From Acidobacteriota bacterium (lineage in GTDB: Bacteria; Acidobacteriota; Terriglobia; Acidiferrales; UBA7541), in NCBI GenBank assembly GCA_003167215.1, contig PMTV01000057.1, positions 1 to 64,000 of the forward strand: 64,000 bases of DNA, given 5' to 3'. Below, piece after piece: positions 1-64,000 of the stretch. The first letter of the stretch is position 1. Each line of letters starts with the position of its first letter. The notes under the pieces were generated by a model, which worked only from the letters and a program-made list of their open reading frames with translations, was not told the origin of the DNA and made no database searches. Both the position numbers and the translations under genes were made by a program.

Positions 1-407
1 ACCGCGTTCTTCGATCGAAACGAAGTAAGGACTTTGAATTTATATTCACCCTTCCGCTTGATCCCTTCCAGGGCCTCGCGAGCGAACACGAAGGCCGCGC
101 CTCCCAAACGATTTACCGGCGGCTGGATGCGCGCGGGTCCCGGGCCGAAACCAATTCCCATGCGGAGCTGCAGCGGCTGTAGCCGGATGCGCAAGTCCAA
201 TATCACTTCCGGAATGCTCGCAGGCGAAACGCTGATGGTCTGAAACTCGTCGCCTGCCGTAACCGCGTAAGGCAAGCGAATCCATTTGCGTTTGATGTGC
301 TCGCGTGAAGCCGCGGCGAGTCCCCGGCCCAGCAGCGAGCGCAGCTCGCTACGCAAACTGGACTTCACTACATCCGCGATCAGCACCGCAACTGTGTTTT
401 TATTCAT
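1..407 (-). CDS. SatD family protein (partial, runs off left edge)
   Basis: The reading frame starts with ATG at 407 and stays open to the window edge, giving 135 residues without a stop. The N-terminus (MNKNTVAVLIADVVKSS), a central TAGDEFQ motif, the stretch LRMGIGFGPG and a following G-A-A-F-x-x-A-R-E-A-L segment match the pattern I know for the SatD family, cytosolic proteins of poorly defined role, often paired with a small DNA-binding regulator. The regulator is not visible here; it could lie beyond the edge. A near-consensus promoter overlapped by a palindrome lies directly upstream, so the gene is probably repressor controlled. Family assignment is by recognition of these motifs; the C-terminal part is missing. 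Confidence 0.75.
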   Translation of the reverse strand, partial: MNKNTVAVLIADVVKSSLRSELRSLLGRGLAAASREHIKRKWIRLPYAVTAGDEFQTISVSPASIPEVILDLRIRLQPLQLRMGIGFGPGPARIQPPVNRLGGAAFVFAREALEGIKRKGEYKFKVLTSFRSKNA

Positions 408-424
408 TGCACGAATTCGTCCTA

Positions 425-453
425 ATTATATGCTTTTGCACGATTATGTGCAA
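425..453 (-). promoter_or_regulatory. Sigma-70 promoter of the satD-like gene
   Basis: Read on the minus strand, TTGCAC (453-448) is followed after exactly 17 bases by a perfect TATAAT (430-425). The predicted transcription start falls near 418, about ten bases before the ATG at 407, so the leader is very short. This is the best-formed promoter in the window. Confidence 0.7.
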
Positions 454-456
454 GAG
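433..456. promoter_or_regulatory. Palindromic operator overlapping the satD-like promoter
   Basis: The plus strand reads TTGCAC-GATTAT-GTGCAA (436-453), a perfect 6-base inverted repeat with a 6-base centre; pairing extends to 433-456 with one mismatch. It covers the -35 box and part of the spacer of the promoter above, a position typical of a repressor site. The cognate regulator is not in the window. Confidence 0.55.
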
Positions 457-779
457 GAAAGAATGCCTTGCTTGGGGGCCGGACAGGAGCTGGATAAACG
501 GGCATGCCGTCGAAGACAGGCTTGTAAAAATCGAGGAATGTAGAGGCGCTGAGGCGCGAGGAGCCGAACGCGGAGCGAACTCGAAGGGCTTTTTCTAGTA
601 CTGCACTTCCCGCCGAAGCCGTATCTGCCCGGTTTTGAGCAAGCTGCGAGGGCGTACGTTAGTACTGGCGAGGAAGCAGTCCGAGTACTGCGAGAATGTG
701 ACTTTCACGCTAGTGCGCGTGCAGGGGCCACTTGCTACCTTGGACCTTCGAACATGTATATCACGGGGGTTCAAGCCGG
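457..779. other. Intergenic stretch between divergent genes
   Basis: About 320 bases between the satD-like promoter region and the PilZ/receiver gene. Short open frames here have no ribosome binding site or recognisable protein pattern. I see no RNA gene or strong hairpin. Confidence 0.4.
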
Positions 780-2210
780 ATGAGTGAAGCGAGCGACCTT
801 AATATGCAGGATCCAAACGTGGCAGAAAATATTCCGGCGGGCCTGGCGGCCGAGATCGAGCGCGGCCTGGCCGAAGCAAATCTCTCCTCTTCGGAATCCG
901 CCGATTCCGATGGGCGCATCCTGGATGCGATTTGCGAAGCAGTCATCGCCGAGACGCCCCGCGCCGCCGCCGAACTCGAGGCGCAAAACAGCTCGGAGCC
1001 TCTGGCCAGCCTGCTGCACACCATTCAGGCCGGAGCGCACGAATACGTCAACCCGGACACGCGCAAAGAGTGCGCGGAACTTCTTGAGGAAATTGACCGA
1101 ACCGCGGAAGCCTGCGTCACGGAATATTCGCTCACCGATATCGTGCAATGTTCGCAAGAATCCGGCGAAGTAATCGCCGAGGACTCCAACCAGACATCTT
1201 CCGGATCGAAGAGGGATGCCACTTCAGCGTCCGCTGCTTCACAGGCGGCGAAACTTTCCGCAAGCGAAGCGGCCAAGGCGATGCCCGTGCATCCTGCGGC
1301 AGACCGCCGTCGCCGCCGCCGCGCGCTGATTTCAGCGCCCGTGCGTGTGCGCGGAGTTGACGTCACCAACGGCGGCCCGGATGAAATTTCGACCACCGTG
1401 GACGTTTCGCGCTTCGGCATTCTGTTTATTACTTCGCTGGACAGCTATTCGCGCGGCATGGATGTGATGGTCACCTTCCCCTACAGCAGTGCCAAGCACG
1501 CGGTCCAGGCCGAGCAGCACGGCCGCGTGGTGCGCGTTCACGGGAGTCTCGACGGGCGCAGCCGTGTTGCCATCGCACTGGGGCTGGGAGTCGGCGAAGA
1601 CCTGGTGGATTCCAGCGGCAAGAAATTGGAGACGCCTTTCGCCCCTGGGCGCAAAAGCGAGCCGGTGTGCATTTCCGATTCCGCGGCGAACGTTTCGAAA
1701 AGGCCGCTCGTTTTGACCGTGGATTCCGATGCCGCCCTGCGCGATTCGCTGAAAGTTTATTTGCAGAATGAAGGCTATGAAGTGATCGCGGTGACCACGA
1801 ACGTGGAAGCGCGCGAGGTGCTGGACATATTTACGCCGTCTCTGGTGATCGCCGAAGTGGAGGGTGAGAATTTGCCGGGATTCGATGTTTGCGCGCACGT
1901 GAAATCGAGCGAGCACCTGCGCCACATTCCCGTAGTACTGATCACGCGCTCCGCGTATCCCAGCGACTATTCCAACGCGCATTCCATCGGCGCCGTCGTA
2001 TGCATGGCCAAACCTTTTAAGCAGGAAAGGCTCGGACACGTGGTGCGGTTGCTGGCGCCTCTGCCGGAGCACATGCAGCGGAAGTTTGTGCCGCGCCCGG
2101 CGGACCCGACACGCCGTCCAGGCTGCGACACGAATGCGGACGGCCGCAAAAAGACGAATGCCGCTGCCAATGGAAACGGCAAGCGCTTCAAGTTCCCTTC
2201 CTTCCGCTAA
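780..2210 (+). CDS. PilZ domain plus receiver-like domain protein
   Basis: A 476-residue cytosolic protein. Residues 1 to about 170 are acidic and without a recognised fold. A PilZ domain follows: an arginine run (RRRRR, about residue 175) and a DVSRFG motif (about residue 208) correspond to the RxxxR and D/NxSxxG c-di-GMP ligands. A receiver-like domain covers roughly 308-430 (PLVLTVDSDAALRDSL, then VVLITRS and MAKPFKQ). In the receiver the phosphoacceptor aspartate is replaced by Glu359 (VIAEVEG), and the acidic pair is D-S-D, so normal phosphorylation is doubtful. The start at 780 was chosen because the 16 upstream codons begin with TTG and lack a ribosome site. The likely role is c-di-GMP-responsive regulation; the partner is unknown. 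Confidence 0.8.
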   Translation: MSEASDLNMQDPNVAENIPAGLAAEIERGLAEANLSSSESADSDGRILDAICEAVIAETPRAAAELEAQNSSEPLASLLHTIQAGAHEYVNPDTRKECAELLEEIDRTAEACVTEYSLTDIVQCSQESGEVIAEDSNQTSSGSKRDATSASAASQAAKLSASEAAKAMPVHPAADRRRRRRALISAPVRVRGVDVTNGGPDEISTTVDVSRFGILFITSLDSYSRGMDVMVTFPYSSAKHAVQAEQHGRVVRVHGSLDGRSRVAIALGLGVGEDLVDSSGKKLETPFAPGRKSEPVCISDSAANVSKRPLVLTVDSDAALRDSLKVYLQNEGYEVIAVTTNVEAREVLDIFTPSLVIAEVEGENLPGFDVCAHVKSSEHLRHIPVVLITRSAYPSDYSNAHSIGAVVCMAKPFKQERLGHVVRLLAPLPEHMQRKFVPRPADPTRRPGCDTNADGRKKTNAAANGNGKRFKFPSFR

Positions 2211-2409
2211 ATCTATCGATTTCTCTCAGACAGGCCGTCGCTGCGAAAGCATTCGCTCTCGCGGCGGCGGGATTTCTTCTTTTGCGCCGGTTACAGATGC
2301 AATCCAGCGAGAATTCGGAATCCCGTGGACTATACGCACGGCCAGTGTTAACCGCAAACCCGCGTTTCTGTTCAGCGCTGCATTCCAGGCGCGGTTGTAG
2401 AGCTAGAAT

Positions 2410-2838
2410 ATGCATATGAGTGGAACTTTCACGCCCGGTAAACCTGGCGACGCGCCCGTGAAGGCAGGCGGGGCAGCCACGCCTGGCCGAGTTGAATCGC
2501 CCGCAACCCCAGGCACGGCTTCGCAACGCACGGTCAAATGTTTTAAGTGTGGCGCGGATGCTCGCGACGTCGCGCGATTCTGCCCGCGTTGCCACGCTAC
2601 GCTGCGTTACGAATGCCCGGCTTGCAAGCACGAACAGCGCAAAGGCGGCTCCTGCGAGAAATGTGGCGTCGATTTTGTTAAGTACATCGGCGCGGTTGTC
2701 GCCGCAAAACAAATCGAGGCGGACCAGATTCACGATCGCATCGAGCGGCGCACCGGCATCATCAAACAGGTTTTCTTGCTGCCTATCACCGGCGGGCTCT
2801 CGTTGATTAAGTACATCATCAAACGCACGCGCCATTAA
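2410..2838 (+). CDS. Double zinc-ribbon protein
   Basis: A 142-residue protein with a proline/glycine-rich N-terminus (about 35 residues) and four C-x2-C pairs in the middle (CFKCG, CPRCH, CPACK, CEKCG), the spacing of a double zinc ribbon. The C-terminal part, including the segment FLLPITGG, may be amphipathic or loosely membrane associated. No enzymatic motif is visible. A second ATG six bases downstream of the chosen start is equally possible. It stands alone, with about 200 bases of empty sequence before it and 245 after. The function is unknown; such ribbons often serve in protein or nucleic acid binding. Confidence 0.7.
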   Translation: MHMSGTFTPGKPGDAPVKAGGAATPGRVESPATPGTASQRTVKCFKCGADARDVARFCPRCHATLRYECPACKHEQRKGGSCEKCGVDFVKYIGAVVAAKQIEADQIHDRIERRTGIIKQVFLLPITGGLSLIKYIIKRTRH

Positions 2839-3083
2839 ATTCCGCACACGGCCCGCTCCGGCATACTCTCGTCCGTACCGCGACCCACATCGAAGAGCCT
2901 GACGCCGCGGGTTTTGCTGCGCCCGGCGATAGATGTGATGCGATTCGTTCTGCGCGCCGAATCGCGATAGAATGATTATGGTATTCTGCAGTGGCGGCTT
3001 GCACGGGCCGCTGGCGCACGAACAAGACGCGGCGCGAGCCACATCATCGAAATCCAAGATTACGAATTTGCAAAGGAGTTGCG

Positions 3084-3524
3084 ATGTATCCAGAACATCT
3101 GCTTACACCGATGAGACAGGAATTGACCAGCATCGGCTTTCGCGAATTGCGCACGGCCGATGAAGTGGACGCCGCTCTGAAACAAGAGAAGCGCACGGTG
3201 CTTGTGGTCGTGAATTCAGTTTGCGGATGCGCCGCGGGAAGAGCGCGTCCGGCGATTGCCCGAGCGATTTCTCGCGCCGCACGGCCGGAACTTTTGTTTA
3301 CAGTGTTCGCCGGGCAGGACGCGGAAGCTACCGACCGCGCGCGAGGTTATTTTACGGGCTATGCTCCGTCTTCCCCGTCGATCACGTTGATGCGCGACGG
3401 GAAAGTCGCCTTCATGCTGGAGAGGACGAACATCGAAGGGCGCGATCCTTCCGCGATCGCCGATGATCTTACGCGGGCGTTTGATCGCTTCTGCGCGCCA
3501 ACCGCCGCCGGCGCCGCGCAGTAG
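3084..3524 (+). CDS. Bacilliredoxin, BrxA/BrxB (YphP/YqiW) family
   Basis: A 146-residue thioredoxin-fold protein. The N-terminus MYPEHLLTPMRQEL and the NSVCGCAAGRARP motif, with Cys47-Gly-Cys49, are the signature of bacilliredoxins, which remove bacillithiol from protein mixed disulfides in the cytosol. Length matches the family. The start at 3084 is supported by AAAGGAG at 3072-3078. An in-frame extension upstream to 2991 lacks such a site. A YpdA-like reductase (18970-19995) and BshC (44571-46193) in the same window fit a bacillithiol redox system. The next gene, a 50-aa membrane peptide, follows 30 bases later and may be cotranscribed. Confidence 0.9.
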   Translation: MYPEHLLTPMRQELTSIGFRELRTADEVDAALKQEKRTVLVVVNSVCGCAAGRARPAIARAISRAARPELLFTVFAGQDAEATDRARGYFTGYAPSSPSITLMRDGKVAFMLERTNIEGRDPSAIADDLTRAFDRFCAPTAAGAAQ

Positions 3525-3554
3525 CCGACGCACTCGCTCGACAGGAGTAACCGA

Positions 3555-3707
3555 ATGTTTTTAATTTTGACGATTGTGCTGATCATCGCGCTGGTGGGCA
3601 GCCTTCCGAGGTGGCCTCACAGTAAGGATTGGGGCTACTACCCGACCGGCGGCGTTGGGCTAATTTTGATCATCCTGCTGATCCTCTATTTGCTTGGCCG
3701 ATTGTAA
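3555..3707 (+). CDS. Small membrane protein, DUF3309-like
   Basis: A 50-residue protein preceded by ACAGGAG at 3541-3547. It has a hydrophobic N-terminal helix (MFLILTIVLIIALVG), a short polar loop containing a Pro-Arg-Trp-Pro segment and a G-Y-Y-P motif, then a second hydrophobic helix ending LLGRL. This arrangement is that of the DUF3309 family of two-helix inner-membrane peptides of unknown role, common in soil bacteria. It follows the bacilliredoxin gene by 30 bases on the same strand. Confidence 0.8.
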   Translation: MFLILTIVLIIALVGSLPRWPHSKDWGYYPTGGVGLILIILLILYLLGRL

Positions 3708-3744
3708 GCGCGGGATTTCCTCGCTTTACCGAATCAGGACTCCA

Positions 3745-4926
3745 TCATCGCAGTAGAGACGCGGACGCGCTCGCGGGCCCATTCCACAGGCTGTCGTTCC
3801 GAATCTGATATTGCGTGCGATTGACGAGACGCGCGATGGTGCCTTTCGCGCCCACCGCCCAACCGTTGTCAATGTCCAAAACGAAGGCTGCGTTCAGATC
3901 CAGAGAATCGGTGTGTTTCCAGTGCGCGCCGAAGTCGTCAGAGATGTCTTCACCAGTGGGGCCGACGGCAAGCATCGCGCCATACAGGCGCACCACGGCA
4001 GAACGATAGCCGCCGGGCTGTTGCGCAGCGAGAGTCCAAGTCTTTCCGTCGTCCTGCGAATAGGCCGCCACGCGGTCCGTCCGTTTCGGATCTTTGTAAT
4101 CGCCGCCGACAGCAATGAGCGATTTTGCGTCCAGCACGATTGAAAATATCCCGGACGAAGGGTTGCCGGTCGCGATCGGCGTCTCGGCTACGGTCCAGGT
4201 CTTGCCGAAGTCGGGCGAGTGAAACACGCGCGCTGCTTTTCCGCCGCCTGTGCCAAAAAATAGGTCTCCATCATTATTCATCGCGAGCGCGGTTCCGCTG
4301 GCGGCGAACGCGCCTTCGCCCGGAAGCGCGGCGGGCATGGCGTCGCCCGGAAGTTCCTTCCAGTCCTCATAGTGGTGCGTGGCTACGATTACGAACTTGC
4401 CGTCAACAGGGTCGCTCAGCGCGTAACACTCCGCGTTGCAAACCAGAGCGTCGAGAAAAAACGACGGGCGCTTGTCGGTAAACTCGAGCTTCCAATTCTC
4501 TCCGCCGTCGGTCGTTTTGTAGATGCGAGATTTGTCGCCTTCGCCGCTCGACATCAGGAGAGCCGTTTTCGCGTCGAATGCGACGATGCTGCGAAAGTCG
4601 AGAGCGTCGCCTCCGGCAACGTGCAGACGCTTCCAAGTCTTGCCAAGGTCGCTCGAAAAGAGAATCACGCCGTTCGAGCCGCACGCCCACACGACTACGT
4701 GCTGCCCTGTTGAATCCGGATTGTCCGCTGCGCTGACGCCGCGCAAGTTGGTGTCGATCCCGCTGGTCTGCACCGACCACGACACACCATCAGCCGCGTT
4801 TCCTTCTCGCGCGTTGGTGGGGAGTTCCCTGCTCGGCGCGATCAAGCATGGGGCGCCAGCGGTCGCACCGCACAACATGACGAGCACGGCCGCCCAGGTC
4901 AGAATGAAGATGCGCATGCCGCGCAT
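3745..4926 (-). CDS. Secreted YCF48/BNR-type beta-propeller protein
   Basis: A 393-residue protein with a signal peptide (ILTWAAVLVMLCGATAGAP). The rest contains repeated segments with D-x-G-K-T-W and related blocks (SDLGKTW, TDGGENW, PDFGKTW, QDDGKTW), the Asp-box pattern of BNR and YCF48-like propellers. The final repeat (GWAVGAKGTIARL) resembles photosystem II stability factor YCF48, although here it is a general exported propeller. No enzymatic residues can be assigned. ATG at 4917 is an alternative start. It converges with the DUF3309-like gene and is divergent from the next gene. Confidence 0.75.
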   Translation of the reverse strand: MRGMRIFILTWAAVLVMLCGATAGAPCLIAPSRELPTNAREGNAADGVSWSVQTSGIDTNLRGVSAADNPDSTGQHVVVWACGSNGVILFSSDLGKTWKRLHVAGGDALDFRSIVAFDAKTALLMSSGEGDKSRIYKTTDGGENWKLEFTDKRPSFFLDALVCNAECYALSDPVDGKFVIVATHHYEDWKELPGDAMPAALPGEGAFAASGTALAMNNDGDLFFGTGGGKAARVFHSPDFGKTWTVAETPIATGNPSSGIFSIVLDAKSLIAVGGDYKDPKRTDRVAAYSQDDGKTWTLAAQQPGGYRSAVVRLYGAMLAVGPTGEDISDDFGAHWKHTDSLDLNAAFVLDIDNGWAVGAKGTIARLVNRTQYQIRNDSLWNGPASASASLLR

Positions 4927-5038
4927 TCTAACAATGTTTCGAGCGCGGCCGCGCGATTTGTGCTCGTAGATACCTGTGGTACAGTGCGCCCGAGTTGTTC
5001 TTCAGATGAGTACGAGATGTCCGATGAAAGGAGCAATC

Positions 5039-5563
5039 ATGTCAACCATGCGTACCATGCTGTACGCTCTTCTGCTCGTCACGCTGACATCCGCGGGAAG
5101 CAGCGCACGACGGACTGCGCTCGGAGAATCGCAACCCGTGACAGCGGCGCGCGTCGGTGGAGTCGAGGAGGGCGTGCGGGCGTTCATGCGCGACGTGGCT
5201 CGCGACGTCACGCAGGATGGCCCCATTGCGTGGCGCAAGTATTTTGCCGACACGCCGGCGTTCTTCATGGCCGTCGATGGCAAAATCGCTTTTGCAAATA
5301 GCGCAGACGTTACGACGGGACTTCCGCAGGTCGCGCTTACCATCAAACAAATTGAACTGAAATGGGGCGATGATTTGCGCGTGGACCTGCTTGCGCCGGA
5401 TCTCGCCGTGGTGGGTGCTTCCTATCACGAGCTACAAGCCTGGGCCGACGGGCACCACGCCGAGGAGAACGGATACTTTACAGGAGTCGCGCAATATCGC
5501 GACGGCCGCTGGCGATTTCGTGACGCACACTGGTCGGAGCCAGTCCCTCCGCCTGTCCCTTAG
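5039..5563 (+). CDS. Exported SnoaL-like/NTF2-fold protein
   Basis: A 174-residue protein. ATG at 5039 has AAAGGAG nearby (5027-5033) and begins a signal peptide (MRTMLYALLLVTLTSAGSS). The mature part has the alternation typical of DUF4440/SnoaL-like NTF2 folds: a start region with VRAFMRDVARDV, a W-R-K-Y-F segment, a central strand, and an end reading F-T-G-V-A-Q-Y-R-D-G-R-W-R-F-R-D-A-H-W. No catalytic residues can be named. It is probably a periplasmic small-molecule-binding or unknown-function protein. Confidence 0.7.
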   Translation: MSTMRTMLYALLLVTLTSAGSSARRTALGESQPVTAARVGGVEEGVRAFMRDVARDVTQDGPIAWRKYFADTPAFFMAVDGKIAFANSADVTTGLPQVALTIKQIELKWGDDLRVDLLAPDLAVVGASYHELQAWADGHHAEENGYFTGVAQYRDGRWRFRDAHWSEPVPPPVP

Positions 5564-5592
5564 TTCGCCGTAATATGCAGCGGCTGGACGGC

Positions 5593-6228
5593 CTACTTCA
5601 GCGAACGGCCACTCGGCTTTCCATCGCGAGAAACGATTTTAATCGTGAGCTCATTGCTCGCGACGATACCCTTCCAATTCTGTGATCGTAACTTCTCTAA
5701 CTCCTCCGGATGGTTTAGCAATGGATTATAGAAAGAATCTGAATCGATACCGCGACTCTCGAATAATGCCCGAACTTTGTAAGTCCCCGGAGTCAAGTCC
5801 GAACGCAGAACCGTGGTCGAGGCATACGAGTAGCCGCTTGACAGCAAAAAACACCAATTGAGGATCGCCCAGGCAAGATTGTGGTTTGGTGCCAGACCGT
5901 CTGCTGCCCCCTCTTCCCCCGTCATCGCGTGCCCATCAGCGGGCGCGACGGACATGGTGACACGGGAAGGAGATATCCACGACCACATATCTTTCCCTAG
6001 AAATACATCTCGCGAGCTGACATTGGTGAGCTCTACGCGAATACGAATCCTTTCTCTTTCTGTATAAACACGCTGCGCGTCTTCGGTACGAATCTTTAGG
6101 TTCAAAACTGCGTCTTCGTCTCCGGTTGGTTTCCCTTGTGCAAAAATAGCGAATGCACAACACCCCAACGTTAGGACGCACGCGCAAACAATCCAGAGCT
6201 GATCCAGAATACGTTTCTTCTTATGCAT
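5593..6228 (-). CDS. Hypothetical exported protein
   Basis: A 211-residue protein with a lysine-rich start (MHKKKR) and a hydrophobic segment (LWIVCACVLTLGCCAFAIFAQG) that reads as a signal peptide or anchor; LTLGC could also be a lipobox. The mature part looks beta-rich (RIRIRVELTNVSSRDVFLG; later TPGTYKVRALFES), resembling an immunoglobulin-like sandwich. The frame remains open upstream to 6441, but that stretch overlaps the SPFH gene and looks non-coding, so ATG 6228 was chosen. It lies 37 bases downstream of the SPFH gene on the same strand. The function is not recognised. Confidence 0.6.
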   Translation of the reverse strand: MHKKKRILDQLWIVCACVLTLGCCAFAIFAQGKPTGDEDAVLNLKIRTEDAQRVYTERERIRIRVELTNVSSRDVFLGKDMWSWISPSRVTMSVAPADGHAMTGEEGAADGLAPNHNLAWAILNWCFLLSSGYSYASTTVLRSDLTPGTYKVRALFESRGIDSDSFYNPLLNHPEELEKLRSQNWKGIVASNELTIKIVSRDGKPSGRSLK

Positions 6229-6265
6229 TATGAACTCAAAGTCGCCTGCGCAGGCTCCACGCAGC

Positions 6266-7171
6266 TTACTTTGGCGGCTTGATGTCCAGCAGCAGGCCGG
6301 GGATGTTGCCGCCGGCTTGGACTGACGGCATCTGGCCGTCCCATTTTGCGATCCAGCGGTCGGTGACGGCGAGCTGCTGCCATTTGATGATGTTCTCGCT
6401 GATGGACGCGGCGCGCAGGCGGTTTGATTCCGCTTCGCCATTGGCGATGGCGACTTGCGCTTTGGCTTGGCCTTCTGCCGCGGCTACGAGCTTGGCGGCG
6501 TCGGCTTGCGATTGCACCAGCTCATTTTGTTTTTGCACCGCGATTTGTTGCGCCTGAACTTTGGCGTTGATAGCGGCAATCACGGACTCGGGCGGGCGCG
6601 GCGAGCCGATGAAACCGAATTGGTCGATCACCACGCCGATGTCGGTGACCTGCTGCTGCAAATCCTTGCGCGAATCCAGCTCTAGCTCGGATTTCTTTTC
6701 GCCCATGATTTCCTGCACGGTGTATTGCGAGCCGGTGCGGTTGATGGCGTCACGCGCTACGTTGCGCAGGAAGCCGTGGGTGAACTGCTCGATGTTGTCA
6801 TTGCGGAATTTCACGTAGAACGCGGGAACCTTGGTCGCTTCCAAATGATAGGAAACCGAAAGGTCGCCGTACACGGTCAAGCCATCTTTGGTATTGAACG
6901 ACATTTCCTCGTTGGTGGGCGAGCCTTCGTTCAGGTCCTTGGTCCATTTGGCGGTTTGAATTGACGTGGGATATTCGACGATGGTGGACGAAAGAAAATT
7001 GTAGAACACCCAGCCGGTCCGGATGGGCAAATCTTCGACGCCGCGCTGCGTTCCGGCAAGGTCCACTTTAATTCCCACGCGCCCGGGGCCGATTCGGGTG
7101 GCGCATCCGGCAAAGAAAAATGCGACAAGGATGATGGGTACAACCAGAGGAATGAATTTACGTATTTGCAT
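6266..7171 (-). CDS. SPFH/Band 7 (prohibitin-like) lipoprotein
   Basis: A 301-residue protein with a basic start, a hydrophobic stretch and a lipobox (FFFAGCATR), so probably lipid-anchored. The segment VGIKVDLAGTQRGVEDLPIRTGW begins a Band 7 domain, and the C-terminal half is a charged, alanine/glutamine-rich helix (VQAQQIAVQKQNELVQSQAD, then AAEGQAKAQVAIANGEAES) typical of SPFH proteins that form membrane-associated rings. AAGGAG stands upstream of the ATG. Its first 14 bases overlap the end of the upstream 84-aa membrane protein, so the two are likely translationally coupled. The biological role is unknown. Confidence 0.85.
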   Translation of the reverse strand: MQIRKFIPLVVPIILVAFFFAGCATRIGPGRVGIKVDLAGTQRGVEDLPIRTGWVFYNFLSSTIVEYPTSIQTAKWTKDLNEGSPTNEEMSFNTKDGLTVYGDLSVSYHLEATKVPAFYVKFRNDNIEQFTHGFLRNVARDAINRTGSQYTVQEIMGEKKSELELDSRKDLQQQVTDIGVVIDQFGFIGSPRPPESVIAAINAKVQAQQIAVQKQNELVQSQADAAKLVAAAEGQAKAQVAIANGEAESNRLRAASISENIIKWQQLAVTDRWIAKWDGQMPSVQAGGNIPGLLLDIKPPK

Positions 7172-7412
7172 CGTTCTCCTTTTTTCGTGTAAACGGCGCC
7201 TGCGGTTCCGCGTGCGGCGTCATGTGATGGTGCCAAACCCAGTGTAACGCGGAGGGGACCAGAGCAATCAGCGCCACAATAATCAAAATTCCGTAGAAAA
7301 CGGACGTATCGCTTGGCCGGTTCAGCAGGTCAAAGGCCTTGGTCAGCAGATACAGCGCGCCAAAGAAAATCAGAATCACCGCGGAGTAAACAAATCCGGC
7401 TCGAAGCTTCAT
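7158..7412 (-). CDS. Small two-helix membrane protein
   Basis: An 84-residue protein with two predicted membrane segments (FVYSAVILIFFGALYLLTKAF and VFYGILIIVALIALVPSALHW) and a hydrophilic tail. It overlaps the start of the SPFH gene by 14 bases, which suggests one transcript. I do not recognise the family. No strong ribosome site is visible before the ATG. Confidence 0.65.
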   Translation of the reverse strand: MKLRAGFVYSAVILIFFGALYLLTKAFDLLNRPSDTSVFYGILIIVALIALVPSALHWVWHHHMTPHAEPQAPFTRKKENDANT

Positions 7413-7522
7413 GCTAGGTACGACATCATCCGCCGGGTGTTATGTCAACGCTTTTCTGACGCGGCGGGCGACGCAGATGCCCCCTAAGCGAAGCGCAGTG
7501 GTATCATCCGGCGTTGTACGAC

Positions 7523-8014
7523 ATGGACAAATCCAATACTGCCGCAGCCACACAAAAAATCGAGTTCAGAAGAGTGACCGTTCCGGCGGAGATGGACGCG
7601 CTGTGCGAGCTTGACCGGAAGATATTTCATGACTTTCCAGCGGACCTTTTCATCCCCGAGGAGTGGGCTGAATTCGAATCGTACTGGATGATCGTGGACG
7701 GAAGGGTGGTGGGATGCTCGGCGTTTATCCGAGATTCGGACTTCGACGACGAGCCGCGGCCGGGCTGCTTGCACATTATGAGTACCGGGGTTTTGCCCGA
7801 GTTTCGGCGCCGGGGCTTTGGCATGAAGCAAAAGCGGTGGCAGATTGAATTCGCAAAGCAGCAGGACTTTCAGGTGATCGTTACCAATACGCGAGAGAGC
7901 AACGTTGCCATGCGGGAACTAAATCTGAAGTTGGGTTTCGTAATTCGCGAGGTCGCTCCGCATTTTTACTACGAGCCGGATGAACCAGCCATTGTGATGG
8001 AGCTTCAACTGTAG
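7523..8014 (+). CDS. GNAT family N-acetyltransferase
   Basis: A 163-residue protein. The acetyl-CoA binding signature is visible as V-L-P-E-F-R-R-R-G-F-G-M-K (R-x-x-G-x-G), preceded by a strand (CLHIMSTGVLPEF) and followed by an A-M-R-E-L-N-L-K-L-G-F element typical of the GNAT C-terminus. The substrate cannot be inferred. ATG 7523 was taken instead of TTG 7514. It has no obvious operon partner. Confidence 0.85.
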   Translation: MDKSNTAAATQKIEFRRVTVPAEMDALCELDRKIFHDFPADLFIPEEWAEFESYWMIVDGRVVGCSAFIRDSDFDDEPRPGCLHIMSTGVLPEFRRRGFGMKQKRWQIEFAKQQDFQVIVTNTRESNVAMRELNLKLGFVIREVAPHFYYEPDEPAIVMELQL

Positions 8015-8119
8015 GCGCCGCTTTCCCGCACCCGCCTATAAACGCCGAGATTGGCTGATGCGGTGGTATCATCCCGGTTTGTCAAATCCCGTTCTGCCGC
8101 GCGGTGACGCCTGCTCAAC

Positions 8120-9142
8120 ATGGCTAGATTATTGCCAAGCGCTCGCGCCGGGCGCAGCATACTGCGCCCCTTCGAAAGCGGGGCGTGGGACGACACAGAA
8201 GGGCTTCTCCACGACATGAAGATTGACATTGCTTCCCTATCACCGCGCAGAGTTGTGCGGAATTTGACGACGTCTCGTCGAGGATTCCCCAGCGCGTCGC
8301 GGAAGGGGCGCGACCGGAACTCTCCGAGGTCTCGGCCGGGCGATCCGCTCGCAAGCGGCGGCGGCACGCTTACGGGAAACGCAAAATCTAAAGAGCCGCG
8401 CTCGATCGGGGACTCGCTGAAGGACACCCTCAAAAACAGCGACCTGCGGTCCTTCGCCATTATTTGCGTGACGGCTTGCTTCTCGCTTCTGGTGCTGCAG
8501 TTCGTGGGCAGCGACGAAACCTACGCGCACTTTTTCCCGCCGAAACTTTTCTTGCGCGACCCCTACTGGGTGCTGCGAGTGCGGGCCTGGTGGGTGCTGT
8601 GGATCCTAATCAGTTTTTTCGCCATACCCGCAACGGTGATGGCTTGCCGGCCGGGTAACCGGCTGCGCGATTGCAATCTTTCGTTTCGCGGATTCGCGCA
8701 ACATTTTTGGATTTACGTTGTGCTGTTCGCGCTGGCATCTCCGGTGATCTGGGTGGTCTCGCTCTCGCCCGACTTTTACAACTACTACCCGATGTACGCG
8801 CAGGCAGGGCGTTCCTGGGCCGATCTGCTGATGTGGGAAGGAATGTACGCAGGACAATTCGTCGCGCTGGAATTTTTCTTTCGAGGATTTTTGGTGGGTG
8901 GTCTTTCGCGGTACATCGGGGTACTGGCGGTTCCGGTGTCGGTGATGCCTTACATGATGATTCATTTCAGCAAGCCCTGGCCCGAGGCGGCTGCTTCGGT
9001 GGTCGCTGGATTAATTCTGGGATGGCTGGCGTGGAAGCTGAAATCAATTTGGGGAGGGGTTTGCGTTCACTGCGCGGTGGCTGCTTCCATGGATTTGCTA
9101 GCGCTTTCGCACAAAGGCCAGCTCCCCTGGCTGCACAAGTAG
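8120..9142 (+). CDS. CPBP-family membrane protein, catalytic motifs degenerate
   Basis: Up to 340 residues. About 110 N-terminal residues are polar, serine/arginine-rich and of doubtful coding value; an internal ATG at 8216 is an alternative start. The remainder has several hydrophobic helices of the CPBP (Abi) intramembrane protease type. The first motif, normally EExxxR, reads L-E-F-F-F-R, so the first glutamate is missing; the second histidine motif is present (MMIHF); the third reads HCAVA, lacking the usual Asn or Asp. It may therefore be a non-catalytic family member. The intact relative at 24309-25064 gives a direct comparison. Confidence 0.7.
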   Translation: MARLLPSARAGRSILRPFESGAWDDTEGLLHDMKIDIASLSPRRVVRNLTTSRRGFPSASRKGRDRNSPRSRPGDPLASGGGTLTGNAKSKEPRSIGDSLKDTLKNSDLRSFAIICVTACFSLLVLQFVGSDETYAHFFPPKLFLRDPYWVLRVRAWWVLWILISFFAIPATVMACRPGNRLRDCNLSFRGFAQHFWIYVVLFALASPVIWVVSLSPDFYNYYPMYAQAGRSWADLLMWEGMYAGQFVALEFFFRGFLVGGLSRYIGVLAVPVSVMPYMMIHFSKPWPEAAASVVAGLILGWLAWKLKSIWGGVCVHCAVAASMDLLALSHKGQLPWLHK

Positions 9143-9170
9143 AGCCGCGGACTGTTTTTCAGCGACCGGC

Positions 9171-10157
9171 TTACTGTGGCTTTTTTGCTTCAGCAGTCTG
9201 CAGTTGCGGTTCCTCGGACTTTTTCCAGCTCGAATCGGGGTCGTAGGATTTAATTGATTTGGCTGCAGCGTCGGTCTTCTTGCCCAGGTCTTTCTCGTAC
9301 ACTACTCCATCTTTGCCGACGAGGAACGTCATCACGCCCGAATTGCGATATTCAGCGGGGTAAGCGACGAAAGCAAATCCGCCGGTCATTTTTCCAGCAA
9401 CGATGTAGTCGGTCGCGCCGCCCGGAGCGTTCTTGCCCTGGCGCGTCACGATGCGGAAAAGGTAGCCGTGAAACGGCGCAGGAGGAGTATGCAGATTCTT
9501 TGCCAGGCCGCCTCCGGTGCCGGCGTTGGCTACCAGCGGGCCGATCGGGCTTTCGAATTCATTGCCCGCGCCCAGCCAGTACAAGCCGTTGTGCTGTCCC
9601 TCATCACTCGTAAATTTCTGCGCGTACTCGTTTTTCTCTTTCGCGAAGTATTCATTCTGCGCGGCCACCAGCTCCTGGCAAACGCGAATGGCCGCCATTT
9701 CATTCTGGCCGACCCGCCGGTACAGAATCTCCTGCTTGCCCGCTTCTGTTCCGAAGTACCACGAACCGTTCTTGTTCACCAGCGGAATGGGCGAGGGCCA
9801 ATTTTCCGCCCCGATGTACAACACCGTGGTGCCATCCGGTTCCGCCACCAGGCGGTGCATTTCCTCATATTTCTTCGCGAAATTCGTGCGGTTGGCTTCG
9901 TCCTCGGCGGCGTCTCCGGACGAAATGATTTCTTTCCCGTCCGGCCCAAGAATCGCCAGCAGAGCCCCATCGTTGCTGCTCTTAACCGCAGCCACCAGGG
10001 CGTCAACGGCTTCTTGCGCCGATCCAAACGTTTTCTGGTCTTTTTGCTGCGCCTGGGCGCCGGCGGGAAGGCATACGAGCAAAGCGAAAGCGACTATAGC
10101 CAGGGTACGAAAATTTGCGCCGTGAAAATTTCGCAAGTTCAATTTTGTGCGCCGCAT
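9171..10157 (-). CDS. DUF2950 family exported protein
   Basis: A 328-residue protein. Its start at 10157 (MRRTKLN) has GGAG upstream; the longer frame from 10190 has no such site. A signal peptide follows (TLAIVAFALLVCLPAGAQAQ). The mature part (F-G-S-A-Q-E-A-V-D-A-L-V-A-A-V, then A-I-L-G-P-D-G-K-E-I-I-S-S-G-D) and the ending Y-D-P-D-S-S-W-K match the DUF2950 family. It lies 78 bases downstream of a DUF3300 gene, a common pairing. The role is unknown; an envelope location is inferred. Confidence 0.85.
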   Translation of the reverse strand: MRRTKLNLRNFHGANFRTLAIVAFALLVCLPAGAQAQQKDQKTFGSAQEAVDALVAAVKSSNDGALLAILGPDGKEIISSGDAAEDEANRTNFAKKYEEMHRLVAEPDGTTVLYIGAENWPSPIPLVNKNGSWYFGTEAGKQEILYRRVGQNEMAAIRVCQELVAAQNEYFAKEKNEYAQKFTSDEGQHNGLYWLGAGNEFESPIGPLVANAGTGGGLAKNLHTPPAPFHGYLFRIVTRQGKNAPGGATDYIVAGKMTGGFAFVAYPAEYRNSGVMTFLVGKDGVVYEKDLGKKTDAAAKSIKSYDPDSSWKKSEEPQLQTAEAKKPQ

Positions 10158-10235
10158 ATGTCTTTTCTCCGTTCTGGATTTCAGAGTCATTAAAAATGGC
10201 CGAAAAAAGAACCGTTGGATGGCGTTCGGAACCGA

Positions 10236-11516
10236 CTAGCGATGATGTCCGCCGCCACCGCCGCCACCATGGAATCCTCCACCGCCGCCGCCGAAACTGG
10301 ATTGCCCGCGTGAAGAAAAGCTCCGGGTGTTTCCGCCGTGATCGTATCCGCTGAAACCAGAGGAGCGCGAGCTGCTCTGCCCGCGCTGATCTCCAAATCC
10401 TCGTGCTTGCCGGCTATCACCGTTGAAAGCCCGCTCTCCGGCGCGATTCTGCTCTGCGCCGCGTCCACCAACGTTCCCGCCATGATTGGCGTTGTTTGCG
10501 CCGTGGGTGCCATCATTGTGTTCCACTCCACCGCGCCCGCCGATGTTTCCGTTGCGATCGGCGCCTCCGCGGTTCACGTTATTAGCTACGCCGCGCTCTC
10601 CGCCGTTGTGGTAGTAATTGCTGCGATTGTAAAACGTGTTGCTGTGAGAGATATACGTGTTGTGGTTGTAAACCAGCGAGTGACCGCCCCAATTAGCTCC
10701 CCAGTTGTGCCATCCCCATCCATACCCGCCGTAAAAACCAATCCCGAAGCCGAGACCGAACGAAAGGTATGGGCCACCAAACCAGATGCCGGGATAGTTG
10801 TACCAAAAAGGCCACGGCGCTATCGGGTAACCGTAAATAGCCCAGGGGTCATAAGCCGGGACGTAAACAACATCGGGATCAGCAGGCTGAATCACGATGT
10901 TCGATCCCTGCGTCTGTACAGTTTGTTGCGACGTGTCTTTCAGATTGCCCGCTTGTTGCGCCTTTTGACGCATCCTCTGAATGGCATCCATCACGTCGGC
11001 TTGCTGGTTGTAGTAAGCGTCTCCCAGCGATGAAGCCCACGAAAGGTTCTTGTCCATATTGGCCAGCACGCTCGGGAACGCGGTGAGCGCTTTGACACTG
11101 GGATCCCAGGTCTGCTGATCCACCGCTTTAGCCAGATCGTCGCCCTTGAGGTTGGGATTCGCCTGCAGCCAGCGGTCGGCTTCGACCACCTCCGCGGGAA
11201 AAGTGGAAGCCGCCAGAATCTGCGCCACGAGTGAGTCCGGATAGAGCGCGATGGGCGCTACCAACTGGTCCAACTGGTCGGGAGTTTGCGTGGTGTATGC
11301 GGGTGCCGCCGGCTGCGCGCCTTGCGCGTCCTGCGCCGGAGCCTGCGCGTCTTGCGCGGCTAAATTCTGCGGCATCGTGACGAACAACAAGCCAATCGCC
11401 ACCATGAAGGCGAGGATCTGCTGACCCAATCGAGGCCCGGAAAAGTTTGCGCCACGCGCGGAAAATCCCGATTCACGCCGCGTATCTGCGCGCATGTATT
11501 TCGTTGCCAACGTCAT
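10236..11516 (-). CDS. DUF3300 family exported protein with Gly/Asn-rich tail
   Basis: A 426-residue protein. ATG 11516 is supported by AGGAGG at 11527-11532, while the upstream frame to 11546 is not. After a hydrophobic export signal comes the DUF3300 core (LDQLVAPIALYPDSLVAQIL; A-S-T-F-P; W-L-Q-A-N-P-N-L; P-D-V-V-Y-V-P-A-Y-D-P). The last 180 residues are aromatic and then glycine/asparagine/histidine-rich, ending in a G-G-G-G-G-H-H-R run, so low complexity. It is cotranscribed with the DUF2950 gene downstream. The function is unknown. Confidence 0.85.
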   Translation of the reverse strand: MTLATKYMRADTRRESGFSARGANFSGPRLGQQILAFMVAIGLLFVTMPQNLAAQDAQAPAQDAQGAQPAAPAYTTQTPDQLDQLVAPIALYPDSLVAQILAASTFPAEVVEADRWLQANPNLKGDDLAKAVDQQTWDPSVKALTAFPSVLANMDKNLSWASSLGDAYYNQQADVMDAIQRMRQKAQQAGNLKDTSQQTVQTQGSNIVIQPADPDVVYVPAYDPWAIYGYPIAPWPFWYNYPGIWFGGPYLSFGLGFGIGFYGGYGWGWHNWGANWGGHSLVYNHNTYISHSNTFYNRSNYYHNGGERGVANNVNRGGADRNGNIGGRGGVEHNDGTHGANNANHGGNVGGRGAEQNRAGERAFNGDSRQARGFGDQRGQSSSRSSGFSGYDHGGNTRSFSSRGQSSFGGGGGGFHGGGGGGGHHR

Positions 11517-11630
11517 GGCCGTAAGCCTCCTGCATATAAGATTCACCTGAGGCCTCTAAGGGTACAAGAATTTTCAGGTTTTGGCCACGCGAGGCGCTCC
11601 GTCGCTGGGGTTTGCGGCTCGAGGGAAAGC

Positions 11631-11966
11631 CTACTGCTTGCCGACGCTGTTGCGTCCGCCTTCCGAATCGACGAACTGCGCGAGTTCGCCGCCGAAGTCT
11701 TGCTTTGTCGGCGGCATGCTGAACTGCACGCCCTTCGCCTTCATATCCGCGTAGAATTTGTGGAGGTCGGGAACCGTGAATCCCAACTCAACGGAACCTG
11801 CGGCGTTTTTGGCCGAAGCCTTGTGCAATGCAAGAGTGGCATCGCCGGTGACAAATTCGCTCCACTCCGGAGATTCGAACTTCAAAGGCAAGCCCAGCAT
11901 ATCGCGATGGAATTTCACCGCGCGATCCATGTCATCAACGAATTTAATTACATAGTTGAGTTTCAT
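11631..11966 (-). CDS. VOC family (glyoxalase/bleomycin resistance-like) protein
   Basis: A 111-residue protein whose start (MKLNYVIKFVDDMDRAVKF) follows GGGAGG; the longer frame to 12017 was rejected. It has the typical single VOC module: an F-V-D-D-M-D-R-A-V-K-F-H-R-D-M-L-G-L-P start, a central W-S-E-F-V-T-G strand, and Q-F-V-D-S-E-G-G near the C-terminus. VOC proteins dimerise to bind a metal and a small substrate. The final segment (EGGRNSVGKQ) lacks the usual glutamate-bearing end. The substrate is unknown. Confidence 0.85.
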   Translation of the reverse strand: MKLNYVIKFVDDMDRAVKFHRDMLGLPLKFESPEWSEFVTGDATLALHKASAKNAAGSVELGFTVPDLHKFYADMKAKGVQFSMPPTKQDFGGELAQFVDSEGGRNSVGKQ

Positions 11967-12141
11967 TTGAGGCGCCTCCCAATACCCGGAAGATATCGCA
12001 ACACCCCCAAAGCTCAAAGTGTTTCGGCGCTCCCGCTGGCTGCGAGGCGGGAGGCGAAATCAGGCCCGGCCCACTTCGCGTGGGATTCGCACAGCCAACC
12101 GCGGTTGCAAAATCGCAAAATGTTGTGGCATTCTATGTGGC

Positions 12142-12258
12142 ATGGGAAACAAAGACGCACGCAGACGCGAAGTGAAAAAGCCGAAGAAGAAGGTTCCTAA
12201 GCCGGAACCAAACCGCCCGGCGATAACCTTCGTCAACAAACCCACCGACCCTTCGTAG
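12142..12258 (+). CDS. Very small basic protein
   Basis: A 38-residue reading frame, MGNKDARRREVKKPKKK onwards, with a Pro-Lys-rich centre and ending KPTDPS. The lysine/arginine-rich, proline-spaced composition resembles short basic conserved hypotheticals in related bacteria. It lies between a divergently oriented VOC gene and a convergent epimerase gene. There is no clear ribosome site, so it may be spurious. A nucleic-acid-binding role is only a guess from charge. Confidence 0.4.
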   Translation: MGNKDARRREVKKPKKKVPKPEPNRPAITFVNKPTDPS

Positions 12259-12299
12259 TCGCGCTCGCCAAGCACCGGCGATGGCGGAGACGCCGTAGT

Positions 12300-13475
12300 T
12301 TACCCGGCGGAGTTGGTAAATGCTCGGGGCGGTGCGTGGCGTTTCAGCAGCAATTCCTCGCCGAGCGGCACCGTGGTTAACACCTCAACAATTTTCTCAG
12401 ACGCTAGGCCTTCGCCGTACGGATTCGTCATGCCTTGAAGCCCTCGGCGAAAATCCGTGCTCTTTGCCGTCGCGATGGCCTTGAGGATGGCGCGAGCCTC
12501 CGGCGCGGCATCGATCACGTTGCGCGCGCGTTCCCTGCCCTGCTGCCTTAGCCCCACATTGACCGTGGGCCGCGCGAAAGAAGCTGACTCCATGATTCCG
12601 CTGCTCGAATTTCCCACCAGCACATCCACCTGCTTCAGCAAACTCCAATAAGTTAGCGCGTCCAGGTTTACGAACACATGCGCCGCGTCGCGCGAAGCTG
12701 CGAACGATCGCGCGCGTTCGATCAAGTTGCGGCTGCCGGCATCAGCGTTTGGATAGCAGAACAGAATCTGATTCGGCAGATTTTCCAAAGCCTCGAAAAG
12801 CGCGTCCGCCTCTCGCACGGTGTCACGCGCGAGCGTTACGGGGTGATACGCAACCAGGATCGCCAGGTGCTTCAGTTCGATGCGCAGCCGCGATTCGACC
12901 TGCTCGCGGGTGAACAGCGTTTGCCGCCGCAAATGGTCCAGCGAAGGTGCGCCGGCGCGATGAACGCGCCAAGCTTCTTCATCCATGGCCATCACGCGGT
13001 CGCGCGCCGCTTGGGTGGACGTGAAATGAATATGGCTCATTTTGGTCAGCGCGTTTCTGACCGCGTCGTCAATCGCGCCTTCGCTGATTTCGCCGCCTTC
13101 GATGTGCGCGATAGGGATTCGCAGCGCCACAGCGACCGACGCCGGCGCCAACATTTCGTAACGATCCGCGATCAGCAAAAGCAAGTCCGGACGCATCTGC
13201 CCGAAAATGTCGGCGAGGCTCAGTGTGGCCACGCCGATCGTCTTGGCCATGCCCACGTCGCTGTCGGAACTGAGCAGGCATTCGACGCGCGCGTCAATGC
13301 TGAAGCCGTCCTTCTCGATTTCCTGGATCGTCGAGCCGAATTCAGGTGAAAGGTGCGCGCCCATCGCAATGATTTTCAAATCCACAGCGGGATGCGCGGA
13401 AAGTTCTCGCAGCGGCCAGTACAAATGGCTGTAGTCGGCGCGCGAAGTTGTGACCACCGCGATTTTGCGCTTCAT
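12300..13475 (-). CDS. UDP-GlcNAc 2-epimerase (hydrolysing), NeuC-like
   Basis: A 391-residue cytosolic enzyme. The start (MKRKIAVVTTSRADYSHLY) is the NeuC/LegG signature. Further family features are LLLLIADRYEML, IAHIEGGEISEGAIDDAVRN, and VLVGNSSSGIMES, with VNVGLRQQGRE near the end. Such enzymes hydrolyse and epimerise UDP-GlcNAc or UDP-diacetamido sugars to a free 2-epimer for nonulosonic acid synthesis. It lies 12 bases downstream of a CapD-like dehydratase, so the pair is probably one operon. No nonulosonate synthase or transferase is in the window. Confidence 0.9.
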   Translation of the reverse strand: MKRKIAVVTTSRADYSHLYWPLRELSAHPAVDLKIIAMGAHLSPEFGSTIQEIEKDGFSIDARVECLLSSDSDVGMAKTIGVATLSLADIFGQMRPDLLLLIADRYEMLAPASVAVALRIPIAHIEGGEISEGAIDDAVRNALTKMSHIHFTSTQAARDRVMAMDEEAWRVHRAGAPSLDHLRRQTLFTREQVESRLRIELKHLAILVAYHPVTLARDTVREADALFEALENLPNQILFCYPNADAGSRNLIERARSFAASRDAAHVFVNLDALTYWSLLKQVDVLVGNSSSGIMESASFARPTVNVGLRQQGRERARNVIDAAPEARAILKAIATAKSTDFRRGLQGMTNPYGEGLASEKIVEVLTTVPLGEELLLKRHAPPRAFTNSAG

Positions 13476-13487
13476 TGTATTTGCTAT

Positions 13488-14525
13488 CTATTTTGTCGCT
13501 GCGCGAACGAGCGGCTTTGGCGCGCTGAGCAACAACTCGCTGGGCTCGTATTCCGGCACCATGCCCACCAGCGCGTCCACAAGCGCGGGCAGATCGCGCC
13601 GCCCCACGCTGTCGAGGAGCCGCGCAATCTTCGCATCAAACTCGGCAGCGGCGATTGCCGTGCCTCGCACACGTTGAATTCTCGTATCTCCGCTGGGCTC
13701 GACCGTTTCGCTGGCAAAAACCATCTCTTCGCTAAGCTTTTCCCCGCGAAGAAGATTCGTGAACACGATCGGCATGTCCACGTCCGGCTCGAACCCCGCT
13801 TTCAGAATCATTCCGCGCGCCAAATCGACAATTTTTACCGGCTCGCTGGGCTCCGGCACGAAAACGCCGCCTTCCAGATTTGCCGTCGCGAGAATCAGGT
13901 CCACCACTTCTCTCAGAGTCAGAAAATATCTGCTGGCGTCAGGATGCCGAACCGTCACCGGCCCGCCCCGCTCAATTTGTTGCCGAAACAGCGGCGCCAC
14001 ACTGCCACGCGAGCCTAAAACATTCCCCAGCCTGACGGCTTTCATTTGCGTCTTGATGCCGTTCCATCGCAGCAGGACCAGTTCCGCGATGCGTTTCGAC
14101 ACTCCCATCATGCTGCGCGGATTCACCGCTTTGTCCGTTGAAATCATCACGACCTGCCCGGCCTCGTGGTTGCGCGCGGCGAAAGCCAGCGTCATCGTTC
14201 CAATCACATTGTTGCGGATCGCCGCCAGAGGATTTGCTTCCATCATCGGAACGTGCTTGAAAGCCGCCGCATGATAAATCACGCCCGGCCGGTGTTCTTT
14301 GAACACATCGGCCAGCAGCGCGGCGTCGCAAATATCGCCAAGCACGGCGACGTGCGGCGCGCAAACCTCGATCGCAGACAGCGCTAACTCAATTTCATAC
14401 AGCTCGTGCTCCGCGTGGTCCAGAAGTATCAGATTTCGCGCATTGGATTTCGCAAGCCTCTCCGCCAGCGCAGAGCCGATGCAGCCCCCTGCTCCCGTGA
14501 TCAAGACGCTCCCGCCGCGATTCAT
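13488..14525 (-). CDS. UDP-sugar 4,6-dehydratase-like, CapD/FlaA1 type
   Basis: A 345-residue extended SDR enzyme. It has the NAD-binding motif T-G-A-G-G-C-I-G (residues 10-17), a S-T-D-K-A-V-N-P block and an M-M-G-V-S-K block, the Met-for-Tyr variant that I associate with CapD-like enzymes. The conserved R-G-E-K-L-S-E-E-M and S-R-Y-F-L-T blocks also fit. The N-terminal membrane domain of large CapD/WbpM proteins is absent, so it is the soluble short form. ATG 14525 has an AGGGA-like site; GTG 14543 was passed over. It sits upstream of the NeuC-like gene. Confidence 0.85.
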   Translation of the reverse strand: MNRGGSVLITGAGGCIGSALAERLAKSNARNLILLDHAEHELYEIELALSAIEVCAPHVAVLGDICDAALLADVFKEHRPGVIYHAAAFKHVPMMEANPLAAIRNNVIGTMTLAFAARNHEAGQVVMISTDKAVNPRSMMGVSKRIAELVLLRWNGIKTQMKAVRLGNVLGSRGSVAPLFRQQIERGGPVTVRHPDASRYFLTLREVVDLILATANLEGGVFVPEPSEPVKIVDLARGMILKAGFEPDVDMPIVFTNLLRGEKLSEEMVFASETVEPSGDTRIQRVRGTAIAAAEFDAKIARLLDSVGRRDLPALVDALVGMVPEYEPSELLLSAPKPLVRAATK

Positions 14526-14811
14526 CGCATCCCTGTCTAACACACGCCGCCGCGATTATAAAGGCCATCCGGCCATCTGACTTGTCCCTCTGCGGAAGAC
14601 AAAGTGCGACACGGCACCGCTAGACTGCAGCCACTGAACACAGCTGTAGGGGATTACGAGCGTATGCGAATCCAGATGCGTGAAATGAATCCTGGTGAGT
14701 TGTGGATTGAAGATTTCTAAGAGGGTTCGACTGCGGTAGGAGATAAAACGGGGGAATGTGAGTTACGCGCTTCGGCGATTACTTCCAATTGCCTTATCCA
14801 TGCAGCCGTCG

Positions 14812-15234
14812 TTACAAATTGCGGGCGCGAGGTTGGCGTGCGTGCGAAGACTGAAAATAGCGCACCGGTGGATACAATCCGGTACGCGAGAATTCACGCC
14901 CGGCAGCTTTTTTCACTTCCTGCAACCAATAATCGAACGTGCCTTCTGCGACCCCCACGAGTGAAATCGCGCTGCGATAGTCCGCGCCACCGACAAAATA
15001 AATCTCAAACAATTTCAAACGCCCTTTCCACGCCGGACGCTTCAGCGCCTGCCGGCCGATGCGCTCGAAGTCCGCAACGTATTCGCAAGCGCGCGAACGT
15101 TCCGGCCTCCACTGGTAGCCGCAGGAAGGCGAATCCAGGTCCAGCGCACGCACTTCGCCAAGCGAGTTATCAAGCCATTCATGCAGCCCGCGATAGCGCG
15201 CGTGACACGCGTTGAACATTTCAGCAGCTTTCAT
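14812..15234 (-). CDS. Helix-turn-helix protein of accessory island
   Basis: A 140-residue protein; ATG 15234 with GAGG upstream is preferred to GTG 15243. The N-terminal half is rich in aromatic and charged residues. The C-terminal half contains L-K-L-F-E-I-Y-F-V-G-G-A-D-Y-R-S-A followed by G-V-A-E-G-T-F-D-Y-W-L-Q-E-V, which reads as a sigma region 4-like or resolvase-like helix-turn-helix. I do not recognise a named family. It is the last gene of a four-gene minus-strand group. The role is probably DNA binding. Confidence 0.55.
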   Translation of the reverse strand: MKAAEMFNACHARYRGLHEWLDNSLGEVRALDLDSPSCGYQWRPERSRACEYVADFERIGRQALKRPAWKGRLKLFEIYFVGGADYRSAISLVGVAEGTFDYWLQEVKKAAGREFSRTGLYPPVRYFQSSHARQPRARNL

Positions 15235-15261
15235 CAGCAGCACCTCGTGAGTCGTGCCCCT

Positions 15262-15528
15262 CTAGTTCTTCCGCGGCGGCTTCGGCGCAGGCAGCATCGC
15301 CCCCACATCCCACGCTTCGTCCACACGCTCGATTTCTTCCTCCACCGCATCGAGGCAAGTGTGAAAACATTCGCGCCACCCGTTGATATATCCGCGCGCG
15401 TATTCCGCGGCCAAATGTTCGCGCTCGCGATGCGCTCGCTGCATCTGAAACACTTCAGCGCACTCGATTCGCGGAGCCCGCAGCGCGATCCGCAAGCGGT
15501 GGCTCAGTTCGCGCAGCGCTCGCAGCAC
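15262..15528 (-). CDS. Small helical hypothetical protein of accessory island
   Basis: An 88-residue, mostly helical, charged protein (REREHLAAEYARGYINGWRE, then EEEIERVDEAWDVG) ending in P-K-P-P-R-K-N. Its start overlaps the end of the upstream HTH gene by 25 bases, and the next gene begins 28 bases after its stop, so the genes are packed as in an operon. No family is recognised. Confidence 0.5.
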   Translation of the reverse strand: MLRALRELSHRLRIALRAPRIECAEVFQMQRAHREREHLAAEYARGYINGWRECFHTCLDAVEEEIERVDEAWDVGAMLPAPKPPRKN

Positions 15529-16142
15529 CCAATGCGGTTCTGAAACTGATTTTGGTTTTGATTTTGCTCTAGCCCGGAAGGGTTTTGATTTGGACTTTCG
15601 TATTCGCCCGGCCTTTGATTTCTGCTTCGGTTTTGTTTCCGCTTGTGGTTTTGATTTCCACAGCTGCTGTCGTTTTCGCGCTGCGTTTCTCTTTCTCTTA
15701 TTCTTACTATTGATGAACTATTCATCCCGCCTGCAAGTTGCTCGTACATATACTCTTGCGCCCTATTTGCCTCGCAATTCTGCGTACCACTGCCCGCAAT
15801 TTTGCGTACACCCTCCGCAGATTTGCGTACAGCCTGTGGAAATTTTTTGGCCTTGGTGATGCGAATGCTGATCCCTTCCTGCGCCGCTGTCGTCTCGATA
15901 TAGCCCTCGCGCCGCAAAGCGCTCAGCCAGCGCTCGAGCGTCCGCCGGTTGAACCCTGTCTCTTCCTCGATTTCACGGTAGCGCACCGGCGCGCCGCCCA
16001 GCACCCACCCCACCGGCCCCGATTGGTGCGTTTGCCGCAGCACCAGCCAACCGTAAAGCCAAATCGCCGAACCCATACGCGCATAATGCCGCGCTTCGAA
16101 AAGCACTCCTCGCAGCCCGGTGCTGAAGTTCTTTTCACGCAT
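15504..16142 (-). CDS. Winged-helix replication-initiator-like protein
   Basis: A 212-residue protein. The N-terminal 110 residues include M-G-S-A-I-W-L-Y-G-W-L-V-L, then Y-R-E-I-E-E-E-T-G-F-N-R-R-T-L-E-R-W-L, a clear winged helix-turn-helix followed by a wing (EGYIETT). This layout resembles phage replisome organisers and plasmid replication proteins, and I believe similar proteins recur in acidobacteria. The C-terminal 60 residues are low-complexity Asn/Gln/Arg (about 15540-15660 in DNA). The function is inferred only from the fold. Confidence 0.6.
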   Translation of the reverse strand: MREKNFSTGLRGVLFEARHYARMGSAIWLYGWLVLRQTHQSGPVGWVLGGAPVRYREIEEETGFNRRTLERWLSALRREGYIETTAAQEGISIRITKAKKFPQAVRKSAEGVRKIAGSGTQNCEANRAQEYMYEQLAGGMNSSSIVRIRERETQRENDSSCGNQNHKRKQNRSRNQRPGEYESPNQNPSGLEQNQNQNQFQNRIGCCERCAN

Positions 16143-16194
16143 TCAAAGCGTCACTCGCGGAGATACATTTTTGGCGCCCATCTTTGTTTTTTCA

Positions 16195-16551
16195 TCAACA
16201 ATGTCCGCAATACGGGATGAGCACTCTTACGAATTCTTCGTCAGCTGTTCTTGAAATGCGCAGCCTTTCCACGATTTCCACCGGCCGTCCGTGTCCGCAG
16301 AATCCGCAATGTGGGTCGCCACGAACTCCGGTGTGCGGATGGAGCCTCAATCGGTGCGCGCTGCGCTGCTCTCTGATTAGGTAATCGCCGTCCCGCCTCT
16401 GGCGCTCAAGTTCCCGATGCTTCGGATTGGCCCTCCATTCCTTCATATATTCCCGGCCGCGCGCGCGCCGTCTTTTGCGAAGCGCAGCGCAAATCGCCGC
16501 TTGGCCCTGCACTGCGAGTTCCGCTGGAATCGGTTTCCGCTTTCCGCCCAT
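16195..16551 (-). CDS. Small basic zinc-binding protein of accessory island
   Basis: A 118-residue protein preceded by GAGGAGG. The first half is strongly basic (RKRRRARGREYMKEWRANP), a pattern seen in small phage and HNH-like proteins. The second half has C-G-F-C and C-G-H-C pairs about 30 residues apart, a probable zinc ribbon; the protein ends directly at the last Cys. No nuclease residues are evident. It is the first gene of the four-gene minus-strand group and divergent from the gene at 16835. Confidence 0.55.
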   Translation of the reverse strand: MGGKRKPIPAELAVQGQAAICAALRKRRRARGREYMKEWRANPKHRELERQRRDGDYLIREQRSAHRLRLHPHTGVRGDPHCGFCGHGRPVEIVERLRISRTADEEFVRVLIPYCGHC

Positions 16552-16753
16552 GGATCCTCCTCGCCCCGAGAATCACTTCCGCATTCCTGCGCGCGCCTGC
16601 CCGCCGCCTACTGCGTTTCACGATTCGGATGTCCGTCTCTTCCGTTTCCTTCCGCCGTTTTTCCGCCATTGCCGCCAGTTGCGGCTATACTGCTCCGGTG
16701 TGATAGCGCCTTGTGCGATACACTTGGGTCGCCGCTCGCCTCGCTGTCTACTA

Positions 16754-16782
16754 TTGAGTTAACAGCATTACTCTGATACTAT
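16754..16782 (+). promoter_or_regulatory. Promoter before the 267-aa gene
   Basis: TTGAGT at 16754-16759 is separated by 17 bases from TACTAT at 16777-16782, a fair sigma-70 promoter. It leads into a short leader with a perfect hairpin and a strong ribosome site. Confidence 0.45.
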
Positions 16783-16800
16783 GCTCCCGGTTAGCCTCCC

Positions 16801-16826
16801 ACTCTCGGGAGAGAGTCGTCAGGAGG
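16801..16826 (+). promoter_or_regulatory. Leader hairpin adjoining a strong ribosome binding site
   Basis: ACTCTC (16801-16806) and GAGAGT (16811-16816) form a perfect 6-base stem with a GGGA loop. Four bases later comes AGGAGG (16821-16826), eight bases before ATG 16835. The position suggests translational control or protection of the leader. Confidence 0.4.
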
Positions 16827-16834
16827 CCTTTTCG

Positions 16835-17638
16835 ATGGGCATCGCTTCACCGCTTGAATACCTCGTCACCTCGTCTGAAGATGCGCTGGAAACTTTTGAA
16901 CTTTCTCGCCTGAATAGAAGCGCCAATTTACGCAAAGAGCTTCGGGATGTAGTCGAGGAGTGGATTGAAGCGGAAATCCAGTCGCGGCTCGCGCGCTGGA
17001 TTCTCGAATGCCGCCGGACTCAAGCCGCCCGGTCCGACGCGGACCTCGCGGGTGCCTCTGCGAATCTTTCCGCGAAAACCGTTGCCGCAAATCGTTTGCT
17101 GCCGTTTGATGACCTGATGAATTCGCAGGAACTCCAGTCCAAGCCGGCATCTGTAAAGCCGATTCCCGCTCGTTCCGCGCGCGATCGCCGGGATTCGCCG
17201 CCCGTGCCAGGCACGCACCTTTCCGGGAGCGCGAAAGACGCCTTGAAGTTTCTCGAGCGGCAAGTTCGTTCGCAGGCACACGCCGCTCCAAACGCGTATA
17301 AATCCCCGATGGAAACAGGTCGAAATGCCGCGTCGCTCCATTCTGCACAGAGCGGCCCGCAGCGCCGGCGCTTGCCCAAGAGTTCACGGACGGGGTCGCT
17401 TTTCCCCGCCGCTCCGGGCCCTTCTGACGGAGCTGACAGTGCCCGCTCGCAGACCCGGCGATTCGCTGCCCGTAATTCGGCGAAACGCGATGCGACCAAG
17501 CCCCGCGCGGTGGCTGGGTTGTCGGGCTCGGCTGATGTCGCTCAGATCGCCCCCTTGGCGCGCTCAGGAAAACTGCAGCCCTCTGCGCCCGTTCGCGCGT
17601 CCATGCGTTTCTCGCCGCATCAACGGCGCGCGGTCTAA
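16835..17638 (+). CDS. Hypothetical protein with helical N-terminus and disordered tail
   Basis: A 267-residue protein; ATG 16835 is fixed by AGGAGG at 16821. Residues 1 to about 65 are a compact helical segment (SSEDALETFELSRLN, LRKELRDVVEEWIEAEI, ending in LECRR). The remaining 200 residues are Ser/Pro/Arg/Ala-rich, low in hydrophobic residues and probably disordered. This contrast suggests either a helical adaptor with a long tail or a gene whose 3' part is decaying. It is divergent from the four-gene island and followed by repeat-bearing non-coding DNA. No family is named. Confidence 0.5.
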   Translation: MGIASPLEYLVTSSEDALETFELSRLNRSANLRKELRDVVEEWIEAEIQSRLARWILECRRTQAARSDADLAGASANLSAKTVAANRLLPFDDLMNSQELQSKPASVKPIPARSARDRRDSPPVPGTHLSGSAKDALKFLERQVRSQAHAAPNAYKSPMETGRNAASLHSAQSGPQRRRLPKSSRTGSLFPAAPGPSDGADSARSQTRRFAARNSAKRDATKPRAVAGLSGSADVAQIAPLARSGKLQPSAPVRASMRFSPHQRRAV

Positions 17639-18382
17639 GGCCGGCCGCCGCAACAAACTCACCGTCAGTCGGATGAATCGCCGCCGGGAAAAACATGGCG
17701 GCCCGCAGCTCCCTCGTTATCGTCTCAACTGCCGCGCTCGCTTCGAGTCTCTGCATATGCGTCATGAGCTGTGCCACTTCACCTCGCCGCCCGCCGCCCT
17801 TTCTGTGGTGCCCTCATCTAACACCGCAGCAACCACGATGAACTCGTCACTCGCTGCAGTCCGCGAGGCGTCCTTGTCATCCTGAGCTGCGTGTACCCTT
17901 CGAGTGCTTGCTTGCGCGTCATGACCTGGGCCACTTCACCGTAGCCCGCACTTCGTCCTTAGTCTTCCTGAACTGCGTGTGCCCTTCGAGTGCTTGCGTT
18001 TGCCCGCCAGTCCCCAGTGCAGGTGGTTGTTCTGCGCCAGTGTGCCTAAACCCAGATCGCATCAAGTCCGCACGACAGTCTTATGCGCGCTGGCCCCATG
18101 TGATCCGGACGACTCCGATCACAAAATATCTCGCCAAGACAGCCGCGGCTCCATCGTCCGCGCCAGCCGTCCGCGCCAGCTAGACAAGTCAATTCCCCCG
18201 CCCACACAAATCGCCTCGCATCTCTCAACATAAATATCCATTCTCGCACTGTGCTGACGATGGTTAATCCGCGTGGTGGGATTTCACAACACCAGGAAAG
18301 GCTAGTGTGGGAATGGGACGGCTGGTTTCATTGCGTCAAGTACTTCCGTGCAGCACGCATGGTTAGGGGCTTAATTTGCGAA
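17639..18382. other. Non-coding stretch with degenerate repeats
   Basis: About 740 bases downstream of the 267-aa gene without a convincing gene. The open frames present lack ribosome sites and have arginine/proline-rich random composition. It contains the direct repeats listed separately and a fragment TCATCCTGAG (17878-17887), similar to the ends of the GIY-YIG unit near 50.8 kb. Confidence 0.5.
17882..17997. repeat. Degenerate direct repeat, two copies 86 bases apart
   Basis: A 30-base block (17882-17911), containing TACCCTTCGAGTGCTTGC, recurs at 17968-17997 with two mismatches. A second block, CGTCATGA then CTGG/CTGTG then CCACTTCACC, occurs near 17760 and near 17917, so the region looks like an old partial duplication. 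Confidence 0.6.
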
Positions 18383-18847
18383 TCAGGATTTCGAAGGAGG
18401 CCAGGGCTCAAGGAGCTGCTCTTTACGATAGATCAGAGCATTAATGTCGTAAGGGGCTAGCTCGATATTATGGCCGTGGGTGATGGCGTCGGTAGGACAT
18501 GCTTCCACACAGTAACCGCAAAAGATGCATCGAGAATAATCAATATTGTACACCTTCGCATAGCGCTCGCCGGCCGACATGCGACTTGCTTCGGTGTTTT
18601 CCGCAGCTTCAATGTAAATGCAATTTGCCGGACAGGCGGCAGAGCAGAGAAAACAGCCCACGCATTTTTCAAGTCCATTCTCGTCGCGCTGGAGAACATG
18701 TATTCCACGATAACGTGGTTGAACGCTCGCAGGCACATCCGGATAGGATTCCGTCGTGGGCTTGCGGAACATCGTCCGCAGAGTCACGCTGAACCCTTTG
18801 TAGAGGGTAAAGAATGTTTCGCCGACTTCTCTTACAATTGATGCCAT
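18383..18847 (-). CDS. nuoI: NADH-quinone oxidoreductase subunit I (NuoI), orphan
   Basis: A 154-residue ferredoxin-like protein. The start MASIVREVGE was chosen at 18847. It has the NuoI-typical L-Y-K-G-F-S-V-T-L-R-T-M-F-R-K-P segment, then two 4Fe-4S motifs, CVGCFLCSAACP and CIFCGYCVEACP, with Y-N-I-D-Y-S-R before the second. In complex I this subunit carries clusters N6a and N6b between the peripheral arm and the quinone site. No other nuo gene is nearby, so it is an orphan or a second copy; ypdA lies just upstream on the same strand. Confidence 0.9.
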   Translation of the reverse strand: MASIVREVGETFFTLYKGFSVTLRTMFRKPTTESYPDVPASVQPRYRGIHVLQRDENGLEKCVGCFLCSAACPANCIYIEAAENTEASRMSAGERYAKVYNIDYSRCIFCGYCVEACPTDAITHGHNIELAPYDINALIYRKEQLLEPWPPSKS

Positions 18848-18969
18848 CGCGTTCGACTTTAACAGAGTTGCGGAAGGCAGGCAATTCAAGGCCCTGGACT
18901 CTGTGAACTTAGATCAGGGATCACCCTTCGTTGCATCAACGTTTGCTAGAATAGCGCGGAGGAACCTTT

Positions 18970-19995
18970 TTATTCTCCGGGCGGAGAGACTGGCGGATTT
19001 TCCGACAGCTTCCCCTTGCCAGTGATGGCGGCGATAATTTGTCGGCCGTGAAACCGCCCATTCTCGATAAAAATATCAGACGTGTGTTTTCCCCCAACGA
19101 TTACGCCGGCTAGATAAATTCCGGGTATATTGCTTTCCAGGGTTTCCGGATTGATTTCTGGCCTCAGCGAATCGCGATCCAGCCGAACTCCCTGTTTTTT
19201 TAAAAACTCGAAATCCGGATGATAGCCGCTCATAGCAAAGACCTGAGTGGCCGGAACGACTTGCTCGCCGCTTCCGTTTCTCACCCACACCTTATCGGTT
19301 TCGATACGCGTCACTTCGCTTTTAAACATGGCGCGAATTTCTCCGGCACGTATGCGATTTTCGATGTCGGGCTTGACCCAGTATTTCAGGCTCTTCCCCA
19401 TTTCCGCACCGTGGTGAACCAGAGTGACTCGCGCACCGGCGCGAAATAAATCAAGCGCTGCTTCCGCGGCAGAGTTCCTTCCGCCAATAACCACGACGTC
19501 CTGGTTCCAGTAAGGATGCGCTTCGCTGAAATAATGGCTGACGTGCGGCAGATCCTCGCCAGGCACTCCGAGGAAATTCGGAAGATCATAGTATCCAGTG
19601 GCCAAAATAATCTTGCCGGCGTGATATTCAAGCGCAGCGCCTTCTTTATCGCGCGTGTGCACCACGAACGCGCGATCGTGGCCGGTGATCTCCTCCACGC
19701 GCTCGTATTGGCGGACTTCAATCCCATAGTGTTCGACGGCGCGCCGATAATATTTGAGCGCTTCGCCGCGTGTCGGCTTGCCGCCGGAAATCGTCATGGG
19801 CAAATCGCCAATTTCCATGCGTTCCGGTGTGGTGAAAAACAGCAAGTTAATGGGATAGTGAAAAAGTGAGTTGCACAGGCATCCTTTGTCAATCACAAGG
19901 GGGCGCAGTCCTTCACGTTTGGCTTCGATGGCACTCGCGAGGCCCGTTGGCCCTGCGCCGATACATATCACGTCGTAAGAATCGGTCATTTGCAT
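18970..19995 (-). CDS. ypdA: YpdA-family bacillithiol disulfide reductase
   Basis: A 341-residue FAD/NAD(P)-dependent oxidoreductase. The FAD motif is G-A-G-P-T-G (residues 13-18), the NADPH motif is V-V-I-G-G-R-N-S-A-A-E-A-A, and the C-terminal block is I-P-G-I-Y-L-A-G-V. There is no CxxC as in thioredoxin reductase, which fits YpdA, the NADPH-dependent reductase thought to regenerate bacillithiol. The position I recall as Cys14 in staphylococcal YpdA (GGGPCG) is Thr17 here. It precedes nuoI by 122 bases on the same strand. Confidence 0.85.
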   Translation of the reverse strand: MQMTDSYDVICIGAGPTGLASAIEAKREGLRPLVIDKGCLCNSLFHYPINLLFFTTPERMEIGDLPMTISGGKPTRGEALKYYRRAVEHYGIEVRQYERVEEITGHDRAFVVHTRDKEGAALEYHAGKIILATGYYDLPNFLGVPGEDLPHVSHYFSEAHPYWNQDVVVIGGRNSAAEAALDLFRAGARVTLVHHGAEMGKSLKYWVKPDIENRIRAGEIRAMFKSEVTRIETDKVWVRNGSGEQVVPATQVFAMSGYHPDFEFLKKQGVRLDRDSLRPEINPETLESNIPGIYLAGVIVGGKHTSDIFIENGRFHGRQIIAAITGKGKLSENPPVSPPGE

Positions 19996-20040
19996 AGTGT
20001 GCGCTGAGCGGCGCTAAACTTTCAACTACCACTCGCTATT

Positions 20041-20367
20041 CTAAATGGCCGGAATAAGCGTTTGCGATAATTGCGCGGAAAAACTCTCAAGCTCAGCGAG
20101 GCGCTCAGCGGTCACCTCAAGTTTCTGTTTTTTCCAGACGAACCAGTCGCGCCCTTCCCTCGTCACCCGCACGCTGAAGTTTCCGCCGATAAGGTAAGCC
20201 GGCTGGCCGTGGAGCTGGAAGCGATCCGCACCGATCGGCGCCAGCAGCGCGGCGCAATTCCCCCGGCGCACGCCGATATACTTCGCGTACATCGGAAACG
20301 CCACGATCTGAAAATCGCGCGCTTGTAAGCGCTCTAGAATTGAGATCTGCCGCGGAGTGAATTCCAT
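20041..20367 (-). CDS. Conserved-looking hypothetical protein
   Basis: A 108-residue soluble protein: F-T-P-R-Q-I-S-I-L-E-R-L-Q, then F-P-M-Y-A-K-Y-I-G-V-R-R-G-N-C-A-A-L-L and a C-terminal helix (ERLAELESFSAQL). A small alpha/beta fold is likely. I do not recognise the family. It stands between ypdA and a TRIC channel gene on the same strand, with 92 bases before it. Confidence 0.6.
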   Translation of the reverse strand: MEFTPRQISILERLQARDFQIVAFPMYAKYIGVRRGNCAALLAPIGADRFQLHGQPAYLIGGNFSVRVTREGRDWFVWKKQKLEVTAERLAELESFSAQLSQTLIPAI

Positions 20368-20459
20368 CGGCAGAAAGAATAACAGCTAACCTCTGGCAGT
20401 TCACAATCAACATGGAATCGCCAAACAAATGGGAAGATCCCAGATGCAGAGCACCGAGG

Positions 20460-21086
20460 TTAGCCGGTGAAGGCCTTGGGCAAATTCCAGTGCTGCCAAA
20501 CGCTGATGACGCGAAGCAAAAAACAGACCAGCCCGCCTGAGACGGCCGCCAACGCAGGAGGTACCCGCAGCTTTGTCGCCGCGACCATTACCGTCGCGCC
20601 AGCCAGGGCAGCCGTCGCATAAATGTCCGAGCGAAGAACGTTGGGAATCTGCGCCAGCAACACGTCGCGCACTGTTCCTCCGCCGACGGCTGTGATAGCG
20701 CCCAACAGGACCGCGATGAATGGATGCATCTTATATAGCAGCGCTTTCTCCGTTCCCGCGACGGCAAACAGCGACAGCGCTGCGGCGTCGAGCGTCATGA
20801 TGAACGGAGCGGGAATGCTTCGGACGTACGGATGCAAAAAGAAAACGATAACGCCTCCGGTAAACGCCGCAGTTGCGTAGCGCCAGTCGCGAAGGGACGC
20901 CGGCGGAACAGCGCCAATCAGGACATCGCGAATGATTCCTCCCACCAGCGCTGTAGAAAATGCTAGGACCATGACACCCAGGAGATCGAGGTTCGCTGGG
21001 ACGGCTATCAATGCGCCTTGTACCGCAAACAGGAATGTGCCAGCCAAATCGGCCCAAAGCAGCAGCTTGCTGTGTTCGTGAATCAT
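20460..21086 (-). CDS. Trimeric intracellular cation (TRIC) channel family protein
   Basis: A 208-residue inner-membrane protein with about seven hydrophobic helices in two related halves. The repeat signatures are A-L-V-G-G-I-I-R-D-V-L and A-V-G-G-G-T-V-R-D-V-L, the G-G-G-x-x-R-D pattern of the TRIC (formerly UPF0126/YicG) family. These form potassium-permeable channels. ATG 21086 was taken; a frame from 21128 adds 14 residues without support. Confidence 0.9.
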   Translation of the reverse strand: MIHEHSKLLLWADLAGTFLFAVQGALIAVPANLDLLGVMVLAFSTALVGGIIRDVLIGAVPPASLRDWRYATAAFTGGVIVFFLHPYVRSIPAPFIMTLDAAALSLFAVAGTEKALLYKMHPFIAVLLGAITAVGGGTVRDVLLAQIPNVLRSDIYATAALAGATVMVAATKLRVPPALAAVSGGLVCFLLRVISVWQHWNLPKAFTG

Positions 21087-21154
21087 ATCGGCAGCGGAAA
21101 GGATAGATGTGGCGTAACACAAAGACAAGCTAGAAGGACACTATCAGGAGCGAT

Positions 21155-22309
21155 TCAAGGCCTGTAAATCCACGCGCGCGCCGTGGATGGCAATTCGCCT
21201 CCGGTTTCCGCGTAACCTCCCGTGATCAACGTTTTGCCGTCGGGAAGCACAGTTGCGGATGCAAAGAACCACGCAGCTCCTAAGGTTCCTTCCACTTTGC
21301 TAAAACTTCCCTTTACCTCGTCATAGACCTCGGCGAAACTGCCTCCACCCGCCACCAACACTGTGCGGTTGTCCAGCAAGGCTGCGGCATAGGGCAGTTT
21401 GAACCGCGAGGTGCTCATTGTCCCGGTCGCGCTGAACGCGGCCGTAGCTGGGTCGTAAATTTCTGCACTCGAATACTCTCCGTGCCAGTCGCGATTGTCG
21501 GAGCCGCCGACTACAAGCACTTTTCCGCTCGCGAGCAGAACCGCTGCATGTTTGTGACGACCAACTGTCATCTGCCCTGTGGATGTAAATTTGCCGGTTG
21601 CGGGATCGTAGAGTTCCGCACTGCGATAAACGTTTTGAGACGGGTAATGGCCGGAACCTCCTCCCACGACCAACACTTTGCCGTTTCTCAGCGCCGTGGC
21701 CGTCGCTTCTCCACGAGGCTCGGTCATGTCTCCGGTTCGCGCAAATTTCCCGGTCGAAGGGTCGTAGACTTCCGCGCTAGCGAGGGCATTCTCACCGCGG
21801 TCCTCGCCGCCCGCCACAAGCACCCTGCCGTCAGCAAGCAGGGCCGCCGTATTACCGGCCCTTTCGATGACCATGTCCCCGGTCGGCGTGAATATCCCTG
21901 TGGTTGGATCGTAGAGTTCCGCTGATCGGCGAAGATTGTAGCGGCCCGTCCAACCACCGGCGATAAGCACTTTGCCGTTTTTCAAAAGCGTCGCAGTGTG
22001 CCCGCTCCTTCCGATGCTCATGTTGCCGGTCGGCTGAAAGTTCCCTGTTCGAGGATCATAAATTTCTGTGCTCCGGAACGGGTTGTTCTCTGTGCCACTG
22101 CCGCCAAATCCGCCGGCGATGAGGACCTTGCCGTCCGGGAGCAGAGTCGAACTATGGCTGGCGCGCGCTATCTGCATGTGCGCAGTTTCGGCTACAGAAC
22201 CCGACCCAGAAGATGCAGAATTGTCAGCAGCGCTGAAACGAACGAAAGCGAGGACCACCAAGGGGAATAAAAACAATCCACAAGCTCTCTTTGCGAGTCT
22301 GGATTCCAT
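21155..22309 (-). CDS. Exported kelch-repeat beta-propeller protein
   Basis: A 384-residue protein. ATG 22309 lies after GGAGG and starts a signal peptide (KRACGLFLFPLVVLAFVRFS). The mature region consists of about six kelch motifs, each with a G-H-T-A-T-L-L-x-x-G-K-V-L-I-A-G-G core and a later A-E-L-Y-D-P-T/A-T-G block, giving one propeller. No enzyme residues are visible. It is probably a periplasmic or surface protein of unknown function. Confidence 0.8.
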   Translation of the reverse strand: MESRLAKRACGLFLFPLVVLAFVRFSAADNSASSGSGSVAETAHMQIARASHSSTLLPDGKVLIAGGFGGSGTENNPFRSTEIYDPRTGNFQPTGNMSIGRSGHTATLLKNGKVLIAGGWTGRYNLRRSAELYDPTTGIFTPTGDMVIERAGNTAALLADGRVLVAGGEDRGENALASAEVYDPSTGKFARTGDMTEPRGEATATALRNGKVLVVGGGSGHYPSQNVYRSAELYDPATGKFTSTGQMTVGRHKHAAVLLASGKVLVVGGSDNRDWHGEYSSAEIYDPATAAFSATGTMSTSRFKLPYAAALLDNRTVLVAGGGSFAEVYDEVKGSFSKVEGTLGAAWFFASATVLPDGKTLITGGYAETGGELPSTARAWIYRP

Positions 22310-22483
22310 GCAGACCTCCATTTCTTCAGATTGCGATCTGTGAGACGCAGCTAGTCGCCATAGTGTTAGCACACCCTTCCGCTGCCTGTACACCTGGAGA
22401 GACGTGCTCCAGCCGCTCTGCGGATAGCCGCCGAGGACTGCGTGGCCGCTCACCTCGAGCCGCCATCTGTTGAAGGAAAATCC

Positions 22484-23335
22484 CTATGCGGCCGAGGAGG
22501 AAATGGAGCCAGACTCGATTTCTCGTAAGACGGCGCGAATCGCGGCAGCCAATTCTTCGCGGCCAACGTGGCTCTTGCGGAATTGCACGCGCACGTGGAA
22601 CGATTCGTCCTGCGCGCGATAGTCGAAGAGGAACGGGTGCGGCCTCGTATCGGAGCCGGACTCCTGTTTCCGCGCTTTGCGAGCTTCGTCGCGCGTCAAG
22701 CCGCCTTGCGCAATGCGGTTGACCATCTCATGCATCTTCTTCTCGTTCGGCTGGCGCGACACCTGCAGCAAAAGCGACTTGGAAAATATCCCGCGTTCGA
22801 TGCAATCCTTGCGAACCGCGTCCGGAATCACGGTCAGTGACATCGTCTCCGTCACCGACGAGCGCGCCCGGCCGATTTTCTTGGCAATATCATCGTGCGT
22901 ATAATCGAAATGGGTCGCCAGACGTTGCAAGCCGTCCGCTTCTTCGAACGGAGTCAAATCCTTCCTCTGAAGATTTTCGATCAGACCGAGTTCCAGCGTT
23001 TCCGCGTCGTCCGCGATCTTCTCGATGCAGGGCAACTCGTGCAATCCGGCCGCTTTCGAAGCGTGATAACGCCGCTCGCCGGAAATAATGTAATACGTGT
23101 CTTCGCGCGGAATGAACCGCACCAGCAGCGGCTCAAGCACGCCCTTTTCGCGTATCGAATCGGTGAGCTCGCGCAAATCGCCCAGCGCTTTTCGCGGCTG
23201 GTCCGGATTCGGCCGAACCTTGTTGAGCGGGATCATCCGCCCGATCGACGCGCCACTGAAGCTGGTCAGCGTTTCTACGTAGTGCGCGTCATGCCGCATC
23301 TTGAGAGTGACGGGCAACCCGATCCTCTTGGACAC
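22484..23335 (-). CDS. parB: ParB/Spo0J family partition protein
   Basis: A 283-residue protein. GTG 23335 follows AGGAGGTATTGCAAC, a strong ribosome site, whereas the internal ATG 23299 has none, so GTG is preferred; this makes a 47-base overlap with parA. The ParB N-domain has R-P-N-P-D-Q-P-R-K, I-R-E-K-G-V-L-E-P-L-L-V-R, and the CTP-binding G-E-R-R-Y-H-A motif. A helix-turn-helix follows (D-I-A-K-K-I-G-R-A-R-S-S-V-T). Length is close to chromosomal ParB. It works with ParA in origin segregation. Confidence 0.9.
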   Translation of the reverse strand: MSKRIGLPVTLKMRHDAHYVETLTSFSGASIGRMIPLNKVRPNPDQPRKALGDLRELTDSIREKGVLEPLLVRFIPREDTYYIISGERRYHASKAAGLHELPCIEKIADDAETLELGLIENLQRKDLTPFEEADGLQRLATHFDYTHDDIAKKIGRARSSVTETMSLTVIPDAVRKDCIERGIFSKSLLLQVSRQPNEKKMHEMVNRIAQGGLTRDEARKARKQESGSDTRPHPFLFDYRAQDESFHVRVQFRKSHVGREELAAAIRAVLREIESGSISSSAA

Positions 23336-24089
23336 GTTGCAATACCTCCTGAGCGAGCTTCTTGTATTCTTCCGCGCCCGAAGATTTGGGCGCAAACGAA
23401 AATACAGTTTCCTTGTAAGCCGGGCTTTCTTCCAGCCGGACGTTTTTGCTGATCCGCGTTTTGAAAAGCGCTTCGCCGAACACCGCGCGAATCTGTTCGT
23501 GAGTGTCGCGCGAAATATTGGTGCGTTTGTCGAAGAGCGTAATCACCACGCCCAGCACTTTTAAATCCGGATTGGGCCTCGAGCGAATTCGCGCATAGGT
23601 CTCCAGTAAATCGTCGGTTCCCTCAATCGCGAAATATGCGGCTTGAATTGGAACCAACAAATGCGTGGAGGCCACCAGAGCGTTCACCGTTAATATCCCC
23701 AGCGCCGGCGGAGTATCCAGAATTATGAACTCGTACTCTTTCAACACGCTCGAAAGCGCGTCTTTCAACTTATACGGCGCGTCGAACTGCCCCGCGAGCT
23801 GCGTCTCCAGCCTGGCCAACGACAGTTTCCCCGGCGCCACAAACAGATAAGGGTCTTTTGTCGGCTTTACGATCTTGGACAGCTCCGCCGGATGCTCAGC
23901 GAAAAGGTCGTACATCGAAGTCTGAATGTCCGACGATTCGAAAAACGCGATCGTCGCGTTGGATTGCGGGTCCAGATCGATTAGAAGTGTTTTCTTTTTC
24001 TTCAGCGCGATGGCGGCGGCTAGATTAATCGACGTCGTGGTTTTCCCGACGCCGCCTTTTTGATTGGCGACCGCGATGACGTAGGTCAA
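23289..24089 (-). CDS. parA: ParA family partition ATPase
   Basis: A 266-residue ATPase starting M-T-Y-V-I-A-V-A-N-Q-K-G-G-V-G-K-T-T with the deviant Walker A (residues 11-18). Further motifs are L-L-I-D-L-D-P-Q-S-N and I-I-L-D-T-P-P. The length and lack of an N-terminal DNA-binding extension fit a chromosomal Soj type. It precedes parB with overlapping frames. The upstream 219 bases hold no recognised parS site. Confidence 0.9.
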   Translation of the reverse strand: MTYVIAVANQKGGVGKTTTSINLAAAIALKKKKTLLIDLDPQSNATIAFFESSDIQTSMYDLFAEHPAELSKIVKPTKDPYLFVAPGKLSLARLETQLAGQFDAPYKLKDALSSVLKEYEFIILDTPPALGILTVNALVASTHLLVPIQAAYFAIEGTDDLLETYARIRSRPNPDLKVLGVVITLFDKRTNISRDTHEQIRAVFGEALFKTRISKNVRLEESPAYKETVFSFAPKSSGAEEYKKLAQEVLQRVQEDRVARHSQDAA

Positions 24090-24308
24090 ATTTTGCCCCC
24101 GCTAGCCATGCTGCAACCGTGGGCCCATATATGGCCTCCTGCTGCCCCAATTACACCACAAGTAGCCTAACTCTACTCATTTGGCTATGCCCTGCGCAAG
24201 CAAAAAATGCATTTCTGCTGTGGACAACTGCAATTAGCCTGACCCCTACCTGCTTAACCCAGGGCTGTTATACTCCTGCCTTACTAAGGCCGGAAATCAA
24301 CTATCGCA

Positions 24309-25064
24309 ATGGCAACCACTCTAATCGTCACACCCCCTGCCGACGACCGAAAACTACTCGCGCCCGTCTGGCATACGGTCGTCCTGGTCCTCTTCGTAGT
24401 CTCCTATTCCCTTATTCAAGTGCACTTCGCGGCGCGTACGGAGACTTTACAACTCAGTACTCGAGTGCCCCTGTATCTATTCTCGATTTTCTTCGAGTTG
24501 GTTCTGTTGGCCTACGTATGGTTCCTCGGTGTGCGCCGCAGCGGAACGAGATTTGCGGACATTATTGGCGGAAGGTGGGCGCGCGCGGGAGACGTCTGGC
24601 GCGATATCGGCGTCGCATTCATGTTCTGGCTCGTCGTCATAGTATTCCTGCTTATCGTGGGTCACGCTTTAGGCGAGAATCCCCACGCCAAGAAAGCCTT
24701 GCTGGTTATGATGCCGCGCGGCGCCCTGGAAATTTTACTGTGGGTCTTGCTGTCAATTTCCGCGGGGTTCTGCGAGGAATTTATTTTTCGCGGCTATTTG
24801 CGGAAGCAGTTTTTCGCCATCACCGGAATGAACGGCGTGGCCATCGCGGGGCAAGCACTCGTTTTCGGCGTCGCTCATGGCTACCAGGGTGTCAAAGGCA
24901 TGACCTCAATCGCGATCTACGGCGCGCTTTTCGGCATTCTCGCCATGATGCGAAAGAGCCTGCGTCCGGGAATGATTCAACACTCCATGCAAGACTCATT
25001 CGCGGGTATCGCCTTGAGCCTGATAGCGAAGTACCGCCCCGACCAACTCGGGTTATTTTTCTGA
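24309..25064 (+). CDS. CPBP-family intramembrane protease
   Basis: A 251-residue membrane protein with about six to seven hydrophobic helices. The CPBP motifs are intact: C-E-E-F-I-F-R-G-Y (EExxxR), F-G-V-A-H-G and Q-H-S-M-Q-D. The family includes Rce1-like CAAX and bacteriocin-immunity proteases. It is divergent from parA. The substrate is unknown. Confidence 0.85.
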   Translation: MATTLIVTPPADDRKLLAPVWHTVVLVLFVVSYSLIQVHFAARTETLQLSTRVPLYLFSIFFELVLLAYVWFLGVRRSGTRFADIIGGRWARAGDVWRDIGVAFMFWLVVIVFLLIVGHALGENPHAKKALLVMMPRGALEILLWVLLSISAGFCEEFIFRGYLRKQFFAITGMNGVAIAGQALVFGVAHGYQGVKGMTSIAIYGALFGILAMMRKSLRPGMIQHSMQDSFAGIALSLIAKYRPDQLGLFF

Positions 25065-25120
25065 AATTGAATTCCTACGCTGATTTTCCGGCAGGGGCGA
25101 CACGCTAGGCGCGAGCGCAA

Positions 25121-25606
25121 CTACATCTTGTAGCGGCCGAGGTCTTCGTCGTTGAGGTTCTCGAGCCATTTGCGCAGTTCTTCGCTCGAGCTTTTCTCCG
25201 AAATCGCGCTGGCTATCTTGGAATGTTTCAAAACTTCATCGTCCACGAAGATCGGGCAATCGAGCCGAAGCGCGAGTGCCAGCGCATCGCTGGGGCGCGA
25301 GTCCATGGACATGGTTTGGCCGTCGCGCTCCATCCAGATCAGTGCGTAAAACGTATCGTCCTTCAAATCGCAGACCACTACGCGCTGCACGTGCACATTT
25401 AATCCCGTAAGAACATTTTTCAGCAGGTCGTGAGTCATCGGACGCGGAGTCTGCACTTTTTCGATTTCCAGCGCAATCGCGTTTGCTTCGTAAATACCCA
25501 CCCAGATCGGCAGCACGCCGTTACCCGCAGTTTCCTTTAATACCACTACCGGCATATTGGTCACGGGATCCATCATCAGACCTCGTATCTTCACTTCGAG
25601 TTCCAT
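25121..25606 (-). CDS. Bifunctional nuclease family (DUF151) protein
   Basis: A 161-residue protein preceded by GGGAGG. The N-terminal block L-P-I-W-V-G-I-Y-E-A-N-A-I-A and the central S-R-P-S-D-A-L-A-L-A-L-R motif are characteristic of the BFN/DUF151 family, named for reported DNase and RNase activity. It begins 16 bases after the miaB stop and is likely cotranscribed. Confidence 0.85.
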   Translation of the reverse strand: MELEVKIRGLMMDPVTNMPVVVLKETAGNGVLPIWVGIYEANAIALEIEKVQTPRPMTHDLLKNVLTGLNVHVQRVVVCDLKDDTFYALIWMERDGQTMSMDSRPSDALALALRLDCPIFVDDEVLKHSKIASAISEKSSSEELRKWLENLNDEDLGRYKM

Positions 25607-25622
25607 GGTGGCCTCCCGTCGC

Positions 25623-27110
25623 TCACAGCACTTGCTCGCCGACCAAACTGTTCGGTCCGCCGCGCGTCACCTGCACTGAAATGTATTCTCCCAGAAGATC
25701 CTCGCGCGTTGTAGTGAAATTTATCAGCCGGTTGCAGGACGAACGCCCGCCCCACTGTCCGCGCGCGGCATGTCTCGCGTCAACCAGCACTTCAAACGTG
25801 TCACCGACAAGTTTTCCGTTGCGCGCAATCTGAATCTGCCGCTGACGCTCGTTCAAAACCGCGAGGCGCCGGTTCTTTTCCACTTCCGGAACAGCATCCG
25901 GCAGGTCCTTGGCGGAAGTATTGGGCCGCGGCGAATACGTAAACGAATAAATCGCGTCGTACTGGGCCACATCCAGCAGCGTTAGCGATTCTTCGAAGTC
26001 CGCTTCCGTCTCGCCGGGGAATCCCACGATAATGTCGCTGGTAATGCTGATCGGCCGGCTCGCCGCGCGTATCCATTCGATCTTCGCTAGGTATTCTTCC
26101 CGCGTGTAAGTGCGTCGCATCGCGTGCAGGACGCGGTCTGAGCCCGATTGCACCGGTAAGTGCACGTGATCGCAAAGCGCGGGCGTCTCGTCGATCGCTT
26201 CAACGATCCCGCGGTGAAAATCATTCGGATGCGAAGTAGTGAATCGAACGCGTCGAATTCCCTGCACCGCCGCCACGCCGCGCAGCAGATCCACAAAACT
26301 CCACCTGCGCGCCGAGGGATCGCTATAGGAATTCACGGTTTGCCCCAACAACTGAATCTCAGTGTAGCCCGCATCCGCAAGCCGCCCGGCTTCGGCGATT
26401 ACCGCTTCGCTCGATCGGCTGCGCTCCGGCCCACGCGTGTGCGGAACTACGCAGTACGAACAGGAATAGTCGCAACCCTCGATGATCGTGATGTACGCGC
26501 GAATCGGATTATCCCGCCGTGTGATTTCCGTCTCGAAAGTTTCATCCGTATCTAAATCCAAGCCGGTGACGCGCCGCCCGCCCGCTTCAAGCTGCGCCAG
26601 CAGTTCTGGAAGTTTTCGATAACTCGCCGACCCGCAGACCAGACTGACCCACGGCGCGCGCTCGAAGATTTCCTTACCTTCCTGTTGCGCCACGCATCCC
26701 AACACGCCGATGATTTTCCCGTTGGCAACCGTTTTCCAGTCTCCCAGCCTCGCGAAAACTTTTTGCGCCGCTCTCTCCCGTATGCTGCACGTGTTGTAAA
26801 GAACCAAATCCGCTTGCACTGGATTTTCAACCGCACGGTATCCACGGCCCAACAGCACGCCCGAAACTTTTTCCGAATCGTGCGCATTCATCTGGCAGCC
26901 GAATGTCTCTATGTAGAAAGATTTCTTGGAGTCTGAAGGAATTTCCACTAACGAAGGACCAGCATTCGAGTCTAACGCGCGCTTCTGCTCCAGAGAAAAT
27001 TCTTCGGGAGTGGTTGCAGCAAAAGAACCTAAGTGCCCGTGCCTGCCTGCGGGAACGGCCGAGGCGCCGCCTGCAAGCGATTCAATCCCGACATCGAACG
27101 ATCTGCTCAT
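25623..27110 (-). CDS. miaB: tRNA-2-methylthio-N6-dimethylallyladenosine synthase MiaB
   Basis: A 495-residue radical SAM methylthiotransferase. The N-terminal UPF0004 domain has three Cys (F-G-C-Q-M-N, N-T-C-S-I-R, L-G-C-V-A-Q); the radical SAM motif is C-D-Y-S-C-S-Y-C. A C-terminal TRAM domain (LVGDTFEVLVD) ends the protein. It adds a methylthio group to i6A37 of tRNAs. About 60 residues precede the usual family start, which may reflect an over-long call or a real extension. The bifunctional nuclease gene follows. Confidence 0.92.
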   Translation of the reverse strand: MSRSFDVGIESLAGGASAVPAGRHGHLGSFAATTPEEFSLEQKRALDSNAGPSLVEIPSDSKKSFYIETFGCQMNAHDSEKVSGVLLGRGYRAVENPVQADLVLYNTCSIRERAAQKVFARLGDWKTVANGKIIGVLGCVAQQEGKEIFERAPWVSLVCGSASYRKLPELLAQLEAGGRRVTGLDLDTDETFETEITRRDNPIRAYITIIEGCDYSCSYCVVPHTRGPERSRSSEAVIAEAGRLADAGYTEIQLLGQTVNSYSDPSARRWSFVDLLRGVAAVQGIRRVRFTTSHPNDFHRGIVEAIDETPALCDHVHLPVQSGSDRVLHAMRRTYTREEYLAKIEWIRAASRPISITSDIIVGFPGETEADFEESLTLLDVAQYDAIYSFTYSPRPNTSAKDLPDAVPEVEKNRRLAVLNERQRQIQIARNGKLVGDTFEVLVDARHAARGQWGGRSSCNRLINFTTTREDLLGEYISVQVTRGGPNSLVGEQVL

Positions 27111-27309
27111 GAACGAATACAATTCTAACACGGTTGCAGACCGCCATTCGTTTTCGCTCACTCGTCACTGACACTGCCCCTTCACATCGCTCATGAGGTC
27201 GCGCCGCAGAATCTTCTCATAGGGCCGCAGCATGCTGCGCCCGCCACCAACTCTTGGCTTATTCGTTCTCCTCCACGCCGTCCGCCCGCCACCCCGCCGC
27301 GGATTCTGC

Positions 27310-27522
27310 CTATCGCTGCGGCACGCTCATCGAATTGGTAGTCGGTTTCCCGTGCCTGCGGTCGATCATCTCCATAATTCGCTCGGCTGCTCCCATAGCG
27401 GTGACCACAATGCTCTCGCACGCCGGTGCACCAGCACGCCCATCCCAGTTCCAATCCGCCATCCGCGGCGCCGCCAGAATCGCGGTCAATATTGCCAAAA
27501 TCCGTTTGCGTCCTTCGTCCAC
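27310..27522 (-). CDS. Short conserved-type hypothetical protein
   Basis: A 70-residue frame, M-D-E-G-R-K-R-I-L-A-I-L-T-A-I-L-A-A-P-R, then A-E-R-I-M-E-M-I-D-R-R. This is the pattern of a short protein that I have the impression recurs in acidobacterial genomes. The longer overlapping frame (27191-27652) is cysteine/arginine-rich and looks spurious. The function is unknown. Confidence 0.55.
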   Translation of the reverse strand: MDEGRKRILAILTAILAAPRMADWNWDGRAGAPACESIVVTAMGAAERIMEMIDRRHGKPTTNSMSVPQR

Positions 27523-27721
27523 AGACGCATCCTAACATATTCGCCTTTTGTTCGCCTACCTGAATTCGCGACGAATCCCCTGCGGTTTCCCACGACTCCC
27601 CGGGATCAGGAATCAAATCGGCTCTCTCACGTCCGGCAAGTCGAACCCACATTCTGCCGTGTGCAATCGTTTGACCTCGCGGTAATATCGTTTCTCATTT
27701 TTCTGTGTCGTGAAAGGTTCG

Positions 27722-29317
27722 ATGAGCGCTGCCGCTGTAGCTCTTCCTCAGGAAACTTGGCGCCCGAAAGCTAACCCGTGGCTCATCGCGGTCGTCGTGT
27801 CTCTGGCTGCTTTCATGGAAGTACTCGACACCTCGATTGCAAACGTCGCTCTGCCGCACATAGCCGGAAATCTGGGCGCAAGCAACGACCAAAGCACCTG
27901 GGTCCTCACCTCTTATCTGGTCGCCAACGCGATCGTGCTGCCTATTAGCGGGTGGCTCGTGACCATTTTCGGCCGCAAGCGTTTTTTCATGACCTGCCTG
28001 GCGATCTTCACCGTCAGTTCCCTGCTCTGCGGAATCGCGCCGAGCCTTGGTCTGCTTCTTTTCTTTCGCGTCTTGCAGGGCGCGGGCGGCGGTGGCCTCC
28101 AGCCAATGGTGCAGGCGATTCTCGCCGACACCTTTCCGCCTGAGAAGCGCGGACTGGCTTTTTCCTTGTATGGCATTACCGCCGTCTGTGCCCCCGCGAT
28201 CGGACCGACTTTGGGCGGCTGGATGACGGACAGTTACTCCTGGCGCTGGATTTTCTTCATCAACTTGCCCGTTGGCATCATTACGCTGTTTCTTGTCTAT
28301 AAGCTCGTCGAGGACCCGCCGTACTTGAAGCGCGTCAAAAAGGGCGGCATCAAACTCGACTACATCGGCTTTTCGCTGCTGGCGCTGGGAGTAGGTGCTC
28401 TGCAAATCATGCTGGACAAAGGACAGGAGGACGACTGGTTCGGTTCACATTTCATCGTCACTCTCGCGGTGATTATGGTGGTATGCCTGACCTCGCTCGT
28501 TTTCTACGAGTGGTTTCATAAGGACCCCATCGTGGACGTGCGCCTCTTTAAAAATAGAAATTTTGCCACTGCGAACATGATGATGTTCATGGTCGGCGCG
28601 ATGGCCTTCGCCACCACTGTTCTGATGCCGCAGTTCCTACAGAACCTGATGGGCTATACCGCACAGTCGGCGGGTATGGTGTTGTCTGCGGCGGCATTGC
28701 TGCTGCTGGTGGAGTTGCCGATCGTTGGGCGCCTTACTTCAAAATTCCAACTGCGCTACTTGATCGCTTGCGGCTGGTTTATGTTGGCGATCGGCATGTA
28801 CGTTTCCGTGCGTGGATGGGATCAGCAAATGAGTTTCGCGCACGCCACCTGGCTGCGTATCTTTCAATACTTGCCGCTTGGCTTCGTATTTGTTCCGGCG
28901 ACCACCGCCGCCTACATCGGTGTGCAACAGGAAAAGAGTAATGCCGTCGCGGGACTTGTGAATTTCACGCGTAACATCGGCTCCAGCGTGGGAACTTCCG
29001 TGGTGACCACCATCATCGCCCGCCGGTCGCAGTTCCACCAAGTGGCGCTGGCCGACCACATCACGCCGGGCAATCCGCAATTCGAAGCTGCGCTCAATGG
29101 TCTGACGCAACAGCTCACCCATGCAGGACTCAGCATGCACGAAGCGCAGAGGCAAGCTTTCGCTAGGCTTTATGCGGGCGTTCAGGCTCAGGCCGCGACC
29201 TTGTCGTATATCGACACGTATTGGATTCTGGCCATCGGCTGCGCCTGCATGTTCTTCTTTTCATTCGCTCTAGTGAAAAATAACCCGCGTCCCGGAAGCA
29301 ATGTAGCGCTGCATTAG
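27722..29317 (+). CDS. DHA2 family (EmrB/QacA-type) MFS efflux transporter
   Basis: A 531-residue inner-membrane protein with about 14 hydrophobic helices. Motifs are L-D-T-S-I-A-N-V-A-L-P (helix 1), G-W-L-V-T-I-F-G-R-K-R (motif A between helices 2 and 3), and G-G-G-L-Q-P-M-V-Q. A HlyD/EmrA membrane-fusion partner is usually adjacent but is absent here. ATG 27722 has AAAGG upstream. It is probably a drug or solute proton antiporter; the substrate is unknown. Confidence 0.9.
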   Translation: MSAAAVALPQETWRPKANPWLIAVVVSLAAFMEVLDTSIANVALPHIAGNLGASNDQSTWVLTSYLVANAIVLPISGWLVTIFGRKRFFMTCLAIFTVSSLLCGIAPSLGLLLFFRVLQGAGGGGLQPMVQAILADTFPPEKRGLAFSLYGITAVCAPAIGPTLGGWMTDSYSWRWIFFINLPVGIITLFLVYKLVEDPPYLKRVKKGGIKLDYIGFSLLALGVGALQIMLDKGQEDDWFGSHFIVTLAVIMVVCLTSLVFYEWFHKDPIVDVRLFKNRNFATANMMMFMVGAMAFATTVLMPQFLQNLMGYTAQSAGMVLSAAALLLLVELPIVGRLTSKFQLRYLIACGWFMLAIGMYVSVRGWDQQMSFAHATWLRIFQYLPLGFVFVPATTAAYIGVQQEKSNAVAGLVNFTRNIGSSVGTSVVTTIIARRSQFHQVALADHITPGNPQFEAALNGLTQQLTHAGLSMHEAQRQAFARLYAGVQAQAATLSYIDTYWILAIGCACMFFFSFALVKNNPRPGSNVALH

Positions 29318-29374
29318 GGCGCTACCGTTGTGTCCTTTTCGGCATCATCCAAATTTGGCGTCCGGGCGAATCGT

Positions 29375-29403
29375 TTGACCCTCCTGTATGCGTGTGCTAC
29401 GGT
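29375..29403 (+). promoter_or_regulatory. Candidate promoter of the tol-pal locus
   Basis: TTGACC (29375-29380) is followed 17 bases later by TACGGT (29398-29403), 20 bases before the tolQ ATG. The -10 box is only fair, so this is tentative. Confidence 0.4.
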
Positions 29404-29423
29404 TGCAGAGCAAGGTTTTATAA

Positions 29424-30149
29424 ATGTTTTTTCTGGGGGATGTTATTTCTGGTCTGGCGCTGATCATTTTTGCCAGCCCGTTCGCTCTGCTTGAACAAAC
29501 GGGCTGGGTCGCACGCGTGGTCCTGGGCATCCTGCTTGTCCTGTCTCTGTTCTCCTGGGCAATCATCTTTCAAAAATCGCGGCTGTTCGGTCAAATCGAG
29601 CCGCAAACCAAAAGATTCCTTCAGATGTTTCGGGCCGGGCGAGGACTTCCCGATCCCAACACGCTCCGCGTCGGCGCGGGCGGGACTCCGCTTGTCGTTG
29701 TCTATCAAGCAGGCTACCGCGAACTCGAAGCGCAGCTCGGCGGCGGCACTCGTCCCGGAGCTGCTGCCACTCCCACCAAAGTGCGAAACGCCCACGCGGT
29801 CGGAGTCGAGATGCAAGTGGCCGCAGGCGAGGAAGTTCGGCGTCTTGAAAAATGGATGCCTTGGCTCGCAACCACCGGCTCCGTTTCCCCGTTCATCGGA
29901 TTGTTCGGCACCGTGTGGGGCGTAATGGACGCATTCTCGGGATTGGGTGATGCGGGCTCCGCCAGTCTTCGAGCGGTTGCGCCCGGAATCGCTGAAGCTC
30001 TGATCACAACTGCCGCGGGGCTTTTTGCCGCCATCCCCGCGGTCATCGCATACAACTACTACGTCGGGGGCATTCGCGCCCTCGCCAACCGCATGGATAG
30101 CTTTGCTGCAGAATTCGTCGCGAAAATCGAAACTCTATACAGCGCGTAA
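29424..30149 (+). CDS. tolQ: TolQ/ExbB/MotA-type proton channel subunit
   Basis: A 241-residue inner-membrane protein with three hydrophobic helices: one near residue 35 and two after residue 140. The conserved A-T-T-G-S-V-S-P-F-I-G-L-F-G-T-V-W-G-V-M block and T-T-A-A-G-L-F-A-A-I-P-A-V-I-A-Y are TolQ signatures. With TolR it uses proton flow to drive the Tol system. It is first of six genes forming a full tol-pal locus. Confidence 0.9.
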   Translation: MFFLGDVISGLALIIFASPFALLEQTGWVARVVLGILLVLSLFSWAIIFQKSRLFGQIEPQTKRFLQMFRAGRGLPDPNTLRVGAGGTPLVVVYQAGYRELEAQLGGGTRPGAAATPTKVRNAHAVGVEMQVAAGEEVRRLEKWMPWLATTGSVSPFIGLFGTVWGVMDAFSGLGDAGSASLRAVAPGIAEALITTAAGLFAAIPAVIAYNYYVGGIRALANRMDSFAAEFVAKIETLYSA

Positions 30150-30158
30150 AAAACCGCC

Positions 30159-30581
30159 ATGCCTCAGATTCAGCGCGAGACCGGGACTGCACTTTCAGAA
30201 ATCAATATGGTGCCGTTTATCGACGTCGTATTGGTGCTGCTGATTATCTTCATGATCACCGCACCGATTCTGCAGTCGGGCATCGAAGTGGACGTCCCAA
30301 AAACGAAAACGGTGAAAGAACTGACCGAAGTTCGCATGGTCGTCACCATCGACCGGGCGCAGCGCGTCTATCTAAACGACAAAGCCATTAACATCCACGA
30401 TCTCGGCCAGCAGGTAGTTTCGCAATCGCACGACTTGAAGCATCAGGCTGTTTATGTGCGCTGCGATGAAACGGTTCCCTTCGGCAGTTGGGCTACGGTA
30501 GTGGACTCCTTGCGCCAAGCGGGTATCCAGAATATAAGTGTGGTAACCCAGCCGCTCAGCGAGCGTTCGCAGATTCAGTGA
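30159..30581 (+). CDS. tolR: TolR/ExbD-type biopolymer transporter
   Basis: A 140-residue protein with one N-terminal membrane helix. The start S-E-I-N-M-V-P-F-I-D-V-V-L-V-L-L-I-I-F-M-I contains the conserved Asp of the TolR/ExbD proton pathway. The rest is a small periplasmic domain (V-Y-V-R-C-D-E-T-V-P-F-G). It lies 9 bases after tolQ and one base before the TonB-like gene. Confidence 0.9.
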   Translation: MPQIQRETGTALSEINMVPFIDVVLVLLIIFMITAPILQSGIEVDVPKTKTVKELTEVRMVVTIDRAQRVYLNDKAINIHDLGQQVVSQSHDLKHQAVYVRCDETVPFGSWATVVDSLRQAGIQNISVVTQPLSERSQIQ

Positions 30582-30582
30582 A

Positions 30583-31392
30583 ATGGCTTCCATTGCACAA
30601 AATCCGGCTTTCGACAATTGGACGCGGCCGCTCGGCAAGTTCTTTGCCGGGTCGCTGGTATTTCACTTCGCCCTAGCCGCGTTGCTTTTCATTTCCGCAA
30701 CCTATTCGCATCAAGAGGAATCGTGGGGCGGCCCGGGCGGCGCAATTTCTGTCGGCGTGGTTGGCAGCGTTCCGGGGATTCCGATGCCGCGCCCGGAACT
30801 GGCCAGCCCAAATCGCGTGGTGGATGAATCGAAAGGCCTCTACAAATCCGAGCCGCCGCCGAAAACCCCCGAAAAGCAACCGGATGCTACGCCGATTCCA
30901 AAATTTGATCGTCTGAAGCCGCCAAAGTATGTGACGCGTCCCTCCAAAGTCTTGGAAAACAAAGCTCCGCCCCCGCAAAACGCAGTTCCCTACGGTGGAG
31001 GCGGCACGCCGACCGTACCCTACACCTCATTTGCAATGGGTGCCGGAACGGCCACTCAAGGGGGAATCGCCTTTAGCGCCGGCGTGGGCGGTGGAAATTT
31101 CGGGTCGCGTTTTTCATGGTACGTGGAAGCTGTGCAGCGGCGCGTCAGCGGAACATGGCTGCAGTCCACTGTGGACCCTGGGATTCAATACGCTCCGCGA
31201 GCCGTCGCTACGTTCGATATTCTGCGCGACGGCACGGTGACGAATGTGCAAGTGACCAAGTCGAGCGGCAACAGTTCGGTGGATATGTCCGCGGTTCGCG
31301 CGATTCGAGACGCCAGCCCCCTGGACCGTTTGCCCCCGGAATATTCAGGTTCGAAAGTCAGCGTGGAATTTTGGTTTGATTTTAAACGATGA
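30583..31392 (+). CDS. TonB C-terminal/TolA-like energy transducer
   Basis: A 269-residue protein with one membrane helix (LVFHFALAALLFISATY) near residue 30, a proline/lysine-rich periplasmic spacer (E-P-P-P-K-T-P-E-K-Q-P) and a glycine-rich linker. The end (T-V-T-N-V-Q-V-T-K-S-S-G-N-S-S-V-D-M-S-A-V-R-A-I) is a TonB C-terminal domain. Its position between tolR and tolB makes it the TolA equivalent, although the domain class is TonB-like. Confidence 0.85.
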   Translation: MASIAQNPAFDNWTRPLGKFFAGSLVFHFALAALLFISATYSHQEESWGGPGGAISVGVVGSVPGIPMPRPELASPNRVVDESKGLYKSEPPPKTPEKQPDATPIPKFDRLKPPKYVTRPSKVLENKAPPPQNAVPYGGGGTPTVPYTSFAMGAGTATQGGIAFSAGVGGGNFGSRFSWYVEAVQRRVSGTWLQSTVDPGIQYAPRAVATFDILRDGTVTNVQVTKSSGNSSVDMSAVRAIRDASPLDRLPPEYSGSKVSVEFWFDFKR

Positions 31393-31454
31393 TTTGCAGT
31401 GGCAAAAGTACGCAAACGAAAACTGGTCGTTTCGAGAAGAACAAAGAAAACACA

Positions 31455-32789
31455 ATGACGAGAAAAATTGCAATCTCCGTAGCACTCGCAATCGCACTGC
31501 TGCTCTGCGCAGGTTCCGCCTTCGCCCAGGACTGGTTCAAAACCGGCACTGGCCTGGGAGTCTCCAAAGCGCGCCTTGCGGTTCCCGAATTCGGACTTCG
31601 CGCCCCAGCGCCGCCAGCTCTGGAGAAAACATTTCACGACGTGCTGTGGAGCGACCTCGAGTACTGCGGCATCCTCGATCTCGTCAGCCCGAGCTTCTAT
31701 CCAACACAAACGCCGAGCCAGCCGAGCGAATTGAAGTTTGCGGATTGGTCCAACGCCCCCGCCAGCGCATACATGGTTGCTTACGGAAACCTGTCGGTGG
31801 ACAGCACAAACTTGGCCGCCGCTGGATTTCTGTCCGACGTTCACAATCCGACTGCTCCCATCGCGCTGCAGAAAATTTATCGCGGCGCCGCCACCGATGC
31901 CGATGCGCGCCGCCTGGCGCATCAGTTTGCGGACGACATCGTGGCAAAATTGAGCGGCGGTCTGCCCGGCATCGCGCAAACGCAAATTGCTTTCGTCAGC
32001 AGCAAGAGTGGAAATAAAGAAATCTGGGCCATGGATTATGACGGCTCGAACCAGCATCAGGTAACTCACCTGAAGTCCATTTCGCTCACTCCGCGCTGGT
32101 CGCCGGACGCCACCAAAATTGCGTTCACTTGCTACGTTCCCTTTCGCGGGATCACTTCGCCGCAGATTTGCATTTATTCGACAGCCTCGGACCGCCTGAT
32201 TTCCTTTCCCCGCTATCGCGGCTCGAATAGTTCTCCGGCCTATTCTCCCGATGGTTCGCAAATTGCCTTCATGTCCAGCCAGAACGGCGACCCGGAAATT
32301 TACGTCACCGATGCGGGTGGCGGGAATCTCCACCGCATTACTTTCGCTGCCGGCGTCAACACTTCGCCCGCGTGGAATCCGAAGACCGGAAAGCAGATTG
32401 CTTTCGTCAGCGATCGCGGCGGCGATCCGGTTCTCTATCTTGCGAATTCAGACGGCTCGGGCGTCGAAAAACTCGACCTCCCGGACATGGGTTACAGCGT
32501 GGATCCGTCGTGGTCACCAAATGGACAACTGCTGGCTTTCTGCTGGCGACGCCCCAGCGGCAATTTCGACATCTATGTTATGGATGTCATCAGCAAGCAG
32601 TTAGTGGAGCTTACTCGCGATGCCGGCCGGAATGAACGCCCGAGTTGGGCGCCTGACGGAAGGCACATCGTATTCGAGTCCACTCGAAACGGACAACGGC
32701 AGGTTTGGTCCATGCTGGCCGATGGCAGCGAACCGCGTCAGTTGACGTATCAAGGACAGAACGAATCACCGAACTGGTCGCCGCGCTGA
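31455..32789 (+). CDS. tolB: TolB periplasmic beta-propeller protein
   Basis: A 444-residue protein. ATG 31455 begins a signal peptide (ISVALAIALLLCAGSAFA). After an N-terminal TolB domain (DVLWSDLEYCGILDLVS) come PD40/WD40-like repeats, each with a P-D-x-x-x-I-A-F or S-P-D-G-S-Q-I-A-F pattern and D-G-S. TolB binds Pal in the periplasm. The frame upstream to 31389 overlaps tolA and lacks a ribosome site. Confidence 0.92.
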   Translation: MTRKIAISVALAIALLLCAGSAFAQDWFKTGTGLGVSKARLAVPEFGLRAPAPPALEKTFHDVLWSDLEYCGILDLVSPSFYPTQTPSQPSELKFADWSNAPASAYMVAYGNLSVDSTNLAAAGFLSDVHNPTAPIALQKIYRGAATDADARRLAHQFADDIVAKLSGGLPGIAQTQIAFVSSKSGNKEIWAMDYDGSNQHQVTHLKSISLTPRWSPDATKIAFTCYVPFRGITSPQICIYSTASDRLISFPRYRGSNSSPAYSPDGSQIAFMSSQNGDPEIYVTDAGGGNLHRITFAAGVNTSPAWNPKTGKQIAFVSDRGGDPVLYLANSDGSGVEKLDLPDMGYSVDPSWSPNGQLLAFCWRRPSGNFDIYVMDVISKQLVELTRDAGRNERPSWAPDGRHIVFESTRNGQRQVWSMLADGSEPRQLTYQGQNESPNWSPR

Positions 32790-32900
32790 ATCACGGCGAT
32801 AATGCCTTTTCAGTTTCATCGTGATCTGGCACTGAGCGGCAAAAATTATAAAACGACCTCACCTGCTTAGCCCTGGCAGGGACGCCGAAGGAGGCAATAA

Positions 32901-33647
32901 ATGCAGGATCGTTGTCTGAGAAAGCTGGGATTGTTGCTGGGAGTAGTTGCTTTCATCGCTCTTGCAGGCGGTTGCAAGAAGCAGGTTGCAAGCCGGCCGC
33001 CCACACAAGCTGCTCCGCAGCCAACCGCGCAACCCACCGTTACGCTGAATGCTTCGCCGAGCTCGGTGAAGAGCGGCGATACGGTCACGCTGAGCTGGAC
33101 ATCCACGAATGCCACCGACCTCGACATCGAGCCGGGTGTGGGAAAGGTAACGGCGCAAGGCTCCACGCCGGCCAACCCAACGGAATCGACGACCTTCACC
33201 ATCACCGCGACCGGGCCGGGCGGCACCGCAACCGCGGACGCACGCGTCACCGTGGGCGCGGCGCCCGTGGAAGCTCCTTCGTCCGCAAACCAGAGCTTGA
33301 GTGAACTGTTCGAGCAGAACGTGAAGGACGCCTACTTTGACTTCAACAAATCCGATATTCGTGGCGACGCCCGCGCTAACTTGACAAAGACCGCGGAATT
33401 CTTGCGCTCGTATTCGCAGGTCCGCGTGACCATCGAGGGCCATTGCGATGAGCGTGGCTCTACGGAATACAACATTGGCCTCGGTGAACGCCGCGCCCAG
33501 GCTGCCAAGAATTACCTTATTTCGCTCGGCATTTCCGCCGACCGCATGGATACCGTGAGCTGGGGCAAAGAGCGGCCATTCTGCACCGAGCACGATGAAG
33601 CGTGCTGGCAACAGAATCGCCGTGCGCATTTCGTGGCGGGGCATTAA
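32901..33647 (+). CDS. pal: Pal, peptidoglycan-associated lipoprotein with added Ig-like domain
   Basis: A 248-residue lipoprotein with AAGGAGG before the ATG. The lipobox is L-A-G-G-C25. About residues 45-125 form a bacterial Ig-like domain (VTLNASPSSVKSGDTVTLSW) that standard Pal lacks. The OmpA-C domain follows with Y-F-D-F-N-K-S-D, G-H-C-D-E-R-G-S-T-E-Y-N and L-G-E-R-R-A-Q, which binds peptidoglycan. It sits between tolB and cpoB. Confidence 0.9.
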   Translation: MQDRCLRKLGLLLGVVAFIALAGGCKKQVASRPPTQAAPQPTAQPTVTLNASPSSVKSGDTVTLSWTSTNATDLDIEPGVGKVTAQGSTPANPTESTTFTITATGPGGTATADARVTVGAAPVEAPSSANQSLSELFEQNVKDAYFDFNKSDIRGDARANLTKTAEFLRSYSQVRVTIEGHCDERGSTEYNIGLGERRAQAAKNYLISLGISADRMDTVSWGKERPFCTEHDEACWQQNRRAHFVAGH

Positions 33648-33679
33648 ATATTTAGGCAGGCAAACAGCAATCTAAATTC

Positions 33680-33710
33680 CGGGCGGCTCCGGCGTTCCAC
33701 GAGCCGTCCG
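33680..33710 (+). promoter_or_regulatory. Hairpin between pal and cpoB
   Basis: CGGGCGGCTC (33680-33689) and GAGCCGTCCG (33701-33710) can pair in a 10-base stem with one G-T pair around an 11-base loop. No U-run follows, so it is not a plain terminator; it could tune expression of the downstream cpoB. Confidence 0.45.
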
Positions 33711-33756
33711 CGCAATTCAATAGAGAGATTGCAGAGAAACAATAAGGAGGCTTCCC

Positions 33757-34719
33757 TTGCGCACACGATGGGTTGTGCTCGCACTCGCAGCAGTACTAAT
33801 CGGCGCTCTCGGCGGCGCGATGCTCACCGCCAAGCCCACCGGCGCGGTTTCGAAGGACATGATTCAGCTGCAGGAACAGGTGACTCAACTTTTGCAGGGG
33901 CAGAGGGATCTGCGCAGCGCGATCGACACGAATAATGCAACGCTGCGCACCCTGGTGCAGCAATCCCTGGACGCCACCAACCAGTTGAACTCCCAAATGG
34001 GCATTCTGCAAAAAAGCGTGCAGGAAGCCACCGCGAATAGCAGCTCGCGCATCGATACCATGAGCACGCAGACGCAGGGCCTGTCCGACAACATGCAGGA
34101 TGTCCAGGCGCGTGTGGCGAAGCTTGGCCAACAGATGAACGACATTCAGGGTTTGTTGCAAAGCATCGACGGAAAAATCTCAGGCGGAGCGTCGAGTGCG
34201 CAGAATATCTATTCCGGAGCACCGGGGCCCGCTTCCGCGCAATCTGCCCAGCCGAATCCGGGCTCGTCGCAGCCTCCGCAGGCAGGAAATTCGGTTCCCG
34301 CAATGCCTGCAATGTCCGCCGACACCCTTTATCAAAATGCCCTGCGCGATTTCAGCACCGGGAAATACGATCTCGCCCGCCAGGAGTTCGGCGATTACAT
34401 CAAGAATTTTCCCACTAACGATTTGGCTTCCAATGCGCAGTTTTATCTGGGCGAGATATCTTATGCGCAGGGAGATTACCAGGACGCGATTGCGCAGTAT
34501 GAAATCGTGACCGGCAATTATCCCAAGAGCTTTAAGCTTGCTGCTGCGCTCTTGAAGAAGGCCTTCGCCGAAGTCGAATTGGGAATGAAGTCCACCGGGA
34601 TCCGCGACCTTCGCGAAGTTCTCCGCCGCTTCCCCGGCTCCGACGAAGCCCGCCGGGCGCAGGCCAAACTCAAGGAACTGGGCGCAGCCACGGTTCCTCG
34701 CGCGCCGGCCCCGCGGTAA
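33757..34719 (+). CDS. cpoB: CpoB/YbgF, Tol-Pal associated TPR protein
   Basis: A 320-residue exported protein. TTG 33757 is the likely start, with AAGGAGG six bases before it. After the signal segment (VVLALAAVLIGALGGAM) is a coiled coil of about 120 residues (LQEQVTQLLQGQRDL), a proline/glutamine linker and three TPR-like repeats (Y-Q-N-A-L-R-D-F-S-T-G-K-Y-D-L-A). Members coordinate Tol-Pal with peptidoglycan synthesis. It is the last gene of the locus. Confidence 0.9.
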   Translation: MRTRWVVLALAAVLIGALGGAMLTAKPTGAVSKDMIQLQEQVTQLLQGQRDLRSAIDTNNATLRTLVQQSLDATNQLNSQMGILQKSVQEATANSSSRIDTMSTQTQGLSDNMQDVQARVAKLGQQMNDIQGLLQSIDGKISGGASSAQNIYSGAPGPASAQSAQPNPGSSQPPQAGNSVPAMPAMSADTLYQNALRDFSTGKYDLARQEFGDYIKNFPTNDLASNAQFYLGEISYAQGDYQDAIAQYEIVTGNYPKSFKLAAALLKKAFAEVELGMKSTGIRDLREVLRRFPGSDEARRAQAKLKELGAATVPRAPAPR

Positions 34720-34731
34720 GTCCGGAAGAAG

Positions 34732-35160
34732 CTAGGCGCGCAAAAGGTCCGGCTGCCAGTTCCGGACCAGCTTTTTTATTGCTTTGCGATCGGTCAGATG
34801 TTCATCCAGAACTTTTCGCGCCAGCTCCGGCAATTCCGCATCGCTTGCAAAACGCATCGAGACGAATTGCGCCACGCTGAACTCGGGAATCCGCACTCGC
34901 AGCTCCGCCGGCAGAACATTTTGCAAACGTAACTGCATTTCCAGCCGGATTACCCGGTCCTGCACCGTCAGGGAAAAGAGGCGTCCGAGTAACGCCAGCA
35001 GCACTAAGGCGGCAGCCAGAAGCGCCGAGATAACCGTGCCTGCTGAAAAAAAGTTCCAAGCGCGTTCTATGGACCAGACTAGGTTGAGCGCGAGCACTGG
35101 CAAAACGAAGAAGTGGAAAGCTGGAACAAGCTTGGTGTGATTCTCGAAGTTTTGTGCCAC
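34732..35160 (-). CDS. Small membrane protein, DUF6526-like
   Basis: A 142-residue protein. GTG 35160 follows GGAGGATACG, so the longer frame to 35223 was rejected. The start AQNFENHTKLVPAFHFFVLP, two membrane helices (FFVLPVLALNLVW; TVISALLAAALVLLALLG) and the C-terminal cytoplasmic part (DRKAIKKLVRNWQPD) match DUF6526 as I recall it. It converges with cpoB. Confidence 0.75.
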   Translation of the reverse strand: MAQNFENHTKLVPAFHFFVLPVLALNLVWSIERAWNFFSAGTVISALLAAALVLLALLGRLFSLTVQDRVIRLEMQLRLQNVLPAELRVRIPEFSVAQFVSMRFASDAELPELARKVLDEHLTDRKAIKKLVRNWQPDLLRA

Positions 35161-35321
35161 CGTATCCTCCGGTTCAGTTCGACTAGTGTTCCGTCGGAAT
35201 CTTAGCAGAGTTCGCGCAGCCAACGCACCCCGGCCGCATCCGATACTTTTTCGCTCCGCGAAGGCGCACTTCAGCTATACTCGCGATATCTTCGAACATT
35301 CTGTGAACAGGTGAAACAGTC

Positions 35322-35798
35322 ATGTCCGTCAACAAAGTGATTCTTGTGGGGCGATTGGGCCGGGATCCCGAAACGCGCTATACCGGCAGCGGCCAGGCGG
35401 TAGCCAATTTTTCTCTGGCCACTGATGAAACCTATAAGGACAAGAGTGGCGAGCGCCAGAAGCGCACCGAGTGGCACAAGATCGTTGTGTGGGGCAAACA
35501 AGCCGAGATTGCGCAGCAGTATCTGAAGAAAGGTTCGCTGGTCTTCGTCGAAGGGCGCATTCAATCGCGCGAATGGCAGGATAAAGAAGGCCAGAAGCGC
35601 ACCAGCTTCGAGATCGTCGCCAATAATTTCCGCATGCTCGGAGGACGAGCCGACGGCGCTGCGGCGGCCGCCGGTGCTGGCGCGGGCCATGGCGGCACGC
35701 AATCGCGTCCCGCCGATCCGGACATGGAAGGCGGACCAATGCTCGAAGAACCTTCCGTTTCGGGACCGGAAATTTCGGACGAAGATATTCCCTTCTAG
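35322..35798 (+). CDS. ssb: Single-stranded DNA-binding protein
   Basis: A 158-residue [20 protein letters not shown] opens the OB fold, with W-H-K-I-V-V-W-G-K and [12 protein letters not shown] glycine/alanine-rich linker leads to the acidic tip D-E-D-I-P-F that binds partner proteins. It is transcribed alone and converges with the Spy-like gene 19 bases away. Confidence 0.97.
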
Positions 35799-35817
35799 GT
35801 CGCTTTCGCGAATGAGT

Positions 35818-36222
35818 TTAGCGGGGTAGCTGCTGTTCGTCTTTCTTGCGCTGCTCGTCGATGCGATGCATGAACTCTTCGAATTTGGGCTTCTGATCCG
35901 GCGTAAGGGTCGCACGGATGCGGTCCCGGCTCTGCTGGCGAATTTGCTCGTGCTGCGGTTCGATCGTAGTGTAGAGCGTCCGCCATTGAGCGCGCGTATC
36001 GTCCACGATGGAACCTAGCTGTTTTTGCTGGTCCGGCGTGAGTTGCAGGTCCCGCGTCAATTCGCCGACGATCTCGTTGCGTGTGGGCTGGGTGTTTACG
36101 ATTTGCTTGCCCCATACTCGCTCGCCCCACACGTGGTTCCCCACCCCGCCAAGCAGCGCGCCGAGCAGAAATACTACGAGAACGAGAACTGCGGCTTCAC
36201 CGCGTTTCTTAGTGTTGTCCAT
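35818..36222 (-). CDS. Spy/CpxP-like periplasmic protein
   Basis: A 134-residue protein anchored or exported by an N-terminal helix (VLVLVVFLLGALLGG). The helical remainder has two L-T-P-D-Q motifs (LTPDQQKQL and LTPDQKPKF), as in the Spy/CpxP/periplasmic metal sensor group. It overlaps the end of the anti-sigma gene by 14 bases and is probably part of the same stress operon. Confidence 0.75.
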   Translation of the reverse strand: MDNTKKRGEAAVLVLVVFLLGALLGGVGNHVWGERVWGKQIVNTQPTRNEIVGELTRDLQLTPDQQKQLGSIVDDTRAQWRTLYTTIEPQHEQIRQQSRDRIRATLTPDQKPKFEEFMHRIDEQRKKDEQQLPR

Positions 36223-36712
36223 GATTCGTGTCCGCCACCATCATTAAAACTTCATCGCGATTCGCCGGAGGGCTGGACGGGTCGGGAAATAGATCGCGCG
36301 TTTCCGTTACCGTCGCATAGTCCATGTTCGTCTGGGGCCCGTACTGGATGTGCCTGACGGCGTCAAACGTCACCAGTACCGTCAGAGCAAGCGTTGCCGT
36401 GGCTGCAAAACGCCATGCCACCGAAATGAAGGGCTGCCAGATGGATTTCTGCTCGCCCCGCCTGGACATTTCCGCGCGAATCCGCGCCATCACTACTCGC
36501 GAGAAGCCGGGACCAGGGTCTGGCGACGGCGGCACCGAGCGCAACAATTCCACGCTCGGAGCAGCATGTTCCAGAGCAGTGCTGCACGCCGCGCAGTTTT
36601 TCAGATGCTCCGCTAATTTCTTCGCATCGGCGCCGCTCAGGTCGCCCGTGAGATGATCTTCCAACAGCGCTTCAAATTCCGAACAGGCCGCTTGGTTAAA
36701 TCTCGCTTCCAT
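36209..36712 (-). CDS. Anti-sigma factor with zinc-finger domain
   Basis: A 167-residue membrane protein; ATG 36712 follows AAGGAGG. The N-terminal cytosolic domain has H-L-K-N-C-A-A-C, the H-x3-C-x2-C zinc motif of the anti-sigma zinc finger family. One membrane helix (FAATATLALTVLVTF) near residue 110 precedes a short periplasmic end. Its start overlaps the sigma gene by 17 bases, so the two are a regulator pair. Confidence 0.9.
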   Translation of the reverse strand: MEARFNQAACSEFEALLEDHLTGDLSGADAKKLAEHLKNCAACSTALEHAAPSVELLRSVPPSPDPGPGFSRVVMARIRAEMSRRGEQKSIWQPFISVAWRFAATATLALTVLVTFDAVRHIQYGPQTNMDYATVTETRDLFPDPSSPPANRDEVLMMVADTNHGQH

Positions 36713-37388
36713 CGGTTTTCCTCCTTCCTTTTGCGGCCGAATGATCCTGGCTCGGCCCCACGCGGCGATGGTAAACATCCATCAGCCGGGCCCGCACACG
36801 AAACAGCCGCACTTTCACTGTGTTGACGTTCAGATCAAGCATCTCCGCCAACTCCTGCACCGAAAATCCTTCTATTTCTTTCAGCATCAGCAATTCCCGG
36901 TCTCGTTCTGGCAATTCGTCCAGCAACTGGTCCAGGATGTCTTTCGTTTCTGCGCGTCGCGCGGGGCTCTCCGGCGGACGTTCCGCCGAAACCACACCGT
37001 CCAACCGTGAGACTTGCTCCTCGGAAAGATCGGTCTCGTAGACCAATGGCCGGACTTTCTTTTTCCTTAAGTAATCCCAGCACTCATTGACCGTGATCTT
37101 ATAGAGCCAAGTCGAAAACGCCGCGCGCAAATCGAAACGTTTCAGGGAAACAAAAACCTTCAAAAACACTTGCTGCACTACGTCTTCCACATCTTCACGC
37201 CGGCGCAGAATCCCGTGAACCAGCCCGAAAACCCGTTGCTGATGGCGGCGTATCAGCTCTTCAAAAGCAGCTTCTTCGCCGCTCTGAGCCAGGCGGACGA
37301 GTTCCGCTTCTTCTTCCCGCTTTCTCGCACGGGCCGGTAGCGAGATCGCCGAGGCGCTTGCCGCCATACTCTTTGGGACGTCTGCCAT
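36696..37388 (-). CDS. ECF RNA polymerase sigma factor
   Basis: A 230-residue sigma-70 family ECF factor. Region 2 has F-E-E-L-I-R-R-H-Q-Q-R-V-F and D-V-E-D-V-V-Q-Q-V-F-L-K-V-F, then F-S-T-W-L-Y-K-I-T. Region 4 has L-L-M-L-K-E-I-E-G-F-S-V-Q-E-L-A-E and L-N-V-N-T-V-K-V-R-L. About 30 polar residues precede region 2. It heads an operon with the anti-sigma and Spy-like genes, suggesting an envelope stress response. Confidence 0.93.
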   Translation of the reverse strand: MADVPKSMAASASAISLPARARKREEEAELVRLAQSGEEAAFEELIRRHQQRVFGLVHGILRRREDVEDVVQQVFLKVFVSLKRFDLRAAFSTWLYKITVNECWDYLRKKKVRPLVYETDLSEEQVSRLDGVVSAERPPESPARRAETKDILDQLLDELPERDRELLMLKEIEGFSVQELAEMLDLNVNTVKVRLFRVRARLMDVYHRRVGPSQDHSAAKGRRKTDGSEI

Positions 37389-37584
37389 ACAGTTTTGGTT
37401 ACGCTAAATAAAACGTTTATATCCTAAAATCGCCTAAAGCAATTGTGATCCACACCGATACGTAAACTTATGGTACCGACTGCTGGAACTGATAGTACTG
37501 ACTTCCGGTCAGCGTCGCACGGCGCCGCCGCAATATAAAGATTCGCTCTTGCGACAGGGAGTAGTCCATGCAACAATACCCGCC

Positions 37585-37956
37585 ATGATAATTGGAGAAC
37601 GTATCCGTCTGTTGCGTGAAACGAAAAAACTTTCTCAAGGCGACATCGAGAAGCGCACAGGACTTCTTCGCTGCTACATCTCGCGCGTCGAGAACGGTCA
37701 CACCGTTCCGGCTATCGAGACACTGGAAAAGCTAGCCCGGGCCATGGAGATTCCCCTCTACCAGCTATTCTACGACGGCGAGGAACCACCTGTGTTGCCG
37801 AATCTTCCAAAGCGGAAGACTGCCGACGATATCGCGTGGGGAAGCAAGGGGAAAGAGGCGCGGCTCCTGGGCCGCTTCCGCCGGTTGCTTAGCCGTGTTG
37901 ACGACGGCGACCGCCGGCTTTTGCTTTATATGGCCCAGAAGATGGCCAACCGCTAG
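37585..37956 (+). CDS. XRE family transcriptional regulator
   Basis: A 123-residue protein. M-I-I-G-E-R-I-R-L-L-R-E-T-K-K-L-S-Q begins a Cro/CI-type helix-turn-helix, with I-S-R-V-E-N-G-H-T-V-P the recognition part (residues to about 65). The C-terminal half is basic (KGKEARLLGRFRRLLSRVDD) and without a known effector domain. ATG 37585 was chosen instead of a frame from 37549. The target is unknown. Confidence 0.85.
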   Translation: MIIGERIRLLRETKKLSQGDIEKRTGLLRCYISRVENGHTVPAIETLEKLARAMEIPLYQLFYDGEEPPVLPNLPKRKTADDIAWGSKGKEARLLGRFRRLLSRVDDGDRRLLLYMAQKMANR

Positions 37957-37990
37957 TTTTTTCTGTATCCGGAAAAACTCTTTAGCGGTT
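37948..37990. terminator. Bidirectional terminator between the XRE gene and guaA
   Basis: AACCGCTA (37948-37955) and TAGCGGTT (37983-37990) are perfect inverted repeats. The inner AGTTTTT and AAAAACT also pair, extending the stem with a small bulge around a short loop. The A/T tracts on both sides suit termination of both convergent genes; the stem includes the end of the XRE gene. Confidence 0.6.
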
Positions 37991-38000
37991 TGTTTCGGTC

Positions 38001-39623
38001 TTACTCCCATTCAATCGTGCTTGGCGGCTTTGAGCTGATGTCGTAAACCACCCGGTTTACACCCGGAACTTCGTTTACGATGCGCACCGAAATCCGTTCG
38101 AGCACTTCATGCGGCAGCCGGGACCAGTCGGCCGTCATCGCATCCTGCGAATTCACAACACGCACCGCGATCGCAAACCCGTACGTCCGCCCGTCTCCCA
38201 TCACGCCCACGCTCTGTACCGGCAACAGAACCGCAAAAGCCTGCCAGACTTTCTGGTACAGCCCCGCGCGTCGAACCTCCTCCACCACTACGGCATCCGC
38301 TGCCCGCAAGGTCTCCAGTCTTTCGCGCGAGACTTCACCTAGGAGCCGCACCGCTAATCCCGGCCCGGGAAACGGATGCTTGATCAAAATTTCTTCCGGC
38401 AAACCCAACTCGCGTCCGATCAGTCGCACCTCGTCCTTGAATAAGTCCCTCAGCGGCTCGATCAGCTTGAAGGGCATGTCTGCGGGAAGCCCCCCGACGT
38501 TGTGATGAGTCTTAATCACCGCCGAAGGGCCTTTTACGGAAACAGACTCGATCACGTCGGGGTAGAGCGTACCTTGCACCAGGAATTTTACTGGGGGCCC
38601 TTGCGATGCCGCTGTAAGTTTTCTCGCTTCTTCCACGAATACGTTTATGAATTCTCCGCCGATGCGCTTGCGTTTCTCTTCAGGATCGGTAATGCCCTTT
38701 AACCGGCCGAGAAAACGGTCTGAAGCGTCCACGCCAATCACGTTTAATCCCAGGCGCGCGCGCAGAAGTTCGAGCGTGTCGTGAAATTCATTGCGGCGCA
38801 AAAGGCCGTTATCCACGAAGACGTTCGTAAGCCTGTCGCCGATAGCTCGATGAACCAGCGCCGCGGCCACCGCCGAATCCACTCCGCCGCTTAGCGCGCA
38901 TATGGCCCGGCTGCCTTCGGCCTGCTTCCGGATGGAATCCACCATGGAGGTGATAAATCCGGCGCGATCCCAATTTCGTTTTGCGCCGCAAATCTGGAAT
39001 ACGAAATTGTTAAGAATCTCCGTTCCACGCTCCGTGTGATTGACCTCCGGATGAAACTCCACGCCGTACAATTTCTTCGCCACATTCTCGACCGCCCCGA
39101 TGGCATTGGCAGTACGCCCGGTGACAGTAAATCCCTCCGGAAGGCCGACAACATGATCGCCGTGGCTATTCCAAATTGTGAAGCGGTCGGGACATTCTGC
39201 GAAAAGCTTCGAACTCTTCTCCACCGCCAATTCTGCACGGCCATATTCGCGCCGCTCGGCTGGTTCCACTTTTCCGCCGAGCGTATGAGCCAGCCATTGC
39301 ATGCCGTAACAAATTCCGAGAACGGGGATGTCCAGTTGCAAAACTTTCGGGTCACAAACCGGGGCGGTCGCGTCGTAGACGGAACTAGGCCCACCTGATA
39401 GCACGATGCCGGCAGGTTCGAGCGCGCGAATCTCTTCAATTCTCGCAGTGCAAGGTAGAATCGCGGAGAACACTTGCTGCTCGCGGATGCGGCGCGCAAT
39501 CAGTTGTGTATACTGCCCGCCGAAATCGAGGACGACGATCCCGTGTCGCGTGCTCACGATGCCTCCAGCCCTTTCGCTCTCTTTGCCCGATTTGATTGGC
39601 GCCGCGCCGCTGCTCGAAGTCAT
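38001..39623 (-). CDS. guaA: GMP synthase (glutamine-hydrolysing)
   Basis: A 540-residue enzyme converting XMP to GMP. The N-terminal class I amidotransferase has G-I-C-Y-G-M-Q (catalytic Cys) and E-F-H-P-E-V. The ATP-pyrophosphatase domain has the P-loop [10 protein letters not shown], and the C-terminal dimer domain ends K-P-P-S-T-I-E-W-E. It starts 15 bases after the leuS stop on the same strand. Confidence 0.96.
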
Positions 39624-39638
39624 ATCATTTGCCCCAAT

Positions 39639-42146
39639 TTATCTCAGCACGATATTTACCAGCTTCTTCGGCACCACCACCGTTTTCACAATTTCTTTGC
39701 CGGCAATCAAAACGGAAATGCGCGGGTCCTTCAGCGCCTGATTGAGAGTTTCGTCGCTGCCAAAGCCGTCGTCCACCAGGATCTTCCCGCGCAGGCGGCC
39801 GTTGATCTGAATGATCACCTCGACTTGCTCCTCGTGCGTCAGATCCTCGCGGTATGCCGGCCATTTCACGCCCATCAGGCCGGTCGGATGGCCGAGCTTC
39901 TCCCAAAGCTCCTCCGCGATGTGCGGCGTGATAGGCGAAAGCATCAGCACCAGAATCTCAAGAACGCGCTTAAGAATCATGGGCGACACTTCCACGTCCA
40001 GCGGCTCCTGTCCCTGAAGCTCGTTAAGCAGTTCCATGATCAGCGCCACGGACGAATTGAAATGCCAGCGAACTTCGAAATCATTGGTCACGCGCTTTAG
40101 CGTCTTGTGCGCTTTCCGCACCAGCACTTTCTCTTTCGCCGTAGCGGCGGCGAAATCCGTTTTCGCGGTTAAGTCGGTCTCAATGTTTCGTACTTGGTCC
40201 GCGTGTTTTGCAATCAGGCGATACACTTTGTTCAGGAATCGCGAGCAGCCCTCAATTCCCTGTTCGCTCCACTCCAGATCGCGCTCCGGCGGCGCTGCAA
40301 ACAGCGTGTACATGCGCGCCGTGTCGCAGCCGTATTTATCCGCCATTTCCATCGCACCGACCACGTTGCCTTTTGATTTCGACATCACCGCGCCGTCTTT
40401 ATGAACCATGCCTTGCGAAAACAGCCGCTTCACCGGCTCCGTGTTCGTCACCAGCCCTAAGTCGTACATTACTTTGCAGAAAAATCGCGAATAGATCAGG
40501 TGCAGGATGGCGTGTTCGATCCCGCCGATGTATTGGTCTATTTGAAACCAGTACGCCGCTTTGTCTTTCGCAAAAGGCGCGCGAGCGTCGTGCGGGTCTG
40601 TGAATCGATAAAAATACCAGGACGAATCAACAAATGTGTCCATAGTGTCCGTCTCACGCCGCGCCGGCCCGCCGCATTTCGGGCACGTCGTATTCACAAA
40701 CTCCGGCACGCCTGCCAGCGGCGATTGGCCTTCCCCCGTGAGCGTCACGTTCTCCGGCAGGCGCACGGGAAGCTGGTCGTCCGGCACTGCAACGACCCCG
40801 TCCTTCTCGCAATAAACTACCGGAATCGGCGTGCCCCAATACCGTTGGCGCGAAATTCCCCAATCTTTCAGCCGGTACGTTGTCTCGGATTCACCGAAGC
40901 CCTTCGCTTTGGCGTCAGCCGCCATTTTTTCAATAGCTTGATCGGACGTCAGGCCCGTGTAAGTCCCCGAATCCACCAGCTTGCCGTGTTCCGTGAACGC
41001 TTCGCTCATTCGATCTAGCCGCACCGCCGGCCCGTTAATCGGCTGCACCACAATTTTTACCGGCAAATGGTATTTTTCCGCGAACTCGTAATCGCGCTGG
41101 TCGTGGGCCGGTACGCACATCACGGCGCCGGTCCCATAATCCGCGAGCACAAAATTAGCGACCCATATAGGAATGTTCCCGCCGGAAAATGGGTTCACCG
41201 CGAACCGTCCGGTAAAGAAGCCTTCCTTCTCCGCGGTGGCAATGTCAGCCGCGCGCATGCTTTTCTGGCGCATGGCTTTAAGCTGTCCTTCGATCGTCGC
41301 GCGTCCCGGCACGCCTTCGAGCAAATGTTCTAGCTGAGGATGTCCCGCCGAGAGCACAATCGCCGAAGCACCAAAAATCGTATCCACCCGTGTAGTGAAA
41401 ACTTCCAACGCGGAGTCTGGCATCTGCGCGATTCCGAATTTCACTCGCGTGCCGCGTGACTTGCCGATCCAGTTGCGCTGTTGCACTAGAACGCGTTCGG
41501 GCCAGCCGTCCGCCAGCTCAGTTGTCCCTTCGAGCAGCGCATCGGAATAGTGCGTAATGCGCAAGAACCATTGCTCGATTTCCTTTGGTTCCACCGTAGT
41601 AGTTTCGTGACGCCAACAGCAGCCACCCACTACTTGTTCATTCGCGAGCACCGTTTGGCACTGTGGACACCAATTCACGCGGCTGCGTTTGCGATACGCC
41701 AGACCTTTCTCCAGCATCCGCAGAAACAGCCACTGATTCCAATGATAGTATTCCGGCTCGCACGACGATATTTCGCGTGTCCAGTCGTAACCGAAGCCAA
41801 ACCTTTCGCACACGGCCTTCATCTGCGCGATATTCGAATTCGTCCATTCTCGTGGAGGCGTCCCGCTCTTAATTGCGGCGTTTTCCGCCGGCAATCCGAA
41901 CGAATCCCAGCCCATGGGGTGCAGCACGTTCAATCCGCACATGCGTTTGTAGCGTGCCACCGCATCGCCAATCGTGTAATTGCGCATGTGGCCCATGTGC
42001 AGGGTCCCGGAAGGGTAGGGCCACATCTCGAGGACGTAATACTTGCTGCGTGAGGGATCTTCCACCGCGCGGAATGCGTTGTGCTCCGCCCACACCTTCT
42101 GCCACTTCAACTCGACTGGGCGCGGATCGTATTCGAACAAGTTCAC
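39639..42146 (-). CDS. leuS: Leucyl-tRNA synthetase
   Basis: An 835-residue class I synthetase. The HIGH motif is in [14 protein letters not shown] and the KMSKS-type motif is [10 protein letters not shown]. An editing domain lies between, and a zinc-like pair C-P-K-C is present. The length matches bacterial LeuRS. Its first codon overlaps the end of nfo by four bases (ATGA), and guaA follows, so nfo-leuS-guaA is one operon. Confidence 0.97.
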
Positions 42147-43243
42147 TTCCCCCGGGATTTTCTTCTCGTAATCTTGCGATGACGCTTTTTTGCTCCTGCC
42201 TTTGCTCTGCTCACATTTTTGCGTGCACGCTTCTTGCTTTTCTTCTTGCGGCGCGGCTTCATTCCGTCACGCCCTCCCGTGACCGGAATACTTACTCCCA
42301 GCAGTTTCCACAACGCCGCCACATTTCTGCGGTCGTCGCCCAGCTTATCAATGGGCGTCTCCAGAATAAACGCGCGCCCCGCGAGCATTGGGTGATTCAC
42401 GATCCGGCCGAATGCTTCCAGCCCAATCTTGCCTTTGCCGATGTGTTCGTGACGGTCCACGCGCGAACCCAGATGCGTTTTCGAATCGTTCACGTGCACC
42501 ACCCGAACGCGCTCGATGCCTACCGTCCGGTCAATCGCTTGCAACGTCTTTTCCAAACCTTCCGTCGTGCGAATATCCCATCCTGCTGCGAATGTGTGGG
42601 CCGTATCAATGCACACTCCCAGCGGCAAATCCGGCGACGCATCAAGAACCGCCCGCAGTTCTTCAAATCGCGAACCCAGCGACGTGCCCTGCCCGGCGGT
42701 ATTTTCAAGCAGGATTTGCAGTCCCTCTAGCTTCAAACCGCGCGCCGCTTGCTTCAGACCTTGCGCAATCGCGGAGACTGCCGCGTCTGGTCTGCTCTCC
42801 TTGCTGCACCCTGGGTGCGCCACCAGAAAGTCCGCGCCCAACGCCAGAGCACGCACTATTTCTTGGTGAAACGCTTGAACCGAACGCGTGCGCAACACCG
42901 GATTCGGTGACGCGAGATTGATCAAATAATTGTCGTGGATGACCAGGGGGCCAAGCCCGAGCACTTTGCGGCGCTCGCGAAAACGCGTCGCATCCGCCTC
43001 CGAAATCCGGGAGGGGCCGCGCACCCACATCCGCGGGCTGGAAGAAAATATTTGCAGCGCGTTTGCGCCGAGTTCGTGGGCTATTTCGAGCGCTGCGGAA
43101 AGATCTCCGGCAATCGAAGTATGGATTCCGATGCGGGTGCTGCCGTCTTTCCAAGCGGGAATTTCAGGTGGCGGAGGCGCTTCCGGACGATACTCATCAG
43201 CTGCGTCAAATGCGAGTTGGCTACTGTGGTTGTCTTCCGCCAT
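42143..43243 (-). CDS. nfo: Endonuclease IV (Nfo) with basic tail
   Basis: A 366-residue AP endonuclease. The TIM-barrel zinc-site segments are [35 protein letters not shown] and H-V-N-D-S-K-T, followed by G-R-A-F-I-L-E-T-P. The family is usually about 280 residues; here an extra tail of about 50 residues is Lys/Arg-rich ([15 protein letters not shown]), and the first 45 residues are also extra. It acts in base-excision repair. Confidence 0.93.
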
Positions 43244-43436
43244 TACCTCTGGGTGTCCGGGAGCCAAGAAGGCCGGGAATTACGGGCAGCGATACAGCAG
43301 CTCCGCGCGCATCCGTTTAAACAACGATTCTAACGGAAACCCGCGCGTTCCGCAAACACTCTCCGAACACCTCAAAATCGCGAGTCGCAAGGCTAAGGAA
43401 GAGACGTTCACTCTTTGCTTGGCGAATAACCCGGCC

Positions 43437-44453
43437 TTACGATAAAGCTGCTGCCGAAGTCGCGCCGTAAAAGCTGAACCATGGTTTTGCCGCCGACAAC
43501 TTCGAGTTCACATTGTTGATGTTCTTCACGCCCTGATCCTGCAGCCAGTCTTCCAGAGCTTTCGCTCCTTGCTTTGCATAAATCGGAATGCCTTCCTTCC
43601 AAGTGGCGCGCCCGCACAGGACGCCGGAGAAATTTACGCCCGATTCCGCGGCAAGCTCCAGCGTCTCTGCGAAAACGTCGTTGTTCACTCCGGCAGAAAG
43701 ATAGATGAACGGCTTCTTCGCGACCGCAGCAGCCTTGCGGAAATAGTCCTTCGCTTGGTCGCGCGTGTAAGCTGATTCGCCTTTGCAAGCCTTGGAGCCG
43801 GCAACGAAAGCCATGTTCACCGGGACCTCGACCTTCAGCACATCCACTCCATATTGCGGCTTCGAAAATTCCTCCATGCTGCGCGTGACGATCTCCGGCT
43901 TCTTCTTGGCATACGCCGCGCCTTTTTCGTCGCCGCCCTCTTCGTACCCGACGAATTCGAGGAAGAACGGAACATCCGAGGCGACGCATTCGGCGCCGAT
44001 ACGCTCTACCCAGGCGTGCTTGATGTCGTTCACTTCGCGCGAATCAAAAGGAGTGTAGTAGAGCAGAATCTTGATGCAGTCCGCTCCCGCCGCCACCAGG
44101 CGCCGCACGGACCAAATGTCGAGAAGATCTGGCAGCCGCCCAGGGCGCGTGTTGTCGTAACCACTATTTTCGTACGCCAAAAGCAACCCGGCATTCGCAG
44201 AGCGCACTTTCGCGGCAGGCAGGCCGTATTCGGGATCAAGTAGGATCGCGCTCGCATGTGGCGTCAGCACGCGCACCACGGCGGTCTTGAACTCTTCCAT
44301 CATCTGCGCGGTCACTTCTTTTTTATCGATTCCCTTGTCCTTGGCAATAGCGCTTTTCAGCGACCCGCGCTGGTCCATCGCCGCTGCCGCGATTACTCCG
44401 CGCGAATCCGACACCGCTTTCATGCCCTTCTGCTTCCCCGGGGTGATCTTCAT
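43437..44453 (-). CDS. Tagatose 1,6-diphosphate aldolase-like (LacD family)
   Basis: A 338-residue protein; ATG 44453 follows GGAGGG. Family blocks are A-A-A-M-D-Q-R-G-S-L-K, A-I-L-L-D-P-E-Y-G-L, and I-Y-L-S-A-G-V, and K-I-L-L-Y-Y, where a lysine is the likely Schiff-base candidate. It is a class I aldolase of the LacD type. No other tagatose pathway gene is adjacent, so the substrate could be another bisphosphate or sulfosugar. Confidence 0.85.
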   Translation of the reverse strand: MKITPGKQKGMKAVSDSRGVIAAAAMDQRGSLKSAIAKDKGIDKKEVTAQMMEEFKTAVVRVLTPHASAILLDPEYGLPAAKVRSANAGLLLAYENSGYDNTRPGRLPDLLDIWSVRRLVAAGADCIKILLYYTPFDSREVNDIKHAWVERIGAECVASDVPFFLEFVGYEEGGDEKGAAYAKKKPEIVTRSMEEFSKPQYGVDVLKVEVPVNMAFVAGSKACKGESAYTRDQAKDYFRKAAAVAKKPFIYLSAGVNNDVFAETLELAAESGVNFSGVLCGRATWKEGIPIYAKQGAKALEDWLQDQGVKNINNVNSKLSAAKPWFSFYGATSAAALS

Positions 44454-44570
44454 ATCGTGAGCCCTCCGAAAATTGCGAGTCTGAGGATGAGCGCGCATTC
44501 TAACACGGGACTTAGGAGGTAGGAACGTCGGGAAGCCCGGAACGTGCGCAGGTGGCGTGAAGCTATAGAA

Positions 44571-46193
44571 TCAGAGAAACACTATGCGATGCTGCTGCGC
44601 GTCCACGGAAGCCACCCGCGATGGTTCATCCAAAAAAGCCGGGCCATAGGTCGCAATCCACGGCAACGGTGAAAGTGAGCGCTCCTGCAGTCCACGGTGC
44701 GGATACAACGCATCGAGCAACAACCCTTCGTACCGATCCAGGACGCCTCTACGCACATTTTCAGCACGGCCGGCTTTGCCCTTTATTTTCCCAAACTGGT
44801 AGAGCATTTTGCGCTCGGCGGAATCGAGCGCGTCAATCAGCGTTCGGTCGAGCTTCTGGAGTGGGTTGCGGTAAGACTTCAGTACTCTCCGCAACGCCTT
44901 TTCCCCCGCATCGAACCGGCGCGAAAGAGCGCGCGGCAAGGCTTTCTGTTCCATGCGCGATCGCAACTGCTGGCGGCCCCGTAAAACGTCGGGGATCTTA
45001 AATCCGAACTTCGCCAGGACACGCGCTACCGGCGGCTCGATAATCGTAAAGCTCGCACGCGGCAAAATCGCGGGCATGCGGCCGAGAAGCTTTTCGTAAA
45101 CTATCTGCGCCTGCGCCATGTAAGCGATCTCGGCGGGGCCGGCGATGTACGCGGCAGTCGGAAGCAGCGTGTCCTGAACGATTGGACGCAGCAGCACGTT
45201 GGGCGTAAAAGCTTCGGGAGTCTTCTCAATCGCGGCGCGCATCTCCTCCAAAGTGAATGATGCATGCCCGGCGTAAAACTTGCCATTTCGGCTTCGCAGC
45301 GCCTCCCGGCGTCCGTCCACGTTGTAAAAAAGCAGCGTGGATCCGGAACTCACCTTCACCTGCGCGTGAAATCCGGCGTGTTCGAGCTCTTTCGAACGCG
45401 CCAGTAGTGCCTCGCGCAACGAGTCCGCATCGTCCAGCGCGCGGCGATAGATGTTTGCTGAAAAACGGTGCAGCCGCACGTCCAGAGGGTCGAAAAAAAT
45501 AATTCCACGTCCCGCCACCAGCCGTGCCATCAATTTTCCAAACGCTGAACCGTAAGTTTCCTCTGGCGTGTATGTCTCCCGCAAAGCCCGTCCAATTTCC
45601 TCGGCGAAACCGCCCCGCAGACTTTCAGCCGCCTTCTCTACAAGCGCCGTAATTCCCCGCCCCAATTTTACTTCGCCAACACGTCGTCCTGCTTCCGCCT
45701 GCGTTTCTGGCAACTCAAATTGCGAGGAGCCCGTTTCCGTGTTCCACGCTACGTGATTAATTTCCGCCAGGTCGTGATCTTCGGTCGCCAGCCAGAAAAC
45801 CGGCACGGCGTCGACGCCATTTTTCGAAGCTTCTTCCGCATAGCGTGCCGCGGATATCGCCTTGTAAAGGCTATAGGCTGGTCCCGTAAACAGCCCCACT
45901 TGTTGGCCGGTGACTATTGCGGCTGCCCCGCCAGCGAGGCGATCGAGGTTCCGAAAAGTATCGTCGCCCGCGCCGAAAAAGCGATTCTGCTCCCGCAAGA
46001 CATCAGCCACGCCATTGCGCACTCGCGCCGGAAGGTCGATTTTGCGAGCGGCTGCAACGACCCCCGCCATCGTGGGCGGCTGCTCGAAATAGCGAGCCAC
46101 TCGCGCAAAATCCTCCACAAAAGTTGAAAATAATTTTGTGGTATGCGGGATTCCGCTAAACGGAAGACAATGAGACTCCATGGAGGATTTCAT
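44571..46193 (-). CDS. bshC: Bacillithiol biosynthesis cysteine-adding enzyme BshC
   Basis: A 540-residue protein. Characteristic blocks are V-T-G-Q-Q-V-G-L-F-T-G-P-A-Y-S-L-Y-K, F-W-L-A-T-E-D-H-D-L-A-E-I-N-H, and L-R-P-I-V-Q-D-T-L-L-P-T-A-A-Y-I-A-G-P. BshC adds cysteine to glucosaminyl-malate, the last step of bacillithiol synthesis. The length is typical. The start may be 46193 or 46181. BshA and BshB are not in the window. Confidence 0.93.
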   Translation of the reverse strand: MKSSMESHCLPFSGIPHTTKLFSTFVEDFARVARYFEQPPTMAGVVAAARKIDLPARVRNGVADVLREQNRFFGAGDDTFRNLDRLAGGAAAIVTGQQVGLFTGPAYSLYKAISAARYAEEASKNGVDAVPVFWLATEDHDLAEINHVAWNTETGSSQFELPETQAEAGRRVGEVKLGRGITALVEKAAESLRGGFAEEIGRALRETYTPEETYGSAFGKLMARLVAGRGIIFFDPLDVRLHRFSANIYRRALDDADSLREALLARSKELEHAGFHAQVKVSSGSTLLFYNVDGRREALRSRNGKFYAGHASFTLEEMRAAIEKTPEAFTPNVLLRPIVQDTLLPTAAYIAGPAEIAYMAQAQIVYEKLLGRMPAILPRASFTIIEPPVARVLAKFGFKIPDVLRGRQQLRSRMEQKALPRALSRRFDAGEKALRRVLKSYRNPLQKLDRTLIDALDSAERKMLYQFGKIKGKAGRAENVRRGVLDRYEGLLLDALYPHRGLQERSLSPLPWIATYGPAFLDEPSRVASVDAQQHRIVFL

Positions 46194-46293
46194 AATACAC
46201 GCGCGCAATGTTCGCAGCAATGGGAGTGGGACACGCGCGCGCCCGCGAAGTTAGCGAAAAACATCCGATCCCCTTAATGTCCACCTGTGTCTA

Positions 46294-47193
46294 TTACAAC
46301 AGATGCGCGGATTGCGCCGTGAGATTCGACAGTAAACTGTCAATTTCGCGGCGAGCAGTTTCGCTAACGGGGAGGAGCGGCGGTCGTGACGGGCCCCCGA
46401 AGTAGCCTAAGCGGTCCAGGGCATATTTCAGGCCCGCAATTCCGTACTGCGGGCCAAACATTTTTGCCGGTGCAACAAGTTGTTGCGCCAGCGAATGCGC
46501 CTTCGCACTCTCGCCCGCGCGCGAGGCATCGTAAATCTCTGCACACAATTCCGGAAACGCGCAAGCCAGCGCCAGAATAGCTCCCACCGCGCCTTTCTCC
46601 AGTGATTCGTAAAGAGTCGACGCCGAACCAACGAGCGTCTGAAAATGTTTTGGCGCCGCGCCAATAATATCGGCGATACCCTGCACGTTCCCCGAACTGT
46701 CTTTCATCCCCACGATATTCGCATGCTTTGAAACGCGTGCGATCAGCGGCGCCTCCACAGTCACCTGCGTAAATATCGGCACGGAGTAAACCATGATTGG
46801 AATGCGCGCAGCGTCCGCCACGCGAAGGTAATGCTCGGCGAGCGCCTCTTCCGACATAGCCGGCTTATAAAAACTTGGCGTTCGCACGAGCGCCACTCCG
46901 TAGCCGAAACCCGCGGCCCGATTCGTGTGCTCGATAGTCTCAGCGGTGGATTCGGCCCCGGTCCCCGCGATCAGCATCTTATTCGGCCCCGCCGCTTCGC
47001 GCGCGGCCTCCCAGACACGGTAAACTTCATCCCAACGCAGCAGAACAGACTCGCTCGTTGAACCGTTGATCGCATACCCGGCGAGTCCAGTCTTGTTATA
47101 TCGCCCGATATTTTCGCGCAGATGCGGCAGCGACACGTTGCCGTCGGAAGACAACGGGGTGGTGAGCGGAGCAAAGATACCCTGTAGATTCAC
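46294..47193 (-). CDS. DapA/HOGA-family aldolase or lyase
   Basis: A 299-residue TIM-barrel protein of the dihydrodipicolinate synthase superfamily. The start G-I-F-A-P-L-T-T-P, the G-S-T-S-E segment, catalytic Tyr block (V-Y-S-V-P) and Schiff-base Lys (G-M-K-D-S-S-G) are all present. The true substrate may be 4-hydroxy-2-oxoglutarate, dihydrodipicolinate or a related keto acid; no linked pathway genes help. It lies between bshC and carB on the same strand. Confidence 0.85.
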   Translation of the reverse strand: MNLQGIFAPLTTPLSSDGNVSLPHLRENIGRYNKTGLAGYAINGSTSESVLLRWDEVYRVWEAAREAAGPNKMLIAGTGAESTAETIEHTNRAAGFGYGVALVRTPSFYKPAMSEEALAEHYLRVADAARIPIMVYSVPIFTQVTVEAPLIARVSKHANIVGMKDSSGNVQGIADIIGAAPKHFQTLVGSASTLYESLEKGAVGAILALACAFPELCAEIYDASRAGESAKAHSLAQQLVAPAKMFGPQYGIAGLKYALDRLGYFGGPSRPPLLPVSETARREIDSLLSNLTAQSAHLL

Positions 47194-47269
47194 GTCGCTA
47201 TTTTATATCAAAGGGCGAACTTAGACTTCACCGTTTAGAGAAGTTCGCAGACGCCGGCTTCTCGGTGCC

Positions 47270-50200
47270 TTACGACCGCTCGGCTGCGGCCGCACTCCTG
47301 CGCCGGTGTAAATCTTGCAGCGCGCCGACGTCAGCCGAATGCCCCGCCATCGCCCGAATCCCTCGAGCTGCCGCGCTGGCCGCTGAAAGAGTGGTAATGC
47401 ACGCGATGTTGTAACGAATCGCTGCGCGCCGAATCGATTTCTCGTCCCAGAAAGATTCGCGCCCCAGAGGAGTGTTGATGACCAGATCTATTTTCCCCGT
47501 CTTGATCAAATCCACAATGTTCGGCCTGCCTTCGTTCACTTTGTAAACTGATTCGATCTCGATGCCCGCGCTAGCCAGCGCTGCAGCGGTCCCTCGCGTG
47601 CCTACTACTTTCAATCCCGCCGCCATCAGGTCCTGAACCACAAACGCCAGATGACGCTTGTCGTGATCGTTCACGCTGATAAAAACCGTGCCCTCGAGCG
47701 GCAACCGCTGGCTCGCGGCAAGCTGCGCCTTCGCGAATGCCAGCCCAAATGTGGAGGCAATGCCCATCACCTCGCCGGTCGACCGCATTTCCGGCCCTAG
47801 AATCGTATCCACACCGCGGAATTTGTTGAACGGAAAAACCGGCGACTTCACCGCATAGAAATTTCCCACCGCGATTTCCTTCACCCCTTTCGTTTCGATG
47901 CACGGAAGTTTCAAGTCGCGCAATTTGCGCCCGGTCATCAATCGCGCTGCCACTTTCGCCAGCGGCACGCCCGTCGCCTTGCTCACGTACGGAACAGTGC
48001 GCGACGCGCGCGGGTTCACCTCCAGCACGTACACCGTGTCGCGCTGGATCGCGTATTGCACGTTCATCAGTCCCACCACATTCAACGCGCGCGCTAGGCG
48101 CGAAGTGTAATCGCGAATCCGCTCCAGTATCGAAGGCTTCAGCGTCACCGACGGCAGCACGCACGAAGAATCCCCCGAGTGAATCCCCGCCTCCTCGATG
48201 TGTTCCATGATCGCCGCGATCACCACTTCCTCTCCGTCCGCGAGCGCGTCCACGTCCACCTCGGTCGCATCCTCCAGAAACTGATCGATCAGGATCGGCC
48301 GCTTCGGATCCGATGCCGTTCCAATTAGCGCGGCTTGCGCCACATACTCTTCCACCGTCTTCAAATCGTACGCAATCACCATCGCGCGCCCGCCCAGAAC
48401 GTAGCTCGGACGCACCACTACCGGAAGCCCAATCTCCGTGGCAACCTTCACCGCCTCTTGAGGCGTAAGCGCGGTACCCGCGCGCGGCTGCGGAATCTTC
48501 AGCTCATTAAGCAACGCTCCGAATCGCCTCCGGTCTTCAGCCAGATCGATTGATTCGGGATCCGTGCCGATAATCTTTGCTCCGTTTCGTTTCAACTCCA
48601 GCGCGAGATTCAGCGGCGTTTGCCCGCCGAATTGCACGATCACTCCCTCCGGCTTCTCGCGGTCCAGGACCGCAAGAACATCCTCTAGCGTAAGCGGCTC
48701 AAAATACAGCCGGTCAGAAGTGTCGTAATCGGTCGAGACAGTTTCCGGATTGCAATTCACCATCACCGTCTCGTAGCCGTCTTCTTTCAACGCGAATGCC
48801 GCGTGGCAACAGCAATAATCAAACTCAATTCCCTGTCCGATTCGGTTAGGCCCGCTGCCAAGAATCACAACTTTGGGCCGCTCGACCGCTCCTGTCTCAT
48901 CCTCTTCCTCATATGTGGAATAAAGGTAGGGCGTAAAAGATTCAAACTCCGCCGCGCATGTATCCACGCGCTTGAAAACCGGACGGATCCCCAACTCGTT
49001 ACGTCGCGCTCGTACTTTGTCCGGCGTCGTGTTCCACAGTTGTGCCAATTCGATATCGCTCGTGCCCGAGCGTTTCGCTTCCAGAAGTAATTCCGCCGAC
49101 GTCTTCTCCAAGCTTCCGACCGCCACGCGGCGGTCCACTTCCACCATTTCCATCATCTGGCGGATGAACCACGGATCAATCCTCGTCAGCGAGCAAACTT
49201 CCTCGCAACTCATGTCGCGCTGGAGCGCCTCAAACAGCCAGTGAATGCGGTCCGGCCCCGGCACGGTAAGCTTCTCGCGCAAAAGCGCAGTCGAAACTTC
49301 CGCCGGCGCGCGCCACGGCGTGTGGGGTTCGAGCGACCGGATGCCCTTGCCTAGCGCCTCTTGAAACGTTCGCCCGATCGCCATCACTTCGCCCACAGAC
49401 TTCATCTGCGTGGAAAGCGTGGTATCGCTTCCCGGAAACTTCTCGAATTGCCACTTGGGAATTTTCACCACAACGTAATCAATGGAGGGTTCGAACGAAC
49501 TCGGCGTCTTCTTGGTGATGTCGTTCGGGATTTCATCCAGCGTCATCCCCAGCGCAAGTTTGGCCGCAATCTTCGCGATTGGAAAACCAGTCGCCTTGCT
49601 CGCCAGCGCCGAGCTGCGCGAAACGCGCGGATTCATCTCAATCACCACCATTCGCCCCGTTTCAGGCTGGATGGCGAACTGAATATTCGACCCGCCTGTC
49701 TCCACTCCCACCGCGCGGATGATCGCCGCCGCCGCGTCGCGCATGCGCTGGTATTCCTTGTCGGTCAGTGTCTGCGCCGGAGCGACGGTGATCGAATCGC
49801 CAGTATGAATTCCCATGGGATCGAAATTTTCAATCGAGCAAATCACCACGAAGTTGTCGCGCACGTCGCGCATCACTTCCAGCTCGTATTCTTTCCAGCC
49901 CAGCGCCGATTCCTCGATCAATGCCTGATGCACCGGGCTGGCGTCCAACGCCCGCGCGATCAAGTCGGCGAATTCCTCCCGATTGTACGCAATCGATCCC
50001 CCCGTACCGCCCAAAGTGAACGAAGGCCTAATCACCACGGGATATCCAAGCTCGTCCGCCAACCGCACAGCGTCAGGAATCGTAGTCACGACTTCAGACG
50101 CCGGTACTTCCAGCCCGATTTCGCGGCAAACATTCTTGAACAGCAGCCGGTCTTCCGCAATTTTGATCGCTTTCAGCGATGCGCCAATCAGCTTCACATT

Positions 50201-50533
50201 ATATTTTTCAAGTATGCCCGCCTCGGCAAGCTCCACCGCAAGATTCAGCCCCGTCTGCCCTCCCACCGTCGGCAGCAGCGCGTCCGGCCGCTCCGCCGCA
50301 ATAATCGCCTCCAAATATTCCTTCGCCAGCGGCTCAATGTAAGTCCGGTCCGCAGTTTCCGGGTCCGTCATAATCGTCGCCGGATTCGAATTGACCAGCA
50401 CCACCTCATATCCTTCCGCACGCAGCGCCTTGCAAGCCTGCGTCCCGGAATAGTCAAACTCGCACCCCTGCCCGATCACAATCGGCCCCGAGCCGATGAT
50501 CAATATTTTCTTAATGTCAGTCCGTTTCGGCAT
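47270..50533 (-). CDS. carB: Carbamoyl-phosphate synthase large subunit
   Basis: A 1087-residue enzyme that uses ammonia from CarA to make carbamoyl phosphate for pyrimidine and arginine synthesis. The two halves begin [13 protein letters not shown] and [13 protein letters not shown], the two ATP-grasp repeats; the C-terminal MGS-like allosteric domain has F-I-S-V-N-D-H-D-K. It starts with ATG at 50533. It is split from carA by a 737-base region with a GIY-YIG gene. Confidence 0.97.
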
Positions 50534-50671
50534 GGTTCCTAGTGTCTGTTCGTTCCCGCATTAACGTCAGCTCGCTTCATCATCGTCCATTAGCATTCGC
50601 CAGCTTCAGCCCGTTCACGGTCGACCTACGCCCACTTCGGCACATCCTCGGTCGAACCCACCTACACAAAC

Positions 50672-50710
50672 CTGTCATCCCGAGCCAGATTTAAGGCGAG
50701 GGATCTGCTC
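50672..50710. repeat. Copy of GIY-YIG unit end sequence (relict)
   Basis: The 39-base block, starting CTGTCATCCCGAGCC and ending GAGGGATCTGCTC, is a close match to the block at 50848-50886, with internal substitutions only. It lies on a decayed copy of the gene end. Confidence 0.7.
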
Positions 50711-50764
50711 TCTCTTAAATCTCCCAGCCGCCCAATTCCCCGCGAGGTCCGTCCAAGTCGGATT
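50675..50764 (-). pseudogene. 3' fragment of a second GIY-YIG gene
   Basis: Read on the minus strand, 29 codons and a TGA encode N-P-T-W-T-D-L-A-G-N-W-A-A-G-R-F-K-R-E-Q-I-P-R-L-K-S-G-S-G. The intact gene next door ends N-P-T-W-A-D-L-A-A-S-W-A-S-G-K-F-N-R-E-Q-I-P-R-L-K-P-G-S-G. The first 80 or so residues are absent, so this is a truncated duplicate. Confidence 0.75.
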
Positions 50765-50847
50765 CAGCCCGTCCTCGCTCCACTTTGGCGTCGCGCTTAT
50801 CGGTGGCCAACCTTCGGCCTATCCTCGGTCAAAGCACCCCCACTACC

Positions 50848-50886
50848 CTGTCATCCCGAGCCCGGTTTTAGGCGAGGGATCTGCTC
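50848..50886. repeat. Left inverted end of GIY-YIG unit
   Basis: CTGTCATCCCGAGCC... to GATCTGCTC overlaps the last 12 codons and stop of the GIY-YIG gene. Its reverse complement resembles 51195-51226 at the other end of the gene, so the two form imperfect inverted repeats. Confidence 0.6.
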
Positions 50887-51189
50887 TCTGTTAAATTTCC
50901 CAGAAGCCCAACTCGCCGCGAGGTCCGCCCACGTCGGGTTTTCACTTTCAACCAATGCGACCTTCCTCGAACGTCGCCAGCCCTTAATCTGTTTTTCCCT
51001 CGCGATCGCATCGCGCACATACTGAAAGGATTCAAAGTAAACGAGACGGTTGATTCGGTACTTTTCAACGAATCCGGGTACGCGCGCCTCCTTGTGCTCG
51101 CAAGTTCTCCGCATCAGACTGTTGGTGACGCCCACGTATACTCTTCGTGAAAGACTAGCCATGATGTATGTGCAATAGTGCCTTTGCAT
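50851..51189 (-). CDS. GIY-YIG domain protein of a repeat-flanked unit
   Basis: A 112-residue single-domain GIY-YIG endonuclease-like protein. The motif region is Y-C-T-Y-I-M-A-S followed by V-Y-V-G-V-T-N-S-L-M-R-R; the conserved Arg and a later Y-F-E-S and R-E-K-Q-I-K-G-W-R-R block match the UPF0213/YhbQ-like group. The Glu expected later in the domain is plausibly in Y-F-E. It lies between carA and carB and is flanked by imperfect inverted repeats, with a truncated duplicate downstream. The role may be structure-specific nuclease or element mobility. Confidence 0.85.
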   Translation of the reverse strand: MQRHYCTYIMASLSRRVYVGVTNSLMRRTCEHKEARVPGFVEKYRINRLVYFESFQYVRDAIAREKQIKGWRRSRKVALVESENPTWADLAASWASGKFNREQIPRLKPGSG

Positions 51190-51194
51190 GACAA

Positions 51195-51226
51195 GAACAG
51201 ATTCCTCGCTGCGCTCGGAATGACAG
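51195..51226. repeat. Right inverted end of GIY-YIG unit
   Basis: The plus strand block, from GAACAGATTCCTCG to GGAATGACAG, lies just before the GIY-YIG start codon. Its reverse complement (CTGTCATTCCGAGC to GAATCTGTTC) matches the left end with a few substitutions and a length difference in the middle. Confidence 0.6.
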
Positions 51227-51270
51227 GTTGCTTGTATTTGGCTTGCACGCCTGTAGCCATGCGCAACTCG

Positions 51271-52500
51271 TCAAACACTTTCTTTCATCATCGAAATGAA
51301 ATCGTCGAACAAATATCGCGCGTCGTGCGGCCCAGGCGAACCCTCCGGATGATACTGAACGCTAAACAGCGGAAGCGACCGATGCCGCATTCCTTCGTTC
51401 GTGTGATCGTTCAGATTCACGTGCGTGATTTCAACCTCGCTCGCCGGCAGCGAATCCGGATCCACGCAAAACCCGTGGTTCTGCGACGTGATCTCCACCT
51501 TCTTCGTCCGCAAATTCTGCACCGGATGATTCGAGCCGTGATGTCCGAACTTCAGCTTAAACGTGCGTCCGCCGAGCGCCAGCCCGCAGAGTTGGTGCCC
51601 CAGGCAAATCCCAAAAATCGGGACGCGCCCCAGCATCTTACGAATATTGCCCACTGCGTACCCGATAGGTTCAGGGTCCCCCGGCCCATTCGAAAGAAAA
51701 ACGCCCTGTGGCTTGAGCGCGAGCACATCCTCCGCGGAAGTTTGCGCCGGAACCACGGTCACGTCGCACCCGTAATCCACAAGCAGCCGCAAAATGTTTT
51801 GCTTGATGCCAAAATCGTAGGCCACCACTTTATAGCGCGGCTCACCGTCCGAATCTGCAGCGTGCTTCACCTTACCGACCGCAGGGCCACCAGCACTCGC
51901 CGTTTGTGTTGCACCAGGCGCGGCCACCTCGCCCGCGACACCCGCAGCAAGATCAATCGACCCGCGGCTCCATTCGTACTTTTTCTTCGACGTGACGCGG
52001 CTCGCAAGCTCGAGGCCAGCCATGGTCGGCAAAGCCCGAGCCTCCGCGATAAGCTTCTCTGCCGCCGTGCCGTCCGTCGCCACCACTCCCCGCAACGCGC
52101 CAACCTCACGCAGATGCCGCACCAGAGCGCGCGTATCCACATCCCAAATTACCGGCACACCGTAGCGCTCCAGGTAAGCCTGCGCCGTCTCGCTCGACCG
52201 CCAATTAGAAGCAAGCGCGGAAAATTCCCGTGTGATCAGTCCTTCAATGTAAGGTTTCGCGGATTCTTCGTCGTCGAGATTCGTGCCTACGTTTCCGATG
52301 TGCGGATACGTGAGGCAGACAATCTGGCCGGAGTAGCTTGGGTCGGTGAAAACTTCCTGGTAGCCAGTAATGCTCGTATTAAAAACGACTTCGCCGCCGC
52401 AGCGCGTGCGAGCGCCCGCTGCGCGGCCTTTAAATACTCGCCCGTCTTCGAGCGCGAGAATCGCGCGGCCTGCCGGGTCTTGCGTCAGTGTGTCCTCCAA
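51271..52500 (-). CDS. carA: Carbamoyl-phosphate synthase small subunit
   Basis: A 409-residue glutamine amidotransferase subunit. The N-terminal CPSase domain starts with A-I-L-A-L-E-D-G-R-V-F-K-G; the amidotransferase domain carries G-I-C-L-G-H-Q (catalytic Cys) and Y-H-P-E-G-S-P-G-P-H-D (His/Glu). An extra loop in the middle is Gly/Ala-rich. It begins three bases after the lepB stop, so both are likely on one transcript; carB follows after the interrupted region. Confidence 0.96.
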   Translation of the reverse strand: MEDTLTQDPAGRAILALEDGRVFKGRAAGARTRCGGEVVFNTSITGYQEVFTDPSYSGQIVCLTYPHIGNVGTNLDDEESAKPYIEGLITREFSALASNWRSSETAQAYLERYGVPVIWDVDTRALVRHLREVGALRGVVATDGTAAEKLIAEARALPTMAGLELASRVTSKKKYEWSRGSIDLAAGVAGEVAAPGATQTASAGGPAVGKVKHAADSDGEPRYKVVAYDFGIKQNILRLLVDYGCDVTVVPAQTSAEDVLALKPQGVFLSNGPGDPEPIGYAVGNIRKMLGRVPIFGICLGHQLCGLALGGRTFKLKFGHHGSNHPVQNLRTKKVEITSQNHGFCVDPDSLPASEVEITHVNLNDHTNEGMRHRSLPLFSVQYHPEGSPGPHDARYLFDDFISMMKESV

Positions 52501-52503
52501 AGT

Positions 52504-53106
52504 TCATCGTGATGCCGCGTTTACCGTTGATGACATCGTCAGCGATCCAAAATGATCCACGGGCCAATACGCGAATACCGCTTTCCCGTATATGTATGGC
52601 CGGCCCACCGGCCCGAACACCCGCGAATCGTTCGAGCTGTCGCGATGATCGCCCATCACAAAATAGTTTTCCGACGGAATCGTTATAGGGCCGTAGCTCG
52701 AGCCGTCCAGATAACTCGGCGGGATATAAATCTCATTCAATTCCTTGCCGTTGACGTAAAGCCGCCCGCCGCGTAGTTCGAGCGTTTCGCCAGGCAATCC
52801 AATCACGCGTTTGATAAACGACTTCGATTTGTCCAGAGGATACCAAAACACCACCACGTCGCCGCGCTCGATGGGTTCAAATCGGTAGACAAATTTGTTG
52901 ATAAAGATTCGCTCCTGATCGCTCAGCAGCGGCGCCATACTGGTGCCTTCCACCTTCACCGGCTGGTAGAGGAAAATAATAATTACCAGCGCCAAACCCA
53001 GGGCCACCGCCAGATCGCGCGTCCAACTCCGCAACTCGCGGCGCAATTGGGGAATGCGCCCGTTATCTGTTGGATTCAACTGCCCAGGATGGGGAGTCTC
53101 AAACAT
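52504..53106 (-). CDS. lepB: Signal peptidase I
   Basis: A 200-residue membrane protease with one N-terminal membrane helix (ALGLALVIIIFLYQPV) after a 30-residue cytosolic start. The catalytic Ser56 lies in V-E-G-T-S-M-A-P and the catalytic Lys99 in F-I-K-R-V-I-G-L-P-G. The later D-H-R-D-S-S-N-D-S-R block is also family typical. It removes Sec signal peptides. The unit is upstream of carA. Confidence 0.95.
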   Translation of the reverse strand: MFETPHPGQLNPTDNGRIPQLRRELRSWTRDLAVALGLALVIIIFLYQPVKVEGTSMAPLLSDQERIFINKFVYRFEPIERGDVVVFWYPLDKSKSFIKRVIGLPGETLELRGGRLYVNGKELNEIYIPPSYLDGSSYGPITIPSENYFVMGDHRDSSNDSRVFGPVGRPYIYGKAVFAYWPVDHFGSLTMSSTVNAASR

Positions 53107-53227
53107 CTTTCGCCTAATTATTTATAGCACGGTAAGGGCGCGCGCGCCAAATCGCTGCAAAGTCCTTTTTGGTTGCAAACAAACCGAAGAAAGGAGGGAT
53201 GCCGCGCAGGCCGAAGCATTTATGGCG

Positions 53228-53995
53228 TTAGTCGCCCAGCGTGAATCCCAGGATCGCCAGCGCAGCGATCACCGCCGTTTCCGTGCGCAAGACATTTTGT
53301 CCTAGCGACGCCTCGGCGAATCCACCAGCTCGGGCACACGCTAATTCGTCGTCAGTCCAGCCGCCTTCCGGCCCAATCGCGAGGCTGGCCGACGGGTCAG
53401 CGTAAACGCTCAGAGCATCACGAATCAGCTTCGCATCGCGCCGTTCGGAGAGCACAAGCTTGCAAGCTGCGTCATTCTGCGCAAACGCTTCTTTCGGTCG
53501 AATCACACCGCCGGCTTTGCCTTTTCCTGTTTCTTCCGACGCCGTCCGCAGGATCGGGGGCCGCAAACGTCGAGATTGCTGCGCCGATTCCAGTAAAATT
53601 TTCTCCCAGCGCGCGCGCCTCTTCGCCACTGCGGCCAGCAGCGGTTTGTCCGTGCGCTCCGCCGCCAACACCACGATTTCGGTCACGCCGAGTTCCGTTG
53701 CCTTTTCCAGGCACCACTCAAACCGGTCGAATTTCACCAGCGAAATGAGAAGTTGAATCCGCAGAGCAGCCTCTTGCTCCGCGATTTCCTCCACCAGCGC
53801 GAATTCGATTTGGTGGCCGCTCCGCTTCGATGACTTAACGCTCTCGATCCGCGCCAGCCAAACGCGCTCGCCGTCGCTCAATTCGTAAAGCTGCCCCGGC
53901 TCGGCGCGCAGCACACGACCCAGATGCTCGGCGGTATCACCGCGCACTATCGCGGACTTCGAATCAAAGCGGTCAGTAAAGAAGCGGCGGCGCAC
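53228..53995 (-). CDS. rsmE: 16S rRNA (uracil1498-N3)-methyltransferase RsmE
   Basis: A 255-residue SPOUT methyltransferase. An N-terminal PUA-like domain (R-R-R-F-F, G-D-T-A-E-H-L-G-R-V-L-R) precedes the knot domain with A-T-E-L-G-V-T-E-I-V and A-I-G-P-E-G-G-W-T-D-D-E-L and L-G-Q-N-V-L-R-T-E-T-A. It uses SAM to methylate U1498 of 16S rRNA. It follows dnaJ by 64 bases on the same strand, a common arrangement. Confidence 0.93.
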   Translation of the reverse strand: MRRRFFTDRFDSKSAIVRGDTAEHLGRVLRAEPGQLYELSDGERVWLARIESVKSSKRSGHQIEFALVEEIAEQEAALRIQLLISLVKFDRFEWCLEKATELGVTEIVVLAAERTDKPLLAAVAKRRARWEKILLESAQQSRRLRPPILRTASEETGKGKAGGVIRPKEAFAQNDAACKLVLSERRDAKLIRDALSVYADPSASLAIGPEGGWTDDELACARAGGFAEASLGQNVLRTETAVIAALAILGFTLGD

Positions 53996-54059
53996 GGCGC
54001 TATTCTAGCTTGAAGTTAGTTCGTGGGAGGAATGTAAATTCAGGAATCTCGCTGAATTT

Positions 54060-55199
54060 CTAGCCGAATATATCTTTCACTTTCTCGAAAAAGCTCGAAG
54101 ATCGCTCGGCAGGCTTGTTTTCTACCTTCAAAGACGCGCCCAGCTGCTCCAGTAGCCGGCGCTGCTCGCGCGACACCTTCGACGGAATCACCACGCGGAT
54201 ACTGATGTAGAGGTCGCCTCGGCCGCCATGCGGATTTGGCATCCCTTTGGACTTCTTGCGAAAAATCTGCCCGGACTGCGTCCCTTCCGGAATCTCCAGA
54301 GTATCTTCACCCTGCAGCGTTGGGACTTTAATCGTCACTCCCAGCGACGCCTGGGTGACGCTGATCGGAATCGTGCAATATAGATCCGCGCCGCGGCGTT
54401 CGAAAAAGGCGTGTTCCCTCACTTCAAGGAAAATATAAAGATCTCCTGTCGGGCCTCCGTTCGTGCCCGGTTCGCCTTGGTTCGTCATCCGCAAACGCGT
54501 GCCCGAATCCACGCCGGCGGGAATGCCAACGTCCAAAGTCCTTTCGCGTTCGATGCGGCCCTGCCCGCGGCAAGTGACGCAAGTGTCGCGAATCACCTGC
54601 CCCGCGCCTTGGCATGCTGGGCAAGTGCGCGTGATCGAGAAGAATCCCTGCTGGTAAGCCAGTTGCCCGTGCCCTTTGCAAGTGCTGCAGGTTGACGTGC
54701 CGCTTCCTGGTTTCGCTCCGGTCCCTTTGCAAGCCTCACACGCTTCATGCCGCGCGATGCGAATCTTTGTATTTACTCCCGTGGCGGCTTCTTCAAAGGT
54801 GAGCGACATGTCGTAGCGCAAATCTGCGCCACGCTGCCCTCTTTGCCGGCCGCCTCGTCGCCTTCCTCCGCCCAATACCTCGTCGAACCCAAAAAGGTCG
54901 CCGAGAATATCCTGAAATTCTTCGAAGATGCTGGCGTTGAAACCGGAATCGAACCCGCGGCTTCCCAGTCCGGCAGCGCCGTAGCGGTCATACACCGCGC
55001 GCTTCTGCGGATCGGAAAGAACCGCGTAAGCTTCGCTGGCCGCCCGAAAACTTTCTTCCGCTTCCGGCTTCTTTTCCAGATTGCGGTCGGGGTGATATTG
55101 CAAAGCAGCTTTGCGATACGCCGATTTAATCTGCTCGGGCGAAGCTTCGCGCGCCACGCCCAGAACTTCGTAGAAATCTTTGGAATTCGTTGCGGCCAT
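54060..55199 (-). CDS. dnaJ: Chaperone DnaJ
   Basis: A 379-residue type I Hsp40. The J domain has F-Y-E-V-L-G-V-A-R-E-A-S and the H-P-D triad in Y-H-P-D-R-N. A glycine-rich region and four C-x-x-C-x-G-x-G zinc repeats (CEACKGTG, CSTCKGHG, CPACQGAG, CVTCRGQG) follow, then the C-terminal substrate domain. It stimulates DnaK ATPase. It sits 90 bases after grpE; dnaK is not here. Confidence 0.96.
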   Translation of the reverse strand: MAATNSKDFYEVLGVAREASPEQIKSAYRKAALQYHPDRNLEKKPEAEESFRAASEAYAVLSDPQKRAVYDRYGAAGLGSRGFDSGFNASIFEEFQDILGDLFGFDEVLGGGRRRGGRQRGQRGADLRYDMSLTFEEAATGVNTKIRIARHEACEACKGTGAKPGSGTSTCSTCKGHGQLAYQQGFFSITRTCPACQGAGQVIRDTCVTCRGQGRIERERTLDVGIPAGVDSGTRLRMTNQGEPGTNGGPTGDLYIFLEVREHAFFERRGADLYCTIPISVTQASLGVTIKVPTLQGEDTLEIPEGTQSGQIFRKKSKGMPNPHGGRGDLYISIRVVIPSKVSREQRRLLEQLGASLKVENKPAERSSSFFEKVKDIFG

Positions 55200-55289
55200 C
55201 GGTCCCTTTTCTATTCCTATTCGAGTGTAGCGCTCACGCGTACTGGAAGCCTGCTTCAGACTGGTATTGATTCGATGCCGTCCGGGCGC

Positions 55290-55892
55290 TTACGATTCTT
55301 TCGCCGCCGCCACGCGCACCATCGCTGGCCGCAGCACGCGGTCGTGAAAGATATACCCAGGCTGCATTTCGCCAATCACCGTGCCATCCTCGTGTTCCGT
55401 GGTCTCCACGCTTTCAATCGCGTGATGCAGATGCGGATCGAATTGTTTCCCCGTCGCTTCAATGCGCTCAACACCCTGTTTGGCAAGCAAGTCCCATAAT
55501 TGTTTCCGGATCAGCTCGAATCCCTTGCGGTATTCCGCATACCGAGGATCGTCGCGGGCCTCCAGAGCGCGGTCAAACGCGTCCAGCACCGGCAAGATGC
55601 CCTCGATAAGCAATTCAACGCCGCGATGCCGGTCGTGCTGCCGTTCCTTCTCCATCCGCTTGCGATAATTCTCAAAGTCGGCCTGGCGCCGCACCAGCGT
55701 ATCCGTTAGTTCTTTCTTCTCGGCGAGCAGTTTTTGCACTTCCTCTGACGCCGAGCCGCCTTCCACTTGCGGATCCAGCGCGCGAGCCGCTGCCGGGCTA
55801 TCACCTGTTGCAGACTCTCCGCGGTCCACCAATTTGCCCTCTCTGGTCGCTACGAAGGGTTTTGAATTTTCTTTGTCTTTATTCGATGCCAT
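55290..55892 (-). CDS. grpE: Nucleotide exchange factor GrpE
   Basis: A 200-residue protein (start 55892, M-A-S-N-K-D-K). An acidic N-terminus and a long coiled coil (TDTLVRRQADFENYRKRMEK) precede the beta domain with H-L-H-H-A-I and G-Y-I-F-H-D-R-V-L-R-P-A-M-V-R-V. It releases ADP from DnaK. It begins four bases after the hrcA stop, so hrcA-grpE-dnaJ is one unit. Confidence 0.95.
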   Translation of the reverse strand: MASNKDKENSKPFVATREGKLVDRGESATGDSPAAARALDPQVEGGSASEEVQKLLAEKKELTDTLVRRQADFENYRKRMEKERQHDRHRGVELLIEGILPVLDAFDRALEARDDPRYAEYRKGFELIRKQLWDLLAKQGVERIEATGKQFDPHLHHAIESVETTEHEDGTVIGEMQPGYIFHDRVLRPAMVRVAAAKES

Positions 55893-55896
55893 AATT

Positions 55897-56940
55897 TCAA
55901 CCGCCTTCTTGGTTCTCGGAGAAAAACTGCGCCATGAACGCAACCGCCGTGATCACCCGCTCGTAGTGCATGCGCATCGGCGCGAGAATGCCAAGCGTCC
56001 CTTGCACCTGGTCGTTCGAAGAATACGACGCCGAAACCAGCGCCAGGTGTTTTCCGCCATTCGAAATTTTATCAAGCCCGAGTTCCACATGCACGGCCTC
56101 GGGCGATTCAATGCAGCCGCTCAATAATGCGATCAGCCGGTCTTTTTCTTCAATCGCCTGCAGCAGTTCGCGCAACTGCTCCTGGTTCGTAAAATCGGGT
56201 GAAGCAGCAATCTGCGCCGCGCCTTCCACGTAAATCTTGCGGTCGCCGCCATCCCCTAAAATGCTCGGATCGCACAGCAGCAGTGCGTCATCCGCCATTC
56301 GGCCATACTGCTCGCGGTCGCGGTCGAGCTGTTTTCGCAGATCCGCGCGCATGGCTTCCAGCGTCCAGCCAATATAATGGCGATTCAGATAGTCCGCGAT
56401 GCGGTCCAAATCTTCCTGGCGAAACGGCCGTTCCGGACGAATCAGTTTGTCGCGCGCCACGCCACCGCCAGAAATCAGTACCACCAGCACGCGGCTATCC
56501 GGCAGAAGCAAAAACCGCAGATGCTCCACCACGCTGCGCGCCAGCGGCGGCGAAATAAAAATTCCCAACCCGCGTGAAACCGCCGCGAGAACGTGGCTCG
56601 CGCGCTCCATCACCGCTTCGGGCGTCTGTGCCGCTTCCAACTCTCTGCGAATCCACTGGCGATCTTCCGGGCTGGCCGTAGCCTGCGCCGCTACTTGCTC
56701 CACGAAAAAACGGTACGCCGCCGCCGTCGGCACCCGGCCCGCGGAAGTGTGCGGCTGGTAAAGCAGTCCTTCGTCTTCCAGATCGGCCATCACATTGCGC
56801 ACCGTCGCGGAACTCAGCGGCTCGATGTGCATGCGCGAAATGCTGCGCGATGACACCGGTTCCCCGGTCTCGATGTATGCGCGCACCACGTCTGTCAGGA
56901 TCTGTTGATGCCGCTTCTGCTGTAGGATCGTCGGGCTCAT
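55897..56940 (-). CDS. hrcA: Heat-inducible transcription repressor HrcA
   Basis: A 347-residue repressor. The winged-helix start is R-H-Q-Q-I-L-T-D-V-V-R-A-Y-I-E-T-G-E-P-V-S-S-R-S, with A-T-V-R-N-V-M-A-D-L-E-D-E-G-L. The middle and end (R-V-L-V-V-L-I-S-G-G-G) contain the GAF-like and insert regions. It normally binds CIRCE sites to repress chaperone genes. No CIRCE was seen upstream. A promoter is proposed at 57005-57033. Confidence 0.95.
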   Translation of the reverse strand: MSPTILQQKRHQQILTDVVRAYIETGEPVSSRSISRMHIEPLSSATVRNVMADLEDEGLLYQPHTSAGRVPTAAAYRFFVEQVAAQATASPEDRQWIRRELEAAQTPEAVMERASHVLAAVSRGLGIFISPPLARSVVEHLRFLLLPDSRVLVVLISGGGVARDKLIRPERPFRQEDLDRIADYLNRHYIGWTLEAMRADLRKQLDRDREQYGRMADDALLLCDPSILGDGGDRKIYVEGAAQIAASPDFTNQEQLRELLQAIEEKDRLIALLSGCIESPEAVHVELGLDKISNGGKHLALVSASYSSNDQVQGTLGILAPMRMHYERVITAVAFMAQFFSENQEGG

Positions 56941-57004
56941 GGTTTAAAGCAGGTTAACTCCTGGGCCGCCGCCACAGTTTCGTAGCAACCCAACCTTACA
57001 TTTC

Positions 57005-57033
57005 AGTTTAGTCGGTGGAGTTGAAAGCGTCAA
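57005..57033 (-). promoter_or_regulatory. Promoter of the hrcA-grpE-dnaJ unit
   Basis: On the minus strand TTGACG (57033-57028) is followed after 17 bases by TAAACT (57010-57005). This is 65 bases before the hrcA ATG at 56940. The canonical CIRCE inverted repeat (TTAGCACTC/GAGTGCTAA) is not found here. Confidence 0.5.
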
Positions 57034-57175
57034 CCGCGCGCAACTCGGGGTTGCGCAAGGTAAGCACATTGAATCGTCCGCGGAAACACTCGATATTTTT
57101 GTTGGGTCTGAGCTTCCCTAAAGCTCGTGTCCGGGTTCTTCAACGAAACCCCCGGCCCTGAACCCCGCGCCGGCT

Positions 57176-59299
57176 TCACCAAATGCGGCAGCGCAGCGCC
57201 TCAGCCCGCACCATCGGCGAATCCGCCTTGCAACCCCACGCCTTTGCAAACGCAGGCATGTTGGAAACCGGTCCCTTCGTGCGAAACGGTCCCAGCGGAT
57301 GCGGATTCGTCGCTACCATCACTCGTGCATACTCCGGACGCACGCTTCCCGCCCATATTTGCGCAAATGCTATGAAATATCGCTGCTCGGCAGTGAAACC
57401 ATCAATCTTTTCCGGCGCAGGTTTCCCCTCAAAAGACTTCTCCATCGCGGCATACGCAATCGTCAATCCGCCCAAGTCCGCGATGCTCTCGCCTTCTACC
57501 AGCTTGCCGTTTTCATGCAGCCCCTTCTCCACTTCAAATTCGTCAAACTGCTTCGCCACGCAATCTCCCCGCGCTTTAAAATTCGCCAGGTCTTCGGGAG
57601 TCCACCAATTTTTCAGATTTCCCTGCGCGTCGAATTTTGCGCCTTCATCGTCGAATCCGTGCGTCATCTCGTGGCCGATTACCATTCCAATCCCGCCATA
57701 GTTCATGGCATCATCGCGATTCGCGTCGTAAAAAGGCGGCTGCAGAATCCCCGCCGGAAATACGATCTCGTTCATCGACGGGTTGTAATAAGCATTAACC
57801 GTCGGCGGAGTCATTCCCCATTCCGTGCGATCCACCGGCTTGCCTATTTTGGAAAGCTCGCGAGCCACCTCGAACTCCCCGCCGCGAATCACGTTGTCCG
57901 CATACGGCCCGCGCTCCACTTTGTACGCTGAATAATCCTTCCATTTATCCGGATACCCGATTTTGATCATGATGGCATCCAGCTTCACCGCGGCTTGCTT
58001 CCGTGTCTCCGGGCTCATCCAGTCAAGCGTCGCCAGATCGTCTCGCAACGCCGCTATCAGATTCTTGACCATCACCACTGCCTTGGCCTTCGCTTCCGGC
58101 GGGAAATTCTCCTTGACGTAGTACTGCCCCAGTGCCTCGCCTAGCGTTCCATCCGTCGCTTGCACGCAACGGCGCCAACGCGGCAGCAGTTCCTTCGTCC
58201 CCTGCAGCGTCCGCCCATAAAAATCAAAGTTCTCATTCACAAATTTTGACGAGAGTCCCGGCGCGGCATCGTGGATCAAGTGCCAGCGCAAATAAACTTT
58301 CCAGTCCGCGAGCGGAACCGACGTCAAAGACGCATTCAGCGCCTTGAAAAACTCGGGTTGACTGACATTCATGCCCGAAACCGGCGGCGCGCCTACTTCG
58401 GTAAGAAATTCGGCCCACTCAAAATTCGGAGTCAGCTCCTTAAGCTGCGCCAAAGTCATCATGTGATAAATGTGCTCCGGGTCGCGTCGCTCCACATTGG
58501 TCATGGACGCTTTTGCCAGCGAAGTCTCGATATCCATCACTTTCTTTGCTTCCGCGACCGCGGTTGCTTCGTCATCGCCCGCCAGCTTGAACATGTTCGT
58601 CACGTGTTGCACGTAAGCCGCCCGCAGCGTTACTGATTTCTCGTCGTCCTTCGTGTAGTAGTCTCGATCCGGCAATCCCAGCCCGCCCTGCCGCGCCCGG
58701 GCAATCACTTGCGTGCTGTTTTTGAAATCCTGCTCGGACTCGAAACCGAAGACCGCTCGCACCCCTTCACGTTGCAGGTGGGCGATTTCCGCCTGCAGTG
58801 TCTTCGCATCATTTATGTCCTCGATACGCTTAAGGTCGGGCTGCAGCGGCTTGATGCCCGCCGTCTCGATGGCAGCCTCGTCCATGCAACTCGCATAAAA
58901 ATCGCCAATCTTCTGCCAGTTCGAGCCCGGCGCGGCGCTCTTGTCCGCCGCAGCTTTTTCCAGGATCCCGCGCAACACATTCTCGTTGTCTTCACGAAGT
59001 TTATTGAACGTGCCCCACGACGGATAAGCCGCGGGAATCTCATGGCTCTTCACCCAGCCGCCGTCGGCAAACTGAAAGAAATCATCGCAAGGAGAAACCG
59101 AACGATCCAGATTCGCCAGATCGAATCCATGCCCGGTCTGTTCATCCCCGACGCCGGCCGTGTAGCAGCCTCCTCCCGCGGAACTTTCCGCCGAAATGGT
59201 CTCGATATTTTGGCGCGGGTCAGCGCTCTGCGCCGCCAGTCCCAGCGGCGAAACCATAATCAGAATGCCCAGCAGAACAAACGGAGCGCGTCGAATCAT
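57176..59299 (-). CDS. M13 family metallopeptidase (neprilysin/PepO-like)
   Basis: A 707-residue protein with a signal peptide (APFVLLGILIMVSPLGLAAQ). The catalytic zinc motif is V-I-G-H-E-M-T-H-G-F-D-D (HExxH) and the third ligand is in E-S-I-A-D-L-G-G. The N-terminal lobe starts S-P-C-D-D-F-F-Q-F-A-D-G-G-W, and N-A-Y-Y-N-P-S-M-N-E-I-V-F-P-A-G-I-L precedes the active site. The end reads L-R-C-R-I-W, slightly unlike the usual C-R-V-W. It probably cuts oligopeptides in the periplasm. Confidence 0.93.
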   Translation of the reverse strand: MIRRAPFVLLGILIMVSPLGLAAQSADPRQNIETISAESSAGGGCYTAGVGDEQTGHGFDLANLDRSVSPCDDFFQFADGGWVKSHEIPAAYPSWGTFNKLREDNENVLRGILEKAAADKSAAPGSNWQKIGDFYASCMDEAAIETAGIKPLQPDLKRIEDINDAKTLQAEIAHLQREGVRAVFGFESEQDFKNSTQVIARARQGGLGLPDRDYYTKDDEKSVTLRAAYVQHVTNMFKLAGDDEATAVAEAKKVMDIETSLAKASMTNVERRDPEHIYHMMTLAQLKELTPNFEWAEFLTEVGAPPVSGMNVSQPEFFKALNASLTSVPLADWKVYLRWHLIHDAAPGLSSKFVNENFDFYGRTLQGTKELLPRWRRCVQATDGTLGEALGQYYVKENFPPEAKAKAVVMVKNLIAALRDDLATLDWMSPETRKQAAVKLDAIMIKIGYPDKWKDYSAYKVERGPYADNVIRGGEFEVARELSKIGKPVDRTEWGMTPPTVNAYYNPSMNEIVFPAGILQPPFYDANRDDAMNYGGIGMVIGHEMTHGFDDEGAKFDAQGNLKNWWTPEDLANFKARGDCVAKQFDEFEVEKGLHENGKLVEGESIADLGGLTIAYAAMEKSFEGKPAPEKIDGFTAEQRYFIAFAQIWAGSVRPEYARVMVATNPHPLGPFRTKGPVSNMPAFAKAWGCKADSPMVRAEALRCRIW

Positions 59300-59463
59300 C
59301 GAATTCCCTCTTTCATTCGGATTTGAATCTCACACGCCAGTGCGGGAGTTGAGCCGAAATTCCGTCGGGTGGCAAGAGCGGGCGTGTCGCTGTTCGGATT
59401 GTGACCGCACAACCCCGCCAAGTCAACCGCGCCTCAGTGCGTCTCGCCGGCTAGAGTCTCCCC

Positions 59464-59672
59464 CGTGGAAGGGCGGGGGCTTCAGCCCCGGGGTCCGTCC
59501 GTGCATCGACTTGGGGCTTTAGCCCCTGAAGGCCAGCCACCGATATTGCCGCCACAATCCTCGATCGTAAACTTCGTTCGTTTTGGAAGGGCGGGGCTTC
59601 AGTTTACCCTGAGCGTAGCGAAGGGCCCCGCCGTCCGTCCGTGCATCGACTTGGGGCTTTAGTCCCTGAAGC
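59464..59672. repeat. Two REP-like palindromic units
   Basis: A 30-base block (59493-59522 and 59633-59662, 140 bases apart) is identical in both copies: GTCCGTCCGTGC... to GGGGCTTTAG. Each is preceded by GGGCGGGG(G)CTTCAG and followed by CCCTGAAG, so G/C-rich stems such as GGGGCTTTAGCCCC can form. The second copy contains an inserted CCTGAGCGTAGCGAAGG. This is typical of dispersed intergenic repeats; the element family is unnamed. Confidence 0.65.
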
Positions 59673-59700
59673 CGGACGAGTTCTGAAAATAAACTTCATA

Positions 59701-59729
59701 TTGACACTCTATAGGAGCTAACCTATTGT
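59701..59729 (+). promoter_or_regulatory. padR promoter
   Basis: TTGACA (59701-59706) and TATTGT (59724-59729) are separated by 17 bases, a good sigma-70 pair, 26 bases before the padR ATG. Confidence 0.65.
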
Positions 59730-59750
59730 CCTACAGATCGTCTATAGGAG
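59708..59750. promoter_or_regulatory. Putative PadR operator repeats
   Basis: TCTATAGGAG occurs at 59708-59717 and 59741-59750. ATAGG (59711-59715) pairs with CCTAT (59722-59726), and TCCTA (59729-59733) pairs with TAGGA (59745-59749). The sites cover the promoter spacer and the ribosome site, fitting autorepression by the PadR protein. Confidence 0.55.
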
Positions 59751-59754
59751 AATC

Positions 59755-60087
59755 ATGACACCAGATCAAACCAATCTCCTCCAGGGCACCCTCGACATGA
59801 TGATTCTGAAATCTCTGGCCCTGGACCAAATGCACGGCCTCGGCATCTCCCGCCGCATCGAACAACTCACAAAAGGCACTTTTCACGTCAAGCCCGGCTC
59901 CCTCTTCCCCGCTCTCCATCGCATGGAAGAAGAAGGCTGGCTCGTCTCTTCCTGGGGCGAATCGGAAAATAATCGCCGCGCAAAGTATTACCGATTGACC
60001 CGGGCCGGCCGCCGCCAGCTCGAATCCGAAACTCAACGCTGGGGCCGAATTTCCTTGGCCATCGCCCGTGCCCTGGAAGCTTCCTAG
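59755..60087 (+). CDS. PadR family transcriptional regulator
   Basis: A 110-residue winged-helix regulator: T-L-D-M-M-I-L-K-S-L-A, Y or L variants then I-S-R-R-I-E-Q-L, P-G-S-L-F-P-A-L-H-R-M-E-E-E-G-W, and Y-R-L-T-R-A-G-R-R-Q-L. The GGAG of the upstream repeat also serves as ribosome site. It is immediately upstream (29 bases) of a MacB-like permease, the arrangement common in acidobacteria; it probably represses this pair. Confidence 0.92.
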   Translation: MTPDQTNLLQGTLDMMILKSLALDQMHGLGISRRIEQLTKGTFHVKPGSLFPALHRMEEEGWLVSSWGESENNRRAKYYRLTRAGRRQLESETQRWGRISLAIARALEAS

Positions 60088-60116
60088 GTTCGCGTAGTCA
60101 GGAAGGAGCAGAAAGC

Positions 60117-62762
60117 ATGCCCACGCTCTCGCGAATGAAAAACTTCTTCCGAAATATTTTCGCCAAGCGCCGCAACGACGGTGACCTTGACGACGAAGTG
60201 CATTTCTACGTTGACTTGCTTGCGGAGGAAAAGATGCGCGCAGGGATGAACCCGGAAGAAGCGCGCCGCACGGCTCGAATCGAGCTAGGCGGCATCGAGC
60301 AAGTAAAAGAACAAGTCCGCGAAGTCCGCGCCGGCGCTTGGCTCGACACCGTCATCCAGGACCTTCGCTACGGCGCCCGCATGCTCCGCAAGAATCCCGG
60401 CTTCACCGCCATCGCCGTCCTCACCCTCGCTCTCGGTATCGGCGCCAACACTGCGATCTTCTCGGTTGTCAGCGCTGTCATCCTTCGTCCTTTGCCCTAC
60501 GCGAATCCTCAACAACTGATTGTTCTCAGGGAAACGACGCAGAGCGTTGGACCTCATTCTCCTTCCTATCCTGATTTTCTCGATTGGCGAAAACAGAGCA
60601 GAAGTTTCAGCCAAATGGCCGCAATCAACAATCGGGAGTTCAATTTGTCGGGTGTCGCTCAACCTGAAAATATCAGCGGCTATGTCGTGTCAGCGAATTG
60701 TCTCTCGATGTTGGGCGTGCGGCCCTTTCTCGGTCGAGATTTCCTGCCATCGGAAGATGCTCCCGGCACTGCCCCCATCGTCCTATTAAGCTACGCTTTG
60801 TGGCAGTCCCATTTGGGCGCAGATCCCAGTGCCGTTGGGAAAAGCATCACGCTCGACGGCCGAAGTTTCACCATCATCGGCGTCCTTCCTCCAAACATTC
60901 GCCTCCTCGAGAAGACAGACATCCTAGCTCCCATCGGCGTCTGGGCCGGGGACACCGATATGACGGACCGCGGAGACCGCGGAGACATGGATGCTGTCGG
61001 CCGGCTCGTTTCAGGTGCTTCCATCAGCCAGGCGCAAGCGGAAATGGACACGATTGCTGCAAATCTGCGAAAAGAATATCCCGCCACAAATAGCGGCGTC
61101 GGAATCAGCATGGCATCCCTCCGAGACGAGTTGGTAGGCGACAGTCGCCCGCCAATCCTCGTACTTTTCGGCGCCGTTGTGTTTGTTCTCCTCATCGCCT
61201 GCGTCAACGTCGCCAACTTGTTTCTCGTACGTGGAGCGGCCCGTGCCAGAGAAATTGCCGTCCGCCAAGCCTGCGGCGCAAGTCGTCAGCGGCTGGTCCG
61301 TCAGATGCTCACCGAGAGTTTTCTACTCGCCTTCCTCGGCGGCGGACTAGGAATTCTTTTCGGAGCGCTCGGAATTGAAGGCCTGCGCCGGTTGGTTTCG
61401 ATGGACATGCTTCAAGGCGCAATCATCGGAATGGACCGCAGCGTCCTGCTCTTTAGCGGCGCGATGGTCGTATTCGTTGCCATCGCATTCGGTCTCGTTC
61501 CGGCCTGGCAAGCTTCGCAGCCGCACGTCCAGGAAACATTGAAGGACGGCGGTCGAAGCTCCACAGCCAGCGCCGCGCAGCACCGCCTGCGTGGCGTGTT
61601 GGTGATGGCTGAGACAGCGCTCGCGCTCGTGCTCCTGGTAGGCGCGGGCCTAATGATGAAAAGTATGTATCGTCTGCTGCAAGTGGATCCGGGCTTTCGC
61701 CCCGAGCGTGTGCTCACCATGGAAATAAATTTGCGCACCGCGCAGTACTCCAAACCGGAAGCATCTTCGAATTTCTGGCGCCAGGTTCTCGATAGAGTTC
61801 GCGCGTTGCCTGGCGTAGATACCGCGGCGCTCGGGACCGTTCTCCCTCTGTCAGGCAATCACAATCGGGGTGACATCACAATTGAAGGCTTGCCCACTCC
61901 CGACCCGGGAAAGTTTCCGCATCCCGACTTCCACATGGTCTCGCCGAGCTACATCGACGCGCTCAGCATTCCCCTGCTGCGCGGACGGAATTTCACCGAC
62001 GCGGACACCGATACAGCTTCACAAGTGGCGCTGATCAACGCCACGATGGCGCGCCGCTTTTGGCCCAACGAAGACCCCACCGGCAAGCGCTTTCACTTCG
62101 GCCATCCCGGATCGACGGAGCCATGGATGGAGATTATCGGCGTCGTGGGCGACACAAAACTTTACGGCCTGTCCAATCCGTCCCGCCTAGAGCTGTATCT
62201 GCCGCTCCAACAAAGTCACCCAAACGATATGTTCCTGGTGCTGCGTTCTGCGATTGATCCCGCGAGCCTTACTCCGGCCGTGCGTGACGCAGTCGCCAGC
62301 ATCGACAAAGACCAGCCGGTTTTCAACGTCAATACCATGAAACAGCTGGTGGACGCTTCCGTCGCGACTCGCCACATCACTCTTGTTCTTCTCGGACTCT
62401 TTAGCGGCCTCGCCCTTCTGCTCGCTGCGATTGGAATTTACGGCGTCATCTCCTACAGCGTCCAGCAAAGGACCCACGAAATCGGCATTCGCATGGCCCT
62501 CGGCGCGCAACGCAGCGACGTTCTCCGCCTCGTCGTCGGTCAAGGTGTGAAACTCGCTGCGCTCGGAATCGCCATCGGCATTGCCGCAGCCTTCGGGCTC
62601 ACGCGCTTAATGGCCAGCCTGCTTTTCGGCGTCGGCGCGTATGATCCCGTCGCATTCGTCACCGCCGCGATAATTCTGCTGCTCGTCGCGATCGCCGCCT
62701 GCTACATCCCTGCTCGGCGCGCCATCGCCGTGGACCCCATGGTCGCTCTGCGTTACGAATGA
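60117..62762 (+). CDS. MacB/FtsX-type ABC permease (ADOP family)
   Basis: An 881-residue membrane protein. The N-terminus carries a helical segment (L-D-D-E-V-H-F-Y-V-D-L-L-A-E-E-K), then L-R-Y-G-A-R-M-L-R-K-N-P-G-F-T and a first membrane helix (AIAVLTLALGIGANTAIFSV) with a periplasmic MacB domain. A second half ends L-L-A-A-I-G-I-Y-G-V-I-S-Y-S-V-Q-Q-R and A-V-D-P-M-V-A-L-R-Y-E. This duplicated arrangement without an adjacent ATPase is the acidobacterial orphan permease type. Its substrate is unknown. Confidence 0.9.
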   Translation: MPTLSRMKNFFRNIFAKRRNDGDLDDEVHFYVDLLAEEKMRAGMNPEEARRTARIELGGIEQVKEQVREVRAGAWLDTVIQDLRYGARMLRKNPGFTAIAVLTLALGIGANTAIFSVVSAVILRPLPYANPQQLIVLRETTQSVGPHSPSYPDFLDWRKQSRSFSQMAAINNREFNLSGVAQPENISGYVVSANCLSMLGVRPFLGRDFLPSEDAPGTAPIVLLSYALWQSHLGADPSAVGKSITLDGRSFTIIGVLPPNIRLLEKTDILAPIGVWAGDTDMTDRGDRGDMDAVGRLVSGASISQAQAEMDTIAANLRKEYPATNSGVGISMASLRDELVGDSRPPILVLFGAVVFVLLIACVNVANLFLVRGAARAREIAVRQACGASRQRLVRQMLTESFLLAFLGGGLGILFGALGIEGLRRLVSMDMLQGAIIGMDRSVLLFSGAMVVFVAIAFGLVPAWQASQPHVQETLKDGGRSSTASAAQHRLRGVLVMAETALALVLLVGAGLMMKSMYRLLQVDPGFRPERVLTMEINLRTAQYSKPEASSNFWRQVLDRVRALPGVDTAALGTVLPLSGNHNRGDITIEGLPTPDPGKFPHPDFHMVSPSYIDALSIPLLRGRNFTDADTDTASQVALINATMARRFWPNEDPTGKRFHFGHPGSTEPWMEIIGVVGDTKLYGLSNPSRLELYLPLQQSHPNDMFLVLRSAIDPASLTPAVRDAVASIDKDQPVFNVNTMKQLVDASVATRHITLVLLGLFSGLALLLAAIGIYGVISYSVQQRTHEIGIRMALGAQRSDVLRLVVGQGVKLAALGIAIGIAAAFGLTRLMASLLFGVGAYDPVAFVTAAIILLLVAIAACYIPARRAIAVDPMVALRYE

Positions 62763-62903
62763 TTCTCTGCGGAGCCAGTCGCTTTCGCCCCGCAAACCGA
62801 AACCATCCGGGCATCCCCATTCGCTCTGCCACGCACGATGCCGTACTAAGCGTCGCGGCCGTACCGGTACACAATAAATCACTCCTCGCCCCACATTCTC
62901 AAT

Positions 62904-62931
62904 TTACAGTCGCTTCCTACGCATGTAATAT
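62904..62931 (+). promoter_or_regulatory. Candidate promoter before the 297-aa gene
   Basis: TTACAG (62904-62909) and TAATAT (62926-62931) are spaced by 16 bases, 23 bases before the start codon. Confidence 0.4.
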
Positions 62932-62954
62932 TTGGACTAGTCTGTGAGGTATCT

Positions 62955-63848
62955 ATGAACGCTCATTCGCACCATCTCCGCGCCAGCCGCATCCTCTTAT
63001 CCGCCGGCTTCCTTTGCGCGCTTTCGATTCCCGCCTTTGCCGGCGACGGCGCGGCTAAAGCCGCCGCTGCCAACTCGCCCGACGGCAACTCAGCGCAGCC
63101 GAAGCCCGCGCGCGAGAAGAAAATCTACACAAATGAAGACGTCGAAACTCTGGCGCGAAATTATGGAGCCTCCTCGGTCGGCAACGCCGCTCCGGACACT
63201 TCGGTTCCGCCCGCGACCACGCGCCCCCTCACGCCGCAAATTCTCGTCACGCGAAACGCGCGAACGCCTCTGCCGCCGGAAAAAGATCCCACGTGGTACG
63301 CGCAGCAGTACCTTTCGCTGAGCGCGAGAATGGATGACATTGACAACCAGGTGCAGCAGTTGCGGAATTTTGTCGCGTCCGATGCGGTGCCCGGGGCGGA
63401 CACGCCGGGCTTGACGGTGGGGTTGAACATTTACGCGCCCTGCGACGGGATCACCACGGACGCGCAGATCCAGCTGCTCTTGCAGCAGCGCGCCGAACTC
63501 GACGCGCAAGTTTCCGACCTCGAAGGTCGCGCGCAGCTCAACGGCATCGACCCTGGAGTCTTGCGCAACGCCGCCGCAATCGCGCCGCGCCCCACAGACA
63601 TTTCGACGCGCGAAACCTTAAACGCCTTGCAAACCGATCTCGCCGAAATTCGCGGCACGGAAATCGCCATGCATCAAGAAGCCGCGGCGCAGAACGTGAC
63701 GCTGATTCCGGAAACCAGATTCGGTGGAGGTTTTACTGCGGACTACCTGAAGCAGCTCAACATTCAGCAGACCGCGATCCAGCAGCAAATCGGCGCCGTC
63801 TCGGACACCGCGCGCCACGAAGGCCTTTCGCCCAACGCTTTGCCCTAA
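62955..63848 (+). CDS. Hypothetical secreted protein with coiled coil
   Basis: A 297-residue protein; GAGG precedes the ATG. The signal peptide is I-L-L-S-A-G-F-L-C-A-L-S-I-P-A-F-A. The mature part has an alanine/proline-rich stretch, the motif K-I-Y-T-N-E-D-V-E-T-L-A, and coiled-coil segments (Q-L-L-L-Q-Q-R-A-E-L-D-A-Q-V). I do not recognise a named family; similar secreted proteins occur in acidobacteria. The function is unknown. Confidence 0.7.
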   Translation: MNAHSHHLRASRILLSAGFLCALSIPAFAGDGAAKAAAANSPDGNSAQPKPAREKKIYTNEDVETLARNYGASSVGNAAPDTSVPPATTRPLTPQILVTRNARTPLPPEKDPTWYAQQYLSLSARMDDIDNQVQQLRNFVASDAVPGADTPGLTVGLNIYAPCDGITTDAQIQLLLQQRAELDAQVSDLEGRAQLNGIDPGVLRNAAAIAPRPTDISTRETLNALQTDLAEIRGTEIAMHQEAAAQNVTLIPETRFGGGFTADYLKQLNIQQTAIQQQIGAVSDTARHEGLSPNALP

Positions 63849-64000
63849 CCGTTCGCGTCTGCGATCTTCAACCTCGAGCATTTCGTCGACATCCAGAGGG
63901 TCTTTCCGCACCAATTCGCTTGACCGCGAGATGCATGCGGCCCTTCCATCATTAACAGGGACGTTTCGGAACACGTTTGTGTTTAGTCGGCGTTGTCGAT
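63849..64000. other. Right-edge stretch without a supported gene
   Basis: The last 152 bases contain no frame with a clear start, ribosome site or recognised motif. An open frame on the minus strand runs into the 297-aa gene from the edge but looks like an antisense shadow. Confidence 0.4.

Follow-up and report, generated by a model that had tools for sequence, protein, structure and literature searches.

The stand-alone, Slx1-like GIY-YIG nuclease gene found in the window (the whole stretch of 64,000 nucleotides analysed here) and the TGTC/CGTC-tagged REP hairpins at its borders appear to form one genetic system, organised in the manner of a RAYT/REPtron and built on an unrelated enzyme; we put the probability of this reading at roughly two in three. 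The association of the nuclease with the REPs is itself close to certain. Gene and hairpins are linked across phyla and vary together in type, the pairing within the hairpins is conserved, solitary REPs and REP dimers (REPINs) of matching kind are scattered through the genomes, and whole units are present in some genomes and absent from their relatives. It is also likely that the nuclease has an enzymatic role on the REPs, and the arrangement in the window is real, probably a REPtron-like system with an unrelated enzyme. From these patterns we infer that the nuclease, as a putative mobilising enzyme, cuts the REP hairpins and moves them.

The nuclease gene and its repeats in the window

The window is contig C9 of a 3.78-Mb genome (G000). 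It contains the following features relevant to the unit:

47270-50533, minus strand: carB, the downstream host gene
50659-50764, minus strand: decayed second copy of the 3' end of the nuclease gene and its REP (REP at 50672-50710)
50848-50886, plus strand: REP 3' of the nuclease gene, tag outward, overlapping the stop codon
50851-51189, minus strand: GIY-YIG nuclease gene, 112 aa (Pfam GIY-YIG, 45.6 bits against a cut-off of 22.6)
51192-51226, minus strand: REP 5' of the nuclease gene, tag outward, ending 2 nt before the ATG
51271-52500, minus strand: carA, the upstream host gene, named from established sequence features together with its pairing with carB in relatives

The nuclease gene thus lies between carA and carB, bracketed by two TGTC-tagged REP hairpins in inverted orientation, which confirms the inverted repeats described around it in the initial annotation and adds what that annotation had not named, the class of the repeats, which is the TGTC/CGTC kind. 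The 5'-side REP (51226-51192) has the structure TGTC-ATTCC-GAGCGCAGCGA-GGAAT-CTGTTCTTG, or, in a finer split, TGTC-ATTCC-GA-GCGCAGC-GA-GGAAT-CTGTTCTTG; the 3'-side REP has the structure TGTC-ATCCC-GAGCCCGGTTTTAGGCGA-GGGAT-CTGCTC, in a finer split TGTC-ATCCC-GA-GCCCGGTTTTAGGC-GA-GGGAT-CTGCTC. Both share the form TGTC-ATYCC-GA...GA-GGRAT-CTG. Their stems start with complementary AT residues (ATYCC...GGRAT), a feature that is partly imposed in the wider collection, because the scan itself requires GTCAT. The TGTC tag of the 3'-side REP supplies the TGA stop codon of the gene (50851-50853), and the C-terminal tail of the protein, EQIPRLKPGSG, is translated REP. The REP head, CTGTCATYCCGAGC, has four matches with up to two mismatches in the window, compared to 1.03 expected, and the three exact matches all lie at the GIY-YIG locus.

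The decayed duplicate of the gene end and repeat block, also proposed earlier, proved to be real. The segment at 50659-50764 matches the gene's 3' end and REP (50835-50940) with 85% identity over 106 nt, and it is old, since the close relative G064 also carries it. Between carB and the nuclease gene, at 50604-50833, a 22-nt sequence (CTTCGGCACATCCTCGGTCGAA) recurs in four imperfect copies, which a search of the window's genome revealed to be a local and not a genome-wide repeat.

The GIY-YIG domain spans about residues 5-80 of the 112-aa protein and is the only domain recognised by Pfam, with no added DNA-binding domain such as NUMOD. The catalytic positions Y8, Y18, G20, R28, H32 and E65 are intact; among 30 homologues, Y8, Y18 and R28 are invariant and E65 is found in at least 90%. 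An AlphaFold2 model of the 81-aa domain (pLDDT 90) has its nearest solved folds in the UPF0213 protein 1zg2 and in Slx1-Slx4, a branched-DNA nuclease. An enzyme that reads a hairpin would be expected to be a nuclease of this kind, selective for structure and free of additional DNA-binding domains. The genome contains only one other GIY-YIG gene, a 632-aa frame that looks like uvrC.

The REPs themselves are dispersed through the window's genome, as judged from pattern searches, on which all genome-wide counts rest. The 13-base head was found with up to one mismatch at 34 places, compared to 4 for the reversed control, and about 20 of these are complete elements of the form TGTC-ATYCC-GA..GA-GGRAT-CTGYTCTT; the solitary ones look like singletons, not dimers. 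A strict hairpin pattern, GTCATNCYGA(4-30)GARGNATC, gave 14 matches and none for its control, and it can be regarded as specific, because its reversed control matched only 0-1 times per genome over the 89 genomes of the family. Since the fold energy was uninformative for the window REPs, which fold no better than shuffled sequences (z = -0.85 and +0.26), we relied instead on the co-variation of the arms. In short-type REPs whose two three-base arms were both left free by the pattern, the arms were complementary in 76 of 76 cases, comprising 9 arm types, whereas shuffling predicts 16, indicating that the hairpin is maintained.

Some REPs of this genome deviate from the standard form. A variant with an extra inner palindrome (CCTGCCTGTCGGCAGACAGG) is identical at two loci on separate contigs (L010, 1469-1512, on C35; L018, 1502-1545, on C66), suggesting recent copying. 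A longer REP-headed element of roughly 90 nt, again with an inner palindrome (CCTCCGCGCAGCGGAGG type), is shared by L015 and L016 (contigs C49 and C53) and is missed by the standard hairpin scan.

Linkage and co-variation of nuclease and repeats

Within the family, a homologue of the nuclease is present in 39 of the 89 genomes, and most of the loci fetched have adjacent hairpins. A wider test comprised 80 loci on genome contigs from about twenty or more phyla, selected by protein similarity alone. Hairpins occurred there at a density of 2.55 per kb within 400 bp of the gene, compared to 0.139 per kb beyond 1 kb. At least one lay within 400 bp at 64 of the 80 loci; at the remaining 16, none was detected over this distance, in some cases for lack of flanking sequence. 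When the interval was narrowed to 150 bp, a hairpin was found next to 57 of 75 testable GIY-YIG genes and only 12 of 140 other open reading frames at the same loci (p = 3e-24), and hairpins on both sides were found for 35 of 75 versus 1 of 140 (p = 4e-18). The nearest flanking REPs were mutually inverted at 53 of 66 loci (p = 3.6e-7). Their tags pointed outward in 39 of these pairs and inward in 14; many of the inward pairs belong to loci at which the gene is bordered by complete REP dimers. The base preceding GTC was T in 200 and C in 53 of the 261 flanking REPs. Chance as the source of this pairing is rejected by the shuffles and the controls with other reading frames.

The abundance of REPs follows the presence of the gene. 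Genomes of the family that contain it have a median of 51 REPs, compared to 11.5 for those without (p = 3e-5, an optimistic value because the genomes are related); for genomes that are at least 90% complete, the numbers are 58 and 12. Genomes without a detected gene still hold REPs (up to 129 in G082). We also searched 46 genomes that contain loci from other phyla, chosen because a hairpin of the tested class flanks their GIY-YIG gene. The REP pattern was found in all 46 and at four or more places in 45 of them, with 1 to 588 REPs per genome and 0 or 1 for the control. The end sequence highlighted in the initial annotation is both dispersed in the window's genome and found at the flanks of GIY-YIG genes of the same subfamily across phyla.

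Enzyme and repeat also vary together. The stem class was equal on both flanks at 60 of 66 loci, with a mean of 26.6 and a maximum of 39 after shuffling. Mapped onto the GIY-YIG tree, it required 20 changes, whereas shuffling raised the number to 37, or to 30 (minimum 25) if classes were exchanged only among members of one phylum, an agreement that is supportive rather than precise because the tree is based on few columns and has many open forks. In this tree, the nuclease of a Candidatus Acidiferrales MAG (L064) sits on a zero-length branch with the family member L037. Two genomes of the family, G028 and G030, each carry two types of the gene. Their clade-A genes are 98% identical to each other and associated with GAACGAACGTGA-type REPs; their clade-B genes are 90-93% identical and associated with GTCATTTC...GAAAT REPs; between the clades, identity drops to about 56% and the REPs differ. 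TTTC-type REPs number 21 in G030, which has two clade-B genes; this is the highest count among the 89 genomes, most of which have none. G028 has 6, three of them beside the gene. The prediction concerning TTTC-type REPs thus held clearly in G030 and weakly in G028.

Controls indicate that the linkage is specific. Distant GIY-YIG paralogues from the same genomes had a canonical adjacent REP in 1 of 18 cases (3 of 18 by raw scan), and the sole positive belongs to the main subfamily in truncated form. Among further close paralogues, 10 of 14 had such a REP. The distant paralogues lead us to reject REP flanking as a general property of GIY-YIG genes.

Presence and absence of units between relatives

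Comparison of the carA-carB intervals at 15 same-genus loci identified a REP-GIY-REP unit in three genomes (G000, G064 and G066), a lone REP in one (G078) and neither in the other 11. These gaps reject the idea of a conserved host gene between carA and carB. In G037, which belongs to another genus, the same gap contains a GIY-YIG gene with a different REP type, which is either independent or old. Together with the dispersal of the end sequence, this result bears out the suggestion that the locus represents a REP-associated cassette with a GIY-YIG nuclease as the resident gene, a reading that withstood both tests by which it could have been refuted.

Similar differences are found elsewhere. Azospirillum lipoferum has a REPIN-GIY-REPIN block between sufB and sufC, whereas A. 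oryzae, A. ramasamyi and Azospirillum sp. B510 lack it; Rhizobium tumorigenes carries a REPIN between hutH and hutG that Rhizobium sp. L51/94 does not have; and the REPINs of pSymB vary among S. meliloti strains, a variation that looks partly like deletion. An exact target-site duplication was sought at the sufB-sufC, hutH-hutG and pSymB sites and none was found; as the junctions were either too diverged or suggestive of internal deletion, we do not claim a target site. For two further Sinorhizobium sites, no empty allele was found. The mobility proposed in the initial annotation is thus supported by the presence or absence of units between relatives, without an exact target site being readable.

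Relation to known systems and alternative explanations

Like the REPs of the window, whose tag is TGTC, members of the CGTC-REP superfamily have an unpaired terminal tag (CGTC, TGTC or CCTC) and an AT-initial stem and are dispersed between genes in many copies; the superfamily also shows paired units. The four families described by Di Nocera et al. (2013; PMC3733652) are characterised by stems of 8-9 bp, loops of 4-5 nt and tails resembling CCA, whereas the window REP falls outside them, with a 5-bp outer stem, G.A/A.G mismatches, a 2-3 bp inner stem and a CTG tail. The parallel with RAYT/TnpA-REP REPtrons lies in the architecture: a resident nuclease gene is bounded by inverted REPs that also occur alone, there are many solitary REPs and REPINs, and the types of enzyme and REP are paired. 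However, the REPtron enzyme is of the HUH/Y1 type and its tag GTAG, whereas the window's unit has a GIY-YIG enzyme and a TGTC tag (TGTC/CGTC in GIY units generally). Lacking both an HUH enzyme and a GTAG tag, the REP-GIY-REP unit is not a member of the REPtrons. The UPF0213 and prokaryotic Slx1-like stand-alone nucleases (1zg2, 1ywl; Slx1 6seh) share the same minimal GIY-YIG domain and are the best structural match, yet the distant paralogues in the same genomes are not flanked by REPs. Homing endonucleases of the I-TevI type belong to the same nuclease superfamily and have a similar flavour of selfish element; unlike them, the window's unit is devoid of NUMOD and has its own terminal hairpins, which are found alone in the genome.

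In the mechanism that we propose, the nuclease would recognise the REP hairpin (tag, AT-initial stem and usually a tandem G.A mismatch) in single-stranded or extruded form and nick it at or near the GTC foot. Repair or strand transfer would then copy the REP-bounded segment elsewhere, and solitary REPs and REPINs would be descendants of the REP-GIY-REP unit that lack the gene.

The GIY-YIG fold is common among homing endonucleases (PMC1564403), and many units resemble a gene placed between two tag-outward REPs, that is, inside a REPIN. The nuclease could accordingly be a homing-type selfish gene that landed in REPs or REPINs spread by something else. We consider this unlikely, given that its nearest folds are UPF0213 and Slx1 rather than I-TevI and that no DNA-binding domain has been added. 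Moreover, the REPIN-GIY-REPIN arrangement, in which the nearest REPs are tag-inward (14 of 66 loci), is unexpected from insertion into one REPIN, and the ends that occur without a gene are scattered through the genomes and match the enzyme in type, which is the usual relation between a transposase and its non-autonomous copies. The window's genome also has no match to Y1_Tnp, the only other enzyme class searched. Still less probable is the absence of any functional link, with host regulatory hairpins or inert repeats gathering beside an Slx1-like repair gene. REPs do lie in gaps that are transcribed, where they can function as hairpins in the RNA (PMC3733652), and a REP supplies the stop codon of the gene in the window. 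However, other reading frames at the same loci are flanked on both sides in only 1 of 140 cases, distant GIY-YIG paralogues in the same genomes lack such flanks, and chance clustering leaves the co-variation with the enzyme tree and the paralogue-specific REPs unexplained, so that we regard this scenario as improbable.

Two further possibilities receive very little weight. RAYT-type HUH (Y1) transposases, which are thought to move GTAG REPs (PMC3733652), might also move the REPs studied here, making the linkage with GIY-YIG genes secondary; the number of Y1_Tnp genes indeed tracks the REP count in the family (Spearman 0.34), and in a rank regression on REP count it reached t = 2.7, versus t = 3.6 for GIY. 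Yet neither the window's genome nor G064 has a Y1_Tnp match, while both carry REPs; none of 12 Y1_Tnp (RAYT-type) loci of the family has an adjacent TGTC REP; and Di Nocera et al. reported no tyrosine transposase flanked by CGTC REPs (PMC3733652). The missing Y1_Tnp matches and the unflanked Y1 loci lead us to reject RAYTs as the mobiliser. We give a similarly low probability to a domesticated system of mostly vertical inheritance, of the kind proposed for RAYTs, in which the pair once spread REPs and now serves the host. The gene is often present in a single copy per genome, its active site is intact and copies within a genome have mostly diverged, in line with such a history, but its scattered presence in close relatives and the presence or absence of units at the species level point to turnover.

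A REPtron-like system with a GIY-YIG enzyme would also bear on the superfamily as a whole. CGTC-tagged REPs, which include dRS3 of Neisseria and RPE-4/RPE-6 of Rickettsia, form a large superfamily described in 2013 without a known enzyme and noted to 'apparently lack a dedicated transposase' (Di Nocera et al., 2013; PMC3733652). Three of its documented hosts carry homologues of the nuclease beside their repeats, which that study grouped as CGTC REPs. The homologue on a plasmid of Azospirillum lipoferum 4B is flanked by CGTCATCCCCGCGAAGGCGGGGATCC repeats whose 8-bp stem, 4-nt loop and CCA tail fit the published form. In S. meliloti the flanking repeats of the homologue are CCTC-tagged, and in Neisseria gonorrhoeae they form an array of the dRS3 type; the same scan found no hairpins at homologues on two sphingomonad plasmids (L152 and L155). 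The Slx1-like GIY-YIG nuclease is thus the best candidate for the dedicated enzyme of the CGTC REPs, and the odds are about even that the stand-alone nucleases of this subfamily mobilise the whole TGTC/CGTC/CCTC superfamily across bacteria and are the enzymes it was missing. There is a fair chance that they constitute a new class of repeat-mobilising enzyme. An analysis of the GIY-YIG superfamily considered functions of the Slx1-like group in repair or restriction and did not discuss palindromic repeats in this context (PMC1564403), and in the open-licence literature, a scope that leaves out subscription papers, we found no paper linking GIY-YIG nucleases with REPs.

With a specific, co-varying partner gene that is found across phyla, the question of the enzyme becomes testable with a protein of about 100 aa and short hairpin oligonucleotides. 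If correct, our reading would point to a function for many genes whose sole annotation is 'GIY-YIG nuclease family protein' and extend the set of nuclease folds that are known to disseminate repeats in prokaryotes. It would also reveal a transposition-like machinery that relies on a GIY-YIG nuclease in place of the HUH, DDE, tyrosine or serine enzymes.

Several minor observations concern the sequences analysed. The records NZ_CP119140.1 (N. gonorrhoeae, 2.17 Mb) and CP090106.1 (S. meliloti Ak57 'pSymB', 3.72 Mb) are labelled as plasmids and are of chromosome size; these labels are probably errors. Three IMG/VR contigs classed as viral (L143, L146 and L149) contain REP-flanked GIY-YIG genes of the same subfamily, which may be prophage-borne units or host contamination. 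Finally, genome G004 has REP dimers with a regular spacer of about 30 nt (contigs C5, C33-C35 and C47-C51), which often combine a short-loop with a long-loop REP, as though the element had two different ends.
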